64,000 bases of DNA from an uncultured Acidobacteriaceae bacterium (lineage in GTDB: Bacteria; Acidobacteriota; Terriglobia; Terriglobales; Acidobacteriaceae): contig CAIVDV010000003.1 in the NCBI GenBank assembly GCA_903904755.1, forward strand, positions 1 through 64,000, written 5' to 3'. Below the pieces are notes generated by a model. That model was not told the DNA's origin, made no database searches, and saw only the letters and a program-made list of their open reading frames with translations. Of this stretch, positions 1 to 64,000 are shown one piece after another. How positions within the stretch are numbered: the stretch's first letter is position 1; each line of letters starts with the position of its first letter. Both the position numbers and the translations under genes were made by a program.

Positions 1-21
1 CGCGAAGCGGCCTGAAAACAG

Positions 22-72
22 GCTGTGGAAGTATGGAAATCGCAAAGAACGCGATTCCCACACTCCCACAGC
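22..72. repeat. Long imperfect inverted repeat
   Basis: Two 22-nt arms (22-43 and 51-72) flank a 7-nt loop. On the plus strand there are three A/C mismatches; on the minus strand the same positions become G-U wobbles, so a minus-strand transcript would fold over all 22 positions. That asymmetry suggests, but does not prove, an element used as minus-strand RNA. No T-run follows it. It may be a repeat-family member or the hairpin of a gene lying left of the window. Confidence 0.6.
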
Positions 73-384
73 CTCGACGACTACGGGGTTATCCCCTCAA
101 CCCCAGAGCATATGGGGTACGCATTCTGAGGGCAAGGTCAGACTGCTACCATTGTGGGCTTTTGGGGGTTAATTGCATGCACGGGTGGGGCGGTATTCCG
201 AGGGGTGTATGTGGTTTGGTTTGTTGGGTTTGTGGGATGGAGGGGAGATTTGGGGGGTTGACAGGGAAGCGGAGCTGGCGAGGTTAGCGGAACAGGTGGG
301 AGAGAGTTGGCGATTGGTTGGCGGATAGATGCCGGCTTTCGAACTATACCGGGGTAGGGTATTGCGGTTATCGATTGGGTGAGG

Positions 385-621
385 CTGACCTGCCCCGGCA
401 TCATAGGTGTAAGCCGTAATCGTGCCCGACTGCTGAACGGCGCATGTACTCTTCCGGGGCCCCCGCGGACAGGTCCACGTCCGTGGGGTGGTTTGCCCTT
501 CCGCGTTGTACCAGTAGTTGTTCAGGCCATAGAAGATCACGTTGCCCGCCTGGTCATAGGCAAAGCCCGCCGTCGCTGATGACGCCGAACTCACCTGGCT
601 GTTGACGGGACTATAGCGGGC
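385..621 (-). pseudogene. RHS/YD-repeat protein relic
   Basis: Read on the minus strand, this stretch gives about 79 in-frame residues with the hallmarks of RHS repeats: FAYDQAGNVI, then GLNNYWYNAEGQ, then CAVQQSGTITAYTYDAGAG. In intact RHS proteins the AEG-type and CAV-type segments are nearly adjacent; here about 16 codons (TTPRTW and so on) separate them, made by a palindromic GC-rich insert. No RHS-like sequence is seen on either side and the reading frame soon becomes low-complexity. I read it as a short decayed remnant of a cell-surface or toxin-type RHS gene, not a working gene. Confidence 0.65.
446..494. repeat. Palindromic insert inside the RHS relic
   Basis: This GC-rich segment interrupts the RHS reading frame. 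It contains GGGGCCCCC followed by a hairpin with 8-nt arms, CCGCGGAC (463-470) and GTCCGTGG (479-486), pairing with one G-U wobble. The layout (C-rich tract, then hairpin) resembles the inverted form of the GGTCCC/GGGACC plus GGGGGCACCCG module found elsewhere in the window. Family membership is inferred from layout rather than close identity, and the edges are approximate. Confidence 0.4.
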
Positions 622-671
622 CCAGGTGTGGTAGGGCTTCCTCCCACCCTTCCAAAAACGGGAAGGGAAGG

Positions 672-701
672 GCACCCTGAGTGGTTACGGGCTCAGGGTG
701 C
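672..701. repeat. Perfect hairpin next to a GGGCACCC motif
   Basis: GCACCCTGAG (672-681) and CTCAGGGTGC (692-701) form a perfect 10-bp stem around a 10-nt loop. It lies in the gene-free left part of the window and reuses the GGCACCC core of the dispersed repeats. A related feature lies at 770-795: a run of nine G, then CACC, then GTCCC-TAC-GGGAC. No protein-coding role is evident for 622-1075. Confidence 0.5.
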
Positions 702-868
702 GCCACCCGCCTGGAAGTTGAAGTTAGCCGACGATGTTGTGTTGTTGAAGGCGTCGCAGGGCCGGCAACGGGGGGGGGCACCGTCCCTACGGGACTCCGG
801 GGGTTGTGTGGGCGTCGAACCCAGAGCTGAAGCGCTGGGCCAAGATACGCTGCGCCTACGGCGCGGGT

Positions 869-949
869 TCGAGTTGCGCTCGATTGTGGGGTTAGGTCGG
901 GGGCGTGGTTACTCACTGGTCCCCAAGTGCGAGGGACCGGTGGCACCCG
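869..949. repeat. Dispersed palindrome pair, copy 1
   Basis: TCGAGTTGCGCTCGA (869-883) is followed 34 nt later by GGTCCC-N9-GGGACC (918-938) and then GGTGGCACCCG (939-949). The same two motifs, in the same order, recur at 11429-11485 and 17950-18038. All copies are intergenic. Confidence 0.75.
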
Positions 950-1075
950 GAGAAGCAGATTCCCTTCGGGAATGACAACAAGAAAGGCAACGGCCAAGAC
1001 AACAGCAAAGGCAGCAGCAAAAGCGGCGGCGGGAGCATGTTGCGGGAGGGAATGACGGGCAGGGAGGCAAGGGAG

Positions 1076-1097
1076 AAGGCGCTGGGGTCAGCGCCTT
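1076..1097 (-). terminator. Probable murQ terminator hairpin
   Basis: AAGGCGCT (1076-1083) and AGCGCCTT (1090-1097) form a perfect 8-bp stem with a 6-nt loop, 38 nt past the murQ stop on the minus strand. The following sequence is only weakly T-rich, so termination is plausible rather than clear. Confidence 0.45.
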
Positions 1098-1134
1098 TCG
1101 GTGGAGATGGGGTGCCTTTGTCTGGGTGGGTTGG

Positions 1135-2106
1135 TCAGAGTTCGAGGACAGTGTCTTCGATGGCGAGGCGGACGTTGCCGTCGGATTTTGCGAGGCGGCG
1201 GACGGCTTCGGGTTTGTCGACTTTGGCTTTGAGCATGACGAGGGCGACGGGGACGCTGCGGCCGGCGGATTTGATGGTGTGTACGGCAGTCTCGCGGTCG
1301 ATGCTGCAGGCGCGCATGAGGATGCGGATGCCGCGTTCGACGAGCTTGGAGTTCTGCATGTGTACGTTGACCATGAGGTTTTCGTAGACGTAGCCGAGGC
1401 GTGTCATGGCGCCAGTGGTGATCATGTTGAGGATCATCTTCTGGGCGGTGGAGGCCTTCATTCGGGTGGAGCCGGAGACAACTTCAGGGCCGACTTCTGC
1501 GACGATGGTGATGTCAGCAGCCTCAGAGAGGGGGGTGTTGTGATTGCAGGTGACGGCGGCGGTGTGTGCTCCGCGGGCTCGGGCGTAGGCGACGGCGGCG
1601 ACGACATAGGGGGTGCGTCCGGAGGCGGAGATGCCGACGACGACGTCTTTGCGGGTGGGTCGGCGGCGGGCGATGTCACGCTGGCCGAGTTCTTCGGAGT
1701 CTTCGTTGACTTCGACGGCGGAAGCAAGGGCCTTGGGACCGCCGGCCATGATGTATTGGACCTGGCCGGGAGCGGTGGAGTAGGTGGGAGGACACTCAGA
1801 GGAGTCGAGTGCGGCGATGCGGCCGCTGGACCCTGCGCCGACGTAGATGAGGCGGCCGCCGTCGCGGAGGGATCGGGCGACCTGGTCGATGACCTGTGCG
1901 ACTTCTGGCAGGGCCTTTTTGACTGCGCCGGCAATCTTGGAGTCTTCCTGGTTGATGATGCGGGCGATTTCGAGCGCGGATTTTGTGTCAAACCCCTGCG
2001 AGGCTTCGTTTTGGCTCTCAGTGGTGAGGCGATGAAGCTGTGTTGTGCTGTCTACGCGGGGACCGGAAGAGGTGCCAGTATCTGGAGTGGGCGAACTGCT
2101 GAGCAT
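1135..2106 (-). CDS. murQ: N-acetylmuramic acid 6-phosphate etherase (MurQ)
   Basis: Cytoplasmic lyase that removes the D-lactyl ether from MurNAc-6-phosphate, giving GlcNAc-6-phosphate in cell-wall recycling. The 323-residue length is usual for MurQ. Family segments are clear: VGAGSSGRIAALDSSECP (SIS-domain sugar-phosphate loop, about residues 91-108), GISASGRTPYV, and GPEVVSGSTRMKASTAQKM. The ATG at 2106 precedes a variable polar N-terminus of about 25 residues. It is preceded, 174 bp upstream on the same strand, by a beta-lactamase-fold hydrolase. Its substrate would be made by the AnmK encoded at 41642-42820. Confidence 0.95.
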   Translation of the reverse strand: MLSSSPTPDTGTSSGPRVDSTTQLHRLTTESQNEASQGFDTKSALEIARIINQEDSKIAGAVKKALPEVAQVIDQVARSLRDGGRLIYVGAGSSGRIAALDSSECPPTYSTAPGQVQYIMAGGPKALASAVEVNEDSEELGQRDIARRRPTRKDVVVGISASGRTPYVVAAVAYARARGAHTAAVTCNHNTPLSEAADITIVAEVGPEVVSGSTRMKASTAQKMILNMITTGAMTRLGYVYENLMVNVHMQNSKLVERGIRILMRACSIDRETAVHTIKSAGRSVPVALVMLKAKVDKPEAVRRLAKSDGNVRLAIEDTVLEL

Positions 2107-2280
2107 CGTGTGTTTGTCCCTAACTGTCTGATTGTAGCCCGTCTGGGAGGGAAAATTGCCTTAAAAACGGTGCGTTACGAGGGGTAGGCGGGGAAGTCTC
2201 CTTCTCTCATAGTGAATCGATTGTCTGCTGGTGTCAAAGGTGTGGGGGTTGGGGAGGATGGGGGCGGGCGAAAGCGCGGG

Positions 2281-3372
2281 CTAAAGGGCAGCGCGGAGGG
2301 CGTTGTGGAAGGCGGGACGGAGCTGCCGGATGGCCTGAGAGGAGCGGTCGGGCCAGGTTCGGTTGGTGAGGAGGACGGCGGCGATGCGGGCGGTTCGGTC
2401 GATCCAGAGGGAGCATCCGGAGTAGCCGAGATGGCCGATGGTACCGGGGCCGAAGAGGGAGCCGGCGGAGGAGTCAGGGGATGGAGTATCCCAGCCGAGG
2501 GCGCGGGAACTGCCGGCGGGGGGCTGGGGGGTGGCGAAGAGGTCGACCGTTGCGGGGTGGAGGATGTCGGCGGGGGAGATGAGTTCCTGGGCGAAGCGGA
2601 GGAGGTCGGGGACGTTGGAGAAGAGGCCAGCGTGGCCACCTGCGCCCTTGAGAATGAAGGCGTGCTCGTCCTGGACCTCACCCTGGAGGATGCGCTGGCG
2701 GAAGAACTCGTCGATTTCGGTGGGTGGGATGTGGGGGCGCTGGTCTGGGGAGGGGCAGTGGCGGCTGGAGGTCATGCCGAGAGGGAGGAAGAGCTCTCGG
2801 GATATCCAGGTGGCGAGGTGCTCGTGGGTGATGGTTTCGAGAGCCTTGGCGAGGAGGATGAAGCCGTGATCGGAGTACTCGGCGTGTGTGCCGGGGGGCG
2901 TTTTGAGGGGTAGCTCGAGGCATGCGCGGAGGAGCGCGAAGGGGGTGGTGGCGGTGGCGTAAAGGGGTTCGTATGCGGGGAGGCCGGAGGTGTGGGCGAG
3001 GAGATGGCGGAGGGTGACCTGGCGGGCTTTTTCTGCGGGGTCGCGGCCGATGACGAAGGCGGGGAGGAGGTCGCCGAGGCGGGTGTCGAGGTCGAGGTGG
3101 CCGCGTTGGTGGAGGAGCATGGCGGCGGCGGTGGTGACGGCGACTTTGGTGATGGAGGCGACATCGTAGACGGTGGTGGGGAGGACGGGGTTGGAATCGG
3201 CCGCGTAGGTGAAGTTGCCGAGTGCGTCGAGGAGGACGACGTCGCCGTGGACGAAGAGGCCGAAGGCGCAACCGGGGAAGGCACGGTCGTGGATGGCCTG
3301 GCGCAGAAGGGCGTAGGCGGCGGGGAAACGGTCTGGGGCGGGGACTGCGTGAGTGGGGGTGTGCGTGGGCAT
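2281..3372 (-). CDS. Beta-lactamase-fold serine hydrolase
   Basis: A 363-residue protein of the class C beta-lactamase / penicillin-binding-protein-like family. Visible motifs are SITK (S-x-x-K nucleophile motif, about residue 73), YSD (Y-x-N-type motif, in GTHAEYSDHGFILL), and a C-terminal GHLGYSGCSLWID where the KTG-like triad element falls. No signal peptide is visible, so it may act in the cytoplasm or be exported another way. Its position before murQ fits a role on muropeptides, for example as a peptidase or esterase, but the substrate cannot be read from sequence. Antibiotic resistance should not be assumed. Confidence 0.85.
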   Translation of the reverse strand: MPTHTPTHAVPAPDRFPAAYALLRQAIHDRAFPGCAFGLFVHGDVVLLDALGNFTYAADSNPVLPTTVYDVASITKVAVTTAAAMLLHQRGHLDLDTRLGDLLPAFVIGRDPAEKARQVTLRHLLAHTSGLPAYEPLYATATTPFALLRACLELPLKTPPGTHAEYSDHGFILLAKALETITHEHLATWISRELFLPLGMTSSRHCPSPDQRPHIPPTEIDEFFRQRILQGEVQDEHAFILKGAGGHAGLFSNVPDLLRFAQELISPADILHPATVDLFATPQPPAGSSRALGWDTPSPDSSAGSLFGPGTIGHLGYSGCSLWIDRTARIAAVLLTNRTWPDRSSQAIRQLRPAFHNALRAAL

Positions 3373-3534
3373 GGAACCTTACTTTCTGGAATGGTAGCGC
3401 GAATCCGGGCGGTGCGCGATGATGTTGGGCACGAAAGTTTTTGTGGGATTGAGGGAATGGGGGCTATCGTGGAGGGGAATTGGGGCGTCTATCGATACAT
3501 ATATCCGTTACAGAGCAAGGAAGGGTGGTTTGGG

Positions 3535-4398
3535 ATGCGCGGAGCAAGGATTTGGGTGATGGCGGTGGGGATGGTGATGGCGGGGATGGCTGGGGCGCAG
3601 GAGCCCGCGGCGACGCAGGCCGGGCAGGATGGGGTGGCGGCGGGGAGTGAGGCGGTGCCGGTGGTGCCGGAGAAGAAGTTGTATACGGTGCCGGCGGGGA
3701 CGAAGGTGCTGCTGCAGTTGAAGAGCGCAGTGAATACGGCGAGCGCGAAGCCGGGGGATGGGGTGTATCTGGCATCGACGTTCCCGGTGACGAATGGGAG
3801 CCGTGTGCTGATTCCGGCGGGGGTGTATGTGCAGGGGGTGGTGGATTCGGTGGTGCGGCCGGGGCGGATCCATGGTCGGGCGCAGTTGAATATGCACTTT
3901 ACGTCGATTATTTTTCCGAACGGGACGGTGGTGGAGATTCCGGGGCTGGTGAACAGCCTGCCGGGAGCGAAGCAGCAGGATGTGAAGGGGAATGGGGAAG
4001 GGACGATTGAGCAGGCGGGGAACAAGGGGAGGAACGCGGGGAAGGTGGCCGAGATTGGGGTGCCGACAGGGGCGACGATTGGGTCGATTGGGGGGCTGGG
4101 GTCGGGGCATCCGATTGCGGGTGGGGTGATTGGCGCGGTGGGCGGGCTTGCGGCGGCGGGGGTGGTGGCGCTGCTGACGCGGGGGCAGGAGGTAAATATT
4201 GAGGCGGGGACGCAGGTGGAGATGGTGCTGCAGCGGCCGCTGGTGCTGGAGGAGGGGAATTTGGCGGCGGGGGTGGCGGATGGTGCAGTGGCGCCGGGTT
4301 TGGTGCCGGCGGCGAACCAGCCGAAGCCAATGGGGAAGCCGGCGGGTGGGCGGCCACGGATTTTGTGTCCGGCGGGCGGGCTGGGGTGCCCGAACTAG
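3535..4398 (+). CDS. Secreted protein with a VirB10/TrbI-like core
   Basis: A 287-residue protein starting at ATG 3535 with a typical signal peptide (MRGARIWVMAVGMVMAGMAGAQ). The core (YTVPAGTKVLLQLKSAVNTA, then a SRVLIPAGVYVQG-type strand and IIFPNGTVVEIPG) resembles the C-terminal beta fold of TrbI/VirB10-like proteins, but no other secretion gene is nearby. A glycine-rich stretch (GATIGSIGGLGSGHPIAGG and on, about residues 180-215) resembles a glycine-zipper membrane segment. The C-terminus is Pro/Gly-rich. Function unknown. It ends 37 nt before lepB and may be co-transcribed with it. A longer open frame upstream was rejected because it has no signal peptide and runs antisense through the hydrolase gene. 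Confidence 0.75.
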   Translation: MRGARIWVMAVGMVMAGMAGAQEPAATQAGQDGVAAGSEAVPVVPEKKLYTVPAGTKVLLQLKSAVNTASAKPGDGVYLASTFPVTNGSRVLIPAGVYVQGVVDSVVRPGRIHGRAQLNMHFTSIIFPNGTVVEIPGLVNSLPGAKQQDVKGNGEGTIEQAGNKGRNAGKVAEIGVPTGATIGSIGGLGSGHPIAGGVIGAVGGLAAAGVVALLTRGQEVNIEAGTQVEMVLQRPLVLEEGNLAAGVADGAVAPGLVPAANQPKPMGKPAGGRPRILCPAGGLGCPN

Positions 4399-4435
4399 GA
4401 GCAAATGGCGTGGGTTCGCGGTAGTCTAGAGAGGT

Positions 4436-5035
4436 ATGAGCGCAGAGCCTGAGAGTGTGAACGGCGTGGGGGAAGAGACGCCGCTGGTGGTGGAGTCGGT
4501 GGTGCCGGTGGCGGCGGAGAAAGGGCCTTCAACGCTGGGGCTTTGGCTGCGCGATTTGGGGATTGCGGCGGTGGCGGCGGTGCTGATTATTCTCTTCCTG
4601 TACCAGCCGGTGCGGGTGGAAGGGACGAGCATGCTGCCGCGACTGGTGGACCAGGACCGGCTGTTCATCAACAAGTTTGTGTACCGGTTTACGGAGATTG
4701 GGCGCGGGGATGTGGTGGTGTTTCACTATCCGCGAAATCCTTCGTTGAGCTACATCAAGCGGGTGGTGGCGGTGCCAGGGGACCGGTTCCGGATTGACCA
4801 TGGTCAAGTGTGGGTGAACGGGGTGGCGCTGGACGAGGTGTATGTGCCGGCGGAGTACCGGGATAACCGGTCCTACGCAGCGGTGGTGGTGCCGGCGGGG
4901 GAGTATTTTGTGTTGGGGGACCATCGGTCGATATCGTCGGACAGCCGGGAGTTTGGTCCGGTGAAGCGGGAGTTGATATACGGGAAGGCGGAGTTTGTGT
5001 ACTGGCCGCGGCAGGACGTTGGGCCGGTGCGGTGA
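4436..5035 (+). CDS. lepB: Signal peptidase I
   Basis: Inner-membrane serine protease (S26) that removes signal peptides from exported proteins. After a charged N-terminus of about 35 residues there is one membrane segment (about residues 39-57). The catalytic serine lies in VEGTSMLPRL (Ser65), the catalytic lysine in SYIKRVVAVPGD (Lys108), and box E is YFVLGDHRSISSDSREFGPV. At 199 residues it is a compact type with a single N-terminal anchor. ATG 4436 is the natural start. Confidence 0.95.
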   Translation: MSAEPESVNGVGEETPLVVESVVPVAAEKGPSTLGLWLRDLGIAAVAAVLIILFLYQPVRVEGTSMLPRLVDQDRLFINKFVYRFTEIGRGDVVVFHYPRNPSLSYIKRVVAVPGDRFRIDHGQVWVNGVALDEVYVPAEYRDNRSYAAVVVPAGEYFVLGDHRSISSDSREFGPVKRELIYGKAEFVYWPRQDVGPVR

Positions 5036-5062
5036 GTTGTGGTGGGTAAAAATGAAATCGCG

Positions 5063-5091
5063 TTGAAAATAAGAGAGTTACAGTATTTGAT
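5063..5091 (+). promoter_or_regulatory. Candidate sigma-70 promoter for carA
   Basis: In the AT-rich gap between lepB and carA, TTGAAA (5063-5068) is followed after 17 nt by TTTGAT (5086-5091), four of six matches to a -10 box. It lies 66 nt before the carA ATG and stands out against the GC-rich surroundings. Prediction only. Confidence 0.4.
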
Positions 5092-5157
5092 ACGGTTGGT
5101 GAGCGGGGTAGGGGCGGTTCCTGATAAAATCGATTGAATCCACTCCTGGGAGACGCG

Positions 5158-6306
5158 ATGCAGGCGACTCTTGCGCTCGAAGACGGGCGCATTTTTACGG
5201 GCGAAGGGTACGGCGCACCGGGCGAATGCCTGGGCGAAGTGGTCTTTAATACTTCCCTAACTGGCTATCAGGAAATTGCGACGGATCCATCGTACGCCGG
5301 ACAGATAGTCGTCTTAACCAACCCACAGATAGGCAACTACGGAACGAATGCCGCCGATAATGAGGCCTCGAAGCCTTATATCGAGGGGCTGATTGTGCGC
5401 GAATTTTCGCCTGTCAGCTCGAACTGGCGGTCAGAGCAGGTGACGGACGAGTACATGGAGCGGTATACCGTTCCGGTGCTGGCCGAGATTGACACGCGCG
5501 CGCTGGTGCGGCACTTGCGGACGCATGGCGTGATGCGGGGGTGCATTTCGACGGTGGACTCGAATGCGGAGTCTCTGGTGCGGAAGGCGCGGTCGATCAG
5601 CCGAATGGATGGGACGGACCTGGCGAAGGTTGTGTCGACGAAGTCTGTCTATACGTTTGATGACGGGGATGTGCGGAACCAGACTGGCGATTCGCTGCTG
5701 ATTCCGGCGCTGCCGCCGTTGCATGAACCGCACGAGCGGCTGCATGTGGTGGCGTATGACTTTGGGATCAAGCTGAATATTCTGCGCATGCTGGTGCGTG
5801 AGGGCTGCCGTGTGACGGTGGTGCCGGCGCAGACGCGCGCGGATGAAGTGATGGCACTGAAGCCTGACGGGGTTTTCCTGTCGAATGGGCCGGGAGATCC
5901 GGAGCCGGTGGAGTATGCAGTGAAGGCCATCCGCGAGATGCTGGGACGGGTGCCGATTTTTGGTATCTGCCTGGGGCATCAGTTGACCGGGTTGGCGCTG
6001 GGTGGGCGGACATACAAGCTGAAGTTTGGCCACCACGGCGGGAATCATCCGGTGAAGAACATGACCAATGGCCGGGTGGAGATTACGGCGCACAATCACA
6101 ACTTTGCCGTAGACCCGGAGAGCATCAACGCGAACGAGGTTGAGCTGACGCACGTGGACCTGAACGACAACACGCTGGAGGGGTTGCGGCACAAGTCGCT
6201 GCCGCTGTTCAGCGTGCAGTATCACCCGGAGGCCGCGCCGGGGCCGCACGACTCGCATTATCTTTTTCGGGATTTCCGGAAGATGATGGAGGGGTGGAAG
6301 GGATGA
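5158..6306 (+). CDS. carA: Carbamoyl-phosphate synthase small subunit
   Basis: Glutamine amidotransferase subunit that hydrolyses glutamine and channels ammonia to CarB for carbamoyl phosphate, used in arginine and pyrimidine synthesis. The N-terminal domain begins [19 protein letters not shown] and contains [10 protein letters not shown]. The class I amidotransferase domain has the nucleophile in FGICLGHQ (Cys271) and the His-Glu pair in [10 protein letters not shown] chose ATG 5158, which has GGGAG just upstream, over an in-frame TTG at 5134 that adds eight residues not expected in the family. carB follows 117 bp downstream. Confidence 0.96.
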
Positions 6307-6341
6307 GGAGACTCATTTCAGATTGGCGGTTCTTGTAAGAG

Positions 6342-6369
6342 CAGCGGGGCTTTGGCTCCGCTGTTTTTT
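6342..6369 (+). terminator. Hairpin plus T-run between carA and carB
   Basis: CAGCGGGG (6342-6349) pairs with CTCCGCTG (6356-6363), with one G-U wobble, and is followed by six T (6364-6369). This is the form of an intrinsic terminator, yet it lies inside what should be an operon, 55 nt before the carB start. It may act as a partial terminator or attenuator that lowers carB transcription. Confidence 0.65.
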
Positions 6370-6423
6370 GAGAGCAGGTTTTCGGACGATTGAGTTTTTG
6401 AAGTTGGGGAATACGAGAAGAAG

Positions 6424-9400
6424 ATGCCACGCAGAAATGACATTCAGAAGATACTTGTGATCGGCTCGGGGCCGATTGTGATTGGTCAGTCGGCTGAGTT
6501 TGATTACTCGGGAACGCAGGCGTGCAAGGCGCTGAAGGCGGACGGGTATGAGGTGGTGCTGGTGAATTCGAACCCGGCCACGATCATGACCGATCCGGAG
6601 TTGGCGGACCGCACGTATATTGAGCCGCTGACGGTGGGCTACGTGGAAGAGATTATCCGCGTGGAGGCGGCGATGCTGGGGCCGGGGAGTGGCAAGTTTG
6701 CGCTGCTGCCGACGGTGGGAGGACAGACGGCGCTGAACCTGGCGGTGGATTTGTCGGACTCCGGCATTTTGGACAAGTACGGCGTGGAGATGATTGGCGC
6801 GAAGCTGGAGGCGATCAAGAAGGCCGAGGACCGTTTGCTGTTCAAGGATGCGATGGTGCGCATCGGGCTTGAGGTTTCGAAATCTGTGCTGGTGAACAAC
6901 CTGCGCGACGGGCTGGATTTTGCAGGGAAGATTGGATTTCCGATTCTGATTCGTCCGAGCTTTACGCTGGGTGGATCGGGCGGCGGCATTGCGTACAACC
7001 GCGAAGAGCTGATGGAGATATTGGCGCGCGGGTTGGATTTGTCGCCAGTGCATGAGTGCCTGATTGAAGAGTCGGTTTTGGGCTGGAAGGAGTATGAGCT
7101 GGAGGTGATGCGCGACCTGGCGGACAACGTGATCATCATCTGCTCAATTGAGAATTTTGATCCGATGGGCGTGCATACGGGCGACTCGATTACGGTTGCG
7201 CCGGCGCAGACGCTGACCGACCGTGAGTACCAGAAGATGCGTGATGCTGCGATTGCGGTGATGCGCGAGATTGGTGTGGAGACGGGCGGATCGAATGTGC
7301 AGTTTGCGGTGAATCCGGCGAACGGGCGCATGACGGTGATTGAGATGAATCCGCGTGTGTCGCGGTCGAGCGCACTGGCGTCAAAGGCGACGGGATTCCC
7401 GATTGCGAAGATTGCCGCGAAGCTGGCGGTGGGCTACACGCTGGACGAGATTCCGAACGATATTACGCGGATGACGCCTGCTTGCTTTGAGCCGACGATT
7501 GATTACGTTGTGACGAAGATTCCGAAGTGGCAGTTTGAGAAGTTCCCGGGATCGGATGACACGCTGGGCCCGCAGATGAAGAGTGTGGGCGAAGTGATGG
7601 CGATTGGACGGACCTTCAAGGAATCGCTGATGAAGGCGCTGCGGTCGCTGGAGACGGGCAAGAAGACGGGCAGCGAAGAGCTGGAGCCTCGGCGGTTGAC
7701 GCAGCGGCTGGTGACTCCGCAACCGGAGCGGCTGAACTATGTGCGGTTTGCGTTTGAGCGCGGGATGACGGTGCGCGAAGTGGCGCGGCTGACGGGGATG
7801 GATCCGTGGTTCCTGTACCAGGTGCGGGAGATTTCTGAAGCGCAGAGGCAGATCAGCACGTTGACGCCGGAGACGGTGACGACGGAGCAGCTGCGGCGCT
7901 TCAAGCGATTTGGATTGAGCGACGAGCGGCTGGCGAAGGAGTGGGGGCTGGAAGGCCACGACGGAATTGCACAGGTTCGCGAGCTGCGATATGAACGCGG
8001 GGTAAGGCCGATTTTCAAGCTGGTGGATACGTGCGCGGCGGAGTTTGAGTCGCATACGCCGTACTTCTATTCAAGCTATGACGAGGAAGACGAAGCGACG
8101 CCGACAAGCAAGCGGAAGATCATCATTCTGGGTAGCGGGCCGAACCGGATTGGGCAGGGAATCGAGTTTGATTACTGCTGCTGCCATGCGGCGTTTGCGC
8201 TGAAGGATGATGGCTACGAGACGATTATGGTGAACTGCAATCCGGAGACGGTTTCGACGGATTACGATACTTCGGATCGCCTCTATTTTGAGCCGCTGAC
8301 ACTGGAAGATGTGCTGGCGATTTATGAGCACGAGGCGACGTCGGGCGCAGAGATTGGAGTGATTGTGCAGTTTGGCGGACAGACTCCGCTGAACCTGGCG
8401 CAGCGGCTGAGGAAGGCGGGAGTGCCGATTATTGGCACGTCGCCGGAGTCGATTGACCTGGCGGAAGACCGCAAGCGGTTTGGGAAGCTGCTGGAGGAGT
8501 TGGATATTCCGCAGCCTGCGGGCGGTACGGCGACGAGCGTGGAAGAAGCGCTGGCGGTGGGTGCGCGGATTGGCTACCCGGTGCTGGTGCGGCCGAGCTA
8601 TGTGCTGGGCGGGCGTGCGATGGTGATTGCCTATGACGCGGCCGAAGTGGCGCAGTATATGACGACGGCAGTGGAGTATTCGTCGGACAGGCCGGTGCTG
8701 GTGGACCACTTCCTGGAGTCGGCAGTCGAAGTAGACGTGGACGCGCTGTGCGACGGCAAGGATGTGGTGATTGCGGGGATTATGCAGCATATTGAGGAGG
8801 CCGGGATTCACTCGGGCGATTCAAGCTGCGTGCTGCCTGCGGTGAGCATAAGGCCGGGGACGATTGAGGTGATTCGCACGTATGCGCGGAAGCTGGCGCT
8901 GGCACTGAATGTGGTGGGCCTGGTGAATATGCAGTTTGCGATTCAGCGGGATGCGAATGACGAGGATCACGTGTATGTGATTGAGGTGAATCCGAGGGCG
9001 TCGAGGACAGTGCCATATGTGTCGAAGGCGACCGGAGTGCCGTTGGCGAAGATAGCATCGCGGCTGATGGTGGGCAGGAAGCTGGTGGAGTTCCTGCCGG
9101 AGCATGTGGCCGAGGGCAGGGACCTGGATGCGGGGCCGAACTTCTATGTGAAGTCGCCGGTGTTCCCGTGGAACAAGTTCCCCGGTGTGGACACGGTGCT
9201 GAGCCCGGAGATGAAGTCGACGGGCGAGGTGATGGGCGTGGCGGACAACTTTGGCGAGGCATTTGCGAAGGCGCAGTTGAGCGCCGGGCAGGTGCTGCCG
9301 ATGGAGGGTACGCTGTTTATCAGCGTGAACGACCACGACAAGAAGGCTGCAATTCCGCTGGCGAAGCGTTATGTGGAGCTGGGATTTGCGCTGGTGGCGA

Positions 9401-9717
9401 CAGAGGGCACGGCTCGGGTGCTGGAAGCGAACGGCATGGTGGTGGAGAGCGTGTTCAAGGTGAAGGAAGGACGGCCGAATGTGGTGGACCTGATCAAGGG
9501 CGACCGGATTCAGCTGATTATCAACACGCCGCGCGGGCAGGATACATTCTTTGACGAGAAGGCGATTCGGCGGGCGGCGGTGACGGCGCGGATACCGACG
9601 ATTACGACGATAGCGGCGGCGACGGCGGCGGTGGAAGGCATAGCGGCGATGCAGCGGCGGCAGACGAATGTGATCAGCTTGCAGGAGCTGCATCCGGAGC
9701 CGATTGCGCGGATGTGA
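6424..9717 (+). CDS. carB: Carbamoyl-phosphate synthase large subunit
   Basis: Makes carbamoyl phosphate from bicarbonate, ammonia from CarA, and two ATP. The 1097 residues contain the two homologous ATP-grasp halves: [20 protein letters not shown] at the start of the first and [15 protein letters not shown] at the start of the second (about residue 570). Glycine-rich lids read [10 protein letters not shown] and [10 protein letters not shown]. The C-terminal regulatory MGS-like domain covers roughly the last 150 residues ([19 protein letters not shown] onwards). It is slightly longer than the usual 1070-1080 residues through a linker and tail. Confidence 0.97.
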
Positions 9718-9742
9718 TGCCGGGGAAAATGAGGAAGCGCAG

Positions 9743-9773
9743 AAGCGGGAGGCCTGAACGGCTGCCCGCTTTT
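9743..9773 (+). terminator. Terminator after carB
   Basis: AAGCGGG (9743-9749) pairs with CCCGCTT (9765-9771), the loop is partly self-complementary, and the following sequence is TTTTGTGTTT. It lies 25 nt after the carB stop. Confidence 0.6.
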
Positions 9774-9906
9774 GTGTTTGCAGCGGGGTGAAAAGGGGCG
9801 GAGGAATGGTCCCGCATGGCGGGTGTGGGTGCGGCTAAGAGGAATATGCTGGGGAAGGTGCCGGGACTCAGGAGTGAACGAGCCTGGACGCGAAGGTGGT
9901 TGGGCT

Positions 9907-11370
9907 ATGGATGAAGTTGGGCTGGAGCCGGGGTTGACGCTGGATCCTGTGGGTGCCGAGGGCTGGGCGGAGTTTCGTGCGCTGGCGCATCGGGTGCTGG
10001 ACGAGGCGCTGGATTTTACGGAGAAGGTGCGTGAGCGGCCGGTGTGGCAGCCGGTGCCGGCGGAGAGCGCGCTGCGGGTGGCGGGTGAGCTGCCGCAGGA
10101 AGGGACGCCGCTGGAGGCGCTGTGCACCGAGGTAACGGAGACGATACTGCCGTATGCGACGGGGAATGTGCATCCGCGATTTTTGGGCTGGGTGCATGGG
10201 AGCGGGCAGCCGGGGAATTTGCTGGCAGAGATGCTGGCGAGTGCGATGAATGCCAACTGCGGCGGGCGCGACCACGGGGCAATTTACGTGGAGCGGCAGG
10301 TGCTGGAGTGGTGCCGGCAGTTATTTGGATTTCCTGAAGGGACGAGTGGGCTGCTGGTGAGCGGCACGAGCATGGGGAACCTGATTGGGCTGGCGGTGGC
10401 GCGCAATGAAGCTGTGGCGGGGATGCGCGCGGCGGGTGTGGGAGCGATGCGCGGGCGGCTGACGGTGTATGCGTCAAGCGAGGTGCATGATTCGGTGGCG
10501 AAGGCGCTGGAGCTGCTGGGGCTGGGTGCAGAGGCGCTGCGGCGTGTGGCGGTGACGGATGCTTTTGGGATGGATGTTACAGCGCTGAGGGAGCGGATTC
10601 GGGAGGATCGGGCGGCGGGGCTGCAGCCGATGTGCGTGGTGGGTTGCGCAGGGACAGTGAATACGGGGGCGTTTGATGGGCTGGAGGAACTGGCGGCGGT
10701 GTGCCGCGAGGAAGGTTTGTGGTTCCACGTGGATGGGGCGTTTGGCGGGCTGTGCCGGATGAGCGAGGCGAAGCGCGGACTGGTGCGGGGGATTGAGTTG
10801 GCGGATTCATTGGCGTTTGATTTCCACAAGTGGATGCATGTGCAGTATGACGCGGGGTGCGTGCTGGTGCGGCGGGCAGGGGCGCAGTATGCGGCGTTTT
10901 CGATGCGGCCGCCTTACCTGGCACACGCGTCGGGGGGGCTGGGCGGGGGGATGGAGTGGCCGTGCGACCTGGGGCCGGAGCTGAGCCGGAGTTTCAGGGC
11001 GCTGAAGGTGTGGTTTGCGTTCCGGGAGAATGGGGTGCGGAAGTTTGGTGCGCTGATTGAGCAGAATTGTGCGCTGGCGGAGTACCTGGGGGAGCGGGTT
11101 GTGCGGGAGACGCGGCTGGAGCTGATGACGCCGGTGACGCTGCAGATTGTGTGTTTCCGGGTGAAGTGGGAGGGGGCGAGCGAGGCGGAGCTGGATGCGC
11201 GGAATGAGAGGCTGCTGATTTGGCTGCAGGAGAGCGGGGTGGCTGCGCCGAGTTCGACGCGGATTGGGGGGCGGTTTGCGATTCGGGTGAATGTGACGAA
11301 CCACCGGACGCGGCGGGAGGATTTGGATGTGGTGGTGGGGAAGGTGTTGGAGTTGGCGGGCAGCTTCTAG
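9907..11370 (+). CDS. Group II PLP-dependent amino-acid decarboxylase
   Basis: A 487-residue fold-type I pyridoxal-phosphate enzyme of the aromatic-L-amino-acid / glutamate / histidine decarboxylase group. Seen: HPRFLGWVHGSG near the N-terminus (substrate-side loop), SGTSMGNLIGLAVARN (PLP phosphate region), WFHVDGAFGG (Asp-x-Ala contacting the PLP ring), and FDFHKWMHVQYDAG with the Schiff-base lysine after His. Family members release amines such as tryptamine, dopamine or phenethylamine; the substrate here cannot be read. It stands alone between two terminator or repeat regions. ATG 9907 is chosen because the longer open frame upstream has no ATG and no family-like residues. Confidence 0.88.
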   Translation: MDEVGLEPGLTLDPVGAEGWAEFRALAHRVLDEALDFTEKVRERPVWQPVPAESALRVAGELPQEGTPLEALCTEVTETILPYATGNVHPRFLGWVHGSGQPGNLLAEMLASAMNANCGGRDHGAIYVERQVLEWCRQLFGFPEGTSGLLVSGTSMGNLIGLAVARNEAVAGMRAAGVGAMRGRLTVYASSEVHDSVAKALELLGLGAEALRRVAVTDAFGMDVTALRERIREDRAAGLQPMCVVGCAGTVNTGAFDGLEELAAVCREEGLWFHVDGAFGGLCRMSEAKRGLVRGIELADSLAFDFHKWMHVQYDAGCVLVRRAGAQYAAFSMRPPYLAHASGGLGGGMEWPCDLGPELSRSFRALKVWFAFRENGVRKFGALIEQNCALAEYLGERVVRETRLELMTPVTLQIVCFRVKWEGASEAELDARNERLLIWLQESGVAAPSSTRIGGRFAIRVNVTNHRTRREDLDVVVGKVLELAGSF

Positions 11371-11485
11371 CTTTTGGCTGGATTGAGTTGCGCTCGCTGA
11401 GGGTGGCAGGGTGCAGAGACCACGCGGTTCGAGCTGCGCTCGACTGCGCCGCCGGTCCCCAATTGCGAGGGACCGGGGGCACCCG
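11367..11485. repeat. Dispersed palindrome pair, copy 2
   Basis: Starting at the stop codon of the decarboxylase, a 30-nt segment (11367-11396) closely matches 17934-17963, which starts just past the end of another gene. It ends in a degenerate TTGAGTTGCGCTCG. An exact TCGAGCTGCGCTCGA follows at 11429-11443, then GGTCCC-N9-GGGACC (11454-11474) and GGGGGCACCCG (11475-11485). The cluster fills the gap between convergent genes and could serve both as a terminator-like structure. Confidence 0.8.
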
Positions 11486-11495
11486 TCCTGGGGTG

Positions 11496-13709
11496 CTAGG
11501 GTTTGAATTCGGCGGGGGTTGTGATGTTGATGGTGGTGGTGATGGGGAGGTTGTCAGAAGAGCCGCCGGCGAGGATGGTGATGGGTTCGGCTTCGACGCG
11601 CCAGGTGTGGGAGACGGAATCCCAGTAGGCGAGGTCGCGTGGTTTGATGGGGAAGGTGACGTCGATGGCGAGGCCTGCGGGGACGGGGATGCGGGCGAAG
11701 CCTTTGAGCTCGAGCTGGGGGCGGGTGACGGCGGAGCGGTCGTGGCGGACGTAGAGCTGGACGACTTCATCGGAGTCGCGGGTGCCGGTATTGGTGAGGT
11801 GGACGGTGAGGTTGACCTGGCCATCGGGGGTGACCTGGGCGGCGCTGGATTTGAGGGAGTCGTAGTGGAAGGTTGTGTAGGAGAGGCCGTAGCCGAAGGA
11901 GTAGAGGTGGGGCTGGCGGCTATAGAGGTAGGTTGCGCCGTGGGTGATGTCGTAGTCGAGCATGGGCCAGAGCTGGTCGTCGCCGGTGGGCCAGGTTTGG
12001 ACGAGGCGGCCGGCGGGTGAGACGCGGCCGAAGAGGACGTCGGCGAGGCCGTGGCCGAGTTCCTGGGAGTTGTGGGTGAGGTGGACGATGGCGGGGATGT
12101 GTTGCTGGCTCCAGTTGATGGCGTAGGGGAAGCTGGAGACGAGGACTTCGACGGTGTGGGGGTTGGCGGCGTAGACGGTCTTTACGAGGTCTTCCTGTTC
12201 GAGGAAGATGGTGCGGCGGTCAACGTCTTCGCGGCCGTTGGAGGGGGTGGCGCACTCGTCCCAGTGGGTGGCGTTGCAGTAGGGGTGGTTGCCGACGAGG
12301 ACGATGGCGACGTCGGCTGACTTGGCGAGGGCGGCGGCCTGGGCGGGGTTGGAGCCGTTGTCAAAAAGGACCTGGGTGCCGGGGGCGACAGCTTCGCGGA
12401 TGCCGGCGAGCGCGGTAACGTCGTAGGGCGGGGTGCCGGAGTACCAGTCGAGGAGGACTTCGTCGGCCCAGGGGCCGATGACGGCGATGGACTTGAGAGC
12501 GGTGGGGTTGAGGGGCAGGGTGTTGGAGTTGTTTTTGAGCAGGACGATGGATTCCTGGGTGGCGAGGCGGGCGAGGTCATGGCTCGATTGGCGGTCCCAG
12601 GGCGGGGTGGTGCCGTCGCGGCCGATTTGGCCATAGGGGTCGGATGAGGCGGGGGTGTTGTCGACCTGGTCGAGTTCGCCGAGGCGGAGCCAGACGCGCA
12701 TGATGCCGCGGAGGGAGGAATCGATGTCGGGCTCGGTAATCAAGTAGTCTTTGACGGCCTGGGTGAGGTCGGGGATGTAGGAGTCGAGGAAGGAGTTGAT
12801 GCCGGCTTTGACGGCTGCGGCGGAGCCCTGCTCCTTGTTTGGGTAGCGCTTGTGGTCGGTGATGAGGAGGCTGAGCGCACCGCCGTCGGTGCAGATGAGG
12901 CCGTTGTTGCCCCACTCGTTGATCATGACGTCTTTGAGGACGGGGTGGATCATCATGGGGGTGCCGTTCCAGGAGTTGTAGGCGGCCATGACGGCGCGGG
13001 AGCCGCCGAGCTCAAAGCCCATGCGGAAGGGGACGGAGTAGTACTCGCGGAAGAGTCGCTCAGAGAAGTCGGAGGAGGTGTGGGAGCGGCCGTTTTCGTT
13101 TTCGTTGGCGAGGAAGTGCTTCATGAGGCTGGCGGCCTGCCAGTGGAGGGGGTCGGGGCCCTGGAGGCCGTGCTGGAAGGCGACGGAGAGGATGCCGGCG
13201 AGGTAGGGGTCTTCGCCGAGGGATTCTTCGGAGCGTCCCCAGCGGGGGTCTCGGGAGAGGTCAACGTTGGGGGCGCGGACGATGAGGCCGCTGCGGGCGT
13301 AGTTGGAGTTTTGGTATGTGTAGCGGGCTTCGTAGCCTTCGAGTGCGCCGATTTGCTGGAGGAGACGGGTGTCCCAGGTGTTGCCGAGGCCGCGCTCCTG
13401 GGGGAAGGTGGTGGTGGGGAGAACGGGGAGGGGTTTGCCTTCGACGCGGCCCTCCCAGTGACCGGGACCGCCGAGAGCGAGGCCGTGGAGGCCCTCGACC
13501 TGGCCGGAGAGGTTGAGGCCGAGGCGGGGGATGCGGGGGTGGTCGGACATGAGGAGGATTTTTTCGTCGAGGGTGAGACGAGAGAGGAGGTCGGTGATGC
13601 GGGCTTCGTCGGGGAGGGCGGGGTTGCGGAAGGGGAGCTGGGCCGGGGCCTGGGCAAGGGTGGCGCAGGTAGTGAGTGAGAGGAGGATGGCGGGGAGGAT
13701 TTTGCGCAT
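11496..13709 (-). CDS. Glycoside hydrolase family 3 beta-glycosidase (secreted)
   Basis: A 737-residue exported enzyme of the beta-glucosidase / beta-xylosidase type. A signal peptide (MRKILPAILLSLTTCATLAQ) precedes the GH3 N-terminal barrel. VRAPNVDLSRDPRWGRSEES, KHFLANENENGR and the nucleophile region LICTDGGALS (Asp275) are recognisable. The GH3 C-terminal domain and a fibronectin-III-like tail (YSFGYGLSYTTF, then VQLYVRHDRSAVTRP) follow. It probably cleaves plant-derived oligosaccharides in the periplasm; sugar preference is not readable. ATG 13709 starts the signal peptide; the 15 residues upstream are unlikely to be translated. Confidence 0.92.
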   Translation of the reverse strand: MRKILPAILLSLTTCATLAQAPAQLPFRNPALPDEARITDLLSRLTLDEKILLMSDHPRIPRLGLNLSGQVEGLHGLALGGPGHWEGRVEGKPLPVLPTTTFPQERGLGNTWDTRLLQQIGALEGYEARYTYQNSNYARSGLIVRAPNVDLSRDPRWGRSEESLGEDPYLAGILSVAFQHGLQGPDPLHWQAASLMKHFLANENENGRSHTSSDFSERLFREYYSVPFRMGFELGGSRAVMAAYNSWNGTPMMIHPVLKDVMINEWGNNGLICTDGGALSLLITDHKRYPNKEQGSAAAVKAGINSFLDSYIPDLTQAVKDYLITEPDIDSSLRGIMRVWLRLGELDQVDNTPASSDPYGQIGRDGTTPPWDRQSSHDLARLATQESIVLLKNNSNTLPLNPTALKSIAVIGPWADEVLLDWYSGTPPYDVTALAGIREAVAPGTQVLFDNGSNPAQAAALAKSADVAIVLVGNHPYCNATHWDECATPSNGREDVDRRTIFLEQEDLVKTVYAANPHTVEVLVSSFPYAINWSQQHIPAIVHLTHNSQELGHGLADVLFGRVSPAGRLVQTWPTGDDQLWPMLDYDITHGATYLYSRQPHLYSFGYGLSYTTFHYDSLKSSAAQVTPDGQVNLTVHLTNTGTRDSDEVVQLYVRHDRSAVTRPQLELKGFARIPVPAGLAIDVTFPIKPRDLAYWDSVSHTWRVEAEPITILAGGSSDNLPITTTINITTPAEFKP

Positions 13710-13861
13710 GGAGGCCTCGCGGGGCCTGGGTGGCCCGACAGCGAAGGTTATCACAGCGGATGGTGCTGGGGGAGATGGTAAAGCGTTTTTGGGTGGGGTT
13801 TAGCGGGTTACCTGCGGCTGCGCCGCAATAGCAAGTCAGCAAGTTAGCGGATTTGCTGGGG

Positions 13862-14458
13862 CTAGTGGGAGAGGAGGGGTTTGAGGAAGGGGAGGATGTG
13901 CTGGGCGATGAGTTGGGAGCCTTTGGCGGTGGGGTGAATGCCGTCGGGCTGGATGGTGCCGGGGAGGGTGTAGATGCCGTCGTAGATCATGGGCATGAGG
14001 GCGGTGTGGTGCTGGCGGGCGAGGGCGGGGAAGATGGCGGAGAAGTCGCGGACGTAGTCGGGGCCGTAGTTGGGGGGTAGGGTGATGCCGACGAGGAGGA
14101 CGCGGATGTGGGCGGCCTGGAGGGTGGTGATGACTTTGTCGAGGTTGGAGCGAGTGAGGGCGGTGGAGATGCCGCGGAGGCCGTCGTTGCCGCCGAACTC
14201 CACGACGACGATGGAGGGGTGGAGGGCGAGGATTTGGGGGAGGCGGGCGAGTGCATCTTTGGTGGTGTCGCCGGCGGTGCCGCGGTTGATGATTTTGGCG
14301 GAGGGGAGGAAGAGTTGAAGCTGGGAGGGCCAGGACTGGGCGGATTCGAGGTTGTAGCCGGCGGTGATGGAGTCGCCAAAGCAGACGATGGTGGTGGGGG
14401 ATTGAGCGGGGGCGGCGAGGGGGAGGAAGACGAGGAGGAAGAGGAGAGACGGGCGCAT
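13862..14458 (-). CDS. SGNH/GDSL hydrolase, TesA-like
   Basis: A 198-residue secreted lipase/esterase of the TesA (acyl-CoA thioesterase I / lysophospholipase / arylesterase) type. A short signal peptide ends near PAQS. SGNH blocks: block I CFGDSITAGYN (Ser30), block III FGGNDGLRG (Asn91), block V DGIHPTAKG (Asp172, His175). It is divergent from an ABC ATPase/permease pair at 14553, the same partnership as tesA-ybbA-ybbP of E. coli, which supports the call. The gap holds 94 bp for both promoters. Confidence 0.9.
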   Translation of the reverse strand: MRPSLLFLLVFLPLAAPAQSPTTIVCFGDSITAGYNLESAQSWPSQLQLFLPSAKIINRGTAGDTTKDALARLPQILALHPSIVVVEFGGNDGLRGISTALTRSNLDKVITTLQAAHIRVLLVGITLPPNYGPDYVRDFSAIFPALARQHHTALMPMIYDGIYTLPGTIQPDGIHPTAKGSQLIAQHILPFLKPLLSH

Positions 14459-14552
14459 GGGTAGAGGATAGCAAGGTGATGGGATGAAAGGGTGCGGGAA
14501 CGGTTGGGGAGGGATTCGCGTACCATAGCCGCAGGACTGGTGGGAGCGACGG

Positions 14553-15260
14553 ATGATTCAAGTGAAGGGTGTGACGCGGACGATCCAGAATGGGTCGCGG
14601 CGGGTTGAGATTTTGAAGGGGATTGATCTCGAGATTCCGCAGGGGCAGTTTGTGGCGATTGTGGGAGCGAGCGGGAGCGGCAAGAGCACGCTGCTGGGTT
14701 TGCTGGCAGGGCTGGATGTGCCGACGACGGGCGAGATATGGCTGGATGGGACGCCGATTCACAATCTGGCGGAAGAGCAGTTGGCGAAGGTGCGCGGGCA
14801 CAAGCTGGGGTTTGTCTTCCAGAGCTATCAATTGATTGCGACGCTGACGGCGCTGGAGAATGTGCTGTTGCCGTTTGAACTGAACAAGCCGGGCAATGGT
14901 GTGACGGAGGCGCGGGCGCTGCTGGCACAGGTGGGGCTGGCGGACCGGATGGATCACTATCCTGTGCAGTTGAGCGGCGGCGAGCAGCAGCGTGTGGCGC
15001 TGGCGCGGGCGTTTGTGGTGAATCCGCCGATAGTGATGGCGGACGAACCGACGGGAAACCTGGACAGTGTGAATGGCGAGATGGTGCTGAAGCTGCTGCT
15101 GAGCCGGAACCGGGAGGCGGGGACGACGCTGGTGCTGGTGACGCACGACCCGGCGGTGGCGGAACTGGCGAACCGGCGGATTGTGCTGCGGGATGGGCTG
15201 GTGGTGGAAGATGTGCTGCAGGGCTCGGCTGGAAAGTCCGCAGAAGGTCAGGGGGCCTGA
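14553..15260 (+). CDS. ABC transporter ATPase (YbbA/LolD type)
   Basis: A 235-residue nucleotide-binding subunit of the MacB/LolD/YbbA group. Walker A GASGSGKST (about residues 46-54), Q-loop in FVFQSYQLIA, signature LSGGEQQRVALARA, Walker B IVMADEPTGNLD, and the H-loop LVTHDP are all intact. The stop overlaps the next start (TGATG), so ATPase and permease are translationally coupled. Pairing with a divergent TesA-like gene points to a lipid- or envelope-related export complex; the substrate is unknown. Confidence 0.93.
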   Translation: MIQVKGVTRTIQNGSRRVEILKGIDLEIPQGQFVAIVGASGSGKSTLLGLLAGLDVPTTGEIWLDGTPIHNLAEEQLAKVRGHKLGFVFQSYQLIATLTALENVLLPFELNKPGNGVTEARALLAQVGLADRMDHYPVQLSGGEQQRVALARAFVVNPPIVMADEPTGNLDSVNGEMVLKLLLSRNREAGTTLVLVTHDPAVAELANRRIVLRDGLVVEDVLQGSAGKSAEGQGA

Positions 15261-17920
15261 TGGCGGCGCGGGCATTGACGTGGAAGCGGGCGGGGACGAT
15301 TGCCGGGCGGGATTTGCGGTCGGCGCCTGGGAAGTTTGTGTTTGTGGTGCTGAGCGTGGCGGTGGGTGTGGCGGCGCTGGTGGGGGTGCGGGGGTTCAGT
15401 GACAGCTTCCGGACGACCTTGCAAAAGCAGGCGCGGTCGCTGATGGCGGGGGATTTGTCTGCCAGGGTGAATCAGCAGCCGACTGCGAAGGAGCGGGAGC
15501 AGATTGGGGCGCTGAAGGCGCGGGGGATTCGGGCGACGTGGGTGACGGAGACGGTGTCGATGGTGAGTGTGCCGCCGGACCCGGTGCCGATCCTGGTGAG
15601 TTTGAAGGCGGTGGACCCGGCGGAGTATCCGTATTACGGACGGGTGGTGATGAGCCCGGACCAGCCGCTGGAGCAGGCGCTGACGGATTCCAGTGTGGTG
15701 GTGGCCGAGGAGTTCCTGATTCGCATGCATGCGCGGGTGGGGGATACGGTGCGGCTGGGTGGGCATGAGTTCCGGATTGCGGCGATGGTGGTGGAGGAGC
15801 CGGACCGGATTACGGCGGGGGCGGGGATTGGGCCACGGGTGTTTTTGTCGCGGGGTGCGCTGGAGGCGACGGGGTTGCTGGCGGCGGGGTCGCGGGCGTA
15901 TGAGCGGCTGCTGGTGGAGTTGCCTGCGACGAGCCAGAGTGTGACGCAGTTGGCGGGGGTTCGGAAAGAGCTGGAGGGGATGCTGCCGGAGGCGCAGGTG
16001 ATGGATTACCGGGAGGGAAATCCGGCGCTGACGGAGGGACTGGACCGGGCGACGGCGATTTTGTCGCTGATTTGCCTGGTGGCGATGGTGCTGGGGGCGA
16101 TTGGCGTGGCGATGAGCATGCATGCGCACCTGGAACAGCGGATGGATATGCTGGCGATTCTGAAGGCGATTGGCGCGGGATCGGGGGATTTGCTGCGGAT
16201 ATTTCTGTTGCAGACGCTGGGACTGGGGCTTGCGGGAGCGCTGGTGGGCGTGACGGCGGGGTTTGGGGTGATGCTGGCGTTGCCGGCGGTGTTTGGGAAT
16301 CTGCTGCCGGTGCATACGGTGTTCGGGTTTCCGTGGCGCTCGGCGGCGGCAGGGCTGGCGACGGGGTTGCTGACGACGCTGCTGTTCTGCCTGCCGCCGC
16401 TGCTGGATGTGCGGAAGGTGCGGCCGATATTGGTTTTCCGGCGGATGGTGGAGAATGGGGCGGGGCCGGAGTGGAGCTTTGGCGAGGTTTGGCGGGAGCT
16501 GAGACGGGCTGGGGTGGTGGGATTTGTGCCGGCGCTGGCGCGGCTGTTGGGGCGTGTGGTGCTGGCCGGGGTGCGGTTTGTGCAGCGGAATGCGCTGCAG
16601 ATGGTTGCGGCGGTGGTGACGCTGGGGGCACTGGCTGGGATTGCGGCGGCGCTGAGTGATTCGGCGCAGGTGGGAAGGTATTTTGCGCTGGCGCTGGCGA
16701 CGGTGTTGTTGGTGCTGCTGGGGTTGTCGGCGGGATTTCTGCGGGTGCTGAAGTGGGGGCTGAAGCTGGTGCGGCTGCGGTTGCCGCAGGGATTACGGCA
16801 GGGGCTGGCGAATCTGTACCGGCCAGGGAACCAGTCGGCGGCGGTGCTGGCAGCTTTGGGCACGGGGGTGATGCTGATTCTGTCGGTGTACCTGATGCAG
16901 GCGCAGGTGCTGCGGGAGATTCAGGAGACGGCATCGCCGACGCTGCCGAATCTGTTTTTGGTGGATGTGACGACCGACGAGATTTCGGGGTTGAAGGGGT
17001 TTTTCCAGAAGCAGACGGGGGTGCTTCAGCAACTGGATTTGCTGCCGGTGGTGAGCGGGCATTTTGTGTCGCTGAACGGGGTGCCGATTGGGCAGGTGAC
17101 GATTGAGCATTTTCCGAAGCGGATGCTGGAGAGTGTGAGTCTGAGCTGGGCGGACCAGGCTCCGGCAGGTGACAAGATTGCGGCCGGCAAGTGGTGGAGC
17201 GACGCGAATGCCAAGGAGATGGCACTGGACAAGGGGATTGCTGACCGCGTTCATCTGACGGTGGGCTCGAAGGTGGAGCTGGAGGTGAATGGGGAGACGC
17301 TGAGGCTGACGATTGCGGCGCTGTTCCGGACCGATGAGCAGCATATCGCGGGCAGGGCACGGTTTCTGGTGCCTTCAGGATTGCTGAAGGACGCTCCGAC
17401 TGTCTGGTATGGGGCGGTGCGGGTGGATACGCGGCAGGTGTCGAATGTGGAGCGGGCGCTGTTTGCGACGTATCCGACGGTGACTGTGATTAACCTGGCG
17501 GATGTGCTGGACCGGATTGAGGGAGTGGTGCGGCAGATTACGTTTGTGGTGCGGTTTCTGGCAGGGTTTTCGATTTTTGCGGGGCTGATGATCTTGGCGT
17601 CGTCGATTGCATCTACGCGATTCAGAAGGATGCGGGAGGCGGTGGTGCTGAAGACGCTGGGAGCGACGCGTGGGCGGATAATTACGGTGTTTTCAATTGA
17701 ATTCAGCGTGCTGGGCCTGCTGGCGGGGTTGGTGGGCGTGGTGTTTGCGAATCTGCTGACGAAGGCGCTGCTGATACGGCTGGAGGCGCACTGGCATCTG
17801 GAGTGGGCGGCAACGTTGACGGCGCTGGTGGGGACGGCGCTGCTGGCGGTGACGACGGGGTGGATTGCGAGCTACCGGATATTGGGGTTGCGTCCGCTGG
17901 AGGTTTTGCGGGAGGAGTAA
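15260..17920 (+). CDS. FtsX-type ABC permease (YbbP-like)
   Basis: An 886-residue integral membrane protein with an N-terminal transmembrane helix, a large periplasmic domain, and two FtsX-like blocks of several helices (around residues 255-390 and in the last 120 residues), with a further helix group near residues 440-560. The doubled FtsX architecture and length fit YbbP and related permeases of the MacB superfamily. It begins at ATG 15260, sharing one base with the ATPase stop. Probably works with the preceding ATPase in moving hydrophobic compounds through the envelope. Confidence 0.9.
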   Translation: MAARALTWKRAGTIAGRDLRSAPGKFVFVVLSVAVGVAALVGVRGFSDSFRTTLQKQARSLMAGDLSARVNQQPTAKEREQIGALKARGIRATWVTETVSMVSVPPDPVPILVSLKAVDPAEYPYYGRVVMSPDQPLEQALTDSSVVVAEEFLIRMHARVGDTVRLGGHEFRIAAMVVEEPDRITAGAGIGPRVFLSRGALEATGLLAAGSRAYERLLVELPATSQSVTQLAGVRKELEGMLPEAQVMDYREGNPALTEGLDRATAILSLICLVAMVLGAIGVAMSMHAHLEQRMDMLAILKAIGAGSGDLLRIFLLQTLGLGLAGALVGVTAGFGVMLALPAVFGNLLPVHTVFGFPWRSAAAGLATGLLTTLLFCLPPLLDVRKVRPILVFRRMVENGAGPEWSFGEVWRELRRAGVVGFVPALARLLGRVVLAGVRFVQRNALQMVAAVVTLGALAGIAAALSDSAQVGRYFALALATVLLVLLGLSAGFLRVLKWGLKLVRLRLPQGLRQGLANLYRPGNQSAAVLAALGTGVMLILSVYLMQAQVLREIQETASPTLPNLFLVDVTTDEISGLKGFFQKQTGVLQQLDLLPVVSGHFVSLNGVPIGQVTIEHFPKRMLESVSLSWADQAPAGDKIAAGKWWSDANAKEMALDKGIADRVHLTVGSKVELEVNGETLRLTIAALFRTDEQHIAGRARFLVPSGLLKDAPTVWYGAVRVDTRQVSNVERALFATYPTVTVINLADVLDRIEGVVRQITFVVRFLAGFSIFAGLMILASSIASTRFRRMREAVVLKTLGATRGRIITVFSIEFSVLGLLAGLVGVVFANLLTKALLIRLEAHWHLEWAATLTALVGTALLAVTTGWIASYRILGLRPLEVLREE

Positions 17921-17933
17921 CGAAAGGCAGCCG

Positions 17934-18038
17934 CTAGCTTTTAGCCGGATCGAGCTGCGCTCGATATTGATTTTTGAGTGATTCATGATGGGGGAGTAGT
18001 GGTTCCTCGGTCTCAAAGTCGAGACCGGGGGCACCCGG
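17934..18038. repeat. Dispersed palindrome pair, copy 3 (covariant stem)
   Basis: Positions 17934-17963 match 11367-11396 closely and contain an exact TCGAGCTGCGCTCGA (17950-17964). Further on, GGTCTC (18009-18014) pairs with GAGACC (18021-18026) and is followed by GGGGGCACCCGG (18027-18038). Elsewhere the stem is GGTCCC/GGGACC, so both arms have changed together. The element separates two convergent genes. Confidence 0.8.
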
Positions 18039-18071
18039 AGTGTGGTTAAGGACGGGGGGATGATCCCTGGG

Positions 18072-21000
18072 TTAGAACTCTTCGTTGAGGTCAACCTTGG
18101 GGAGCTCGTCGCCGTCGCGGGCGAAGAGGACATAGAGGGTTGGCAGCAGGAAGATGCCGATGATGAGGTTGGCGAGGAGGCCGCCGACGATGACGATGGC
18201 GAAGGGGCGCTGGGAGTCAGAGCCGATGGCGTGAGAGAGGGCGGCCGGCATGAGGCCGAGGGTGGCGACGAGCATGGTCATCATGATTGGGCGGAGGCGA
18301 AGGACTGCGCCTTCGACTGCGGCTTCGACGATGTGAGCCTGGGTGGATTCTTCCATGCCGCGGCGGTGGGCGCGTAGCTGGTTGATGAACTCGATCATGA
18401 TGACGCCGGTTTGGACGGAGACGCCGAAGAGGGCGAGGAATCCGACGGCGGAGGAGACCGAGAAGTTGGTGTGGGTGAGGAAGAGGGCGAGCGGGCCGCC
18501 GATGGAGGCCATGAGGACGCTGACGAGGATGAGCAGAGCCCACTTGGCGGAGCGGAACATGGTGTAGAGGATGAGGAAGATGACGATGCCGGTGATGGGA
18601 ATGACGATGGCCATGCGCTTGTTGGCGCGCTTCTGGCTTTCGTATTCGCCGGCCCACTCGAGGTGGTAGCCGATGGGGAGTTTGACGTTGTGGTCGACCT
18701 TTTGGATGGCTTCTTCGACGGTGGAGCCGAGGTCGCGGTGTTCGACAGAGTACTTGATGGCGATGTAGCGCTGTCCCTGCTCGCGGTAGATTTCTTCGGC
18801 GCCGTCGTCGAAGGCGGATTGGGTGAGCTGGGCGAGGGAGACCCGTTCGCCGGAGGGTGAGAGGAGGCGGATCTCCTGGATGGCCTCGCGGGTGTCGCGG
18901 TAGTTGGGTTTGTAGCGGAGGGTGACGTCGTAGCGGGCCTCGCCCTGCTGGACCTGGGTGAGGGGGTTGCCGCCGACGGCGGTCTGGATGGCGTCCTGGA
19001 CATCGGCGACATTGATGCCGAAGCGTGCTGCGGCTTCGCGGTCTACGGTGAGGTTGAGGTTGGGCTGGCCGATGATGCGGAAGATGCCGAGGTCGGCGAC
19101 GCCGGGGACGGTGGCCATCTGGTCCTGGATTTCCTGCGCGGTTTTTTCGAGGGTGCGGAGGTCGTCGCCGTAGAGCTTGACGGCGAGCTCGCCTTTGACG
19201 CCGGAGACGGCCTCTTCCATGTTGTCGGAGATGGGCTGGGAGTAATTCCAGAGGACGCCGGGGAATTTGGAGAGTTCCTTGTCGATGGCGGCGATGAGGG
19301 CTTCCTTGTCCTGGTTGAAGACGGGGCGCCATTCCTTTTTAGGCTTGAGGTCGACGAAGTATTCGGTGTTGAAGAAGCCGGCGGTGTCGGTACCGTCGTC
19401 GGGGCGGCCGGTTTGGCTGACGACCTGGGTGACCTCAGGGAAGCTGGCCATGACGAGGCGGGCCTGGTTGGTGAAGTCGATGGAGGAAGTGGGGCCGGTG
19501 GATGGCGCGAGGGTGCCACGGATCCAGATGGAGCCTTCGTCGAGGTGGGGGAGGAATTCCGAGCCGATGGGGCCGCCGAAGGTGAGGTAGATGGCTGCGG
19601 CGAAGAGGATGCCGGAGACGGCGAGGGTGACGCGGGTGTGCCTGATGGCAGCGGTGACGGCGGTGCGGTAGTGGCCGGTGAGCCAGCCGAGAAGGGGATT
19701 TTCCCACTCTTTTGCGCCGTTGCGGAAGAGGATGGAGGCGAGGACCGGGGCGATGATGATGGCGAAGACGAGCGCGCCGATGAGAGCGAAGGTGACGGTC
19801 CAGGCCATGGGCTTGAAGAGGCGGCCTTCGACGGCCTGGAGGGTGAAGATGGGCAGGTAGCTGGCGATGATGATGCCGCGAGCGAAGAAGACGGGGCGCT
19901 GGACCTCGTAGGAGGCGTCGCGGATGCGCTGGATGGGGGTGCGGGTGTCGTTGGCTTTGCCGAAGTGGCGGACGATGTTCTCGATCATGACGACGGAGCC
20001 GTCGACGACCATGCCGAAGTCGAGTGCGCCGAGGGAGAGGAGATTTGCCGGGATGTGGCTGAGGTCGAGGCAGATGGAGGCAAAGAGGAGCGCGAAGGGG
20101 ATGGTGAGGGTGACGATGATGGCGCCGCGGATGTTGCCGAGGAAGAGGAAGAGGATGAGGGAGACGAGGAGGACGCCTTCGAGGAGATTGTGCTCGACGG
20201 TTTCGACGGTGTAGCTGACAAGTTTGGAGCGATCGAGAAAGGGAACGACCTTTACGCCGGGAGGGAGGATGTGCTCGTTCAGCTCGGTGACTTTGTCGTG
20301 GATGCCCTGGAGGACGGGGTCGGAGTCGTCGCCTTTCTGGAGGAGGACGACGCCTTCGACGGTGTCGTCGTTGTCGACGATGGAGCCGTCGGGGCGGTGG
20401 GTGGAGCGGCCGATTTGACCGAGGCGGATTTTGGGGCCCTGCTCGACGGTGGCGATGTCGCGGATGCGGAGGGCGGTGCCGTTCTGGGTTTTGATGACTG
20501 TGTTTTCAATGTCGGCGACGGAGTTGAAGAGGCCGAGGGACTGGACGTTGATTTGCTGGGCGCCCTGCTCAATGAAGCTGCCGCCGCCGTTGGAGTTGTT
20601 GTTGGCGATTTGCTGCTCGATTTGGGAGAGGCTGAGGCCGTAGCCGACGAGTTTGTCGGGGTCGATCTTGATTTGGTACTCGCGGGTGGGGCCGCCGAAG
20701 CTGGCGACGTCGACGACGCCTTTGACGCTCTTGAACTGCTTTTCCAGCGTCCAGTCTTCGAGGGATTTCTTCTCCATGACGTCGTAGGCGGGGTTGGTGG
20801 ACTCGAGGGTGTACCAGAAGATTTGGCCGACGGGTGACCAGTCGGTACCCATTTGGGGCTGGAGGCCGGCGGGGAGGCTGACCTGGTTGAGGCGCTCGAG
20901 GACGTGCTCGCGGTTGACGTCGCTGGTGGTGTTGTCCTCAAAGATGAGCATGAGGCTGGAGATGCCGGCAAGCGAGCTGGAGCGGAGATGGGCGAGGCGA

Positions 21001-21230
21001 GGGATGCCGCCCATCTGGATTTCAATGGGGATGGTGACCTGGCGCTCGATTTCCTCGGCGGAGCGTCCGGGCCATTGGGTGATGATTTGGACGTAGTTGT
21101 TGGCGACGTCGGGGTAGGCCTCAATGGGGAGGCCGCGGAAGGCTATGACGCCCCAGATGGTGAGGGCGAGGACGCCACCGAGGATGAGCCATCGACTCTT
21201 GAGGGCGAAGTTGACGAGGGCACGGATCAC
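18072..21230 (-). CDS. HME-RND efflux pump inner-membrane subunit (CzcA-like)
   Basis: A 1052-residue resistance-nodulation-division proton antiporter of the heavy-metal group. The fourth transmembrane helix carries DFGMVVDGSVVMIEN, close to the DFG-x-x-VDGAVV-x-x-EN signature of CzcA-type (Co/Zn/Cd or Ni/Co) pumps and unlike CusA-type sequences. Two large periplasmic loops and about 12 helices are expected at this length. The GTG start overlaps the adaptor stop by 4 bp. It would move divalent cations from periplasm or cytoplasm out through the outer-membrane partner; the exact metal is inference. Confidence 0.92.
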   Translation of the reverse strand: MIRALVNFALKSRWLILGGVLALTIWGVIAFRGLPIEAYPDVANNYVQIITQWPGRSAEEIERQVTIPIEIQMGGIPRLAHLRSSSLAGISSLMLIFEDNTTSDVNREHVLERLNQVSLPAGLQPQMGTDWSPVGQIFWYTLESTNPAYDVMEKKSLEDWTLEKQFKSVKGVVDVASFGGPTREYQIKIDPDKLVGYGLSLSQIEQQIANNNSNGGGSFIEQGAQQINVQSLGLFNSVADIENTVIKTQNGTALRIRDIATVEQGPKIRLGQIGRSTHRPDGSIVDNDDTVEGVVLLQKGDDSDPVLQGIHDKVTELNEHILPPGVKVVPFLDRSKLVSYTVETVEHNLLEGVLLVSLILFLFLGNIRGAIIVTLTIPFALLFASICLDLSHIPANLLSLGALDFGMVVDGSVVMIENIVRHFGKANDTRTPIQRIRDASYEVQRPVFFARGIIIASYLPIFTLQAVEGRLFKPMAWTVTFALIGALVFAIIIAPVLASILFRNGAKEWENPLLGWLTGHYRTAVTAAIRHTRVTLAVSGILFAAAIYLTFGGPIGSEFLPHLDEGSIWIRGTLAPSTGPTSSIDFTNQARLVMASFPEVTQVVSQTGRPDDGTDTAGFFNTEYFVDLKPKKEWRPVFNQDKEALIAAIDKELSKFPGVLWNYSQPISDNMEEAVSGVKGELAVKLYGDDLRTLEKTAQEIQDQMATVPGVADLGIFRIIGQPNLNLTVDREAAARFGINVADVQDAIQTAVGGNPLTQVQQGEARYDVTLRYKPNYRDTREAIQEIRLLSPSGERVSLAQLTQSAFDDGAEEIYREQGQRYIAIKYSVEHRDLGSTVEEAIQKVDHNVKLPIGYHLEWAGEYESQKRANKRMAIVIPITGIVIFLILYTMFRSAKWALLILVSVLMASIGGPLALFLTHTNFSVSSAVGFLALFGVSVQTGVIMIEFINQLRAHRRGMEESTQAHIVEAAVEGAVLRLRPIMMTMLVATLGLMPAALSHAIGSDSQRPFAIVIVGGLLANLIIGIFLLPTLYVLFARDGDELPKVDLNEEF

Positions 21231-22378
21231 TGGGTCACCGCGCTTTCAAGGGAGAGGGCGTTGGTGACGACCTGGGTGCCGAGGGCGATGCCGTCGAGGA
21301 TTTCCTGCCGACCATCGGGGAGGATACGTCCGCCATGGACGGCGGTGCGCTTGAATTGGGCGTCGCCGGCGGGAACGAAGACCCAGTCGCGGTCGTGGAG
21401 ATGGAGGACGGCGGTGGCGGGGATGACGGCGTGGGTTTCCGGGGTACGGCTGGCGAAGGTGGCGGTGACGAACATGCCGAGCTTGAGGAAGCCGGGGTTT
21501 GCGACTTCGAGACGGACCTTTGCTGTGCGCAGGGTGGGGTCAAGGACGGGGCCGATATCGGAGACGCGGCCGGTGAGGAGCTTGTCAGGGTATGCGTTGA
21601 CGTGGATTTTGGCAGACTGGCCGAGCTGGAGCTTGGCGAGGTCGTTTTCGTAGACGTCGCAGAGGATCCAGACGGAGGACAGGTCGGCGATGGTGAAGGC
21701 GGTTGCGGAGCCGGAGTAGGTGACGCCGGCGGCGGCGGAGTTGGTGACATTTTGGGCGATGACGACGCCGGAGGTGGGGGCGTAGACGGGGACGAGGTTG
21801 CCGGGGTGGGATTTGTCGAGGCCGAGGGTGTGGAGTTGCTCCTCGGCGGCGGTGAGGGTGGATTTGGCGTCCTGCTCGTTGGCTTCAGCCTGTTCGAGCT
21901 GGGACTGGGGGATGGCGCCGTGTTCGAGGAGGTCTTTGGCGCGGGCGAGGGCCTGGGAGGCGAGGCGCTCATCGTTGGTGGCGCGGCGGAAGACGTCAAA
22001 AGCGTTGGTGGCGTCGGGGCTTTGGATCTTCATCATGAGGTCGCCTTTGTTGACGGAGTCGTCGAGGCGGGCGTGGATTTCGACGACGCGGCCTGAGGCG
22101 AGGGAGATGACGGGGATTTCGCGGGCGATGTCGGGGGTGACGGAGCCGGTGGCGTTAAGCTCCGACGGGGCTTCGAGCTTGCCGGCGGAGAGAGTGGGGA
22201 ACTGGCTGAGCTTGGCCTTGTCTACGGTGACGAGGTTCATGTCGGTGACGTGGGTGACCTGGGCGGCTGGGGGCGCGGTGTCGCCGGCCGGTTCTGTTTT
22301 GCAGCCGGAGAGGGATGGGGTGACGAGCAGGGCCGCGAGGGCGGGGAGGAAGACGAGATTGCGGGAGTTGGTGGTCAT
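21227..22378 (-). CDS. RND periplasmic adaptor lipoprotein (CzcB/CusB-like)
   Basis: A 383-residue membrane fusion protein linking the pump to its outer-membrane channel. The N-terminus has a lipobox (SLSGC), so it is probably lipid-anchored. Domains in order: beta-barrel/lipoyl half with ASGRVVEIHARLDDSVNKGD, an alpha-helical hairpin (ALARAKDLLEHGAIPQSQLE), the second lipoyl half with VYAPTSGVVIAQNV, and a C-terminal beta-barrel. ATGA and GTGA overlaps couple it to both neighbours. Confidence 0.92.
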   Translation of the reverse strand: MTTNSRNLVFLPALAALLVTPSLSGCKTEPAGDTAPPAAQVTHVTDMNLVTVDKAKLSQFPTLSAGKLEAPSELNATGSVTPDIAREIPVISLASGRVVEIHARLDDSVNKGDLMMKIQSPDATNAFDVFRRATNDERLASQALARAKDLLEHGAIPQSQLEQAEANEQDAKSTLTAAEEQLHTLGLDKSHPGNLVPVYAPTSGVVIAQNVTNSAAAGVTYSGSATAFTIADLSSVWILCDVYENDLAKLQLGQSAKIHVNAYPDKLLTGRVSDIGPVLDPTLRTAKVRLEVANPGFLKLGMFVTATFASRTPETHAVIPATAVLHLHDRDWVFVPAGDAQFKRTAVHGGRILPDGRQEILDGIALGTQVVTNALSLESAVTQ

Positions 22379-23661
22379 TGAATTACCTCGCGTCCAACGG
22401 CGAGATTCAGCTGACTGACTGCCGTTTTGTAAGAGCCGATGAGTTGCAGATAGGCGAGCTGGACCTGGCGATAGTCGCTTTGCGCGTTGAGGAAGTCCAT
22501 GAGGGATGCGCCGCCGTGCTGCCAGGCATAGGTGACGGTGTCGCGGACACGGGTGGCCTGGTCGAGATAGTGGGCCTTGTAGGGGGTGAGCAGGGCGATG
22601 GAGGAGCGGACCTGCTGCCAGGAGGAATCAACGTCGGCGAAGACCTGGGCGCGGGCGGCATCAGAGAGCTGTCGGCTGCGGTCGATATCGATGAGGGTAC
22701 GCCTTTTTTCGCCCTGGTTGCGGTCGAAGATGCGCAGAGGGATGTTGACGCTGAGGCCGAGGGTGTTTTTGTCGTTGGGGTTGTTGAAGGAGGGATTGAA
22801 GGTTTCCCATGCGCTGAGGGTGGGGTCGGTGGAGCCGTTGGCCTGAGCGAGTTTGTGGTTGGTTTCGGAGAGGGTGATGGCGTCGAGAGCGGCGCGGAGG
22901 TCGGGGCGCGAGTCGAGAGCGGTCTGGTGGAAGGTTTCGATGTCGGGAAGGGCAGAGAGCTCTGGGGCAAAGTCGAAGGGGCCATCGACGTCGAAGGAGT
23001 CGGTGGGGGTGCGGTCGTTGAGGAGCTGGAGGAGCTGGATTTTGGAGGTGCGGAGGTTGACGGTGGCCGATTCGAGTTCGGACTCGTATTGAACGCGCTG
23101 GAGTTCAATGCGGTCGAGGTCGATTTGGGCGAGGTCTCCGGCGCGGAAGCGGTCGCGGCTGATGGCGATGAGCTTGTCGTAGTAGTCGAGGTCAGCAGTG
23201 GCGAGCTTGAGGGTGGCCTTGGCCTGGAGGGTTTGCAGGAAGGCGAGGCGGAGGGTGAACTCGAGATTGCGCTGGAGGTCGTCGTGCTGGTCACTTGCGA
23301 CGCGGGTGGTGTCTTTGGCGGCCTGGAGGCGGAGTTCGCGTTTGCGGTCGCGTTCGTGGAGATAGCTGAGGGTGGACTGGAGCTGGGTGGAGGAGAGGGG
23401 TTGCCAGACGCCATGGTAAGGAGCGAGCTGGGTTCCGTCGTTGGCGAAGGTGAATTGTGGGTTGGGGCGCAGGAAGGCGGTAGCCTCGGCAGCGCGGGAT
23501 TCGTCGAGGGCGAGTGCGTCGGCACGGAGTGCGGGGTTGGCGGCTTGAAAGCGTGCCTTGACCTGTTCCCACGAAAGGGGGGATGGTGACTGCGCGCAGA
23601 GCGCAGTGGTGCCCACGAGAAGGAGCATTGCTGCACCAACGGGGCGAAGAAATCGCATCAT
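22375..23661 (-). CDS. TolC-family outer-membrane efflux protein (CzcC-like)
   Basis: A 428-residue outer-membrane channel of the metal RND type. Signal peptide MMRFLRPVGAAMLLLVGTT is followed by two TolC-type repeats rich in long helices (RDRFRAGDLAQIDLDRIELQ and AWQHGGASLMDFLNAQSDYR are typical). It is the first subunit gene of the efflux operon; the stop overlaps the adaptor start (ATGA). ATG 23661 starts a clean signal peptide; the upstream extension of 15 residues is not family-like. Confidence 0.92.
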   Translation of the reverse strand: MMRFLRPVGAAMLLLVGTTALCAQSPSPLSWEQVKARFQAANPALRADALALDESRAAEATAFLRPNPQFTFANDGTQLAPYHGVWQPLSSTQLQSTLSYLHERDRKRELRLQAAKDTTRVASDQHDDLQRNLEFTLRLAFLQTLQAKATLKLATADLDYYDKLIAISRDRFRAGDLAQIDLDRIELQRVQYESELESATVNLRTSKIQLLQLLNDRTPTDSFDVDGPFDFAPELSALPDIETFHQTALDSRPDLRAALDAITLSETNHKLAQANGSTDPTLSAWETFNPSFNNPNDKNTLGLSVNIPLRIFDRNQGEKRRTLIDIDRSRQLSDAARAQVFADVDSSWQQVRSSIALLTPYKAHYLDQATRVRDTVTYAWQHGGASLMDFLNAQSDYRQVQLAYLQLIGSYKTAVSQLNLAVGREVIQ

Positions 23662-23756
23662 GCGAGACCTCGTAGGTTTGGGTGGCCCTGGGAAACGCCA
23701 AGGCACAGAACAATATTGGGTTTACTGGATACAGACGCGCGCGGGGAGGGGAGGGT

Positions 23757-24143
23757 TTACGCCTGGGGTGGCGGGCGGGCGGCGTGCGCGGGAGAAAAGC
23801 CGGGTGCGCCAGTGGTGCTGGGCTGCGCGGGGAGGAGGAGAGCCAACTGCGGGAGCAGGGGCTGGGTCAGGGGAGCCGGGACGGTGTAGAGAGCCGGGTG
23901 GACGGCGAGGTGCCTGTGTGTGCCGTCTGAGGCTTTGCGGAGGAGGGTATCGGTCTCTGCGGGGTTTTGCGCGGAGACGAGATCGTCACTCATGGAGATG
24001 ACGGGTAGGAGGAGAAGAAGAACCATAGCCAGGGTAAGAGCCTGGCGGGTGCGCGAGGATCCGGCGCGGCCGTGACGAATCCACAGGCCGACGAGAAGAA
24101 GCGAAACCGTGAGCCACAAAAGGTTTAGCGATAGCTCGAGCAT
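23757..24143 (-). CDS. Small two-helix membrane protein, unknown
   Basis: A 128-residue protein with an N-terminal transmembrane helix (about residues 5-21), a short basic cytoplasmic stretch, a second helix (about 35-50), then SDDLVSAQNPAETDTLLRK and a Pro/Ala-rich tail. I do not recognise the family. It is 95 nt upstream of the efflux operon on the same strand and probably its first gene, so a role in metal response or pump assembly is possible but unproven. Confidence 0.65.
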   Translation of the reverse strand: MLELSLNLLWLTVSLLLVGLWIRHGRAGSSRTRQALTLAMVLLLLLPVISMSDDLVSAQNPAETDTLLRKASDGTHRHLAVHPALYTVPAPLTQPLLPQLALLLPAQPSTTGAPGFSPAHAARPPPQA

Positions 24144-24306
24144 CCTTGACTATGGTAGCGCAGAGTGGGCTGGTGTGTGTGAAGGGATGGTAGCAAGGGG
24201 TCGGGAGGTTTTCAACAGGGGGCGGTTGGGCGAGGGCGATTTGGGGGGTGGGAAAGATTGACCAACGGGAGTGGGCAACGATATGATTGGAGAGTTGACG
24301 ATTCAT

Positions 24307-24380
24307 TGCCCTCTCGTTCAATGGTAGGACAGCTGCCTCTGGAGCAGCCTATCGGGGTTCGAATCCCTGGGGGGCAGCCA
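24307..24380 (+). tRNA. tRNA-Gln (anticodon CTG)
   Basis: A complete 74-nt cloverleaf. The acceptor arm is TGCCCTC with GGGGGCA; the D arm is GTTC with GGAC; the anticodon arm GCTGC with GCAGC encloses CTCTGGA, giving anticodon CTG; the T arm encloses TTCGAAT. The discriminator is G and CCA is encoded. Acceptor pairing uses one G-U. Confidence 0.96.
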
Positions 24381-24401
24381 AATCCTTGAAAAGATTGTAG
24401 A

Positions 24402-24430
24402 AAGGCCCGGCCAAACGGCTGGGCCTTTTT
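24402..24430 (+). terminator. Terminator after tRNA-Gln
   Basis: AAGGCCCGGCC (24402-24412) pairs with GGCTGGGCCTT (24417-24427), 11 bp with one G-U, loop AAAC, followed by T residues. It lies 21 nt after the tRNA. Confidence 0.8.
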
Positions 24431-24469
24431 GCGTTTGGGGTGAGGTGAGGGGAGTTGGAGGGAACGAGA

Positions 24470-24496
24470 AAGGCCGCCCGGAGAGGGCGGCCTTTT
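24470..24496. terminator. Bidirectional terminator hairpin
   Basis: AAGGCCGCCC (24470-24479) and GGGCGGCCTT (24485-24494) form a perfect 10-bp stem with A-rich and T-rich flanks, so it can stop transcription from either side. It lies 22 nt past the stop of the minus-strand Big-repeat gene. Confidence 0.75.
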
Positions 24497-24518
24497 GGGT
24501 TGGAGCGGGTTTGGGAGC

Positions 24519-26159
24519 CTAGTAGAAGATGGCTCCGATGGAGGCATTTCCACTGAGGGTGACGGTGCAGGTGGGCGAGTCGAGCAGAGTCTTGCCGGCT
24601 GCGGGTGTGCAAGCGACGCCGCCGCCGACGCCATCGCCGGAGGACCAGCCGCCGAAGCCGGCGCCGGTGGGTGACTCGGTGATGGTAATGGTGGAGCCGG
24701 TCTCGTAGGTTCCGGTGCAGACCGAACCGCCAGAGCCGGACCAGCCGGGGCCACAGTGGATGAGGTTGGGGGTGCCGGTGTCAGAGGGCGCGGTGACCAG
24801 CCAAGTGGTGTTGTTTTCGCCGGCGTTGTAGATGGTGATGGTGGCGAATTGGGGATGAGCAACAGCCTGCTCGCAGACGCCGCTTGCGGCCTGGCAGGTG
24901 AAGGTATTGGGGGAGGAGATGACCACGGTGCCGTCGGGGTTGGTGGCTTCGGCAAAGATATTGGTAAAGCCGGTGTATCCCTGTGAGGTAGCCAAGCCGC
25001 CGGATTCGCCTGGGGTGCCACTGGAGTTGATGGATGCGACTTCCGGCAGGCTTGAGATCCAGGTGACCGAGTCGGTGATGTCGCGCACGGTGGGCGTGAC
25101 CGAATAGGTTCCGAATGCGAGGAATTGTCCGGTCATGCCCTTGTTGGAAACGGTGATGTTTCCGGGCACAATCTGGATGGAGAGCAGTGGCTCGGTTGCC
25201 GCACCGATGACGACCGTGTAGCCAGCAGAGGCGACGATTTTGCTGTTGTCCTTGTTGGTGTAGATGGCCTGGATGGTGGCGGAGCCGTTGCCCGCCGCAG
25301 TGACGAGGCCCGGAGTGCCGCTGCCGACGTTGCCGACGGTGGCGACTGCGGTGTTGGAAGAGGACCAGGTGACCTGGTCAGTGACATCGAATTGGAGGCC
25401 GGCCGAGCCCTCAGTTCCGAGGACGAAGAACTGGGTTTGCTGTGCGGCTGCAGTGGCAGCCTGGCTGGCGGGATATACGGCGAGCGCGGTGACCTGCTCA
25501 GTGTTTCCGCCGAGGACGGTGAATTGAGCACTGCCGGTTACCGCGGTTTTATCGGTGTTGATATAGATGGCGGTGATGGCGGTGGTGCCCTGGCTGACTG
25601 CGGTGGCAAGGCCAGCGTTGGAGATGGTGGCAATCTGGATGCTTGCGGAGCTCCAGGTGACCTGGCCGGTGACGTCGAGGGTAGCGCCGGAGGTGGTGGT
25701 GCCGATGGCGATGAACTGCGAGGTTTGTCCCGGCGAGGCGACGGACTGGGAGTTGGGGAGGATGCTGACGGAAGCGATGCTGCCGCCGCCACCTCCGCCG
25801 CCGCCGGTGACCGTGATGGTTGCGCTAGCGGTGACCGGGCCGGCATAGCCCTTTGCAGTACCGGTAATGGTGGTAGTGCCGGCGCTGACGGCGGTAACTA
25901 CACCGGATGCGCTGACAGTGGCCACGCCAGTGATGGCGCTGGTCCAGGTGGTGAGCGCGGTAACGTCTCCCGTCTTAGGATGCTGCGCGTTGCCGAATGT
26001 ACCCGTGGCAGTCATCTGGAGGGTGGGGCCGCCGACGACCAGCGATGCAGAGGTTGGAGAAAGCGTAATGGAGTCAAGCCCTGAGTTGACGGAGCAACTG
26101 CTCAACCCGATGACAAGGCAGAGGAGGGAAACGACCCATAGTGAGCGGCGAACGAGCAT
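24519..26159 (-). CDS. Lipoprotein with bacterial Ig-like (Big2) repeats
   Basis: A 546-residue surface or secreted protein. The signal ends in a lipobox (GLSSC). Four to five Big2-like domains follow, each with a V-x-ATIS/ATV-SA-G-x-ATA-x-GTTTI-type core (VATVSASGVVTAVSAGTTTI; IATISNAGLATAVSQGTTAI; VATVGNVGSGTPGLVTAAG). A run of eight glycines separates repeats 1 and 2, and the C-terminal module has four to six cysteines and ends in a GGWSSGDGVGG-type segment. Role unknown; such repeats are common in adhesins. The start is set by AGGAG, which abuts the first ATG (26165) but sits 6 nt before the second (26159). Confidence 0.82.
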   Translation of the reverse strand: MLVRRSLWVVSLLCLVIGLSSCSVNSGLDSITLSPTSASLVVGGPTLQMTATGTFGNAQHPKTGDVTALTTWTSAITGVATVSASGVVTAVSAGTTTITGTAKGYAGPVTASATITVTGGGGGGGGSIASVSILPNSQSVASPGQTSQFIAIGTTTSGATLDVTGQVTWSSASIQIATISNAGLATAVSQGTTAITAIYINTDKTAVTGSAQFTVLGGNTEQVTALAVYPASQAATAAAQQTQFFVLGTEGSAGLQFDVTDQVTWSSSNTAVATVGNVGSGTPGLVTAAGNGSATIQAIYTNKDNSKIVASAGYTVVIGAATEPLLSIQIVPGNITVSNKGMTGQFLAFGTYSVTPTVRDITDSVTWISSLPEVASINSSGTPGESGGLATSQGYTGFTNIFAEATNPDGTVVISSPNTFTCQAASGVCEQAVAHPQFATITIYNAGENNTTWLVTAPSDTGTPNLIHCGPGWSGSGGSVCTGTYETGSTITITESPTGAGFGGWSSGDGVGGGVACTPAAGKTLLDSPTCTVTLSGNASIGAIFY

Positions 26160-26221
26160 GTGCATCTCCTGGCGAATAGAAACCGTTGCGCGGAGTCCCC
26201 TGGCGGGGAGTTTCCACTCGG

Positions 26222-26265
26222 CTTAAACCGGATTCCGCGAGATACGTGGAATCCGCGAGTTTAAG
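26222..26265. repeat. Nested inverted repeat upstream of the Big-repeat gene
   Basis: Outer arms CTTAAAC (26222-26228) and GTTTAAG (26259-26265) enclose inner arms GGATTCC (26230-26236) and GGAATCC (26248-26254). It lies 63 nt upstream of the lipoprotein start, between two minus-strand genes. No T-run follows, so an operator or leader structure is as likely as a terminator. Confidence 0.5.
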
Positions 26266-26426
26266 TCGAATCATGCCCATTGTATCCGGCAGCGGGGATA
26301 CGGGCGCGGAAATTCGTGCGTGAATTATAAGAGTTGTTCAGTGCTAGTTACCAGAGACGTTAACGGGATTTGGTTTGGGCGAGGAGTGAGTTTTGCGGGA
26401 TGGGTATTCGTGAAAGTTTTTTTGGC

Positions 26427-27125
26427 TCAGATGAGGGGTGTGTCTGACCAGCCTTCGGCGACGAAACGGTATCCGACCCATGGTTCAGTCTGTATATATT
26501 GCTTTCCGGTTTCGGCTTCGAGCTTTTTGCGAAGTTGTCCGATGAAGACGCGCAGGTACTCCGGCTGATGGATGGAGTTGCCACCCCAGATAGCGGTGAG
26601 CAGAGCGCGGTGGGTGACGACTTTGCCTTCGTGGCGGGCGAGGTGGACGATGAGTTCGAATTCCTTGGGGGTGAGGTGTATTGGGATTCCCTGGACGGTG
26701 ATGGAGTGGGCGATGGCATCGATGACGAAGTCGCCGGCCTCGATGGTGGCGGCGGAACGCTCAGGGGCGCGGCGGAGGTGGGCGCGGATGCGGGCGAGGA
26801 GTTCGTGGTTGCTGAAGGGCTTGGTGACGTAGTCGTCAGCGCCGGCGTCGAGGGCTTCGACCTTGGAGCGCTCGTGATCGCGGACGGAGAGTACGAGGAT
26901 GGGGGTGGCGGCGGTGGCGCGGATGGCGCGGCAGACGTCCACGCCGGTCATGGTGGGCATCATGAGGTCGGTGATGACGAGGTCGGGCGCCCACTCGCGG
27001 TAGATCTGGATGCCTTCTTCGGGGTCGTTTGCGGTACGGACGCTGTATCCCTGGGCGGTGAGTGAGGCGCGGAGGACGCGTGTGATCTGGGTTTCGTCGT
27101 CGATGATGAGGATGCGTCCGGGCAA
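26427..27125 (-). CDS. OmpR/PhoB-family response regulator (KdpE-like)
   Basis: A 232-residue two-component regulator: receiver domain (residues 1-118, acidic pair IIDDE, phospho-acceptor in VITDLMMP, Asp53, and conserved lysine in YVTKPFS) and a winged-helix DNA-binding domain (about 130-225, HLTPKEFELIVHLARHEGKV). The sequence is most like KdpE. The start is TTG, supported by GGAGG six nt upstream. It is divergent from a KdpD-like kinase, with 130 bp between them; no kdpFABC genes lie in the window. Confidence 0.9.
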   Translation of the reverse strand: MPGRILIIDDETQITRVLRASLTAQGYSVRTANDPEEGIQIYREWAPDLVITDLMMPTMTGVDVCRAIRATAATPILVLSVRDHERSKVEALDAGADDYVTKPFSNHELLARIRAHLRRAPERSAATIEAGDFVIDAIAHSITVQGIPIHLTPKEFELIVHLARHEGKVVTHRALLTAIWGGNSIHQPEYLRVFIGQLRKKLEAETGKQYIQTEPWVGYRFVAEGWSDTPLI

Positions 27126-27255
27126 GGGGTACCTCCAGCGGGTTACATCCTTTATTACAGCACTGCGGGGGCGGGTGGGCCTTTACGATTTCCTTATTGC
27201 TTCGAGGGTGGCGTGTTGGGATGGTGGGCCGGGTGAGGCGCTATGATGCCTAGCT

Positions 27256-28755
27256 ATGAGGCTGAAGTGGGAGCAGTTGCGGGTCGGGCCAGGGATGCAC
27301 TGGCTGGGGGCGGTGGCGCTGACGGCGGTGGCGACGGGTTGCCTGCTGCTGGCGCATGCCAGCGGGACTTCAGCGGGCATGGTGTATCTGCTGCTGGTGA
27401 TGCTGATGGCGACCAGGACGAACCTGGCGCTGAGCGTGCTGGTGGCGTGCGTTTCGGCGTTACTGTTTGACTACTACTTTCTTGAGCCATTTGGGACGTT
27501 TACGATTCACGGCTGGCAGGGGTGGCTGGCGATGGGGGCGTATGTGATTTCCTGCGTGGTGGCGGGACGGGTTGCGGACCGTGCGCGGAGGCAGACGGCG
27601 CAGGCGGAGCAGCGACGGGCGGAGCTGGAGAAGCTGTTTGCGCTAAGCCAGGAGATGATGCTGCACGGGGATGCGGCGGGGCTGGTGCGGGATATTCCGC
27701 GGCTGGTGGAGCGGATTTTTGGGCTGGATGCGGTGCTGCTGTATGTGCTGGATGAGGATCACGTGTATTCGTCGACGGTGGGCACGACACTGGCGATTGT
27801 GCGGACGCTGCGGGGGGCTCATCCGGACCAGGAGGGTATGGTGGAGCTGCCGCAGGGATATACGTCGCTGAAGCTGACGTTTGGGATGCGGACGGTGGGT
27901 ATTTTGGCTTGGCTGCCTTCAATTTTGACGCAGGAGGTGTGCTCGGCGGTGGGTGCGCAGGTGGCGATTGCGCTGACGCGGGCAAGCGCGATTGAGACAT
28001 CGGCGAGGCTGGAGGCGGCGCGGGCAGGCGACCGGCTGCGGACGGCGCTGATTGACTCATTGACGCATGAGCTGCGGACGCCGCTGACGTCGATACGGGC
28101 GGCGGCTACGACGCTGCAGGATGCCGGGGAGCTGGATGCGGAGACGCGGGATGAGCTTGCAGCGGTGATGGTGGAGGAGAGTGCGCGGCTGGACCGGCTG
28201 ATAGGGGAAGCGATAGAGATGGCGCAGATTGATGCCGAGGGCGTGGCGGTGCATCCGGTGGCGCAGACGACGCGGGCCCTGCTGGAACATGCCGTGGAAG
28301 AGAGCCGGGCACAACTGGCGGGGCGGCGGGTGACGGTGACGGTGGCGGAGCCGGATGAGCCGGTAATGCTGGATGGGAACCTGATGAGGCGGGTGCTGCG
28401 GCACCTGCTGGAGAATGCAGCGCGGTATACGCCCGTGGGCGGGCAGGTGGAGTTGACGAGCCGGAGGGTTGGCGGGCAGGTGGAGCTGTGTGTGCGGGAT
28501 AACGGGCCGGGGATCGATACGTATGACTTACCGCTGATTTTTGAGAAGTTCTACCGGGGGAAGGCGACGGCAAAGGGAGGCAAGGGGTCGGGGATGGGGT
28601 TGGCAATTACCAAGGCAATCCTGGCGGCGCACGGGGGGAGCATTACGGCGGAGAGCCGGCCGGGCAGAGGCGCAACCTTCCGGATTGTGTTTCCGGAGTT
28701 GGTGGGTGGCGAAACTTCGGCAGGGACTGGACCGTCAAGAGGTGTGCAGGATTGA
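27256..28755 (+). CDS. KdpD-like sensor histidine kinase, short form
   Basis: A 499-residue membrane sensor. Residues about 17-105 form four transmembrane helices of the KdpD/DUF4118 type; about 120-245 is a GAF-like domain; the HisKA domain has DSLTHELRTPLTS (phospho-His271); the ATPase domain has an N box (HLLENAARYTP), DNGPGI and GSGMGLAI. The N-terminal KdpD sensor and Usp domains of about 400 residues are absent. It probably phosphorylates the divergent KdpE-like regulator. Osmotic or potassium sensing is suggested only by homology. Confidence 0.88.
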   Translation: MRLKWEQLRVGPGMHWLGAVALTAVATGCLLLAHASGTSAGMVYLLLVMLMATRTNLALSVLVACVSALLFDYYFLEPFGTFTIHGWQGWLAMGAYVISCVVAGRVADRARRQTAQAEQRRAELEKLFALSQEMMLHGDAAGLVRDIPRLVERIFGLDAVLLYVLDEDHVYSSTVGTTLAIVRTLRGAHPDQEGMVELPQGYTSLKLTFGMRTVGILAWLPSILTQEVCSAVGAQVAIALTRASAIETSARLEAARAGDRLRTALIDSLTHELRTPLTSIRAAATTLQDAGELDAETRDELAAVMVEESARLDRLIGEAIEMAQIDAEGVAVHPVAQTTRALLEHAVEESRAQLAGRRVTVTVAEPDEPVMLDGNLMRRVLRHLLENAARYTPVGGQVELTSRRVGGQVELCVRDNGPGIDTYDLPLIFEKFYRGKATAKGGKGSGMGLAITKAILAAHGGSITAESRPGRGATFRIVFPELVGGETSAGTGPSRGVQD

Positions 28756-28884
28756 GTGGCCCGAAGCTGTCGCAATGCTTTCAGGTGGAGTTTTTGGCGG
28801 ATGAGAGAGTTCGGGGTGCCCATGAGGGGCACTTCATGCAGTTTTAAGGTTTGTGGAGTAGAACAGTTGTAAGGAGAGACGAAA

Positions 28885-29916
28885 ATGCGTTTGAAGTTGG
28901 GTTTGGTAGCGGTTGGATGTGGATTGCTGAGCATGGCTTGTACGGGCGCGATGGCGCAGACCGGGTACAAGGTGACGGCGGAGTGGAAGGTTGGCGGGGA
29001 TGGTGGCTGGGATTATCTGGCAGTGGACCCGGTGACCAACGAGCTGTATGTGACCCGCGGGGCGCACGTGATGGCGATTGATACGGCGACGGGCAAGTTG
29101 GTGGCCGATATTACGGGCTTCAAGGGCACGCATGGTGTGGTGTTTTCGAACGACGGGACGACGGGGTATATCTCGGACGGGCGTTCGAACGAAGTTGCGG
29201 TGTTTGACCGGGCGACCCATGCGGTGACGGGCCATGTAGCGACGGGTGCGAATCCGGACGGGATGGTGTTTGACGAGTTTACGCAGACGGTTTGGGCGTT
29301 TAACGGTACAGGCAAGAGCGCGACGGTGATTGACGCGAAGACGAATACCGCTGTGGCGACGATTCCGCTGCCGGGCAAGCCGGAGTTCCCGGTGACGGAC
29401 GGGAAGGGATCGATTTTTGTGAACATCGAGGACAAGAATCTGATTGTCCACCTGGATGCGGTGAAGAAGGTGAAGCTGGCGGAGTGGTCGATTGCTCCGT
29501 GCGATTCGCCGAGCGGCCAGGCGATTGATGTGAAGTCGAACCGGCTGTTCAGCGTATGCGATGGCAGCGTGATGACGGTGACGGATGCGGCTACGGGCAA
29601 GGTGGTGGCGACGCCGAAGATTGGCGACGGGCCGGATGCTGCTGCGTTTGATGCCAAGACGGGGTTGATTTTCAGCTCGAACGGGCAGTCGGGGACGCTG
29701 AGCATTGTGCACGAGGACAGCGCGGACAAGTACACGGTGGTGGATACGGTGAAGACGGCGGCGAGCGGCCGGACGATGGCATTTGATGCCAAGACCGGGA
29801 AGGTGTATGTGGTGGTGGGCAAGTTTGGCCCGCGTCCGGCACCGACGCCGGAGAATCCGCGGCCGTGGCCGACGCTGATTCCGGGAAGTTTTGAGGTTTT
29901 GGTGGTGAGCCGGTAA
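28885..29916 (+). CDS. Secreted YncE-like beta-propeller protein
   Basis: A 343-residue exported protein with signal peptide (ending near AMAQ) and repeated blades of the YVTN/YncE type, each with motifs such as VTNELYVTRGAHVMAIDTAT, NEVAVFDRATHAVTGHVATG and KSATVIDAKTNTAVATIPLP. It starts at ATG 28885 with AAGGAGAG 8-9 nt upstream. Function unknown; such proteins bind peptides, DNA or metals in other bacteria. A clear terminator follows, so it is probably a single-gene unit. Confidence 0.85.
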   Translation: MRLKLGLVAVGCGLLSMACTGAMAQTGYKVTAEWKVGGDGGWDYLAVDPVTNELYVTRGAHVMAIDTATGKLVADITGFKGTHGVVFSNDGTTGYISDGRSNEVAVFDRATHAVTGHVATGANPDGMVFDEFTQTVWAFNGTGKSATVIDAKTNTAVATIPLPGKPEFPVTDGKGSIFVNIEDKNLIVHLDAVKKVKLAEWSIAPCDSPSGQAIDVKSNRLFSVCDGSVMTVTDAATGKVVATPKIGDGPDAAAFDAKTGLIFSSNGQSGTLSIVHEDSADKYTVVDTVKTAASGRTMAFDAKTGKVYVVVGKFGPRPAPTPENPRPWPTLIPGSFEVLVVSR

Positions 29917-29943
29917 CCTTTTTCTCAAATGAAGAATCAGTAG

Positions 29944-29967
29944 GGCAGGGCATCGAGCCCTGCCTTT
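29944..29967 (+). terminator. Terminator after the beta-propeller gene
   Basis: GGCAGGGC (29944-29951) and GCCCTGCC (29957-29964) form a perfect 8-bp stem with a 5-nt loop followed by TTT. Confidence 0.7.
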
Positions 29968-30025
29968 GCTGTTTGGAATGGTAGAGTGGGAGTGATTTTG
30001 CAGTTGCAGCGGGGCGGAGAAGCGA

Positions 30026-30688
30026 TTGTCGATGGAGCGGAGCAGCGCGGAGGGGGAGTGTCCGGGGCAGGGGTTGGACCCTGCGCTGGAGCTGATCGCA
30101 CGCATTGTTGCGGGCGAGCGGCAGCTTTTCCACGAGTTGATACGGCCGGTGGAGCGGCAGGTTTTTGTGATGCTGCGGATGCTGCTGAAGGATGATGCGG
30201 AGGCGGAAGATGTGGCGCAGGAGACGATGATCAAGGTGTATAGGCACCTGGGGTCGTTCCGGGGAGAGTCAAAGTTCAAGACGTGGGTGCTGTCGATTGC
30301 GCGGAATGAAGGGCTGGCGCGGCTGAAGAAGGTGGAGCGGCGGGCCGAGGAGACGTTGATACCGGAGCAGGATGAGCCGGGCGGGGACTGGACGCCGGCG
30401 CTGTTGACGGATTGGCGCGAGGTTCCGCTGGAGGCACTGGAGCGGAAGGAGCTGGGCAAGGCTCTGCAGGCAGCGGTGATGGGATTGCCGGGGATTTACC
30501 GGGAAGTGGTTGAGTTGCGGGATGTGGAAGAGCTGAATGTGGAGGAGACGGCGAAGTTGCTGGGTGTGACGGAGAACGTGGTGAAGGTGCGTCTGCACCG
30601 GGCCCGGCTGATGCTGCAGAAGACGCTGACGCCGGTGCTGCAGCAACATGCCGGGAAGCGCCGGGGATGGCTGGGGTGGTTGCGATGA
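30026..30688 (+). CDS. ECF-type RNA polymerase sigma factor
   Basis: A 220-residue sigma-70 family regulator. Region 2 contains DDAEAEDVAQETMIKVYRHL and FRGESKFKTWVLSIARNE; region 4 contains LPGIYREVVELRDVEELNVE and the helix-turn-helix VEETAKLLGVTENVVKVRLH. The start is uncertain: TTG 30026 has GGAG at good spacing, while ATG 30032 is about 13 nt from it. The next gene, a zinc-finger protein, overlaps by ATGA and is the likely anti-sigma factor. The bufferin-type cluster begins about 1 kb downstream. Confidence 0.9.
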   Translation: MSMERSSAEGECPGQGLDPALELIARIVAGERQLFHELIRPVERQVFVMLRMLLKDDAEAEDVAQETMIKVYRHLGSFRGESKFKTWVLSIARNEGLARLKKVERRAEETLIPEQDEPGGDWTPALLTDWREVPLEALERKELGKALQAAVMGLPGIYREVVELRDVEELNVEETAKLLGVTENVVKVRLHRARLMLQKTLTPVLQQHAGKRRGWLGWLR

Positions 30689-30945
30689 GGATTGACTGCC
30701 AGCACGTTTGGGAACATATCTCGCGCTACATTGATGGCGACGTGGATACGGAGTTGCGCGCGGAGATTGACCGCCACCTGGAGCACTGCGAGATTTGCTC
30801 GGCGGTGATGGATTCGACGCGGAACGTTGTGGTGCTGATGGCGGATGAGCGGGTGTTTGAGATACCGGCGGGGTACAGCGAGCGGTTGCACAGGCGACTG
30901 GACGCGGTGCTGGCGGGGCCGCCGGGTGGGGACGTGGAAAGTTAG
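30685..30945 (+). CDS. Zinc-finger anti-sigma factor
   Basis: An 86-residue soluble protein with the HxxxCxxC motif of zinc-binding anti-sigma domains (RHLEHCEICSAVM) and an upstream Cys-x-x-x-x (DCQHVWEHISRYIDGD). It starts at ATG 30685 inside the sigma-factor stop. It probably holds the partner sigma factor inactive until redox or metal stress alters the zinc site. There is no transmembrane helix, unlike many ECF anti-sigma factors. Confidence 0.85.
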   Translation: MRIDCQHVWEHISRYIDGDVDTELRAEIDRHLEHCEICSAVMDSTRNVVVLMADERVFEIPAGYSERLHRRLDAVLAGPPGGDVES

Positions 30946-31057
30946 AGTCTCTCAGGGCGCAAGCCCGAAACTTTTTCAAGACTTTCAGTCGGGATTTTTG
31001 TGGGGATTTTGAGGCTCTCTGGATTTGGGCAATGCTTGCCCAGGTTTCGGGGGGCTT

Positions 31058-31537
31058 TTATGCGTTGGGAAGGTATTGGGAGACTGCGCTCTGGGCGGGC
31101 AGGGGGCGAGGGCGGTGGACCATGGGGTGGGTGATGACTTCCGCGAGGACGATCAGGAGGGTGAGGACGGAGAGGGCGATTTGAAGACGCTCGGCGCGGC
31201 GTTCGCGGAGGGGGATATCGCGGCGACGCCAGTGGGCCGAGGCGCGGGCGCGGAGAATGCGGACGCGGATGAGGACGGCGAGGTTGACCAGTGCGCCGAG
31301 GGTGCCAAGGATGAGCATGGGGATGCGGATGGCGTCCTGGTGGAATCCGGTGGGCGGGGCGTATGTTCCGGAGGCGACGGCGAGGGCGGTGAGGCCGATG
31401 GCGACGCGGATTCCGCTGAGGGCGAGGACGGCGGCGCAGGCGCTTTGCAGAATGGCGAAGAGGAGGGTGACAAGGGAGAGCAAGCGGAGGCGGGCTGGAG
31501 AGGGGGCGTTGGCGGTTTCGGGGGTGATTTCAGTCAT
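31058..31537 (-). CDS. Four-helix membrane protein, unknown
   Basis: A 159-residue integral membrane protein with four predicted helices (about residues 20-42, 45-62, 72-92 and 118-135) and a strongly basic loop (RVRILRARASAHWRRRDIPL) on the probable cytoplasmic side. I do not recognise the family. ATG 31537 gives a natural polar N-terminus; a longer frame adds a proline run. It is convergent with the sigma/anti-sigma pair and divergent from the bufferin precursor. Confidence 0.65.
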   Translation of the reverse strand: MTEITPETANAPSPARLRLLSLVTLLFAILQSACAAVLALSGIRVAIGLTALAVASGTYAPPTGFHQDAIRIPMLILGTLGALVNLAVLIRVRILRARASAHWRRRDIPLRERRAERLQIALSVLTLLIVLAEVITHPMVHRPRPLPAQSAVSQYLPNA

Positions 31538-31704
31538 GCCATGCAAGGGTAGCGCAGGGGGTGGTGGGGGTGCCAGCACGAGGGGGAAAAGAAAGGCGAG
31601 AATTTGCTTTCATTTTTTTTGGGTATCCCTGTAACCTTTGTTCCCAGTGGCCGCTCTTAGGCGGTGTAGCAAGAAAAACCGGATGGTTCCCAACATCCAA
31701 GAGA

Positions 31705-31729
31705 GTAACCTGCGGCAGATGCCGCCGAA
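31705..31729 (+). promoter_or_regulatory. Candidate ECF-type promoter for the bufferin cluster
   Basis: GTAACC (31705-31710) is followed after 15 nt by CGAA (31726-31729), 20 nt before the precursor ATG. Caulobacter sigma-F promoters, as I recall them, share a GTAACC/CGAA-type pair at near-identical spacing and drive an equivalent cluster. A second GTAACC with the same downstream TTT lies at 31631-31636, and one at 29913-29918. Motif assignment is an inference from memory and needs experimental mapping. Confidence 0.35.
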
Positions 31730-31749
31730 ACCAGAGAGATCTATTCGCG

Positions 31750-32052
31750 ATGAAGAAGCAGTTGAATGCACTGATGTTGAGCGCCGCCCTGGCCGGGCTG
31801 GCAGTTGGAACCCACGTAGCCCAGGCGCAGCCGGTGACGCAGGACAGCGCCAAGGTGACGACGGCCAAGGGCGCGGGCGTGCGCTATGCCGGATACAGCA
31901 TGGACAAGGAAAAGCATGCCTGTAAGGGCCAGAACAGCTGCAAGGGCAACGGCGGCTGCAAGAGCGGCGACAACGGCTGCGCGGGCAAGAACAGCTGCAA
32001 GGGCAAGGGCGGCTGCGCGACGGACGGATCGAAGCCTCCCAAGGCAGCTTAA
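31750..32052 (+). CDS. bufA: Bufferin-type Cys-rich RiPP precursor (BufA-like)
   Basis: A 100-residue exported precursor. A signal peptide (about residues 1-27, ending in AQAQ) is followed by a Cys-free linker, then six cysteines at 58, 64, 70, 77, 83 and 89. They form two copies of C-x5-C-x5-C (CKGQNSCKGNGGC and CAGKNSCKGKGGC). Bufferins are periplasmic metal-binding peptides whose cysteines are modified by an MNIO enzyme; copper buffering is established for Caulobacter. The next genes encode such an enzyme, its partner and DoxX. The Shine-Dalgarno sequence is weak (GAGAG, about 10 nt away). Cysteine pattern and repeats are seen; modification and metal are inferred. Confidence 0.88.
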   Translation: MKKQLNALMLSAALAGLAVGTHVAQAQPVTQDSAKVTTAKGAGVRYAGYSMDKEKHACKGQNSCKGNGGCKSGDNGCAGKNSCKGKGGCATDGSKPPKAA

Positions 32053-32060
32053 GGGGCTGA

Positions 32061-32160
32061 GGTGGTAGACCCCGGTCCCCAAGTGCGAGGGACCGCGGGC
32101 ACCCGGAAACTGCGGGTGGTAGACCCCGGTCCCCAAGTGCGAGGGACCTGGGGGCACCCG
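32061..32160. repeat. Tandem duplicate of the GGTCCC/GGGACC module
   Basis: Two copies of a roughly 46-nt unit, each GGTGGTAGAC, then CCCGGTCCC-N9-GGGACC, then GGGCACCCG, occur at 32061-32105 and 32115-32160. The hairpin arms are at 32074-32079/32089-32094 and 32128-32133/32143-32148. They fill most of the 217-bp gap between the bufferin precursor and its enzyme gene. They may let the precursor be expressed more strongly than the enzyme through partial termination or mRNA end protection. Confidence 0.8.
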
Positions 32161-32269
32161 ACTCGATGATTTCAGATGGCTTCCCCACCATGGCGGCGGG
32201 GGCAGGGAACTGTCCTCGCCGTTTTCCTGGGATGGGGCTTGAGCGACAAATTTCAAGGTAGAGGTTGGC

Positions 32270-33121
32270 ATGGCGGGCAATCGTTTTAATGCGAATCAGG
32301 ACCACGGGGTGGGGGTTGGGCTGCGGATTCCGCACTATGACCACATCTTCCGGGAGAAGCCGGCGGTGGACTGGTTCGAGATCATCAGCGAGAACTACAT
32401 GGTGGATGGCGGGCGTCCGCTGGCGATGCTGGATCGGATTATGGAGCAGTACCGGGTGGTGCAGCATGGGGTTTCGATGTATTTTGGCTCGGCGCAGGCG
32501 GCGGACCTGGAGCACCTGAGGAAGCTGAAGCGGCTGGTGAAGCGGACGGGAACGCCTTGGCTGAGCGACCACTTGTGCTGGGGGAGTGTAGACGGGACGT
32601 ATTCGCATGACCTGCTGCCGCTGCCGTACACATGGGAGGCGGTGGAGAAGACGGCGGCGCGGATTAGAGAAGTGCAGGATTTTCTGGAGATTCCGGTGGC
32701 GGTGGAGAATGTCTCGAGCTATGCGGCGTATACGCAGAGCGAGATGACGGAGTGGGAGTTTTTGAACGAGGTGGTGGAGCGTGCCGACTGCGGGATTCTG
32801 CTGGATGTGAACAACATTTATGTGTCGAGCGTGAACCATGATTTTGACCCGATGGAGTATGTGAATGCGGTGCCGGCGGAGCGGGTGGCGCAGATGCATA
32901 TTGCCGGGCACTCGAAGTATGAGAAATACATTCTGGACACGCATGATCATCCGGTGATTGATCCGGTGTGGGCGCTGTATGCGCGGGCGGTGGATCGGTG
33001 CGGGCCGACGCCGACGCTGCTGGAGTGGGATGACCGGATTCCGAGCTTTGACGAGGTCTGGGCCGAGGCGCGGAAGGCGGAGCGGTATCTGGTGGCGGCG
33101 CAGGAGGTGGGTGCGCGATGA
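32270..33121 (+). CDS. bufB: MNIO/DUF692 RiPP-modifying oxidase (BufB-like)
   Basis: A 283-residue TIM-barrel enzyme of the multinuclear non-haem iron oxidase family, which modifies cysteines of RiPP precursors. The family's probable iron ligands are in place: QHGVSM (His66), LSDHLCW (Asp100, His101), VENVSSY (Glu146), DVNNIYVSSVNH (Asp179, His190), QMHIAGH (His210, His214), DTHDHPV (Asp223, His225) and LEWD (Glu252). It starts at ATG 32270 with AGAGG five nt upstream, and its stop overlaps the partner gene (ATGA). The likely substrate is the Cys-rich precursor encoded 217 bp upstream. Confidence 0.93.
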   Translation: MAGNRFNANQDHGVGVGLRIPHYDHIFREKPAVDWFEIISENYMVDGGRPLAMLDRIMEQYRVVQHGVSMYFGSAQAADLEHLRKLKRLVKRTGTPWLSDHLCWGSVDGTYSHDLLPLPYTWEAVEKTAARIREVQDFLEIPVAVENVSSYAAYTQSEMTEWEFLNEVVERADCGILLDVNNIYVSSVNHDFDPMEYVNAVPAERVAQMHIAGHSKYEKYILDTHDHPVIDPVWALYARAVDRCGPTPTLLEWDDRIPSFDEVWAEARKAERYLVAAQEVGAR

Positions 33122-34014
33122 GCGGGATGAGCCTGGAGACGATGCAGCGGCGGATGCTGGCTGCGGTGATGCAGCCGCTGACGCCGGAAGACACGATGCG
33201 GGAGCGCAACGAGGCCGGGGAGCGGATGGCGGATGTGGCGGCGGAGTTTGTGGCGCCGAATGACCGGCTGACGGCCTTTGAACGGCTGGAGATTTATAAC
33301 CGGCAGTACTGGTTCCGGCTGCTGGGGGCCTTGGGGGAGGATTTCCCCGCGTTGCGGCGGGTGCTGGGGAGCCGGCGGTTTGATGCTCTGGCGGTGGCGT
33401 ATTTGAAGGAGCATCCGAGCCGGAGTTTTACGCTGCGGAACCTGGGGCGGGAGCTGGTGGGGTGGATGCGGAAGCATCCCGAGTACCTGGGGCGAAGGAA
33501 GCGGCTGGCGCTGGATGTGGCGCGGGTGGAGTGGGCGTGTGTGGAGGCTTTTGATAACGGAGAGCTAGCCCCGCTGACGGCCGAGGAGATTGGCGACTTG
33601 CATGGGGGTTCGCGACTGGGGTTGCAAGCGCATCTGCAACTGCTGGAGCTGGATTTTCCGGCGGATGATGTGGTGCTGGAGTTGCACCAGCGGGAGCGGA
33701 AGGGCGCGAGCGAAGGCGGAGCGCGGCCGGAGATGGGGGAAATGAAGCCGGAGGCGCTGGATGTGGAGCGGAGGCGGACGTGGCTGGCGGTGCATCGGGC
33801 GGATGGGAGCCTGTATTACCGACGGATTACGAAAGAGGAGTATCAGACGCTGACGGCCTTGGGGCGTGGTTTGGGATTGGGCGAGGCGCTGGGGGCGGGA
33901 TTTCGGAGATCGAGGATTGGGCCGGCGGAGCGGCCGGCGGCGTTGCAGGAGTGGTTTGCGCATTGGGCGGGATTGAGTTGGCTGACGAAGCCTGAGATTG
34001 AGGAGAGAGCGTAA
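33118..34014 (+). CDS. bufC: DUF2063 partner protein (BufC-like)
   Basis: A 298-residue cytoplasmic protein. The N-terminal DUF2063 domain (roughly residues 8-110) is recognised by ERLEIYNRQYWFRLLGAL and EDFPALRRVLG. Related proteins bind the precursor's leader and dock it on the MNIO enzyme. The C-terminal half has a beta-rich domain with VDVLE-type strands and ends in a stretch of helices. Overlaps of 4 bp with bufB and 1 bp with the DoxX gene show it is part of one transcription unit. Confidence 0.9.
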   Translation: MSGMSLETMQRRMLAAVMQPLTPEDTMRERNEAGERMADVAAEFVAPNDRLTAFERLEIYNRQYWFRLLGALGEDFPALRRVLGSRRFDALAVAYLKEHPSRSFTLRNLGRELVGWMRKHPEYLGRRKRLALDVARVEWACVEAFDNGELAPLTAEEIGDLHGGSRLGLQAHLQLLELDFPADDVVLELHQRERKGASEGGARPEMGEMKPEALDVERRRTWLAVHRADGSLYYRRITKEEYQTLTALGRGLGLGEALGAGFRRSRIGPAERPAALQEWFAHWAGLSWLTKPEIEERA

Positions 34015-34484
34015 TGGCGAATGGATTGGTGAAGTTGGCGGTGGGCGGCGGCGAGAAGGCGGTTGGGCTGCTGAACAAGGGGCAGAGTGTGTTGCTGCTG
34101 CTGATTCGGCTGGACTGGGGCTACCAGTTTGCGCAGACGGGCTGGGGGAAGCTGCACCGGTTGCCGCAGGTGACGGAGTTTTTTGCTTCCCTGGGGTTGC
34201 CGATGCCGGCGCAGACGGCTCTGTTTGTGGGGCTGGTGGAGTTTGTGGGCGGGATATTGCTGGCGCTGGGATTGGGTAGCCGGGCTGTGGCGGCGGTGCT
34301 GTTTGTGAATATGAGCGTGGCGTATGTGACGGCAGACCATGATGCGGTGGCGGTGTTCTTCAGCGATCCGGGGAAGTTTGCTTCGGCTGATCCGTTTACG
34401 TTCTGGTTTGTTGCGCTGATTGTGCTGGTGTTTGGGCCGGGGTGGTTTGCGGGGGATACGTGGTTGAAGAAGCAGGTGAAGTAG
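34014..34484 (+). CDS. DoxX-family membrane protein
   Basis: A 156-residue protein with four transmembrane helices and the DoxX pattern (LLIRLDWGYQFAQTGWGKLH, then GLVEFVGGILLALGLGSR). DoxX genes recur at the end of bufferin- and Hvf-type clusters, where they may accept electrons or help metal or peptide export; the mechanism is not settled. ATG 34014 shares one base with the bufC stop (TAATG). A glycosyltransferase starts 22 bp after its stop. Confidence 0.88.
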   Translation: MANGLVKLAVGGGEKAVGLLNKGQSVLLLLIRLDWGYQFAQTGWGKLHRLPQVTEFFASLGLPMPAQTALFVGLVEFVGGILLALGLGSRAVAAVLFVNMSVAYVTADHDAVAVFFSDPGKFASADPFTFWFVALIVLVFGPGWFAGDTWLKKQVK

Positions 34485-34506
34485 CCGACTGGGCTATGAT
34501 GGCCGG

Positions 34507-35601
34507 ATGGCAGAGCGGAAAGGAAAGACGGGCGATCCGCTGCGGATTGCATATGTGCTGACGAGCCTGGGCGTGGGTGGGGCGGAGAAGCAGACGCTAG
34601 CGCTGGCGGAGCGGATGGCGGCGCGCGGGCACAAGGTGATGGTGGTGGTGATGATGGCCGCCGGGGGCGAGGAACTGGAAACAGGCCTGCCGGTGCTTCG
34701 CCTGAACATGGTGAAAACCGTGAAGGGAATATGGAAGGGTGCGCGGTTTGCCGGGCAGTTTCTTTCTGCGTTTGTGCCGAATGTGGTGCACAGCCATACG
34801 TTTCCCGCGAATATGCTGGCGCGGCTGATGCGGCTACGGGGGCTGCGGGTGCCGGTGGTGAACACAATCCACAATGTGTATGAGGGCGGCTGGCACCGGA
34901 GGCTGCTGTATCGGCTGAGCGATGGGCTGGCGGCGCGCGTGACGGCGGTGAGTGAGGCCGCGGCGGCGAGGTATGCCGGAGGGAGCCCGGTGCTGGTGGC
35001 GACGAACGGGGTGGATGTGGAGGCGTTTCGGCCGGAGCGGGGAAGGCGAAAGCGGGTGCGGCGGGAGATGGGAGCCGGTGCGGGGTTTGTATGGCTGGCG
35101 GTGGGGCGGATTGCGCCGGCGAAGGATTATGCGAATTTATTGGGGGCGTTCCGGCGGGTGCGGAAGGCGCACGCCGATGCGGAGTTGTGGATTGCGGGCG
35201 AAGGGGAGCCCGTGCGGATGCAGGATGGGGTGCGGTGGCTGGGACTGCGGGCGGATGTGGCGGAACTGATGGAGGCGTGTGACGGGTTTGTGATGAGCTC
35301 GGCCTGGGAGGGGATGCCGCTGGCGCTGGGTGAGGCGATGGCGATGGAGCGACCGGTGGTGGCGACCGATGTTGGGGGTGTGCGGGAGTTGATGGGGGAT
35401 TGCGGGTGGCTGGTGCGGGCGAAGGATTCGAGTGCCTTGGCGGAGACGATGGAGCGAGTGATGGGGGATGGGGAGCGGGAGGCTATGGGAAAGTGGGCGC
35501 GAGCGCGGGTGGTGGAGAGGTTTTCGATGGAGTCGAGGGTGGGGGTATGGGAGGGGGTTTACGGAGGGGTCAGGGGTCGGGGATCAGGGATCATGGAGTG
35601 A
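34507..35601 (+). CDS. GT4-family glycosyltransferase
   Basis: A 364-residue GT-B enzyme. N-terminal domain has LTSLGVGGAEKQTLALAERM and VHSHTFPANMLARL; the C-terminal donor-binding domain has LAVGRIAPAKDYANLL, SSAWEGMPLALGEAMA (E-x7-E motif) and VATDVGGVRELMG. Members transfer sugars to lipid or polysaccharide acceptors; donor and acceptor are not readable. It is 22 bp past the DoxX gene but is not known from bufferin clusters, so any link is probably transcriptional only. A strong terminator follows. Confidence 0.9.
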   Translation: MAERKGKTGDPLRIAYVLTSLGVGGAEKQTLALAERMAARGHKVMVVVMMAAGGEELETGLPVLRLNMVKTVKGIWKGARFAGQFLSAFVPNVVHSHTFPANMLARLMRLRGLRVPVVNTIHNVYEGGWHRRLLYRLSDGLAARVTAVSEAAAARYAGGSPVLVATNGVDVEAFRPERGRRKRVRREMGAGAGFVWLAVGRIAPAKDYANLLGAFRRVRKAHADAELWIAGEGEPVRMQDGVRWLGLRADVAELMEACDGFVMSSAWEGMPLALGEAMAMERPVVATDVGGVRELMGDCGWLVRAKDSSALAETMERVMGDGEREAMGKWARARVVERFSMESRVGVWEGVYGGVRGRGSGIME

Positions 35602-35625
35602 AACCCGCGAAATCACTGGAACGAG

Positions 35626-35655
35626 CAACGGCGGAGCTTTTGGGCTCCGCCGTTG
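35626..35655. terminator. Bidirectional terminator between convergent genes
   Basis: CAACGGCGGAGC (35626-35637) and GCTCCGCCGTTG (35644-35655) form a perfect 12-bp stem with loop TTTTGG; GTGTTTTT follows on the plus strand. It lies between the glycosyltransferase and the TonB receptor, which converge. Confidence 0.85.
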
Positions 35656-35673
35656 GTGTTTTTGGAGCGGTGG

Positions 35674-38625
35674 TTAGAAGCTGAAGTTGGCCTGGAGGAA
35701 GATGCGGCGGGTGGCGGAGCCCTGGGTGAACATGCCGCCCTGGAGGCTGCGGGAGCGTCCGAAGTAGGGGTCGCCGAGGGTGCCCACGGGGGTGCTGCCG
35801 ATGTGCTCGTTGAAGAGGTTGAGGGCCTGCACGGAGAAGGTGAGGGAGTACTTGCGAGTTTGTGCAGGGCCGCCCATGCCGGGTGGACGCATGCCGCCGC
35901 CACCGAAGCCACCAGGGCCGAATCCGCCGCCAGGGCCACCGCCGTATCCGCCACGTCCGCCGCCTCCCGGAGGTGGGCCACCGCCCGGAGGCATGTTGTT
36001 GAGCGGGTTATTGGGGTCAACGGCCTTGAGCTTGGGGCCAACGCCGAAGCTGCGTGAGATGCGGAGATTGAGGGCGACACCGGCGGGGGCGGTGGCGATG
36101 TTGGCAGGGAGCAGGGTTTCGCCGGAGAGCGGGGTTGGGTTGGCGTCGAGGCAGCCGTACTGGGTCTGGTAGAAGCCGGAGGTGCCGTCGGTGCACTCGG
36201 TTTCCAGAGCGCGATAGGGGCGGTCGTTGAAGAAGGAGTCGCCGTTGTAGTCGTGGCCGGTGGTGATGTTGTAGGGGCGGCCGGAGTTGGCGAGCATGAA
36301 GGGGTTGAGGCGGATGCCCCAGGGGGCGGAGTAGTTGCCCATGAGGAAGAGGTTGTTGCGCTGGACGAAGCCAGCGCGGCCGTAGTCCTGGGAGATGTTG
36401 AGCGAGTTGGAGACGGGGCCGCCGCCTGCGCCGTCGGAGTTGGCGGTGGAGAAGGTGTAGAAGCCGAAGACGGAGAAGTTGTTGCTGAACTTGTAGTTGG
36501 TGTTGAGGATGATCTGATTCTGCTTGAAGACGCCCTCAGGGAAGTACTGGTAGAGCGGGCCGGAGTTTGCGTCGTAACCGGGGAAGTAGGGGGCGTTGGC
36601 GTTGATCTGGACCATCTGATGGACGCCTTGCGAGTGCAGGTAGGTGATGGTGAGGGTTTGCGCTTTGGAGATTTGGCGCTCGATGGATGCGCCGAACTGC
36701 TGGGTGTAGGGGGAGTGGTAGGAGCCGGCTACCTGGTATTTGGAACGGGTGGCGGCGCTGCCAGTGCCGCAGGCTGCGGAGTCGAAGGCGGCGTAGCTCG
36801 ACGTGAAGCAGTCGGGGCTGACGCTGGTGATGACGTTCTGTTCTTCGACGTTGGAGCGGTTGATATTGAGGAAGTTGCCGATGCCCATGCGGTCGTAGAA
36901 GATGCCATAGCCGAGGCGGAGGACGGTTTTGGCGGGCTTGTCCTTTTTGGCATCGACGGCCCAGGCGAGGGCGACGCGGGGAGCGATATCGGAGTGGTCG
37001 CCGACGTGGTTCTGGGATTCCCAACGGAGGCCGCCGGAGAGGGTGAGTCGCTGGGAGTATTTCCAATCGTCCTGGACAAAGGCCGCGCCATCAAAGACGT
37101 TGGCAAGGATGCTGCGGGTGTTGCCGGCCGAGTAGGTGAGCTGGATGGGCGCGGCGGTGGCGGCGGTGCCGGCGATGGCGGCTTTGACAGCTTCAGAGTA
37201 GTCCGCGGTGTTGGCGAAGGTGAAGGAGCCGTTGTAGCCGGCGGAGGAGTAGTTGGCTTCGCGGGAGTCGCGGAGGCGTGCGCCGAACTTGACGGCGTGT
37301 GCGCCGAGGGACATGGTGGTGAGGTTCTGGAACTCCCAGCGGTCGGAATGGTCAGTGGAGTACTGGCCGGAGTAGCCGCCTGCGGAGAAACCACCCTGCT
37401 GCACGTTGATGGTGGGTGCGGTGGAGACGGGGGTGGTGGTGGAGATGTTGCGGTCGTACTGGAAGCGGGTCTCGTTGACGATGTGGTCGCTGATGATGAT
37501 GGAGTCGCTCAACTGGACGTTGTTGTCGTTGGAGGTGGAGGAGCTGGACTGGGTGGGGAGCTGGGTAGAGCCGATGTCTCCGGACTCAGTGTCGCGGAAG
37601 TACTGGTAGCGGATGGTGAGGGTGTTCTTTTTGCCGATCTGGATGTCGAGTCGGGGGGAGATATTGGTGCGGCCGTGGGGGTTGGAGATGGTGCCGCTGA
37701 TGGGGGTGGCGCAGTTGCCGAGGGAGTCGCAAGGGGCGTCAAAGTAAGCCTGGTTGTCGGTGGTGCGGTGCTCGGCAGAGAGGAAGAGGGAGGTGAACTT
37801 GTTGAGGGAGCCGTTGACAGTGCCGTTGTACTGGTAGCTGAAGTAGCCGGGGATTTTGGCGACGAAGGGGTTGCCTGTGTTGAAGGCGGAGTCGTTGCCC
37901 TGGGCCATGAAGGAGCCGTGCCATTTGTCGGTGCCGGGCTTGGTGAGGATCTCAATTCGGCCGAAGCCGAGGCGGTCAAATTCCGCGGAGTAGGGGTTCT
38001 GGTTGACGCGGATTTCACGGATTGAGGACTTGGGGGGAAGCTGGCCGCCGGTGAATCCGTCGATGTAGATTTGGCCGCCGTTGGGGCCGGCGGAGGGGCC
38101 GGCGAGAGCGTTGAGTTCGTTCTGGAGTTCGTCGGGGTCGTCGGAGAGGGCGTCGAGGTCCTTGCCTTTGATGACCATGCTGTTGCCATTGGAATCGGCT
38201 TCGAGGGTGACGGCGGGGGACTCGTCGGTGACGACGACGTTCTGCTGCTCGGTCTGGATGGCCATGGCAATATCGATGCGCTTGACCTGTCCGGGGCCGA
38301 GGGTGAGGGGCTGGGAGGCGAAGGGGGCGAAGCCATCGGTGGCGGCCATGAGGACGTAGGTGCCGGGGGCGAGGTTCTGGACCTGGTAGAGTCCCTCGGC
38401 ATCGGCGACGGTGGTGGCGACCTGGCGGCCATTGGCGTCGTTGACGGTGATGCGGGTGCCGGGGATGAGCGCGCCGGTGGGGTCAGCAATTTTGCCGTGG
38501 ATGCTGGCGGTGGTGGGGGCGGCGGGAGTGTCTGGGGTGTCCTCAGCAAACGAGGCGGTGGCCAAGCCAAGGGTGGCCAGGGCTATGAGAAAGATGGAAA
38601 AGAATCGAAGCTTTTGAATAAACAC
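35674..38625 (-). CDS. TonB-dependent receptor, Oar-like
   Basis: A 983-residue outer-membrane beta-barrel. A signal peptide is followed by a carboxypeptidase regulatory-like (CarboxypepD_reg) domain (IHGKIADPTGALIPGTRITV, about residues 44-110), then a plug-like region (IYIDGFTGGQLPPKSSIREI, SAEFDRLGFGRIEILTKPG) and a long barrel ending in aromatic FSF. Between late strands lies a Gly/Pro-rich low-complexity insert of about 40 residues (GGGRGGYGGGPGGGFGPGGF), at 35880-36000. Such receptors are abundant in Acidobacteriota and take up oligosaccharides, peptides or metal complexes; substrate unknown. Start is GTG 38625 with a G-run upstream. Confidence 0.9.
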   Translation of the reverse strand: MFIQKLRFFSIFLIALATLGLATASFAEDTPDTPAAPTTASIHGKIADPTGALIPGTRITVNDANGRQVATTVADAEGLYQVQNLAPGTYVLMAATDGFAPFASQPLTLGPGQVKRIDIAMAIQTEQQNVVVTDESPAVTLEADSNGNSMVIKGKDLDALSDDPDELQNELNALAGPSAGPNGGQIYIDGFTGGQLPPKSSIREIRVNQNPYSAEFDRLGFGRIEILTKPGTDKWHGSFMAQGNDSAFNTGNPFVAKIPGYFSYQYNGTVNGSLNKFTSLFLSAEHRTTDNQAYFDAPCDSLGNCATPISGTISNPHGRTNISPRLDIQIGKKNTLTIRYQYFRDTESGDIGSTQLPTQSSSSTSNDNNVQLSDSIIISDHIVNETRFQYDRNISTTTPVSTAPTINVQQGGFSAGGYSGQYSTDHSDRWEFQNLTTMSLGAHAVKFGARLRDSREANYSSAGYNGSFTFANTADYSEAVKAAIAGTAATAAPIQLTYSAGNTRSILANVFDGAAFVQDDWKYSQRLTLSGGLRWESQNHVGDHSDIAPRVALAWAVDAKKDKPAKTVLRLGYGIFYDRMGIGNFLNINRSNVEEQNVITSVSPDCFTSSYAAFDSAACGTGSAATRSKYQVAGSYHSPYTQQFGASIERQISKAQTLTITYLHSQGVHQMVQINANAPYFPGYDANSGPLYQYFPEGVFKQNQIILNTNYKFSNNFSVFGFYTFSTANSDGAGGGPVSNSLNISQDYGRAGFVQRNNLFLMGNYSAPWGIRLNPFMLANSGRPYNITTGHDYNGDSFFNDRPYRALETECTDGTSGFYQTQYGCLDANPTPLSGETLLPANIATAPAGVALNLRISRSFGVGPKLKAVDPNNPLNNMPPGGGPPPGGGGRGGYGGGPGGGFGPGGFGGGGMRPPGMGGPAQTRKYSLTFSVQALNLFNEHIGSTPVGTLGDPYFGRSRSLQGGMFTQGSATRRIFLQANFSF

Positions 38626-38684
38626 AGTTCCCCCGTATGAATTCTGATAACGATGTTGTGCGGCCGAATGGTTCCCGCCGACGG

Positions 38685-39971
38685 TTACTGCGCGCCAGAC
38701 TCTCCGCCGCCGGAACTCATGTTCCAGCCGGAGAGCAGCATGCTTTGGGTGGATGCCGAAGACTGCAGCAGAGGCTCAACGCCCGCGAGCAGAGTGATGG
38801 CAGTTACCTCAGTGGTTCCCTGGGTGGAGACGAGGATGATGGCATCGCCTTTTTGCAGGTCAGAAAGCTTGATGGCGGGGGCGCGGGAAATGATGGATTG
38901 GGTGTCGCCGCCGCCGATGGGGCGTTGAGCGCCCCACTGGGCGTTGGGAGTGCCGCCGGGAGCACCACCCTGGGCACCGGGCCAGTTGCCGGAGCCACCT
39001 GGAGCTGCTGCGCCGCCGGGAGCGCCGGAACCGGGCTGGCCGCCGCCGAAGCCGCCAGCGCCCATAACGCCGCCGGGGCGTCCCTGGCCGGGATTGGACG
39101 CTGCCATGCCGCCGGGCTGTGCGGTGGGGGTTGCTGCGCCGGTGGATTTGGTGGAGGCGGCGAGGGCGCGTGCCATGGCATCCGGGAGCTTGCGCATCTG
39201 GGCATCGTCAGTGATGTGGACGGTGACCTGCTGTTTGGTGATGAGGTCCTTGAGGGTGATGGTTTGTGCGGCTGCGTTGATGGAGGAGACGGAGCCGGAG
39301 ATGTTGCGGAAGGAGCCGGAGACGACTTCTTCGGCGGCGAGATCGGTACTGTCGGAGTTTTTGGTGCCTCGTGCGCGGAGCTGGTCGCCGGGCTTGATGG
39401 TGTCAATGGGAGCCGGCTGGGCCTTTGCGAAGTCGATGGAGTCGGCGGCGTAGCGGCGGAGGATGGTGGAGGGGGAGGTCCGGACGGTGACGTTCTTTTC
39501 GTTTGCGCCGGCACCCGTTGTGATGAGGATGACGCCGGAGGCGGGGTCAACGGTTCTGACGAGGCCACCGATGCCGCGGCGTGCCCAGTCGATGCGGTCC
39601 TGCTGCTGCTTTTTGGCGATGTCGGCGGCGGAGATGTCGATGATGGAGGCCGCAGTGAGGGCGGAGGGGGTGGAGTCCGGAGTGATGCGGACGCTGACGC
39701 GGTCGCCGGCGGCGATGTCAGAGAACTGGATGGCGGTGGCGGTGGAGAGGTCTTTGGCACCGGGGGCGACGCGCTGGAGGCGAATGCCGTCGGGGACGGT
39801 GATTTTGAGCTCGCCGTTGTTGTCGGCCTTGACGGTGAGGGTGCCGGGAGCGACGGCAGTGACAGCGCCGGAGACGCGGGCGGGTGCCTGAGCGACGGCT
39901 ATGGAGACTGCGCCGAAGAGGGCGAGGGCCAGGGTTGCCGAGTTGCGGAGTTGCCGAGACGTACGAAGCAT
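38685..39971 (-). CDS. Secreted Gly/Pro-rich protein with OB-like repeats
   Basis: A 428-residue exported protein. After the signal peptide (ending near SIAVAQ) come repeated beta domains with the pattern GAVTAVAPGTLTVKADNNGE and GSVSSINAAAQTITLKDLIT, reminiscent of DUF5666-type modules. A Gly/Pro/Gln-rich linker (about residues 270-350; PGGVMGAGGFGGGQPGSGAP) is followed by another short domain. It ends 59 nt before the TonB receptor and probably shares its transcript, as the adjacent receptor also carries a Gly-rich insert. Function unknown. Confidence 0.75.
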   Translation of the reverse strand: MLRTSRQLRNSATLALALFGAVSIAVAQAPARVSGAVTAVAPGTLTVKADNNGELKITVPDGIRLQRVAPGAKDLSTATAIQFSDIAAGDRVSVRITPDSTPSALTAASIIDISAADIAKKQQQDRIDWARRGIGGLVRTVDPASGVILITTGAGANEKNVTVRTSPSTILRRYAADSIDFAKAQPAPIDTIKPGDQLRARGTKNSDSTDLAAEEVVSGSFRNISGSVSSINAAAQTITLKDLITKQQVTVHITDDAQMRKLPDAMARALAASTKSTGAATPTAQPGGMAASNPGQGRPGGVMGAGGFGGGQPGSGAPGGAAAPGGSGNWPGAQGGAPGGTPNAQWGAQRPIGGGDTQSIISRAPAIKLSDLQKGDAIILVSTQGTTEVTAITLLAGVEPLLQSSASTQSMLLSGWNMSSGGGESGAQ

Positions 39972-40083
39972 GATGCGGGTCTCCCAAGAGTGCTGTGCTG
40001 TCAGGGGCCGGGAAGCGAGGTGCTTCTGGAGTGGCCGGTGCAAGCGGGTTCAATTTTGTAGACGAGGCGGGGCGGAGAAAAGT

Positions 40084-41649
40084 TTAGGGGAGGGGCGTGA
40101 TTGTGAGGGTGGCGGCGGTGAGGAAGGTGTAACTGCCGGATGGGGAGGGGGTGAGATTGGCGAGCCGGCGATTGGCGACGAGGACCGAATCGGAGTACCA
40201 GAGGGGAAGTGCGGGAAGGTCGGTGGCGAGGATTTGCTGGGCCTGGAGGTAGTCGGCATGGCGTATGGCCTGGTCTGGCTGGGCGGCGGCGTCGTCGAGG
40301 AGATGGTCGAGGGTGGGGTTGCGGTAGCGGCCGCGATTTGCGCCTTTGGGCGGTATGCGGGAGGAGGAGAATGCGTAGGAGAAGATGTCGGGCTGCTCGT
40401 TGCCGCCAATCCAGCGGAGGGAGTAGAGCTGGAAGCTGCCTCGGGTGAGGTCCTGGAGGAAGGTGGCGGTCTCGTAGGAGCGGATTTGGAGATCGATGCC
40501 GACCTGGGCGAGCTGCTGCTGAAGCGTGGCAGCGAGGAGGCGGGTGCCCTCGTCGGTGGAGGTTTTCATGGTGAGGTGGAGACGGATGCCGTGGGCGTCG
40601 GGGGTGCGGCCAGCGGAATCGAGAAGCCGGCGGGCGCGGGCGGGGTCGTAAGCGTAGCGGGGGACGTCGGCGGTGTAGGCCCAGTGGGCTGCGGGGAGGA
40701 GGCTGAGGGCAAGCTGGGCGCGGCTTCCGAGCAGCGTGGTGCGGATGAGTTCGCGATCGATGGAGCAGGCGATGGCCTGGCGGATGCGGGGGTCGCGGAG
40801 GGTTGGATCGACGGTGTTGAAGGCGAGGTACTGGACGATGGTGCCGGGGGTGGAGAGGACGGCGAGGTGGGGCTCGCGGGCGAGGACGGGGAGGGCGTCG
40901 GCCTGGATGGCGTTGGAGGCGATGTCGGCGGAGCCTTTGCGGAGCTCGAGGGCGCGGGTGATGCCGTCGGGGACGACGGCGAAGCGGAGGCTGTGGATGA
41001 GGGATGTGCCGGAGGGTGGTTCCGGGGCGGGGTCCCAGTAGTCGGGATTGCGGGTGAGGAGGACTTCCTTGTCGACTTCCTGGCTGACGAAACGGAAGGG
41101 GCCGGAGCCTACGGGGTGCTGCCAGAAATCGCGGCCGGAGCCGGCGGGGACGATGCCGAGTGCGCCGCGGGCGAGGTTGGCGAGGAGGAAGTTGTCGGGG
41201 TGGGAGAGATGGAGGATGACGGTGGCGGGGTCGGGGGTCTCGATGGAGCGGAGGGCGGCGAAGGTGGCGGCGCGGGGGCTGACGATGGTGCCGTCGCGCA
41301 TGGAGTCGAGGGTGAAGGCGACGTCGGCGGAGGTGAGGGGGGCGCCGGAGTGGAAGCGGACGCCGGAGCGGAGATGGAAGCGGAGGGTGAGCGGGTCGGG
41401 CTGCTGCCAGGAGTCAGAGACGGCGGGGGAGAAGTTGAAGTGGGAGTCGCGTGTGACGAGGCCGTCGAAGAGGAGCTCGTCGATGTGCTGGGATTGGGCG
41501 TCGATGCCAATGCGGGGATCGAGGTTGGTGGGGCTGGATTCGATGAGGAAAGTGACGGTGGAGCTGGGGGTGGCGGTGTGGCGGCAGCCAGAGAAGGTGA
41601 GGAGAGCCGCGAGGGCGAGAAGGGGGATGAGGGCCGGGCGCTTAGACAT
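40084..41649 (-). CDS. ABC substrate-binding lipoprotein, family 5
   Basis: A 521-residue peptide/nickel/oligopeptide-type periplasmic binding protein with a lipobox (LLTFSGC, Cys22). The family 5 pattern runs throughout: NLDPRIGIDAQSQHIDELLF, FHLRSGVRFHSGAPLTSADV, GSGPFRF, AFNTVDPTLRDPRIRQAIAC and a C-terminal LPLWYSDSVLVANRR. It overlaps anmK by 8 bp and has no ABC permease or ATPase beside it. As the last gene of a peptidoglycan recycling operon it may import muropeptides (as MppA or AmiA-type proteins do), which is inference. A longer frame exists upstream, but MSKRPALIPL is a typical lipoprotein start. Confidence 0.88.
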   Translation of the reverse strand: MSKRPALIPLLALAALLTFSGCRHTATPSSTVTFLIESSPTNLDPRIGIDAQSQHIDELLFDGLVTRDSHFNFSPAVSDSWQQPDPLTLRFHLRSGVRFHSGAPLTSADVAFTLDSMRDGTIVSPRAATFAALRSIETPDPATVILHLSHPDNFLLANLARGALGIVPAGSGRDFWQHPVGSGPFRFVSQEVDKEVLLTRNPDYWDPAPEPPSGTSLIHSLRFAVVPDGITRALELRKGSADIASNAIQADALPVLAREPHLAVLSTPGTIVQYLAFNTVDPTLRDPRIRQAIACSIDRELIRTTLLGSRAQLALSLLPAAHWAYTADVPRYAYDPARARRLLDSAGRTPDAHGIRLHLTMKTSTDEGTRLLAATLQQQLAQVGIDLQIRSYETATFLQDLTRGSFQLYSLRWIGGNEQPDIFSYAFSSSRIPPKGANRGRYRNPTLDHLLDDAAAQPDQAIRHADYLQAQQILATDLPALPLWYSDSVLVANRRLANLTPSPSGSYTFLTAATLTITPLP

Positions 41650-42820
41650 AGGTGACCTGGCCGAGGAGGACGGGGCGGGAGGCGCCGGTGGCTGCGGGGA
41701 GATTGCCGGGGAGGTGGTGCCAGGTTTGCCAGGCGAGGAGTGCGAAGGCGGCGGCTTCCTTGGCTTCAGCGGGGAGGCCGAGGGAATCGGAGGTGGTGAC
41801 GCGGCAGCGGAGAGGGGCGAGGCGTGTGGTGAGGGCTTGCATGAGGGTGAGATTTCGCGCGCCGCCGCCGGAGACGATGTAGTCGACGCGGGATGCGGCC
41901 ATGAGGGGAGTGCCGTGGCGGGCGTAGGCCTGGGCGATGGATTCCGCAGTGAGGGCGGTGGCGGTGGCGAGGGCGTCAGCGGGGTTGGGGCTGAGCTTGC
42001 GGCAGCGGGCGAGGAAGTCGGCGGCGTATTCGCGGCCGAATTGCTCGCGGCCGGCGGTTTTGGGGGGGGATTTGCGGAAGAAGGGGTGCGTGAGGGATTC
42101 GGCGAGGACGGCGGCGAGGACTGAGCCGGATAAGGCGATGCGGCCACCTGCGTCGTAGGGGCGGTGGAAGAGGATGTTGGTGAGGGCGTCCATGACCATG
42201 TTGCCGGGGCCGGTGTCGAAGGCGGTTAGTTGTGCGCCGTCGGGGGCGATGGCGGTGAGGTTGGCGATGCCGCCGATGTTCTGGAGGACGCGGCCGCGGG
42301 TGGGGTGGGAGAAGAGGACCTGGTCGAGGAGGGGAACAAGGGGCGCGCCGTGGCCGCCGGCGACGATGTCTGCGGGGCGGAAGTTGGAAATCACGGGAGT
42401 GTTGAGGCGGCCAGCAAGGACGGCGGGTTCGCCGAGTTGCCAGGTGCAGGGGAAGCGTGCGCCGAGGAAGGGCTGGGGTGTGGGCTGGTGGTAGAGGGTT
42501 TGGCCGTGGCAGCCGATGAGGTCGAGTTTGTGGGGGTGGTGGGCGAGGGTTTTCTGCACAGCGTCGGCGTAGGCGATGCCGAGACGCCAGTTGAGGCGGG
42601 CGAGCTGGGCGGTGGAGATGGAAGCCGCGTTCATGGCGTCGAGGACGGCCTGGCGCAGGGCTTTGGGGTAGGGGACGGCGTGGTGGGCGAGGAGGCGGAG
42701 GCGGGGGGGGCCGGATTTGCCGGGACGAATGCGGACGATGGCGACGTCGATGCCGTCAGCGGAGGTGCCGGACATGATGCCGGCGACGGTGAGGGGTTTC
42801 AGTGGGGGCAGCGGTGTCAC
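41642..42820 (-). CDS. anmK: Anhydro-N-acetylmuramic acid kinase
   Basis: Converts 1,6-anhydroMurNAc, the product of lytic transglycosylases, to MurNAc-6-phosphate, using ATP and water. The 392 residues show family motifs in order: SGTSADGIDVAIV, GCHGQTLYHQP, NIGGIANLT, FDTGPGNMVMD, and SGGGARN. The start is GTG 42818-42820, overlapping the nagZ stop by GTGA. Its product is the substrate of MurQ encoded at 1135-2106. Confidence 0.95.
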   Translation of the reverse strand: MTPLPPLKPLTVAGIMSGTSADGIDVAIVRIRPGKSGPPRLRLLAHHAVPYPKALRQAVLDAMNAASISTAQLARLNWRLGIAYADAVQKTLAHHPHKLDLIGCHGQTLYHQPTPQPFLGARFPCTWQLGEPAVLAGRLNTPVISNFRPADIVAGGHGAPLVPLLDQVLFSHPTRGRVLQNIGGIANLTAIAPDGAQLTAFDTGPGNMVMDALTNILFHRPYDAGGRIALSGSVLAAVLAESLTHPFFRKSPPKTAGREQFGREYAADFLARCRKLSPNPADALATATALTAESIAQAYARHGTPLMAASRVDYIVSGGGARNLTLMQALTTRLAPLRCRVTTSDSLGLPAEAKEAAAFALLAWQTWHHLPGNLPAATGASRPVLLGQVTYV

Positions 42821-43896
42821 TGGGCGGCCTCGATGGTGGTGCGGAAGGCGAGGATGGAGTCGCGGAGGCGGGCGAGCTGGGTGGCGGAGAGGGCGCGGGG
42901 GAGTGGCGCGGAGTAGAGATTGCGGCGGAGTTTGGCAGCTTCGGCGGCGCGGGTGAGGATGAGGCGGCGGAAGGCGGCGGAGGACTCGGCGTGGCGGAGG
43001 AGGGAGTCAAATGCGCGGAGGATGAGCTCGGGGCTGTGGCAGATTTCGACCATGTGGAGGCCGGCGCGGAAGGCGGCGAGGACGGCGTCTTCGATGGGGA
43101 GGTGGTTGAGGATGCCGCCCATTTCGAGATCGTCAGAGAAGATGAGGCCGGGGTAGGCGAGCTTGCGCCGGAGGATGGTGGTGACCCAGTACGGACTGGC
43201 GGTGGCGGGCTTGTCGCCGGAGCGGGTGAGGGGATAGGCGGCATGGTTGACCATAACCATGGAGAGTTCGTGGACGAGGTCTCGGTATGGGGCGAGGTCA
43301 GTGGCCCACATTTCCGGGAAGGTGCGGTTGATGGTGGGGGTGGCGTAGTGGGAGTCGAGCGAGCCGCCGCCGAGGCCGGGGAAATGCTTGCCGCAGCCGG
43401 TGACGCCGTGGGCGGCGAGGCCGTGGAGGAAGTTGCGGACGTATGCGGTGACCTGGGCAGGGTCGGCTGAGACGGTGCGGGTGCCCATGACGGCGGCGGA
43501 GATGGGAAGGCCGAGGTCGAGGACAGGGGCAAGGGTGGTGTTGAAACCAAAGGCGCGGGCTTCCCGGGCGATGAGCTTGCCGTGCCGGCGGAAGAGGGCA
43601 AGTGAGCCGGAGCGGGCGACGGATTGGGCCGAAGGAATGGGTGCGACGGCGTCGCGGAGGCGGTCGACGGTGCCGCCCTCGATGTCAACGGCGCGCATGG
43701 GGTGGGGGGCGGCGTGGGCGGTGGCGGCGGCAAGGAGGGCGCGGGTTTGGGTGGCGTCCGTAATGTTGCGGCGGAAGAGGATGATGCCGCCGGGCTGGAC
43801 GACACGGAGCCAGGCGCGTTCGAGGGGGGTGAGTTCCGGGCCGGAGAGGCCGACGACGAGAAGCGAGCCGACGGCGGAGCGGAGGGATTGGGTCAC
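42817..43896 (-). CDS. nagZ: Beta-N-acetylhexosaminidase, GH3 (NagZ)
   Basis: Cytoplasmic enzyme that removes GlcNAc from GlcNAc-anhydroMurNAc muropeptides. In 359 residues the NagZ pattern is intact: CGKHFPGLGGGSLDSH (His/Asp pair acting as the general acid) and the nucleophile in IFSDDLEMGG. No signal peptide. The GTG start overlaps the mutS stop (GTGA). With AnmK and MurQ it forms a cell-wall recycling chain. Confidence 0.94.
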   Translation of the reverse strand: MTQSLRSAVGSLLVVGLSGPELTPLERAWLRVVQPGGIILFRRNITDATQTRALLAAATAHAAPHPMRAVDIEGGTVDRLRDAVAPIPSAQSVARSGSLALFRRHGKLIAREARAFGFNTTLAPVLDLGLPISAAVMGTRTVSADPAQVTAYVRNFLHGLAAHGVTGCGKHFPGLGGGSLDSHYATPTINRTFPEMWATDLAPYRDLVHELSMVMVNHAAYPLTRSGDKPATASPYWVTTILRRKLAYPGLIFSDDLEMGGILNHLPIEDAVLAAFRAGLHMVEICHSPELILRAFDSLLRHAESSAAFRRLILTRAAEAAKLRRNLYSAPLPRALSATQLARLRDSILAFRTTIEAAQ

Positions 43897-46604
43897 TTGG
43901 CGCCTCCGTTGCCCTCGGCGAGTTCCTGCTTGAGTTCTTCGAGGAGGTTGAGTGCCTGGAGGGGGGTGAGGGTGTTGATGTCGGTTTCGGCGAGGCGGTC
44001 GACGATGCGCTGGGAGAGCGGGGTGAAGATGGTCATCTGAACGGGTTCGGCGGTTTCGACCTGGACGCTGCGGCGCTCCTGCTTCTCGTGCTGGCGGAGG
44101 ATGTGTCGGGCGCGGTCGAGGACGACGCGGGGGAGTCCGGCGAGGCGGGCGACTTCGATTCCGTAGCTTTTGCTGGCTGCACCGGGCTCGATGGAGTGGA
44201 GGAAGACGATGCCGGAGGGGGATTCCTTGACGGCGACGCGGAGGTTGAGGACGCGGGGGAGCTTTTCGGCGAGCATGGTGAGCTCGTGGTAGTGGGTGGC
44301 GAAGAGGGTGCGGGCGGAGATCTCAGCGTGGAGGAACTCGACGGTGGCCCAGGCGAGGGAGAGGCCGTCGAAGGTGGCGGTGCCGCGGCCCATTTCGTCG
44401 AGAAGGATGAGGGAGCGGGCGGTGGCGGTGTTGAGGATGGTGGCGGTTTCGGTCATTTCGACCATGAAAGTGGAGCGACCGCGGGCGACGTTGTCACTGG
44501 CGCCGATGCGGGTGTAGATGCGGTCGACGAGGCCGTAGGTCATGGAGGCGGCGGGGACGAAGGAGCCCATCTGCGCCATGATGGTGAGCATGGCGGCCTG
44601 TCGGAGGTAGGTGGATTTTCCGCCCATGTTGGGGCCGGTGATGAGCAGGAGGCTGGGGCCGGCGGAGTTTAGGTAGAGGTCGTTGGGGATGAAGCGGCCA
44701 GCGGCGGTTTCGGCCATCCAGTTTTCAATGACGGGGTGGCGGGCGGCGGCGCACTGGAGGACGGGTTCGTCGACGAGGGTTGGGCGGACGTAGCCACGGA
44801 GGGTGGCGAGGTGGGCAAAGCCGGTGAGGAGGTCGGCTTCGGCGACGACGGCCGAGGTGCGGCGAATGCGGCTGGCGGCCTCAAGAACGGAGTGGCGGAG
44901 GGCGGCGAAGAGCTGTTTTTCGATCTCAATGGCGCGGTCGTGGGCGGTGAGGACGCGCTGTTCGTAGTCCTTGAGCTCCGGGGTGGTGAAGCGCTCGGCG
45001 TTGACGAGGGTTTGCTTGCGCTCGTAGTCGGCGGGAGCGTGGGCAAGGTTGGATTTGCTGATTTCGATGTAGTAGCCGAAGACCTGGTTGTAGCGGACCT
45101 TGAGGGAGCTGATGCCGGTGCGCTGGCGCTCGCGCTCTTCAATGACGGCGATGGACTGGCGGCCGGAGCGGCTGATGGCGCGGAGTTCGTCGAGCTCGGC
45201 GGAGAAGCCTTCGGCGATGATGCCGCCGTCGGCGAGGGTGACGGGGAGGTCGGGGCCGAGGGTGGACTGGATGAGGGCGGTGATTTCGGTGAGGGGGTCA
45301 AGGCGGGCGGTGAGGGATTGCCAGAGCGGGCTTGCCATGGCAGCCATGGCGTGTGCCAGGGCGGGGAGGTGCGAGAGGCTTTGGGCGAGGGCGGAAACGT
45401 CGCGGGGGCCGGCGGAATCCAGGGATAGCCGGGCGAGGAGGCGTTCGAGATCGAGGATGCCGGTGAATGCCTTGCGGAGTGCTTCGCGGCGGATGAGGTC
45501 GGAGTGGGCTTCGGCGACGGCTTCGTAACGGGCGCGGATGGCGGGGGCGTCGTAGAGGGGGCGGAGGATGGTGGCGCGGAGGAGGCGCTTGCCCATGGGG
45601 GTTTGGGAGGCGTCGAGGGTGTAAAAGAGGGTGGCGCGGGAGTCCTGACCCTGAATGAGGGGCTCAACGAGCTCGAGGTTGCGGACGGAGACCTGGTCGA
45701 GCTGGAGGGAGTGGGAATGCTCGACGAATCGCAGGGTGTCGAGGTGGATGGCGTCGAGCTTTTGGGTGGACTGGACGTAGTGGAGGATGACTCCAGCGGC
45801 GATGGCGGCGACGGGATGGCCGGCGAGGCCGAAGCCTTCGAGGGAGCGGACGCCGAGTTGTCGCTCGACGAGGGGGACGGCGTACTCACGGGTCCAGACC
45901 CAATCGTCGACGCGGGAGCGGGCGGGGATGCGGTCGAGTTCGGCGGCGAAGTCCTGGGTGGCTGAGGTGGGGAGGAGAAGTTCGGAGGGCTGGGCCTTGG
46001 TGAGCTCGTCGAGGGCGCGCTGGAGGGCGGCGGGGCCGGAGAACTCGGCGGCGCGGAAGTCACCGGTGGAGAGGTCGAGGAGGGCGATGGCGATGAGGTC
46101 GCCGTCGATGTGGAGGGCGGCGAGGAAGTTGTTCTGCTCCTGCGAGAGGGCGGGGTCAAGAGCGGTGCCGGGGGTGAGGACGCGGGTGACTTCGCGGCGG
46201 ACAATCTTCTTGGTGAGCTTGGGGTCTTCCATCTGTTCGCAGATGGCGATGCGGAAGCCCTTGCGGAGGAGGCGCTGGAGGTAGCCTTCGGCAGCGTGAT
46301 AGGGGACGCCGCACATGGGGACGGAGCGTTCGCGGTCGCGGGCGGTGAGGGTGATTTGGAGCTCGCGGGCGGCGACGATGGCATCGTCGTAGAAGAGCTC
46401 GTAGAAGTCGCCCATGCGGAAGAAGAGGAGTGTGTCGGGGTGCTGGCGCTTGGCAGCCATGAACTGCTGCATGACGGGGGTGAGGACGGTGTCAGGCGCA
46501 GGGTTGCGGGACGCGGGGGCGGCGTCATCGGTGGAGGGGATGGCGGGGAGGAGCGAGTCGGGCTGGAGGTGAGAGTTGGACACGGGGTACGAGTGGCTCG
46601 CCAA
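43893..46604 (-). CDS. mutS: DNA mismatch repair protein MutS
   Basis: Recognises mispaired and small looped bases and recruits the repair machinery. The N-terminal mismatch-binding domain has LLFFRMGDFYELFYDDA (the Phe-x-Glu motif lies in this region); the ATPase has the Walker A ITGPNMGGKSTYLRQ and the Walker B LILLDEMGRGTATFDG, followed by THYHEL. The 903-residue length includes an N-terminal extension of about 40 residues, where TTG 46604 and GTG 46583 are alternative starts. It leads an operon with nagZ and anmK, and I see no mutL in the window. Confidence 0.96.
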   Translation of the reverse strand: MASHSYPVSNSHLQPDSLLPAIPSTDDAAPASRNPAPDTVLTPVMQQFMAAKRQHPDTLLFFRMGDFYELFYDDAIVAARELQITLTARDRERSVPMCGVPYHAAEGYLQRLLRKGFRIAICEQMEDPKLTKKIVRREVTRVLTPGTALDPALSQEQNNFLAALHIDGDLIAIALLDLSTGDFRAAEFSGPAALQRALDELTKAQPSELLLPTSATQDFAAELDRIPARSRVDDWVWTREYAVPLVERQLGVRSLEGFGLAGHPVAAIAAGVILHYVQSTQKLDAIHLDTLRFVEHSHSLQLDQVSVRNLELVEPLIQGQDSRATLFYTLDASQTPMGKRLLRATILRPLYDAPAIRARYEAVAEAHSDLIRREALRKAFTGILDLERLLARLSLDSAGPRDVSALAQSLSHLPALAHAMAAMASPLWQSLTARLDPLTEITALIQSTLGPDLPVTLADGGIIAEGFSAELDELRAISRSGRQSIAVIEERERQRTGISSLKVRYNQVFGYYIEISKSNLAHAPADYERKQTLVNAERFTTPELKDYEQRVLTAHDRAIEIEKQLFAALRHSVLEAASRIRRTSAVVAEADLLTGFAHLATLRGYVRPTLVDEPVLQCAAARHPVIENWMAETAAGRFIPNDLYLNSAGPSLLLITGPNMGGKSTYLRQAAMLTIMAQMGSFVPAASMTYGLVDRIYTRIGASDNVARGRSTFMVEMTETATILNTATARSLILLDEMGRGTATFDGLSLAWATVEFLHAEISARTLFATHYHELTMLAEKLPRVLNLRVAVKESPSGIVFLHSIEPGAASKSYGIEVARLAGLPRVVLDRARHILRQHEKQERRSVQVETAEPVQMTIFTPLSQRIVDRLAETDINTLTPLQALNLLEELKQELAEGNGGAK

Positions 46605-46749
46605 CCAGATTACCGTGCGGGGGGCTGGGGAGGGTAGGTGACCGGAAATGAGGTGGTTTTTGTGGGGGAATCAGCGAGATTTATCGGATTGGGCAAACGT
46701 GATTTGCGTCACAGTATACTCAAAATTGAATCCGTAGGGTGGTGGCAGT

Positions 46750-47598
46750 ATGTACCTGATTTGGCTCAGAGTAGCGGTCATCTTTTACGTCATAGCGAGT
46801 CTGGCAGCGGTGCCGGCGGTGTTGTATGCCTTTCCGCGCTGGCGGAAGGCGTGTTTGCCGGCCGCGACCCTGGCATTTTTCTTTCATCTTGTATCGGTAG
46901 TGGAGATGCTAGGACTGCGGCACAGCTGGGTTCCGGTGGGATACGGACAGGTTGAGTCGATTATGGGTCTGCTGATTGCCGGGTTGTACCTGGTGATTCG
47001 CGGGATCTACGGGACGGACTCGTTCGGGATTTTTGCTTTGCCGGCGGCGTTTCTACTGGTGTTTGTGCCATCGATTGGGCCGAGCCGGTATGTATTTCCG
47101 TCGAACGGTGTGCGGGTGGGCTGGCTGATTGTGCATATCGCATTTCTGCTGGCGGCGGATGCGGCGATGGCGTTCAGCATGGTTTCGAGCTTTTTGTATC
47201 TGGCGCAGGAGCGGCGAATCAAGAGCCGGATTATGAAGCGGGGCGCGGTTCGGCAGCAGGTTTCGATGTGGGTTTCGCTGGACTGGCTTCCACCGCTGGA
47301 TACGCTGGAGCGGATTGCTCATGCGACGCTGCTGATTGGCTTCCCATGCATGACGGTAGGCTTGATTGTGGGCTCCCTGCTGGCGCAGGAAAGCGTGGGG
47401 CCGGCGTACTTCTTTGATCCGAAGGTGCTGCTGTCGTTCGGGATGTGGCTTTTGTACATTGTTCTGCTGTATATCCGGCGGAGCGCGGGCTTGCGAGGAC
47501 GCCGAGCGGCGTACCTGTCGAGCGGAACGTTTGTCATCATGCTGCTGGTCTGGGCAGCCAACCACTTCAGCCAGGTCCACAGGTTTCCGGCGCCATGA
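46750..47598 (+). CDS. hemX: HemX/CcsA-like membrane protein
   Basis: A 282-residue membrane protein with about eight helices of the cytochrome c assembly (CcsA/HemX) family: WVPVGYGQVESIMGLLIAGL and GPSRYVFPSNGVRVGWLIVH resemble the WWD-like region. Next to hemA, such proteins control HemA levels or bind haem in other bacteria. A -10-like TATACT at 46715-46720 lies 29 nt upstream, without a good -35. The stop overlaps the hemA start (ATGA). Confidence 0.85.
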   Translation: MYLIWLRVAVIFYVIASLAAVPAVLYAFPRWRKACLPAATLAFFFHLVSVVEMLGLRHSWVPVGYGQVESIMGLLIAGLYLVIRGIYGTDSFGIFALPAAFLLVFVPSIGPSRYVFPSNGVRVGWLIVHIAFLLAADAAMAFSMVSSFLYLAQERRIKSRIMKRGAVRQQVSMWVSLDWLPPLDTLERIAHATLLIGFPCMTVGLIVGSLLAQESVGPAYFFDPKVLLSFGMWLLYIVLLYIRRSAGLRGRRAAYLSSGTFVIMLLVWAANHFSQVHRFPAP

Positions 47599-48947
47599 AC
47601 TTGATTCTGTTGGGTATTAATCACAAAACGGCGCCGATTGAGCTGCGAGAGCAGGTGGCGATTCCAAAGGACGGCCTGGCCGATGCGGCGCGGACGCTGA
47701 CGCTGAACCATGGAGTGCGCGAGGCGATGATTCTGTCGACGTGCAACCGGGTGGAGATATTGACGGCGGCGGATGGGCCGGATGTTGATATTAGGGATTT
47801 TCTGCACAATCACCTGGCGATTGACCCGGCGATGCTGAAGCCGCACCTGTACGAGTATCGGGACCGGGAGGCTGTGCGGCATCTGTTCCGCGTGGCTGCC
47901 AGTCTGGACTCGATGGTGGTGGGCGAGCCGCAGATTCTGGGGCAGGTGAAGGAAGCCTACAGCGTAGCGCGGGAGGCCGGGACGGTTCAGAGCCAACTGG
48001 AGCCGCTGCTGCAGAGCGCGTTTGCGGCGGCGAAGAAGGTGCGGTCAGAGACGGAGATTGGCAGCACGACGGTGTCGATTGCATCGGTCGCGGTCGATTT
48101 GGCGATGAAGATTTTTGGCTCGCTGGCCGGGAAGAAGGTGTTCCTGGTGGGAGCGGGCAAGATGAGCGAGCTTGCGGCGCGGCATCTGGTGGCGCAGGGC
48201 GCGAGTACGATTTTGGTGACGAACCGGACGCTGGAGCGCGCGGAGCGGATGGCGGAGCGGTTTACGGGTTCGGTGGTGCCGAAAGTGGTGCCGTGGGATG
48301 AGTTGTACGAGGCGGCAGCGCAGGCCGATATCGTGATTTCGTCTACGGGCGCACCGTATCCGATCTTCCGCAAGGAGCATGCGCAGCAGTTCCTGCACAA
48401 GCGCAAGAACCGGCCGATGTTCTTTATCGACATTGCGTTGCCGCGCGATGTGGAGCCGGAGATCAACAACCTGGAAGGCATCTTCCTGTATGACATTGAC
48501 GATTTGCAGGCTGTGGCGGCGTCGCATATGGAAGAGCGGTCGCGGGAGGCGGCCGATGCCGAGGCGCTGATTGCGCAAGAGGTTGAGCGGTTCCAGCAGA
48601 AGCAGAAGACGGTGAACATTGCGCCGATGATTGTTGGCTTGCAGCACCGCGCTGAGGATCTGCGGCAGGCGGAGTTGAAGCGCGCACAGGCGCGGCTGGG
48701 CAACCTGACGCCGGAGCAGATGGCGGCAGTTGAGGCGATGAGCCGGAGCCTGGTAAACAAGTTTCTGCATCCGACGATGCAGGCGCTGAAGCAGGCGGCG
48801 CGGGAGAGCGATGTGGCCCGGATTGAGGGGATTCGCGAGACGTGGTCGCTGATGGCGGAAGTGCCGCATTTTGAGCAGGATGCGGTGAGAGATGAGACAC
48901 CGGCCGAAAAGGCAGTTGCGGCAGGAATTGGGAAGGAAAAAGCGTGA
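47595..48947 (+). CDS. hemA: Glutamyl-tRNA reductase
   Basis: First committed enzyme of the C5 tetrapyrrole pathway: reduces glutamyl-tRNA to glutamate-1-semialdehyde with NADPH. The N-terminal catalytic domain has the active Cys50 in MILSTCNRVEI and LLGINHKTAPIELRE; the NADPH domain has LVGAGKMSELAARHL; a C-terminal dimerisation helix region follows. The 450-residue length is usual. ATG 47595 overlaps the hemX stop. The downstream operon, hemC and hemD, continues the same pathway. Confidence 0.96.
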   Translation: MNLILLGINHKTAPIELREQVAIPKDGLADAARTLTLNHGVREAMILSTCNRVEILTAADGPDVDIRDFLHNHLAIDPAMLKPHLYEYRDREAVRHLFRVAASLDSMVVGEPQILGQVKEAYSVAREAGTVQSQLEPLLQSAFAAAKKVRSETEIGSTTVSIASVAVDLAMKIFGSLAGKKVFLVGAGKMSELAARHLVAQGASTILVTNRTLERAERMAERFTGSVVPKVVPWDELYEAAAQADIVISSTGAPYPIFRKEHAQQFLHKRKNRPMFFIDIALPRDVEPEINNLEGIFLYDIDDLQAVAASHMEERSREAADAEALIAQEVERFQQKQKTVNIAPMIVGLQHRAEDLRQAELKRAQARLGNLTPEQMAAVEAMSRSLVNKFLHPTMQALKQAARESDVARIEGIRETWSLMAEVPHFEQDAVRDETPAEKAVAAGIGKEKA

Positions 48948-49855
48948 TTCGAATTGGTTCGCGAGGCTCGCAGCTAGCGCTGTGGCAGGCCCATCATATT
49001 GCCGATCTGCTGCGTGGCCAGGGCCACGAGGTGGAGATTGAGATTATCAAGACGACTGGCGACCGGCTGCAGGAAGTGACCTTTGCCCAGGTGGGATCGA
49101 AGGGCATGTTCACGCTGGAGATTGAAGAGGCGCTGGCTGAGGGCAGGATTGACCTGGCAGTGCACAGTTTGAAGGACCTGCCGACGGAGCTGCCGGAGAA
49201 GTTTGTGCTGGCTGCGACTCCGCCGCGGGTGGATCCGCGAGATGTGGTGGTGTCAAAGGATTACACGAGCTTTGCGGAGCTGCCGGCGGGTGCGCTGGTG
49301 GGGACGAGCAGTTTGCGGCGGCGGGCACAGTTGCGGAATCTGCGGCCTGATTTGGAGTACGTGGAGTTTCGCGGGAATGTGGACACGCGGCTGAGGAAGC
49401 TGGGCGAGGGGCAGGTGGCGGCGATTATGCTGGCTGCGGCCGGACTCGACCGGCTGGAGAAGACCGAGTGGGTGCGCGAGCGGCTGGACCCGGAGGTAGT
49501 TTGCCCGAGTGCCGGGCAGGGTTCGCTGGGAATTGAGACGCGCAAGGACGACCAGCGGGTGCTGGATGCGGTGGCGTTCCTGAATGACCCGGACACGCGG
49601 TTTGCAGTGACCGCTGAGCGGGTGGCGCTGGCGGCACTGGGCGGCGGATGCCAGGTGCCGATTGGCGTGCATTGCCGGCGCGTGACGGGAACGGACGAGT
49701 TTGAAGCGCTGGGCGTGGTTGCTGCTCCTGAGGGCGACCGGGTGGTGCGGGCGCAGGCAACGGGAACGGATGCTGTCGCGCTGGGCGAGGCGATTGCAGA
49801 GAGCCTGCTGGCGCAGGGAGCAGCGGCCTTGTTTGAGGGCATCGGGAAGGCATGA
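48944..49855 (+). CDS. hemC: Hydroxymethylbilane synthase
   Basis: Links four porphobilinogens into hydroxymethylbilane using a covalent dipyrromethane cofactor. The cofactor cysteine is in ALGGGCQVPIG (Cys236), the catalytic aspartate in HSLKDLP (Asp78), and arginine-rich substrate loops include TSSLRRRAQL and EFRGNVDTRL. 303 residues, GTG start overlapping the hemA stop. Confidence 0.96.
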   Translation: MIRIGSRGSQLALWQAHHIADLLRGQGHEVEIEIIKTTGDRLQEVTFAQVGSKGMFTLEIEEALAEGRIDLAVHSLKDLPTELPEKFVLAATPPRVDPRDVVVSKDYTSFAELPAGALVGTSSLRRRAQLRNLRPDLEYVEFRGNVDTRLRKLGEGQVAAIMLAAAGLDRLEKTEWVRERLDPEVVCPSAGQGSLGIETRKDDQRVLDAVAFLNDPDTRFAVTAERVALAALGGGCQVPIGVHCRRVTGTDEFEALGVVAAPEGDRVVRAQATGTDAVALGEAIAESLLAQGAAALFEGIGKA

Positions 49856-50634
49856 GCGGGACGGGTGGATTGCCGCTGGCGGGCAGGCGGGTTCTGGTGA
49901 CCCGCGCTGCGCACCAGGCGGGCAAGCTGAGCAGCCGGTTGCGGGCGCTCGGGGCAGAGCCGGTGGAGATACCGGTGCTGGAGATGCAGCCGCCGTGGGA
50001 TCTTGGGCCGCTGGATGCCGCGTTGAGGGAAATTGAAAATTATGACTGGCTGATTGTGACCAGCGCGAATACGGTGGAAGCCGTGGTGGCGCGGATTGCT
50101 GGGCTGGGGCTGGAGTTTGGGGCTTTTGCGGGGATACCGGTGGCGGCGGTGGGCCGTGCGACGGCCGAGGCTGCGGCGAAGGCGGGATTGCGGGTGGAAC
50201 TGGTGCCGGACTCGTACATCAGCGAGGGGCTGGTGGAGGCGATGCGCGAGGTGGCGGCAGGGAAACGGGTGCTGCTGGCGCGCGCGATGGTGGCGCGGGA
50301 TGTGATTCCTGAGGCGCTGAGCCGGGTTGCGGCGGTGCTGACGGTGGTGGATGCCTATGAGACGGTAAGGCCGGCGGGGACGGCGGAGCGGTTGCGGGAT
50401 GTACTTGCGACGGGGCTGGACGCGGTGGCGTTTACGAGCTCGTCGAGCGTGAAGAATCTGGCTGAGGCAGCAGGGGAGGCGGGGCTGGGATTTCCGTTTG
50501 CCGGGGTGAAGGCGGTTTCGATTGGGGCGATTACCAGCGGGACGTTGCGGGAGCTGGGCTGGGAGCCGGCGGCGGAGGCGAGCCCGATGGACATTGGCGG
50601 ACTGGTGGGGGCGATTGTGGCGGTGCTGGGCTAG
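49852..50634 (+). CDS. hemD: Uroporphyrinogen-III synthase
   Basis: Closes hydroxymethylbilane to uroporphyrinogen III with inversion of ring D. The family is weakly conserved, but the usual features are seen in 260 residues: LVTRAAHQAGKLSSRLRALG near the N-terminus, DWLIVTSANTVEAVVAR, FTSSSSVKNLAEAAGE and the AVSIGAITSGTLRELG region. The ATG start overlaps hemC (ATGA). No hemB or hemE lies in the window. Confidence 0.92.
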   Translation: MSGTGGLPLAGRRVLVTRAAHQAGKLSSRLRALGAEPVEIPVLEMQPPWDLGPLDAALREIENYDWLIVTSANTVEAVVARIAGLGLEFGAFAGIPVAAVGRATAEAAAKAGLRVELVPDSYISEGLVEAMREVAAGKRVLLARAMVARDVIPEALSRVAAVLTVVDAYETVRPAGTAERLRDVLATGLDAVAFTSSSSVKNLAEAAGEAGLGFPFAGVKAVSIGAITSGTLRELGWEPAAEASPMDIGGLVGAIVAVLG

Positions 50635-50640
50635 ACTTAG

Positions 50641-50696
50641 CAGAGATCAGAGATCAGAGATCAGTGATCAGTGATCAGTGGTCAGAAGTCAGAGAT
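50641..50696. repeat. Eight tandem heptamers, CAGAGAT-like
   Basis: Eight consecutive 7-nt units, CAGAGAT (three), CAGTGAT (two), CAGTGGT, CAGAAGT and CAGAGAT, run directly into the AGGAGG ribosome site of the OsmC gene (50698-50703). A further four or five units (CAGAGAT, CAGAAAT, CAGAGAT, CAGCGAT) lie at 51121-51148, on the other side of that gene. Confidence 0.9.
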
Positions 50697-50709
50697 CAGG
50701 AGGCGCGGG

Positions 50710-51117
50710 ATGGTTGCGATTGATTTGGAGTATCTGGGGGATTTGCATTGCCGGGCGGTGCATGGGCCGTCGGGGACTGTAGTGGAAACAGATGCGCCGA
50801 AGGATAACCAGGGGCGGGGCGAGAGTTTTTCGCCGACGGATTTGGTGGCGACAGCGCTGGGCGGGTGCGTGCTGACGATATTGGGCATCCAGGCGCGGAC
50901 GCTGGGGCTGGACCTGAAGGGCATGACGGCTACGGTGGAAAAGGAGATGGCCACCGAGGGCGTGCGCCGGATTGGGCGGCTGAGCGTGCGGGTGCATGTG
51001 CCGACAGCGGTGGATGGGGAAACGCGGCTGAAGCTGGAGCGGGCGGCGCACACGTGCCCGGTGCACAAGAGTCTGCATCCGGATATTGAGAAGCCGATTG
51101 TGTTTACGTGGGGATGA
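50710..51117 (+). CDS. OsmC-family peroxide reductase
   Basis: A 135-residue OsmC/Ohr-type thiol peroxidase or organic-hydroperoxide protein. The two redox cysteines are in ALGGCVLTILG and AHTCPVHKSL; the family sequence FSPTDLVATALGG is clear. ATG 50710 follows an ideal AGGAGG six nt away, which overlaps the heptamer repeats, so the 13 in-frame residues upstream are not part of the protein. Confidence 0.9.
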   Translation: MVAIDLEYLGDLHCRAVHGPSGTVVETDAPKDNQGRGESFSPTDLVATALGGCVLTILGIQARTLGLDLKGMTATVEKEMATEGVRRIGRLSVRVHVPTAVDGETRLKLERAAHTCPVHKSLHPDIEKPIVFTWG

Positions 51118-51120
51118 GGG

Positions 51121-51171
51121 CAGAGATCAGAAATCAGAGATCAGCGATCAGTCTTATCGAGCTGCGCTCGA
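51121..51171. repeat. Heptamers and the TCGAG palindrome
   Basis: Four to five CAGAGAT-like heptamers (51121-51148 and a partial unit) are followed by an exact TCGAGCTGCGCTCGA (51157-51171), the same palindrome as copies 1-3. No GGTCCC module is attached here. Confidence 0.8.
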
Positions 51172-51284
51172 TTTTCGTTTTGGGTGAGTGCGTTTGGGTC
51201 AGAGGTGGCTCCAAGGGGCCGACAAGACCGCCCCAAGCTACCGCGGCGGCCGTATGATTGTGGTGAGTTGAGGATGAATCTCGG

Positions 51285-52022
51285 CTAGCTGGACCAGGAT
51301 TTGTCTTTGGCCTGGCAGATGGGTTCGAAGGGGCACTCGGAACATTTGGGCTTGCGGGCGTCGCAGAGGGCGCGGCCGTGGTGGATGAGCTGGTGGGAGA
51401 GCTGTATCCAGCGGTCGCGGGGGATGATTTTCATCAGTTCCTGCTCGACCTTTTGCGGGTTGTTGCCCTTGGCGAGGCCGAGGCGGCGGGAGAGGCGGAA
51501 GACGTGGGTGTCAACGACGATGCCCTCGGATTTTCCGAAGCAGACCCCGAGAACAACTGAGGCGGTTTTGCGGGCTGCGCCGGGGACGGTGAGGAGCTCG
51601 TCCATGGTCTGTGGGACCTGGTCGTGGAATTGGGTGTGGATGACGCGGCCTGCGCCCTGGATGGATTTGGCCTTGTTGTGGAAGAAGCCGGTGGTGCGGA
51701 CGAGGTCTTCGAGGGCCTCGATGGGGGCTTCGGCCATGGCCTGGGGTGTGGGGTAGGCGGCGAAGAGTGCGGGCGTGACGAGGTTGACGCGGACGTCAGT
51801 GCACTGGGCCGAGAGTATGGTGGCGACGAGGAGTTCCCAGGGGGAGCGGTGGGTAAGGGCGCACTCGGGGTCGGGGTAGTGTTGGTCGAGGAGCTGGAAT
51901 ATCTGGGCGAGGCGCTCGGGGCGTACGTCGCGCTTTGCCGCCGGCCTGGGGGTGTCAGGCGCAGGCCGGGGCTTGGCGGATTTTGTGCCGGCGGGTTGGG
52001 TCTTGCGGAGGCTGCCCAGCAT
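51285..52022 (-). CDS. nth: Endonuclease III
   Basis: Base-excision repair glycosylase/lyase for oxidised pyrimidines. The 245 residues contain the helix-hairpin-helix LLTVPGAARKTASVVLGVCF with catalytic Lys152, the aspartate in VVDTHVFRLSRRLGL (Asp171), and the four iron-sulfur cysteines C-x6-C-x2-C-x5-C (220, 227, 230, 236). The first 30 residues are a basic Pro/Ala extension not usual for Nth. It starts 5 bp after the hemQ stop, so the two are co-transcribed. Confidence 0.95.
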   Translation of the reverse strand: MLGSLRKTQPAGTKSAKPRPAPDTPRPAAKRDVRPERLAQIFQLLDQHYPDPECALTHRSPWELLVATILSAQCTDVRVNLVTPALFAAYPTPQAMAEAPIEALEDLVRTTGFFHNKAKSIQGAGRVIHTQFHDQVPQTMDELLTVPGAARKTASVVLGVCFGKSEGIVVDTHVFRLSRRLGLAKGNNPQKVEQELMKIIPRDRWIQLSHQLIHHGRALCDARKPKCSECPFEPICQAKDKSWSS

Positions 52023-52027
52023 TGGTT

Positions 52028-52867
52028 TTAGAGGCTGCCCTTGAGCCATGCGGCGAGGTTGGCGAAGGGAAGGCGGACGCCGACGAAGAACTCGCCGAAG
52101 AGGCCGAATTTTGCGCTGACTTCGTCGAAGCGCATTTCGTAGATGATTTTTTTGAAGGTGATGGGGTCTTCGGCGAAGAGGTCGACGCCCCACTCCCAGT
52201 CATCGAGACCGATGGAGCCGGAGATGATTTGGCGGACTTCGTCGGCATAGCGGCGGCCGACGAGGCCGTGCTCGTGCATCATGCGGCCTCGCTCGGAGAG
52301 AGATTCGCTGTACCAGTTGACGTCTTCTCCGCGGAGGCGATCCATGGGGTAGAAGCAGATGTACTTGTTCTCTGGCAGGGTGGGGAAGAGGCGGGAGTGC
52401 ATGGCGTGGGACTGGCGGTCGAGGGTTTCGCGGATGGAGGCGTTCCACTCAGGGGTGTGGGGAGCGATGTCGCGTGCGGCGAGGGCGCTGTAGGTCTTTG
52501 AGGTGGACTCGTAGAGGCCGAGTTCGACGACGGAGAGGTAGGAGTGGACGATTTCGAGGAAGTCGTAGAGCTCGGTTTGGGCGAGGGCAAGTTCGACGCG
52601 GTTGAGGTCTTCAAAGGTGGGGCGGAGGTGGACAAAGATGAGGTCGCCTTTGTGGCCGAGCTGGGAGAAGAGGGCGGTCTGGTGGGAGGTCTTCTGTGCT
52701 TCGGAGGGCGGAGTGGCGAGGGCCTCGAGGGTGGCGATGGCGGCAGCGGTGATGCGGGCCTGTTCCGAGGCAGGGACGAGACGCCATGCGGCCCAGTCAA
52801 AGCGGAAGAACTGGTGGAGCATGGGTGCGCCTTCGAGCGTGAGGGGGACTTGAGGAATCTCCGGCAT
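52028..52867 (-). CDS. hemQ: Coproheme decarboxylase (HemQ)
   Basis: Last enzyme of the coproporphyrin-dependent haem route: oxidatively decarboxylates Fe-coproporphyrin III to haem b. A chlorite-dismutase-like fold of 279 residues. The catalytic tyrosine lies in ICFYPMDRLRGEDVNWY (Tyr173), and the proximal histidine in MMHEHGLVGRRY (His200). WEWGVDLFAEDPITFKKIIY is typical of the family. ATG 52867 follows AGG 8 nt upstream; the upstream frame has a Ser/Pro-rich sequence and is unlikely. Presence of HemQ means coproporphyrin, not protoporphyrin IX, is the probable haem intermediate here. Confidence 0.93.
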   Translation of the reverse strand: MPEIPQVPLTLEGAPMLHQFFRFDWAAWRLVPASEQARITAAAIATLEALATPPSEAQKTSHQTALFSQLGHKGDLIFVHLRPTFEDLNRVELALAQTELYDFLEIVHSYLSVVELGLYESTSKTYSALAARDIAPHTPEWNASIRETLDRQSHAMHSRLFPTLPENKYICFYPMDRLRGEDVNWYSESLSERGRMMHEHGLVGRRYADEVRQIISGSIGLDDWEWGVDLFAEDPITFKKIIYEMRFDEVSAKFGLFGEFFVGVRLPFANLAAWLKGSL

Positions 52868-52980
52868 GGGTAAAACCTTTCTCCGGTTGCGCTGGGCGCG
52901 CGGGTTGCTGGAACCGGCTTCGGATTCCATGGTAACAAAGGGTGGGCATTCTCGGCTGAGGGCAGGGATGTGGGACTGAC

Positions 52981-53670
52981 ATGACATTTGAGGTTTATAC
53001 TGGCAACACTGTGACGGAACATATCCTCGCCAACCTTGTGCATTTCACCATCTGGGTCATTTCCACAACCGGCTATGCCGGAGTGGCGTTGCTGATGGGG
53101 ATTGAGTCAGCCTGTATCCCATTGCCCTCGGAGATCATCATGCCCTTTGCGGGGTATCTGGTTTCGACGGCGCGCTTTGGGGGCGGCAACCAGTGGTTTG
53201 GTCTGCTGGCGATAGCCACGGCGGGCGCCCTTGGGTGCAATGTGGGCTCAGTGGTGGCGTACTGGATTGGCGCGGTAGGTGGCCGGCCGCTGGTGGAGCG
53301 TTATGGACGGTATGTCCTGATGAGCCGGCACGACCTGGACAAGATGACCTATTACTTTGACCACTATGGTTCAATCACGGTTCTGGTGGGGCGTTTGTTG
53401 CCGGTGGTGCGCACATTCATTGCGTTCCCAGCCGGGATAGCGCGGATGCCCCAGCTTCGGTTTCATATCTATACGTTTGTTGGTTCCTGGCCCTGGTGTT
53501 TTGCCCTGGGATATGTGGGGATGCGGCTGGGAACGCAATGGAATACCGACCCCAGATTCCATGAGTGGTTTCATCGCTTTCACCTGGCGGTGGAACTGGT
53601 GCTGGTTGCTGGAGTGATTTGGTTTCTCTGGTCACACTGGGAGCGGTCAAGACGAGGCAGACAAGCCTAA
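52981..53670 (+). CDS. DedA-family membrane protein
   Basis: A 229-residue integral membrane protein of the DedA/SNARE-associated family. Two family motifs are evident: ESACIPLPSEIIMPFAGYL (amphipathic re-entrant loop) and GRLLPVVRTFIAFPAGIARM with conserved arginine. Members support membrane homeostasis and, in some bacteria, recycle undecaprenyl phosphate. Start is ATG 52981, divergent from hemQ with 113 bp between. Confidence 0.92.
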   Translation: MTFEVYTGNTVTEHILANLVHFTIWVISTTGYAGVALLMGIESACIPLPSEIIMPFAGYLVSTARFGGGNQWFGLLAIATAGALGCNVGSVVAYWIGAVGGRPLVERYGRYVLMSRHDLDKMTYYFDHYGSITVLVGRLLPVVRTFIAFPAGIARMPQLRFHIYTFVGSWPWCFALGYVGMRLGTQWNTDPRFHEWFHRFHLAVELVLVAGVIWFLWSHWERSRRGRQA

Positions 53671-53775
53671 CCACGACCGGCCAGGCGAGCGTGGTGAAGC
53701 GCGGCTGATGGGCTGGTTCCAAGAAGAGTGCTGCTTATCCCCGGAGAGCAGAGCTTAGGAAGGGAAGGATTTCAA

Positions 53776-55122
53776 ATGTCAAGTGAATTGGAAGGCGGCC
53801 AGAAGACCGCTGGATTCCAGCCGGTAGCGCCCGCGACGGGCAAGCTGGGCGTGATGGTGATTGGTTTGGGTGCCGTGGCGACGACGATGATCGCCGGTGT
53901 GGAGGCGGTTCGCCGCGGACTGGCAAAGCCGATTGGCTCGCTGACGCAGATGGGCACGATTCGGCTGGGCAAGCGGACGGATGCGAAGTCGCCGCTGATC
54001 AAGGAATTTGTGCCGCTGGCGGATTTGAACGATGTGGTGTTCACCGGCTGGGATATTTTCGAGGACAACGTGTATGAGTCTGCCGCGCACGCGAAGGTGC
54101 TGGACGAGAAGACTCTGCTGCAGTTGAAGCCCTACTTGGAGACGATCAAGCCGCTGCCTGCGGTGTTTGACCAGTACTATGTGAAGCGACTGCATGGCAC
54201 GCATGTGAAGACGGGCACGACGAAGCGCGATCTGGCGAACCAGGTGATTGCCGACATCCAGGCCTTCCAGCAGACGGTGGACCGGGTGGTTGTCATCTGG
54301 TGCGGTTCCACCGAGATATTCCTGAAGGCAACGGCTGTGCACGAGACGCTGGAGGCCTTTGAGGCCGGACTGGACAACAACGACATCGGGATTGCGCCCT
54401 CGCAGATTTACGCGTATGCGGCGCTGAGCCTGGGTGTGCCGTTTGCCAATGGCGCGCCGAACCTGACGGTGGATGCGCCGGCGCTGGTGGAGCTGTCGAA
54501 GAAGAAGTCGGCGCCGATCTGCGGCAAGGACTTCAAGACCGGGCAGACGTTTATGAAGACGGTGCTGGCACCGGCTTTCAAGGCGAGGATGCTGGGTGTT
54601 TCGGGGTGGTTCTCGACGAATATCCTGGGCAATCGTGATGGCGAGGTGCTGGATGATCCGGAGTCGTTCAAGACGAAGGAAGAGTCAAAGCTGGGATCGC
54701 TGGAGTACATCTTCCAGCCGGAGCTGTATCCGGATCTTTACAAGAATCTGTATCACAAGATTCGGATCAACTATTATCCGCCGCGTGGGGACGACAAGGA
54801 AGCCTGGGACAACATCGACATCTTTGGCTGGCTGGGCTACCCGATGCAACTGAAGGTGAACTTCCTGTGCCGCGACTCGATTCTGGCAGCGCCGATTGCG
54901 CTGGACCTGGTGCTTTTCCTGGATTTGGCCAAGCGGACGCCGAGCCTGAAGGGGATTGGGATTCAGGAGTGGCTGAGCTTCTACCTGAAGGCACCGCAGA
55001 CTGCGCCGGGCCTGTATCCGGAGCATGATTTGTTCATTCAACTGATGAAGCTGAAGAACACGCTGCGGCACATCATGGGCCAGGACTTGATTACGCACCT
55101 TGGGTTGGAGTACTACGACTAG
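53776..55122 (+). CDS. Inositol-3-phosphate synthase
   Basis: NAD-dependent isomerase converting glucose-6-phosphate to myo-inositol 3-phosphate (Ino1). The NAD-binding stretch is VMVIGLGAVATTMIAGVE; NGAPNLTVDAPAL and SVSGWFSTNILGNRDGEVL-type segments and KIRINYYPPRGDDKEAWDNI are characteristic. 448 residues from ATG 53776, with GGAAGGA six nt upstream. Inositol would serve phospholipids or mycothiol-like compounds; which is not readable. A terminator follows. Confidence 0.94.
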   Translation: MSSELEGGQKTAGFQPVAPATGKLGVMVIGLGAVATTMIAGVEAVRRGLAKPIGSLTQMGTIRLGKRTDAKSPLIKEFVPLADLNDVVFTGWDIFEDNVYESAAHAKVLDEKTLLQLKPYLETIKPLPAVFDQYYVKRLHGTHVKTGTTKRDLANQVIADIQAFQQTVDRVVVIWCGSTEIFLKATAVHETLEAFEAGLDNNDIGIAPSQIYAYAALSLGVPFANGAPNLTVDAPALVELSKKKSAPICGKDFKTGQTFMKTVLAPAFKARMLGVSGWFSTNILGNRDGEVLDDPESFKTKEESKLGSLEYIFQPELYPDLYKNLYHKIRINYYPPRGDDKEAWDNIDIFGWLGYPMQLKVNFLCRDSILAAPIALDLVLFLDLAKRTPSLKGIGIQEWLSFYLKAPQTAPGLYPEHDLFIQLMKLKNTLRHIMGQDLITHLGLEYYD

Positions 55123-55166
55123 CACTGGCTGTTCAGGCAGCCGCCTTCCGATGAAATGCAGTCATC

Positions 55167-55198
55167 AAAAAGCCTCATCCGTCTGGATGGGGCTTTTT
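55167..55198. terminator. Bidirectional terminator
   Basis: AAAAAGCCTCATCC (55167-55180) pairs with GGATGGGGCTTTTT (55185-55198), 14 bp with one G-U wobble and loop GTCT. A/T-rich ends on both sides mean it works for the inositol-phosphate synthase gene and for the convergent esterase gene. Confidence 0.85.
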
Positions 55199-55225
55199 GT
55201 TGTTTGGAAGGTGGGGTGGCCGTGA

Positions 55226-56809
55226 CTATTTCTTCTTCCAGTCGACGCCGGGGCGGGCGATGGCGTACATCTGGGCGGAGATTTCGTCGAAGAGGCCGCG
55301 GTCGTCGTCGCCGACTTTGTAGAGGTCGAAGTGGGTGCGGTCGGGGATGTAGGTGAAGTGAGGCTCTGCGCCGAGGCGGTTGAGGACGGCTTCGAAGAGG
55401 TGGGCGGAGCGGTCCAGGTAGAAGGTGTCTGCCGTGCCGACATAGAGGTGGATGCGTCCGGTGAGGAGAGCATTCTTTTCGGCCCAGTGGGATTCGACAA
55501 TGTGTGCGAGGTCGTAGTGTTCGCGCCAGTAGGCGACGACAGCGGGGTCGACTGCGCCGGTTTCGCGGTCGAACATGGGCAGTGGCGCGCCGGAGGGGCC
55601 CTTGGGGGAGAAGACCCAATCAAAGGAGGTCATCTGGCCGCCGTAGGGGCCGAGGACGACTTCCTGAAGGGTGAGGTCGCGGGCGGAAGACATGATTTTG
55701 TCGTGGTTGCGCACGAGGGGTGTGAGTGAGCCGTCGGTGCCGAAGTAGAGGTTGGAATTGGAGGCGTAGAGGTTGGTTCCGGTGAAGTCGTGGAAGTCAG
55801 GGGGGTCGGGCGAGGTGGACCAGGTGCCGCCGAAGACGTCGGGGTAGTTGACCTGGAGCTGGAGGGTGGCCCATCCGCCGGAGGAGTGTCCGTTGAGGAA
55901 GCGGCCGTTGGTGCGGGCGTCCATGCGGTATTTGTGTTCGAGGAATGGGATGAATTCGCGGGTGAGGGCGGCGCCCCAGGGACCGTTATTGACGGAGTCG
56001 GCGAATTCGTGGGTGCCCTGGGGGATGGCCTCATCGAGCATGACGCAGATCATGGGTGGGAATTTGCCGCTGACCATTCGCTTGTGGAGGAGGATGCCGT
56101 ATAAGAGGTCGTAGTCGGGGTTGCCACCGAAGCCGTGTGTCCAGTAGAGGGTGGGGTAGGTGGTGGAGGAGTTTTCGTCGTAGCCGGGCGGGAGGATGAC
56201 CCAGGCGCGGACCTTGGTGGAGTGGCCCCAGAAGGCGGTGAGCCGGGGGCTCTCGAACTCTTCGAGGCGGGCTACGTCGGGTGTGGCGGCGGCTTTGGTC
56301 TTGGCGAGGTACTGGGCTTGCTCCTCTGGTACCTCGGGGTGGTGATCGAGGATGAGGGTGGGTGTGGGAGAGGTGGCCGGGTTGTATGCGGTGAGGGCGA
56401 GGACGCTGGAGACCCAGTCATGAGGATCGCGGCCGGAGTATGGGTAGCTATGGTCGGGGTCAAGGACGGCCTGGACCTGGTAGGTCCCAGGGGTGAGCTG
56501 GGAGAAGCCACTGGGGAAGGCGATTTGGTCGGCATCAATATCGAGGGTGGTGCCGGGCTGCCAATTGTGGACATCGGTGGCGGTGACCCAGGTGTCAGAC
56601 GGGGAGAATTCGTCGGCATCGACGGCGGGTGCTCCGGAGCCGGATTTGAGGAAGAGGAGGAGGCGGCCGTTCAGTGGCGCGCCGGTGGAGTCGGTGACGT
56701 GGAAGCAGGTGTGGTGGGCTGGGGTGGGTGCAGCGGCCTGGGAAAAGACCAGAACAGGGAGTGTGGATGCCAGCAGGCAGACGATGGCAAGACGGATGGA
56801 ACGCTTCAA
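55226..56809 (-). CDS. Secreted alpha/beta-hydrolase esterase
   Basis: A 527-residue exported enzyme with a signal peptide (ending near VFSQAAA), an N-terminal domain of about 190 residues of unknown function, and a C-terminal esterase-D-like alpha/beta hydrolase. The nucleophile elbow is NGHSSGGWATL (Ser309); a His near the C-terminus is in PDRTHFDLYK. The fold resembles feruloyl/acetylxylan or siderophore esterases. Start is TTG 56809 without a strong ribosome site. It starts 35 nt past the phosphatase stop and is probably co-transcribed. Confidence 0.8.
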   Translation of the reverse strand: MKRSIRLAIVCLLASTLPVLVFSQAAAPTPAHHTCFHVTDSTGAPLNGRLLLFLKSGSGAPAVDADEFSPSDTWVTATDVHNWQPGTTLDIDADQIAFPSGFSQLTPGTYQVQAVLDPDHSYPYSGRDPHDWVSSVLALTAYNPATSPTPTLILDHHPEVPEEQAQYLAKTKAAATPDVARLEEFESPRLTAFWGHSTKVRAWVILPPGYDENSSTTYPTLYWTHGFGGNPDYDLLYGILLHKRMVSGKFPPMICVMLDEAIPQGTHEFADSVNNGPWGAALTREFIPFLEHKYRMDARTNGRFLNGHSSGGWATLQLQVNYPDVFGGTWSTSPDPPDFHDFTGTNLYASNSNLYFGTDGSLTPLVRNHDKIMSSARDLTLQEVVLGPYGGQMTSFDWVFSPKGPSGAPLPMFDRETGAVDPAVVAYWREHYDLAHIVESHWAEKNALLTGRIHLYVGTADTFYLDRSAHLFEAVLNRLGAEPHFTYIPDRTHFDLYKVGDDDRGLFDEISAQMYAIARPGVDWKKK

Positions 56810-56844
56810 GGGATGGGGCCTCAGGGCGGGGAATTGGGGAGAGA

Positions 56845-59196
56845 TCAGGGGTGTTCGGCGTGGTGGTGGGGGCGGAGGGAGCCGGTTCCGCGGGCGGCGG
56901 AGAGCTGGGCCGCCATGTCAGCGCCGGCAGAGGAAGTGTCGAGGCGGCGGACGGTGAGTACGGTGATGTCGTCTTCCTGGCCGAAGTCCTTGGCGGCGTC
57001 GGCGATGTAGAAGGCGGACTGGTTGGAGAGGTTGTGGAGGCGATCGAAGCCGAAGAGTTCGCCGTTGGGGCGACGGGCCTCGATGACGCCATCGGAGAAG
57101 AGGAGAAGGCGGTCGCCGGGGTGAAGGTAGAGGCGGACGTTCTCGTACTCGACCTCGGGGATGACGCCGAGTGGGAGGCCACCCTGCATCTGGACTTCCT
57201 GGGAGTTGAGATAGGGGGCGGGATGGCCGGCGGAGGCGAGGACGAGCTCGCCGGTGGGGGAGAACCATGCGGCCTCGCAGGTGGTGAGCGAGCCGGTGCC
57301 AACCAGAACCTGATTGAGAACGGAGAGTAGCTGTGCGGGGTCAGTTTGCGGGGTGCGGCGGAGCGCGCCCATGAGCATGGAGACGTTCATGGCGGCCTGG
57401 AGGCCCTTCCCGGCAACGTCGCCGATGACGATGAGAAGGCCACCTTCGGGGGTGGAGTCGATGTGAAAGAAGTCTCCGCCGACCTCGGCTGCAGGGTTGT
57501 AGACGGTATCGACGTGGAAGCCGGGGGTGAGGGGGGCTTCGCGGGGAATCATGAGCTCCTGCACGCTGCGGGCGGCGGCGAGCTCACTGGAGGCGCGTTC
57601 GCGGTCGCGGTGGATGCGCTGGAAGCGGATGAAGATGATGACGATGATGGCGAGGACGCCTGCGAAATCGGCAATGGCGGAGAAGTGGATGGGGATAGGG
57701 CCTGCGGCGAAGGTGAGGGGCGAGGAGACGGGGCCAGTGGACCAACTGGAGACGGCGGTCATGCTGGCGAGTTCGACCATGCCGACGACGGAAAGCAGGA
57801 GTGGCAGGAGGAGGAGGGCGGCCTCGTAGTTGCGGCGGAAGACGCCTGCGGTGAGGGTGAGGCCGACGAAGAGGAGCCAGGCGATCATCCACAGGAAGAC
57901 AAGGAAGATCGAAATGGCCAAGCAGATTTCGATCCAGGTGCCGTTGTGGATGTAGAAGAGCAGCGGAGCGGGTGTGAGGAGGACAGGGGAGGTCCAGCGC
58001 ATGAGCTGGGAGTACCAGCGACGGCGGAGGGCGAGGAAGGCGATGAGGAACTCGAAGTAGAAGTAGGCACCGAGGAGGAGGAGGCTGAAGATGCCGGCAG
58101 CCATTTTTCCGGACTCGATGAGGCCGTTGGAGCCAGCGATGTCGAGGCAGCAAAGGGGAGCGATGGTGATGAGGTGGAGGGCGAGCCAGAGGTATTCGCG
58201 GCGGTCGCGCTGGGTCCAGAAAAGGGCGAGGAGGAAGATGCCGAGGACGAACTTCATGCCGTTGTCGACGGCGGTGGGAAGTCGTTCAAAGAGCATGCCG
58301 TGCTGCCAGAGTGCGAGGTGGTCGACGAGGTCAGCTTTCTGGCCAAGGACGAAGGTGCGGTTTGCGAAGAAGGCGGTGTAGGAGTTGATGCCGAAGTTGA
58401 AGTATGGCATGCGGACTGCGATGACGAGGGAGGTCACCGAGTCTGGGACATCGATGGGGTAGATGCGGGAGATTTGCTGGTATTGCTCGAGCCTGGCGCC
58501 GTTGGGGCCTTCGGGGGTAATGGCCTGTCCGTTGGCGTAGACATCCATCCAGATGGACTGGGAGCCGACGGCGACGTTGGAGTTGCGGGTGATGGGGAGG
58601 CGGACGTAGAGAGCCAGGGGGCCGTGGTGGGGAGGGAGCTGGACGTGGATGCGGAACCATGCGAAGGGGCGGCCGTGGTGGGGGTGGGTGGAGTCGTAGT
58701 TGCCGGTCTTTGCGCTGGAGGAGTTTGGGGCGTCGGGTGGTTTGGGGGCGTTGGGTGCCTCGGGGGTTTCGTCCTGGTCTTTGTCGTCTTCGGGGGTGTT
58801 GATTTCGGCCAGAGCATCCTTGGCGTCGCGGATGGGCCAGGCGGAGTCGTCGAAGTCAGGTTTGGAGGGGTCAGTGCCGGACTGGATGCCAAGGCGCCAG
58901 TTGTGGTCAAGCGCAAGTGGGGTGCCGAGGGCGGAGGCGTCGAAGTTGACGACCTGTCCGGGCTTTGGGATTTCGCCGGTGGGGGCTTCGATGTGTCGAT
59001 GGGGCAGGAAGGGGAGCCTTGGAGGCGGGCCACCAGGATGCTGGTCGGCACGCGGGTCTGCCGGGTTCTGCGCGGGAGCAGGGGGTTTGGCCGGCTGGGT
59101 AGGTTTGGCCGGTTGCTGGGCGAGGATGGGTGCCAGCGCGGAGAGCAGGAGAAGGGCGGCAAGGCTCATGCGTAACTGGCGAAAACGGAATGACAT
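56845..59196 (-). CDS. Membrane-anchored SpoIIE-type serine phosphatase
   Basis: A 783-residue sensor-like protein. A signal peptide is followed by a Pro-rich stretch, a beta-rich jellyroll-like domain (about residues 60-270), seven or eight transmembrane helices (about 280-515), then a cytoplasmic PPM-type phosphatase domain (about 550-783). Metal-binding aspartates are seen in AEVGGDFFHID and IGDVAGKGLQAAMNVSMLMG, and in DGVIEARRPNGELFG. Architecture recalls 7TMR-DISM receptors joined to PP2C/SpoIIE; such enzymes usually dephosphorylate anti-sigma-factor antagonists. I see no STAS antagonist or serine kinase gene nearby. ATG 59196, with GGAG upstream, is chosen over TTG 59208. Confidence 0.9.
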   Translation of the reverse strand: MSFRFRQLRMSLAALLLLSALAPILAQQPAKPTQPAKPPAPAQNPADPRADQHPGGPPPRLPFLPHRHIEAPTGEIPKPGQVVNFDASALGTPLALDHNWRLGIQSGTDPSKPDFDDSAWPIRDAKDALAEINTPEDDKDQDETPEAPNAPKPPDAPNSSSAKTGNYDSTHPHHGRPFAWFRIHVQLPPHHGPLALYVRLPITRNSNVAVGSQSIWMDVYANGQAITPEGPNGARLEQYQQISRIYPIDVPDSVTSLVIAVRMPYFNFGINSYTAFFANRTFVLGQKADLVDHLALWQHGMLFERLPTAVDNGMKFVLGIFLLALFWTQRDRREYLWLALHLITIAPLCCLDIAGSNGLIESGKMAAGIFSLLLLGAYFYFEFLIAFLALRRRWYSQLMRWTSPVLLTPAPLLFYIHNGTWIEICLAISIFLVFLWMIAWLLFVGLTLTAGVFRRNYEAALLLLPLLLSVVGMVELASMTAVSSWSTGPVSSPLTFAAGPIPIHFSAIADFAGVLAIIVIIFIRFQRIHRDRERASSELAAARSVQELMIPREAPLTPGFHVDTVYNPAAEVGGDFFHIDSTPEGGLLIVIGDVAGKGLQAAMNVSMLMGALRRTPQTDPAQLLSVLNQVLVGTGSLTTCEAAWFSPTGELVLASAGHPAPYLNSQEVQMQGGLPLGVIPEVEYENVRLYLHPGDRLLLFSDGVIEARRPNGELFGFDRLHNLSNQSAFYIADAAKDFGQEDDITVLTVRRLDTSSAGADMAAQLSAARGTGSLRPHHHAEHP

Positions 59197-59418
59197 CGTG
59201 GACTCCAATGTATCGTACCGCTTGAGGAAGAGGAAGGAATTCTTGATGGAGGGCGAACGAGGGTAACGGAAGCGCGGGGGCTGATATCGGGACGGGCGAG
59301 GGGGGCGGGGAAGTTGCGGCTGGGAAATCCCTTGGACGGGGGACGACCAAATGCGGGATACTCACGTCTAACAGGTGCGGCAGTGCCGGGAGAATTGCGT
59401 TCGGCAGGAGGTTTGGCG

Positions 59419-60627
59419 ATGGCGAAGTGGATGAGGAAACCCGGGATGATGGCGGTGCTGGTGGTGTTGGCGCTGTCGGGGAGTGGTTTGCTGCGCGGGC
59501 AGAGCCCGGCGACGGATGCGCCAGCGGTGAGCCAGGGTCCGACTGCGAAGCCAGTGCCGGATGTGACACCGGATGCAACGCCGGCGACCAAGGGTGACGG
59601 AGCGGGGAAGCCGGGGAAGAGTGCCAAGGACGATGCCAAGGAAGCCGCAGCGGCGAAGACGCCGATTCTGGTGGAGCCGGGAAGCAAGCTGGAGAAGGTG
59701 AAGGCCGGCAGCATTGAAGATGTGAACGCGGTGGGGAATCGCGATATTGGCGGGCGCGGAGTGGGGAACTGGTACTCGACCGACTCTGAGATCAAGATGG
59801 GCCGGATGTATGCGTCAGAGATTGAAAAGAGCACGAAGTTCATCAACGATGCGACGGTGACGGAGTATGTGAACCGGGTTGGGCAGAATATCGTGAAGAA
59901 CTCGGACTGCAAGGTTCCGTTCACGATCAAAGTGATTGACTCGGACGTGATCAACGCGATGGCGCTGCCGGGGGGATTTTTTTATGTGAACTCCGGGCTG
60001 ATTCTGAACGCGGATGAAGAGGCGGAGCTGGCTGGGGTGATGGCGCATGAGACAGCGCATGTGTGCGCGCACCATGCGGCGCGGGAGATGACGCGGGCCA
60101 ACTATGCGCAACTGGGGACGATTCCGCTGATTTTTATTGGCGGGTGGACGGGGTACGGGATTTACGAGGCGGCATCGATCGGGATTCCGATAACGTTCCT
60201 GCATTTTTCGCGTGTGTTTGAGGCGGAGGCGGATTACCTGGGGGTGCAGTACATGTACCGCGCCGGGTACGATCCGCAGGCGTTTGTGACATTTTTTGAG
60301 AAGATTCAGGCGCTGGAAAAGCGGAAGCCGGGTTTGGTGTCGAAGACGTTCAGCGACCATCCGCAGACGCCGGACCGGATTGAGCACTCGCAGGAAGAGA
60401 TTGCGAAGGTACTTCCGGCGCGGGATGAGTACACGGTGACGACGAGCGAGTTTGACGATGTGAAGGCGCGGCTGGCGCGGATTGAGAACAAGCGTCGGCT
60501 GACGGATTCGAAGGACGCGAAGAAGCCGAGTTTGCGGAAGGCGAGCACGAGCAAGGACGACCCGACGGCGACGGATCCGAATGCGGATGACAAACCGACG
60601 CTGCATCGGCGCGAGGATCAGAATTAG
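59419..60627 (+). CDS. M48 metalloprotease with signal peptide
   Basis: A 402-residue periplasmic zinc protease of the BepA/LoiP type. A signal peptide and a long Ala/Pro/Lys-rich linker (to about residue 95) precede the catalytic domain, with zinc motif HETAH (210-214) in VMAHETAHVCAHHAARE and third ligand in RVFEAEADYLG. The C-terminal 60 residues are polar and disordered. AGGAGG with 7-nt spacing supports ATG 59419 over longer frames. Likely a quality-control protease for outer-membrane proteins. Confidence 0.9.
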   Translation: MAKWMRKPGMMAVLVVLALSGSGLLRGQSPATDAPAVSQGPTAKPVPDVTPDATPATKGDGAGKPGKSAKDDAKEAAAAKTPILVEPGSKLEKVKAGSIEDVNAVGNRDIGGRGVGNWYSTDSEIKMGRMYASEIEKSTKFINDATVTEYVNRVGQNIVKNSDCKVPFTIKVIDSDVINAMALPGGFFYVNSGLILNADEEAELAGVMAHETAHVCAHHAAREMTRANYAQLGTIPLIFIGGWTGYGIYEAASIGIPITFLHFSRVFEAEADYLGVQYMYRAGYDPQAFVTFFEKIQALEKRKPGLVSKTFSDHPQTPDRIEHSQEEIAKVLPARDEYTVTTSEFDDVKARLARIENKRRLTDSKDAKKPSLRKASTSKDDPTATDPNADDKPTLHRREDQN

Positions 60628-60667
60628 AGGGATGTTTTGTGCCTGATAGGAACATTAACGGGTAGGA

Positions 60668-60690
60668 TTCCCCGTTTGGGGAAAACTTTT
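60668..60690 (+). terminator. Small hairpin after the M48 gene
   Basis: TTCCCC-GTTT-GGGGAA (60668-60683) forms a 6-bp stem followed by AACTTTT. A second hairpin, TGTGTTA (60690-60696) with TAACACA (60703-60709), follows at once. Weak terminator candidate. Confidence 0.4.
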
Positions 60691-60844
60691 GTGTTACGGA
60701 AATAACACACTTGTGCACTAGCATTCTGTGCGATACATTTTGTTAAGCGCTTTCTCCCCCAGCGGAAGCAGGGCTTCGGCCATTTGGGCACATCCGTGAG
60801 GTGTGTTGGGGGCAGAGGTCCAGATTCTCGGGGGTTCGGAACGA

Positions 60845-61159
60845 TTGAAGAAGATTCTGGTAGTTATAGCAGTAGTTGCATTTACGCTTGTCCTGAGCAA
60901 GCTCGCCAACACGGTACCAACCTCACAACCGGATGGGACATCCTTTACGCTGAACGGGGCGCATGTGGTGGAGTGCTCTGAGTCAGAGATTGTGCTGGTT
61001 GATAAGCGCCAGACCGCGATGCGCCTGTTGAAGGACGCGAGCTGGCCGGACTGTTCAAATTTCGAATCGAACCAGGTTGCGGATTTTTTCCTGTCGCGCG
61101 GGGAGAAGACGCATTTTATCGGGACGGAAGAGACGGCGTGGTGGCGGAAGGGGCTGTAA
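60845..61159 (+). CDS. Small membrane-anchored protein, unknown
   Basis: About 104 residues: one N-terminal hydrophobic helix (KKILVVIAVVAFTLVLSKLA), then a hydrophilic domain with two cysteines (HVVECSESE and WPDCSNF) ending in WWRKGL. The family is not recognised. TTG 60845 gives a typical short basic N-terminus; a GTG 14 codons upstream is the alternative. It precedes a TupA-like gene and could be co-transcribed. Confidence 0.5.
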   Translation: MKKILVVIAVVAFTLVLSKLANTVPTSQPDGTSFTLNGAHVVECSESEIVLVDKRQTAMRLLKDASWPDCSNFESNQVADFFLSRGEKTHFIGTEETAWWRKGL

Positions 61160-61217
61160 GAGAAGCAGATGCTGTGCCGGGATTAGAATAGAGTCAACGG
61201 AGCCCGGGAGAGGGCCG

Positions 61218-62105
61218 TTGGGGGCGAAAGACAAGTTGGACATTCGGGTGCTTGGGCTGTTGTGCCAGACCTACCTTCGCAGGTGTCTGCCGGACGACTG
61301 GATGGTGCGGCTGGGATACCGGCGTTATTACGGCAGGTGGCCCAACCTGAGCCGACCGAAGCTATTCTCGGAAAAGATTGCGTGGCGCAAGCTGCATGAG
61401 CGAACCGAGCTGATGGTGCGGCTTAGCGACAAGGTGCAAGCCAAGGAAGAGATTCGAGCCCGTGTCGGGGATGCGTATGTCACGCCGAATCTGTGGGTGG
61501 GTGATCGCCCGGAAGAGATACCTTTCGACCGCCTGGCACGACCGTACATTGTGAAGCTGGCATCCAGTTCCGGGGGGCACCTGGTGATTCGGGAGGGTGA
61601 CCCGCTGCCGGACCGACGGAGGTTGCGGGAGATGGCGCTGCGTCTGCGAATTGGCCATGGGTGGCAGATGCGGGAGTGGGCCTACCGGCGGATTCCGCCG
61701 CGGATTCTGGTTGAGCCGTTGCATGAGACCCAGGGGGACGGGGCACCAACGGATTATCGTTTTTTTGTTTTTCGGGGCAAGGCCCGGCTGGTTCACGCCA
61801 ACTGTGAGAGCGATGAGGACGGTCGCGGAACAATCTACGAGCGCGATTGGCAGCTTTCGCGCTATGGATTTGTGTCGCAGCCGGTACGGCCGAAGATTGC
61901 GCGGCCGGAGAAGTTGGAAGAGATGCTGGCGATTGCGGAGCGAATTGCCGAAGGGTTTGAGTTTATGCGGGTGGATTTGTACCTGGTGAACGGACGGATT
62001 CTGTTCAGCGAGGCCACTCTGTATCCCTGGGGCGGGTTGAAGCGTTTGGCTCCGCCGGAGTGGGACCAGGAGCTTGGCGCGATGTGGGATTCGGAAGAGA
62101 AGTGA
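61218..62105 (+). CDS. TupA-like ATP-grasp protein
   Basis: About 295 residues of the TupA-like ATPgrasp family. Seen: KLFSEKIAWRKLHERTELMV, followed by SDKVQAKEEIRARVG, IVKLASSSGGHLVI (ATP lid region), and RVDLYLVNGRILFSEATLYP with the Asp/Glu metal sites. Members join amino acids or glutamate units to cell-surface polymers (teichuronopeptide is the namesake). Start is TTG 61218 with GGGAG upstream. It is the only surface-polymer gene at this locus, so the acceptor is unknown. Confidence 0.85.
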   Translation: MGAKDKLDIRVLGLLCQTYLRRCLPDDWMVRLGYRRYYGRWPNLSRPKLFSEKIAWRKLHERTELMVRLSDKVQAKEEIRARVGDAYVTPNLWVGDRPEEIPFDRLARPYIVKLASSSGGHLVIREGDPLPDRRRLREMALRLRIGHGWQMREWAYRRIPPRILVEPLHETQGDGAPTDYRFFVFRGKARLVHANCESDEDGRGTIYERDWQLSRYGFVSQPVRPKIARPEKLEEMLAIAERIAEGFEFMRVDLYLVNGRILFSEATLYPWGGLKRLAPPEWDQELGAMWDSEEK

Positions 62106-62111
62106 CGTTGC

Positions 62112-62348
62112 TCAGCAGCCTTTTTTGCAGCGCGCCATGATGGCGGCGTGGAGGCGGTCGCGAACTGAAGTTGGTAGCTCGTATAGTTCGTTTGAGCGGT
62201 AGATTTCAATAGTTTTGCGGGTAGTGTTGAGGGTGACCTCGCAGTGGTCGCAGCCGCGGAGATGCTCCTCCATGTGGGTGCGCACCTCGGAAGCGAGACT
62301 GCCGTCGATGAGTTCGTCGAGCTTGGCAATGAATTCTGTACAGGTCAC
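62112..62348 (-). CDS. Zinc-finger anti-sigma factor 2
   Basis: A 78-residue protein with the HxxxCxxC motif in EEHLRGCDHCEVTL and a Cys near the N-terminus (MTCTEF). GTG start overlapping the sigma-factor stop (GTGA). It probably inhibits that sigma factor and lacks a membrane helix. The short CKKGC C-terminus may be a second metal or redox site, which is an inference. Confidence 0.85.
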   Translation of the reverse strand: MTCTEFIAKLDELIDGSLASEVRTHMEEHLRGCDHCEVTLNTTRKTIEIYRSNELYELPTSVRDRLHAAIMARCKKGC

Positions 62349-62968
62349 CGTTCACCAGCCTTTTTCCTGCGGAAGTAGCGGCTGAGCCGCTCACGCAACT
62401 GCAGGCGCGCACGCAAGAGGCGCGATTTGACCGCCGGCACGCTCAGTCCGAGCGTTTCCGCAGTTTCTTCGGTCGACATTCCTTCTACGTCGCGCAACTG
62501 AAACACCACCCGGAAGCCTAACGGCAACCCTTGAATTGTTTTCCGCAGAATCTCGGCGAGTTCGGTCTGCGTGTAGTTTTGCTCAGGATTCGGGCTCCAG
62601 TCGGCCAGATCCCGTGGAACGCTGCCCTCTTCCGTTTCGACATCCTCGTCAATGGAAACCATCTTCCCGGTGCGCCGCTTGCGAAGACGCATGAGGGATT
62701 CATTTACAGCAATGCGGACCAGCCAAGTGTAGAACTTGCTGTTTCCCTGGAACTGGTCGAGCTTTTCGTAAGCCTTGAGGAAGGCGTCCTGAACGACATC
62801 CTGTGCATCTTCACGGTTTTGCGTAATGTGCTGCGCAATGCGGAAGATTTGGCGGTCGTATTTCCGGACGAGCGTTTCAAAGGCTTGCACATCTCCTTCT
62901 CGTGCGCTGTTTACCAGCGCAACGTCGGGATGCTGCTCGACTACTTCAATAGATTGGATGGGTTCCAT
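62345..62968 (-). CDS. ECF-type sigma factor 2
   Basis: A 207-residue sigma-70 family protein of the RpoE/SigW kind: region 2 with NREDAQDVVQDAFLKAYEKL and FYTWLVRIAVNESLMRLR, region 4 with LPLGFRVVFQLRDVEGMSTE and a helix-turn-helix ETAETLGLSVPAVKSRLLRA. ATG 62968 is chosen because everything upstream in the same frame is low-complexity. It is divergent from the TPR gene at 63155. Confidence 0.92.
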   Translation of the reverse strand: MEPIQSIEVVEQHPDVALVNSAREGDVQAFETLVRKYDRQIFRIAQHITQNREDAQDVVQDAFLKAYEKLDQFQGNSKFYTWLVRIAVNESLMRLRKRRTGKMVSIDEDVETEEGSVPRDLADWSPNPEQNYTQTELAEILRKTIQGLPLGFRVVFQLRDVEGMSTEETAETLGLSVPAVKSRLLRARLQLRERLSRYFRRKKAGER

Positions 62969-63154
62969 GACGCGTAGTTGCGAAAAAACCGTGACCTTTC
63001 TGAAATGAAGCGGAAACTGCCTTTGAATCTCCAGTGTACTGGACAGGGCTGGTGTGGAACAAAGGGGGATTCCCACCTGCTGGAAGAGTGATGGCCTTGG
63101 TTCGTTTTGCGATGGTGAGGCGCCTGAGCAGGGAAATCGGCTTACATTGGAGCT

Positions 63155-64000
63155 ATGAGTGACGTTTCCCACGGCAGGCTGGAGATGGCCAAGACAGGCG
63201 GCAAAGGCGCAGGAGCAGGAGCGACGCTGGGTTGCGCGCAGGCCCGGGGTGTTGCGCTGGTGCTTTGCATGACTCTGGCGTGGGCTCCGATGGCCCAGGC
63301 GGCGGGGACGGCAGGAGCCGGGACGCACAGGAAGCCCCAGCCCCATGCGGCGGCGAAGAAGACGGGAAAGAAGAATACGGGCAGCCGGGCAGCGGCGACG
63401 GTGCGCCTGAAACAGGCGTTTGTGGCCAGCAAGGAGCTGCGCCCGATGGCACAGCAACTGGCAGCAACGCGGACACCGGCGGCGTTTGCCGGGGTGACGG
63501 CGTATGCGCACCAACACACCGGGGAGGCAGCTGCGGCGGCGTATCTGGCGCTGGGGAATGCGTACTTGCAGGAGGGGCGGTTTGCGGAGGCTGAGGCGAG
63601 CCTGCACCAGGCGCGGGCGGCCGGGGATGCGCTGGCGGACTATGCGGAGTTTCTGGCTGCAAAGGCCGAGCACCTGGGAGGCGAGAACCAGCAGGCTGAG
63701 ATTCAACTGAAGGGGTTTGCTGAGCGGAATCCGGATAGTATTTTTGTGCCGCAGGTGCCGGAGCTGGAAGCGCAGGTGCTGCTGGCGATGAAAGATGTGC
63801 GGGGCGCGCGGCTGGTGCTGATGGCGGGCGCGGGGTTTTCAAACCGGGTGGGCTACCAACTGGCGCTGGCGGAGGTGACGGAGGCTGAAGGGGCGACGGC
63901 TGCGGCCGGGGGGCTGTACAAGCACATTCTGCTGACGTGGCCATTGACGGCGGATGCGCTGACGGCGCGGGCGCGGCTGACGCAACTGGGACTGGAGCAG
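63155..64000 (+). CDS. Secreted TPR protein, truncated at window end
   Basis: Open for 282 codons to the last base with no stop, so the C-terminus lies outside. A signal peptide (GVALVLCMTLAWAPMAQA, about residues 31-48) is followed by a Lys/Ala-rich stretch and helix pairs of tetratricopeptide type (AAAAYLALGNAYLQEGRFAE, ALADYAEFLAAKAEHLGGEN). The layout is like the N-terminus of soluble lytic transglycosylases, but the catalytic part is not in the window. ATG 63155 and ATG 63185 are both possible starts. Confidence 0.75.
   Translation, partial: MSDVSHGRLEMAKTGGKGAGAGATLGCAQARGVALVLCMTLAWAPMAQAAGTAGAGTHRKPQPHAAAKKTGKKNTGSRAAATVRLKQAFVASKELRPMAQQLAATRTPAAFAGVTAYAHQHTGEAAAAAYLALGNAYLQEGRFAEAEASLHQARAAGDALADYAEFLAAKAEHLGGENQQAEIQLKGFAERNPDSIFVPQVPELEAQVLLAMKDVRGARLVLMAGAGFSNRVGYQLALAEVTEAEGATAAAGGLYKHILLTWPLTADALTARARLTQLGLEQ

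Follow-up and report, generated by a model that had tools for sequence, protein, structure and literature searches.

At positions 31750-34484 of the window (the whole stretch of 64,000 nucleotides that was analysed), a soil acidobacterium carries a bufferin-type cluster encoding a precursor, an MNIO, a DUF2063/RRE partner protein and a DoxX protein. This cluster is likely to be a periplasmic copper-buffering RiPP system of the bufferin-2 / Cys-Lys captophorin kind, for which a sequence of events under sigma factor control is proposed below. Bufferins have been proposed as a very widespread bacterial response to copper stress. The form described here is compact, falls below the NCBI BufA2 cut-off and occurs in 84 of the 200 genomes sampled from a soil-bacterial order.

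Organisation of the locus

The precursor gene, bufA, runs on the forward strand from an ATG at 31750 to a stop codon ending at 32052 and encodes 100 aa. A gap of 217 nt separates it from bufB (32270-33121), which encodes the MNIO bufferin maturase (PF05114, 368.8 bits). On the same strand follow bufC (33118-34014; PF09836, 66 bits), specifying a DUF2063 + RRE partner protein (PME type 1), and bufD (34014-34484; PF07681, 69.5 bits), specifying a DoxX-family membrane protein. The run of MNIO, DUF2063 and DoxX genes, with its ATGA and TAATG overlaps, is present as the sequence-only reading had described it, and the assignment of these genes to a bufferin-type MNIO cluster is borne out by Pfam and NCBIfam matches for the three enzyme genes. 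Related loci were drawn from 104 PF05114 places, of which 88 scoring at least 329 bits and one further locus (L104) at 223.8 bits make up a set of 89, leaving out 15 divergent or fragmentary places. A DoxX homologue occurs at 71 of these 89 loci, some of them covered by short stretches only. The DoxX protein matches a PHROG annotated as quinone oxidoreductase TQO.

Upstream of bufA, the forward strand encodes an ECF sigma factor (30026-30688; PF04542/PF08281), the proposed regulator of the cluster, and a soluble zinc-finger anti-sigma factor of the zf-HC2, RsrA-like type (30667-30945; PF13490, 39.3 bits). A small hydrophobic, probably membrane protein is encoded on the reverse strand (31058-31579); its gene points towards the anti-sigma gene and away from bufA.

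The precursor family

BufA carries a putative signal peptide, MKKQLNALMLSAALAGLAVGTHVAQAQ, identified by eye, and its gene lies 5' of the MNIO gene. Its six cysteines are spaced C-5-C-5-C-6-C-5-C-5-C; the 100-residue, six-Cys precursor originally described holds in both length and cysteine pattern. The sequence contains NSCKG twice, has a genuine internal repeat, CKGxNxCKGxGGC, and lacks EGKCG. This absence had been read as setting the peptide apart; the observation itself stands, with NSCKG in place of EGKCG, but it is not unusual, as a 'Cys-Lys' group of precursors that includes BufA2 has already been published (PMC13097082). Judged by its sequence, BufA belongs to an acidobacterial branch of this 'Cys-Lys' (Buf2) group. 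It resembles BufA2 while scoring beneath the curated cut-off of the BufA2 equivalog NF050166 (28.3 against 60 bits). A Pfam search with BufA yields no match, DUF2282 included, and a PHROGs search returns none either. Across the order, NF050166 matches 52 genomes, all under the cut-off, and none of the 200 exceeds it; among 297 genomes sampled across the phylum, 10 score above. The same model finds 52 of the 84 precursor genomes, including five of the 36 that have a four-Cys form, one of which (G131) is matched through a six-Cys copy.

The same kind of precursor lies 5' of the MNIO gene at 86 of the 89 loci, the window included. Its core is conserved at the protein level: with 14 chosen loci and 91 pairs tried, dN is lower than dS in all 86 usable pairs (median dN 0.056, dS 0.907). 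An AlphaFold2 model of the precursor, built from 47 sequences, is uninformative (pLDDT 50, pTM 0.17). Strong precursor matches (at least 90 bits) are found in 84 of the 84 BufB genomes of the order. Precursors without an MNIO, which the earlier reading had named as evidence against itself, were looked for in the 200 genomes; none of the 116 lacking BufB has a strong match, leaving that reading unrefuted on this point.

The maturation enzymes

BufB passes the NF050167 equivalog (359.9 bits, cut-off 310) and falls under the cut-off of the HvfB model (267.6 against 360 bits). Nine of its residues (H66, H101, E146, D179, H210, D223, H225, E252 and D254) are invariant in all 89 aligned MNIOs. Asp255, which adjoins the catalytic Asp, is present in 86 of the 89, the window BufB among them. 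The MNIOs without it (L102, L103 and L104) are exactly the three without a CKG precursor: L102 and L103 have DUF2282-like precursors and no precursor was found at L104. These three are left out of the 86-locus set used below. The AlphaFold2 model of BufC (pLDDT 92) retrieves TglHI (8hi7/8hci) and NGO1945 (3dee) in Foldseek at E <= 0.001, and its comparison with the RRE protein TbiB1 is not significant; the predicted fold thus matches that of solved MNIO partners. Both 5-thiooxazoles and Cu binding have been published for bufferins and captophorins (PMC12452194, PMC13097082), and BufB, an iron enzyme, probably converts some of the precursor cysteines into copper-binding rings. Alternatively, the precursor could be an unmodified, metallothionein-like periplasmic Cys protein with an incidental MNIO linkage, since six reduced cysteines could hold Cu(I) as such. 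The occurrence of precursor and BufB in the same 84 of 84 genomes, together with the substrate-matching Asp of the MNIO, makes this explanation highly improbable.

Cysteine pattern and candidate modification sites

From C1 to C5, BufA keeps the canonical BufA2 spacing, which is 5-5-6/8-5 in most canonical members read. The two differ at the last cysteine: C6 lies 5 residues past C5 in the window and 12-13 residues past it in canonical BufA2, where the position of the window's C6 is not a Cys and a cysteine follows farther along. C1, C2, C5 and C6 are retained at 86 of 86 loci, whereas C3 and C4 are both missing at 37, where both C-x5-C-x5-C triads are consequently broken. The four-Cys label requires 2 changes on the MNIO tree. 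In five-Cys precursors C4 alone is missing, and seven-Cys relatives also occur. Elsewhere in the phylum, the unit that is duplicated is the whole six-Cys block. The proposal that BufA consists of two modules with two metal sites is therefore weakened by these comparisons of sequence: the internal repeat behind it is real, but the six-Cys block duplicates as a whole elsewhere and 37 of 86 loci do without C3 and C4.

The N-x-C-K-G context surrounds C5 at 86 of 86 loci and C2 at 85. Of 46 precursors with six or seven cysteines, 35 have C4 in this context as well, so that it does not mark out C2 and C5 alone across the family; in the window, C4 sits in NGCAG. For BufA, 5-thiooxazoles are predicted at C2 and C5 at least, together with periplasmic Cu(I) binding. 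A less probable variant within the same RiPP class would have more than two cysteines modified (C4 too, or both C-x5-C-x5-C triads), giving at least two metal sites and possibly another metal. The internal repeat and the frequent N-x-C-K-G context of C4 are in keeping with it, as is the modification of most or all cysteines in EGKCG-type relatives (PMC13097082, PMC12538549). It is opposed by the loci without C3 and C4 and the two changes on the MNIO tree, by the loss of C4 alone in five-Cys forms and its NGCAG context in the window, and by the lack of a Cys at the C6 position in canonical BufA2. Naturally occurring four-Cys precursors hint at which cysteines matter.

A linked sigma/anti-sigma pair and promoter element

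Of the 84 BufB genomes, 56 have the gene for an ECF sigma factor, accompanied by a soluble zinc-finger anti-sigma, no more than 6 kb from bufB, and several arrangements occur. In these 56 genomes the sigma gene is on the same strand as bufB in 28 and on the opposite strand in 28. Sigma orthologues were defined by a cut of 187 bits, set after the score list had been viewed, with G128 just under it at 179.9. Full-length BufB is absent from 9 of 77 sigma genomes, and 15 of 80 sigma matches lie in BufB genomes yet beyond 6 kb. The anti-sigma is a zf-HC2 protein rather than one of the NrsF type, and scores 36.8 bits against the RsrA model (cut-off 62.5). Homologues of the small hydrophobic protein occur at 33 of 89 loci and adjoin 16 of 20 examined sigma genes situated away from bufB; this protein accompanies the sigma/anti-sigma pair.

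A predicted ECF-type promoter, TGTAACC-N17-CTCTTA, lies about 120 nt 5' of bufA (31630-31659, forward strand). Within 300 nt upstream, TGTAACC occurs at 51 of 86 loci (shuffled mean 1.5; opposite strand 12). A looser element, defined post hoc from sequences already seen, lies ahead of bufA at all 70 loci in genomes with the sigma and at 4 of 16 in genomes without it. New loci were taken from the best 80 of 499 relatives: 6 lacked a regular-expression precursor, 20 of the remaining 74 duplicated known loci, and 2 of the other 54 offered insufficient upstream DNA. Among the resulting 52, the element is found at 20 of 21 with a sigma gene in the stretch and at 15 of 31 without one in the fetched stretch. 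After correction for phylogeny, 4 independent pairs remain and the sign test is not significant; the sigma-motif correlation tracks phylogeny and its phylogeny-corrected support is weak. Upstream of 51 sigma genes of at least 150 bits, or of their doxX-sigma operons, GTAACC occurs in 19 (shuffled mean 3.7; reverse strand 9). When the 30 doxX-first operons were split by eye, it preceded 14 of the 19 detached from buf and none of the 11 read through from bufC; sigma-first genes have it in 5 of 21. No clean copy was found upstream of the window's own sigma gene, and in the window's own genome a strict pattern gave 2 matches, as did the reversed control. One of the two strict matches is L135.

The cluster probably has a stress switch of its own. 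The sigma pair could instead be a syntenic neighbour serving general envelope or oxidative stress, with buf at most a minor target, an explanation that seems unlikely. It would accommodate the sigma genomes lacking BufB, the distant sigma matches, the phylogenetic signal in the correlation and the 16 of 21 sigma-first genes without GTAACC. It sits less well with a linkage that survives rearrangement, as the equal strand counts indicate, and with a single element preceding both bufA and most detached doxX-sigma operons. Thanks to the conserved promoter and sigma pair, a reporter can be used to test how clusters of the Cys-Lys type are regulated.

Relation to known systems

Bufferin-2 (BufA2B2C2; Buf_6/12Cys) shares with the window the six-Cys, putatively exported precursor, the ABC + DoxX gene order, the CKG motifs, the BufB equivalog and the C1-C5 spacing. 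The window family differs in its C6 position, its sub-threshold score, its four-, five- and seven-Cys relatives and its sigma/anti-sigma neighbourhood, which is unreported for Buf2 in a 2025 survey, where sigma genes are placed in Buf1 and not in Buf2 clusters (PMC12452194). Captophorins of the Cys-Lys group likewise combine multiple Cys-Lys motifs with PME1 and an MNIO whose catalytic Asp is followed by another Asp (PMC13097082); the string 'Acidobacteri-' does not occur in the main text of that paper. Oxazolin/Hvf systems have the same MNIO, DUF2063 and DoxX partners; the window lacks their EGKCG, and Lys follows rather than precedes most of its cysteines. A row of a short six-Cys ORF, DUF692 and DUF2063 has also been described from Antarctic soil Gammaproteobacteria, with chelation proposed as its role (PMC8692599, the main text of which does not contain the word 'DoxX').

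In Caulobacter, DUF2282 bufferin operons are under sigma-F control, with GTAACC-N16-CGAA as the promoter (PMC3511200). This Bufferin-1 system resembles the window in its ABC-DoxX operon, GTAACC-type ECF promoter and adjoining sigma/anti-sigma genes; the precursor family differs, the window anti-sigma is zf-HC2 rather than NrsF, and the window's -10 spacing, counted by hand, is 1-2 nt longer. A common origin for sigma-F and the sigma factor of the window was considered and not adopted: the match to the Sphingomonas NrsF-linked sigma used for comparison is 26% over 136 aa, and the best-matching NCBI models differ. It is tentatively suggested, at somewhat less than even odds, that the Terriglobales hold a distinct bufferin branch with an essential four-Cys core (C1, C2, C5 and C6), of which C2 and C5 become thiooxazoles, and that this branch is switched on by a redox- or metal-sensing pair of its own, an ECF sigma and a zinc-finger anti-sigma, recruited apart from Caulobacter sigma-F and using a similar GTAACC-type promoter.

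Proposed mechanism

From the genes, families, conservation, co-occurrence, linkage and promoter element observed here, we infer a signal, promoter recognition by the sigma factor, modification sites, export and a metal. A thiol-oxidising or zinc-displacing stress, most likely excess copper, would inactivate the zinc-finger anti-sigma, allowing the ECF sigma to transcribe bufABC-doxX from the TGTAACC promoter. The RRE of BufC would then bind the precursor and BufB would install 5-thiooxazoles at the N-x-C-K-G cysteines (C2 and C5 in the window), Asp255 accepting the Lys that follows. After export by Sec, the peptide would sequester Cu(I), with C1 and C6 forming a disulfide or serving as additional ligands and C3 and C4 being dispensable; in most six-Cys relatives, C4 is perhaps a third modified site. 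A primary role in sulfur or oxidant defence, with copper in second place, which appears rather improbable, would suit the TQO annotation of the DoxX match, the RsrA-like anti-sigma of a thiol-sensing type and the Caulobacter sigma-F regulon, which counts YedY among its members and responds to chromate and cadmium (PMC3511200). Against this, the class members tested biochemically bind Cu (PMC13097082, PMC12452194), and copper buffering is the preferred reading.

Other features of the window

A CusA/CzcA efflux pump encoded in the window (18072-21230) was considered as part of the cluster and dropped: the nearest copy is on a different contig from buf in the genomes G075, G128 and G129 and about 100 kb off in G131, and the one copy in G143 is 37% identical and again on another contig. 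An Rfam scan of the window at gathering cut-offs gives nothing beyond one tRNA. Two copies of a hairpin repeat, GGTCCC...GGGACC, occupy part of the bufA-bufB gap (32061-32148, forward strand) and may decouple expression of the precursor from that of the enzymes.

Composition of the cluster and its group assignment

The chemistry and general organization of clusters of this type are already known. What is new, as far as this analysis shows, is a compact acidobacterial form that falls under the cut-off of the BufA2 model and includes four-cysteine versions, together with its association with an ECF sigma/zinc-finger anti-sigma pair and a shared promoter element. On re-reading of the window, all four cluster genes, each on the forward strand, lie exactly where an earlier sequence-only reading had placed them: the precursor gene bufA (31750-32052), the MNIO gene bufB (32270-33121), bufC, encoding a DUF2063 partner protein (33118-34014), and doxX (34014-34484). 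The precursor is 100 residues long, and its six cysteines (C1-C6) are spaced C-5-C-5-C-6-C-5-C-5-C; its sole NCBIfam match is BufA2 (NF050166), at 28.3 bits under a cut-off of 60, covering profile positions 26-65 of 79. The MNIO scores 359.9 bits against the NCBI BufB model (NF050167; cut-off 310), and H66, H101, E146, D179, H210, D223, H225, E252 and D254 are invariant in 89 of 89 aligned rows (the window and 88 relatives). Residues of these conserved blocks presumably hold the iron, as in the MbnB/TglH literature. The partner protein matches DUF2063 in Pfam at 66 bits and the HvfC model at 31.9 bits, under its cut-off of 142, whilst the final gene product is DoxX according to Pfam/NCBIfam. 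The predicted structure of the partner protein is confident (pLDDT 92.3) and has three PDB matches at E ≤ 0.001, TglHI (8hi7, 8hci) and NGO1945 (3dee); the next match, to the RRE protein TbiB1, is not significant.

MNIOs of the published Cys-Lys group (PMC13097082) have an Asp next to the catalytic Asp; at this position the window MNIO carries Asp254-Asp255, where 3BWW has Asp-Phe. Asp255 is present in 86 of the 89 aligned MNIOs, the exceptions (L102, L103 and L104) being the loci without a precursor of the Cys-Lys (Buf2) kind, here termed CKG type. Judged by this residue and its tie to CKG loci, the window cluster belongs to the Cys-Lys group. The EGKCG motif is truly missing from the precursor, as had been remarked; its absence, taken earlier as a hint that modification pattern and metal may differ, is expected in this group.

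Distribution of the precursor family

PF05114 is matched in 92 of 200 genomes of the order, and 89 of its 104 places were examined as MNIO loci. A CKG-type precursor lies upstream of the MNIO at 86 of these (window counted); L102 and L103 have a DUF2282-like precursor instead, and none was found upstream of the MNIO at L104. The L102 and L103 genomes carry this second, DUF2282-like (Buf1) cluster besides a CKG-type one. A profile built from 38 precursors called 84 of the 200 genomes at ≥ 90 bits, exactly the 84 with full-length BufB, and matched one further genome, G172, partially (28.8 bits). The sequence-only reading had named precursors occurring without MNIO genes as grounds against it, and this coincidence of the two sets leaves it standing. 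The BufA2 model matched 52 genomes, all within the 84 and none above cut-off; with each precursor scanned singly, 32 of the 38 were matched at E ≤ 0.001. The precursor core is under purifying selection, since dN is lower than dS in all 86 usable pairs (14 chosen loci, 91 pairs tried).

Among the best 80 of 499 stretches encoding a relative, the best-matching named loci belong to uncultured Acidobacteriaceae MAGs, Occallatibacter, Edaphobacter (Terriglobales, Acidobacteriota), Granulicella, Silvibacterium and relatives; the placement of Edaphobacter is the ground for naming the sampled order Terriglobales. The same six-cysteine precursor adjoins an MNIO in a Spartobacteria (Verrucomicrobiota) MAG (L212, 4486-4767), reflecting either transfer or mis-binning. 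G113 contains a second cluster that has decayed (contig C1, about 393799-396498): it comprises a sigma gene, a precursor copy interrupted by one in-frame stop, and a short remnant of an MNIO.

Cysteine pattern and the repeated unit

The 86 CKG-type precursors contain six (45), four (37), five (3) or seven (1) cysteines. Four-cysteine forms lack C3 and C4, five-cysteine forms lack C4 alone, and the quartet C1, C2, C5 and C6 is retained at every locus. On the MNIO tree the four-cysteine label needs two changes, at least one of them forced by well-supported branches, so that two independent losses of C3/C4 are likely, though not proven. An N-x-C-K-G context surrounds C5 in all 86 precursors, C2 in 85, and C4 in 35 of the 46 with six or seven cysteines, the window (NGCAG at C4) not being among these; it was found around C1, C3 or C6 in none of the 86.

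The C1-C5 pattern of the window is shared with canonical BufA2 members of the same phylum and with precursors encoded next to the MNIO genes of Thiothrix, Sphingomonas and Paraburkholderia, the sole exception being one precursor, beside L111, with a longer pattern. In contrast, the last cysteine of these proteins lies 12-13 residues past C5, compared with five in the window. The whole six-cysteine block is repeated in other acidobacterial precursors with at least 12 cysteines (L116, L117, L121 and others). According to a published survey, 90% of Buf2 precursors have six cysteines and the remainder twelve, one twelve-cysteine member being modelled as a duplicated domain (PMC12452194). Because of these repeats and that model, the repeated unit is read from sequence as the six-cysteine block. 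Of the two-module idea proposed earlier, the internal three-cysteine similarity is retained, as an apparently older or looser pattern, whereas its status as the repeated unit is not. Tandem six-cysteine blocks were also observed at L118, L123, L126, L128 and L129, and some of the tandem precursors carry extra short cysteine motifs.

ECF sigma association and promoter element

An ECF sigma gene (30026-30688) and a zf-HC2 anti-sigma gene (30667-30945) precede bufA in the same orientation. After them, in convergent orientation, the gene at 31058-31579 (reverse strand) encodes a small hydrophobic protein that accompanies the sigma/anti-sigma pair even where this is not near buf. With the window sigma as query and a cut at 187 bits, 80 matches were found in 77 of 200 genomes; 68 of these are among the 84 with BufB and 9 among the remaining 116. 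The sigma gene lies within 6 kb of bufB in 56 genomes, on the same strand in 28 and the opposite strand in 28, and 15 matches in BufB genomes lie beyond that distance. Three layouts recur: window-like, divergent doxX-sigma-anti-sigma, and downstream bufABC-doxX-sigma-anti-sigma. L051 has what is probably a truncated sigma gene: about 760-460 nt ahead of bufB, a short ORF is similar to the N-terminal part of the window sigma. The TGTAACC element is still present in that genome.

TGTAACC occurs in the 300 nt before bufA at 51 of 86 loci (shuffled mean 1.5, maximum 6; other strand 12). TGT[A/T]ACC occurs at 59; at 46 of these, 16 or 17 nt separate it from the TC of a TCnAA-like -10. A looser form, picked after inspection of the sequences, precedes bufA at 70 of 70 loci in sigma genomes versus 4 of 16 without sigma. 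Among 54 previously unseen loci, 52 with sufficient upstream DNA, it was present at 20 of the 21 whose stretch encodes a sigma of ≥ 150 bits and at 15 of the other 31, part of which may carry sigma elsewhere. When corrected for phylogeny, the association comprises four independent pairs, with contrary pairs numbering 0 (loose) or 0.2 on average (strict), and is not significant.

For the sigma genes themselves, the 350 nt ahead of the first gene contain GTAACC in 19 of the 51 cases covered (shuffled mean 3.7, reverse strand 9), distributed as 14 of 19 for detached doxX-sigma operons, 0 of 11 for read-through from bufC and 5 of 21 for operons that begin with sigma, in two of which it lies over 300 nt upstream. 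Before the window's own sigma gene there is only GGTAACC (29912-29918), overlapping a stop codon and without a clear -10. In Caulobacter, according to PMC3511200, DUF2282 bufferin operons are transcribed by sigma-F from GTAACC-N16-CGAA, and NrsF is the negative regulator. A published survey reports sigma genes for Buf1 clusters but none for Buf2. A literature search at the level of listings, mostly outside subscription journals, and term searches within PMC13097082 and PMC12452194 found no sigma-controlled Buf2 or acidobacterial bufferin.

Proposed mode of action

The cluster probably links stress to periplasmic Cu(I) through a modified peptide. Stress would set the sigma factor free, as expected of its class, and the freed sigma would transcribe bufABC-doxX, as linkage and promoter evidence suggest. 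On the precedent of their classes, BufC would then present the precursor, BufB would oxidize at least C2 and C5 to 5-thiooxazoles, and the peptide would be exported via Sec to hold Cu(I) in the periplasm. C2 and C5 are chosen as modified sites because of their conservation and N-x-C-K-G context. By analogy, this scheme would resemble that of Buf1, in which, as PMC12452194 describes, modification falls on the central two of four cysteines and a disulfide joins the outer pair.

The source genome is a 4.2 Mb draft in 83 contigs. The window also encodes, on the reverse strand (18072-22378), a CusA/CzcA heavy-metal RND pump scoring 940 bits against a cut-off of 701 and a CzcB-like adaptor; in five congeners for which the position of buf is known, the nearest pump copy is not beside it. 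The gap between bufA and bufB contains a GGTCCC...GGGACC hairpin repeat twice (32061-32148), with six copies in the genome when up to 3 mismatches are allowed, and the gap sequence has a more stable fold than its shuffled versions (z -2.4).
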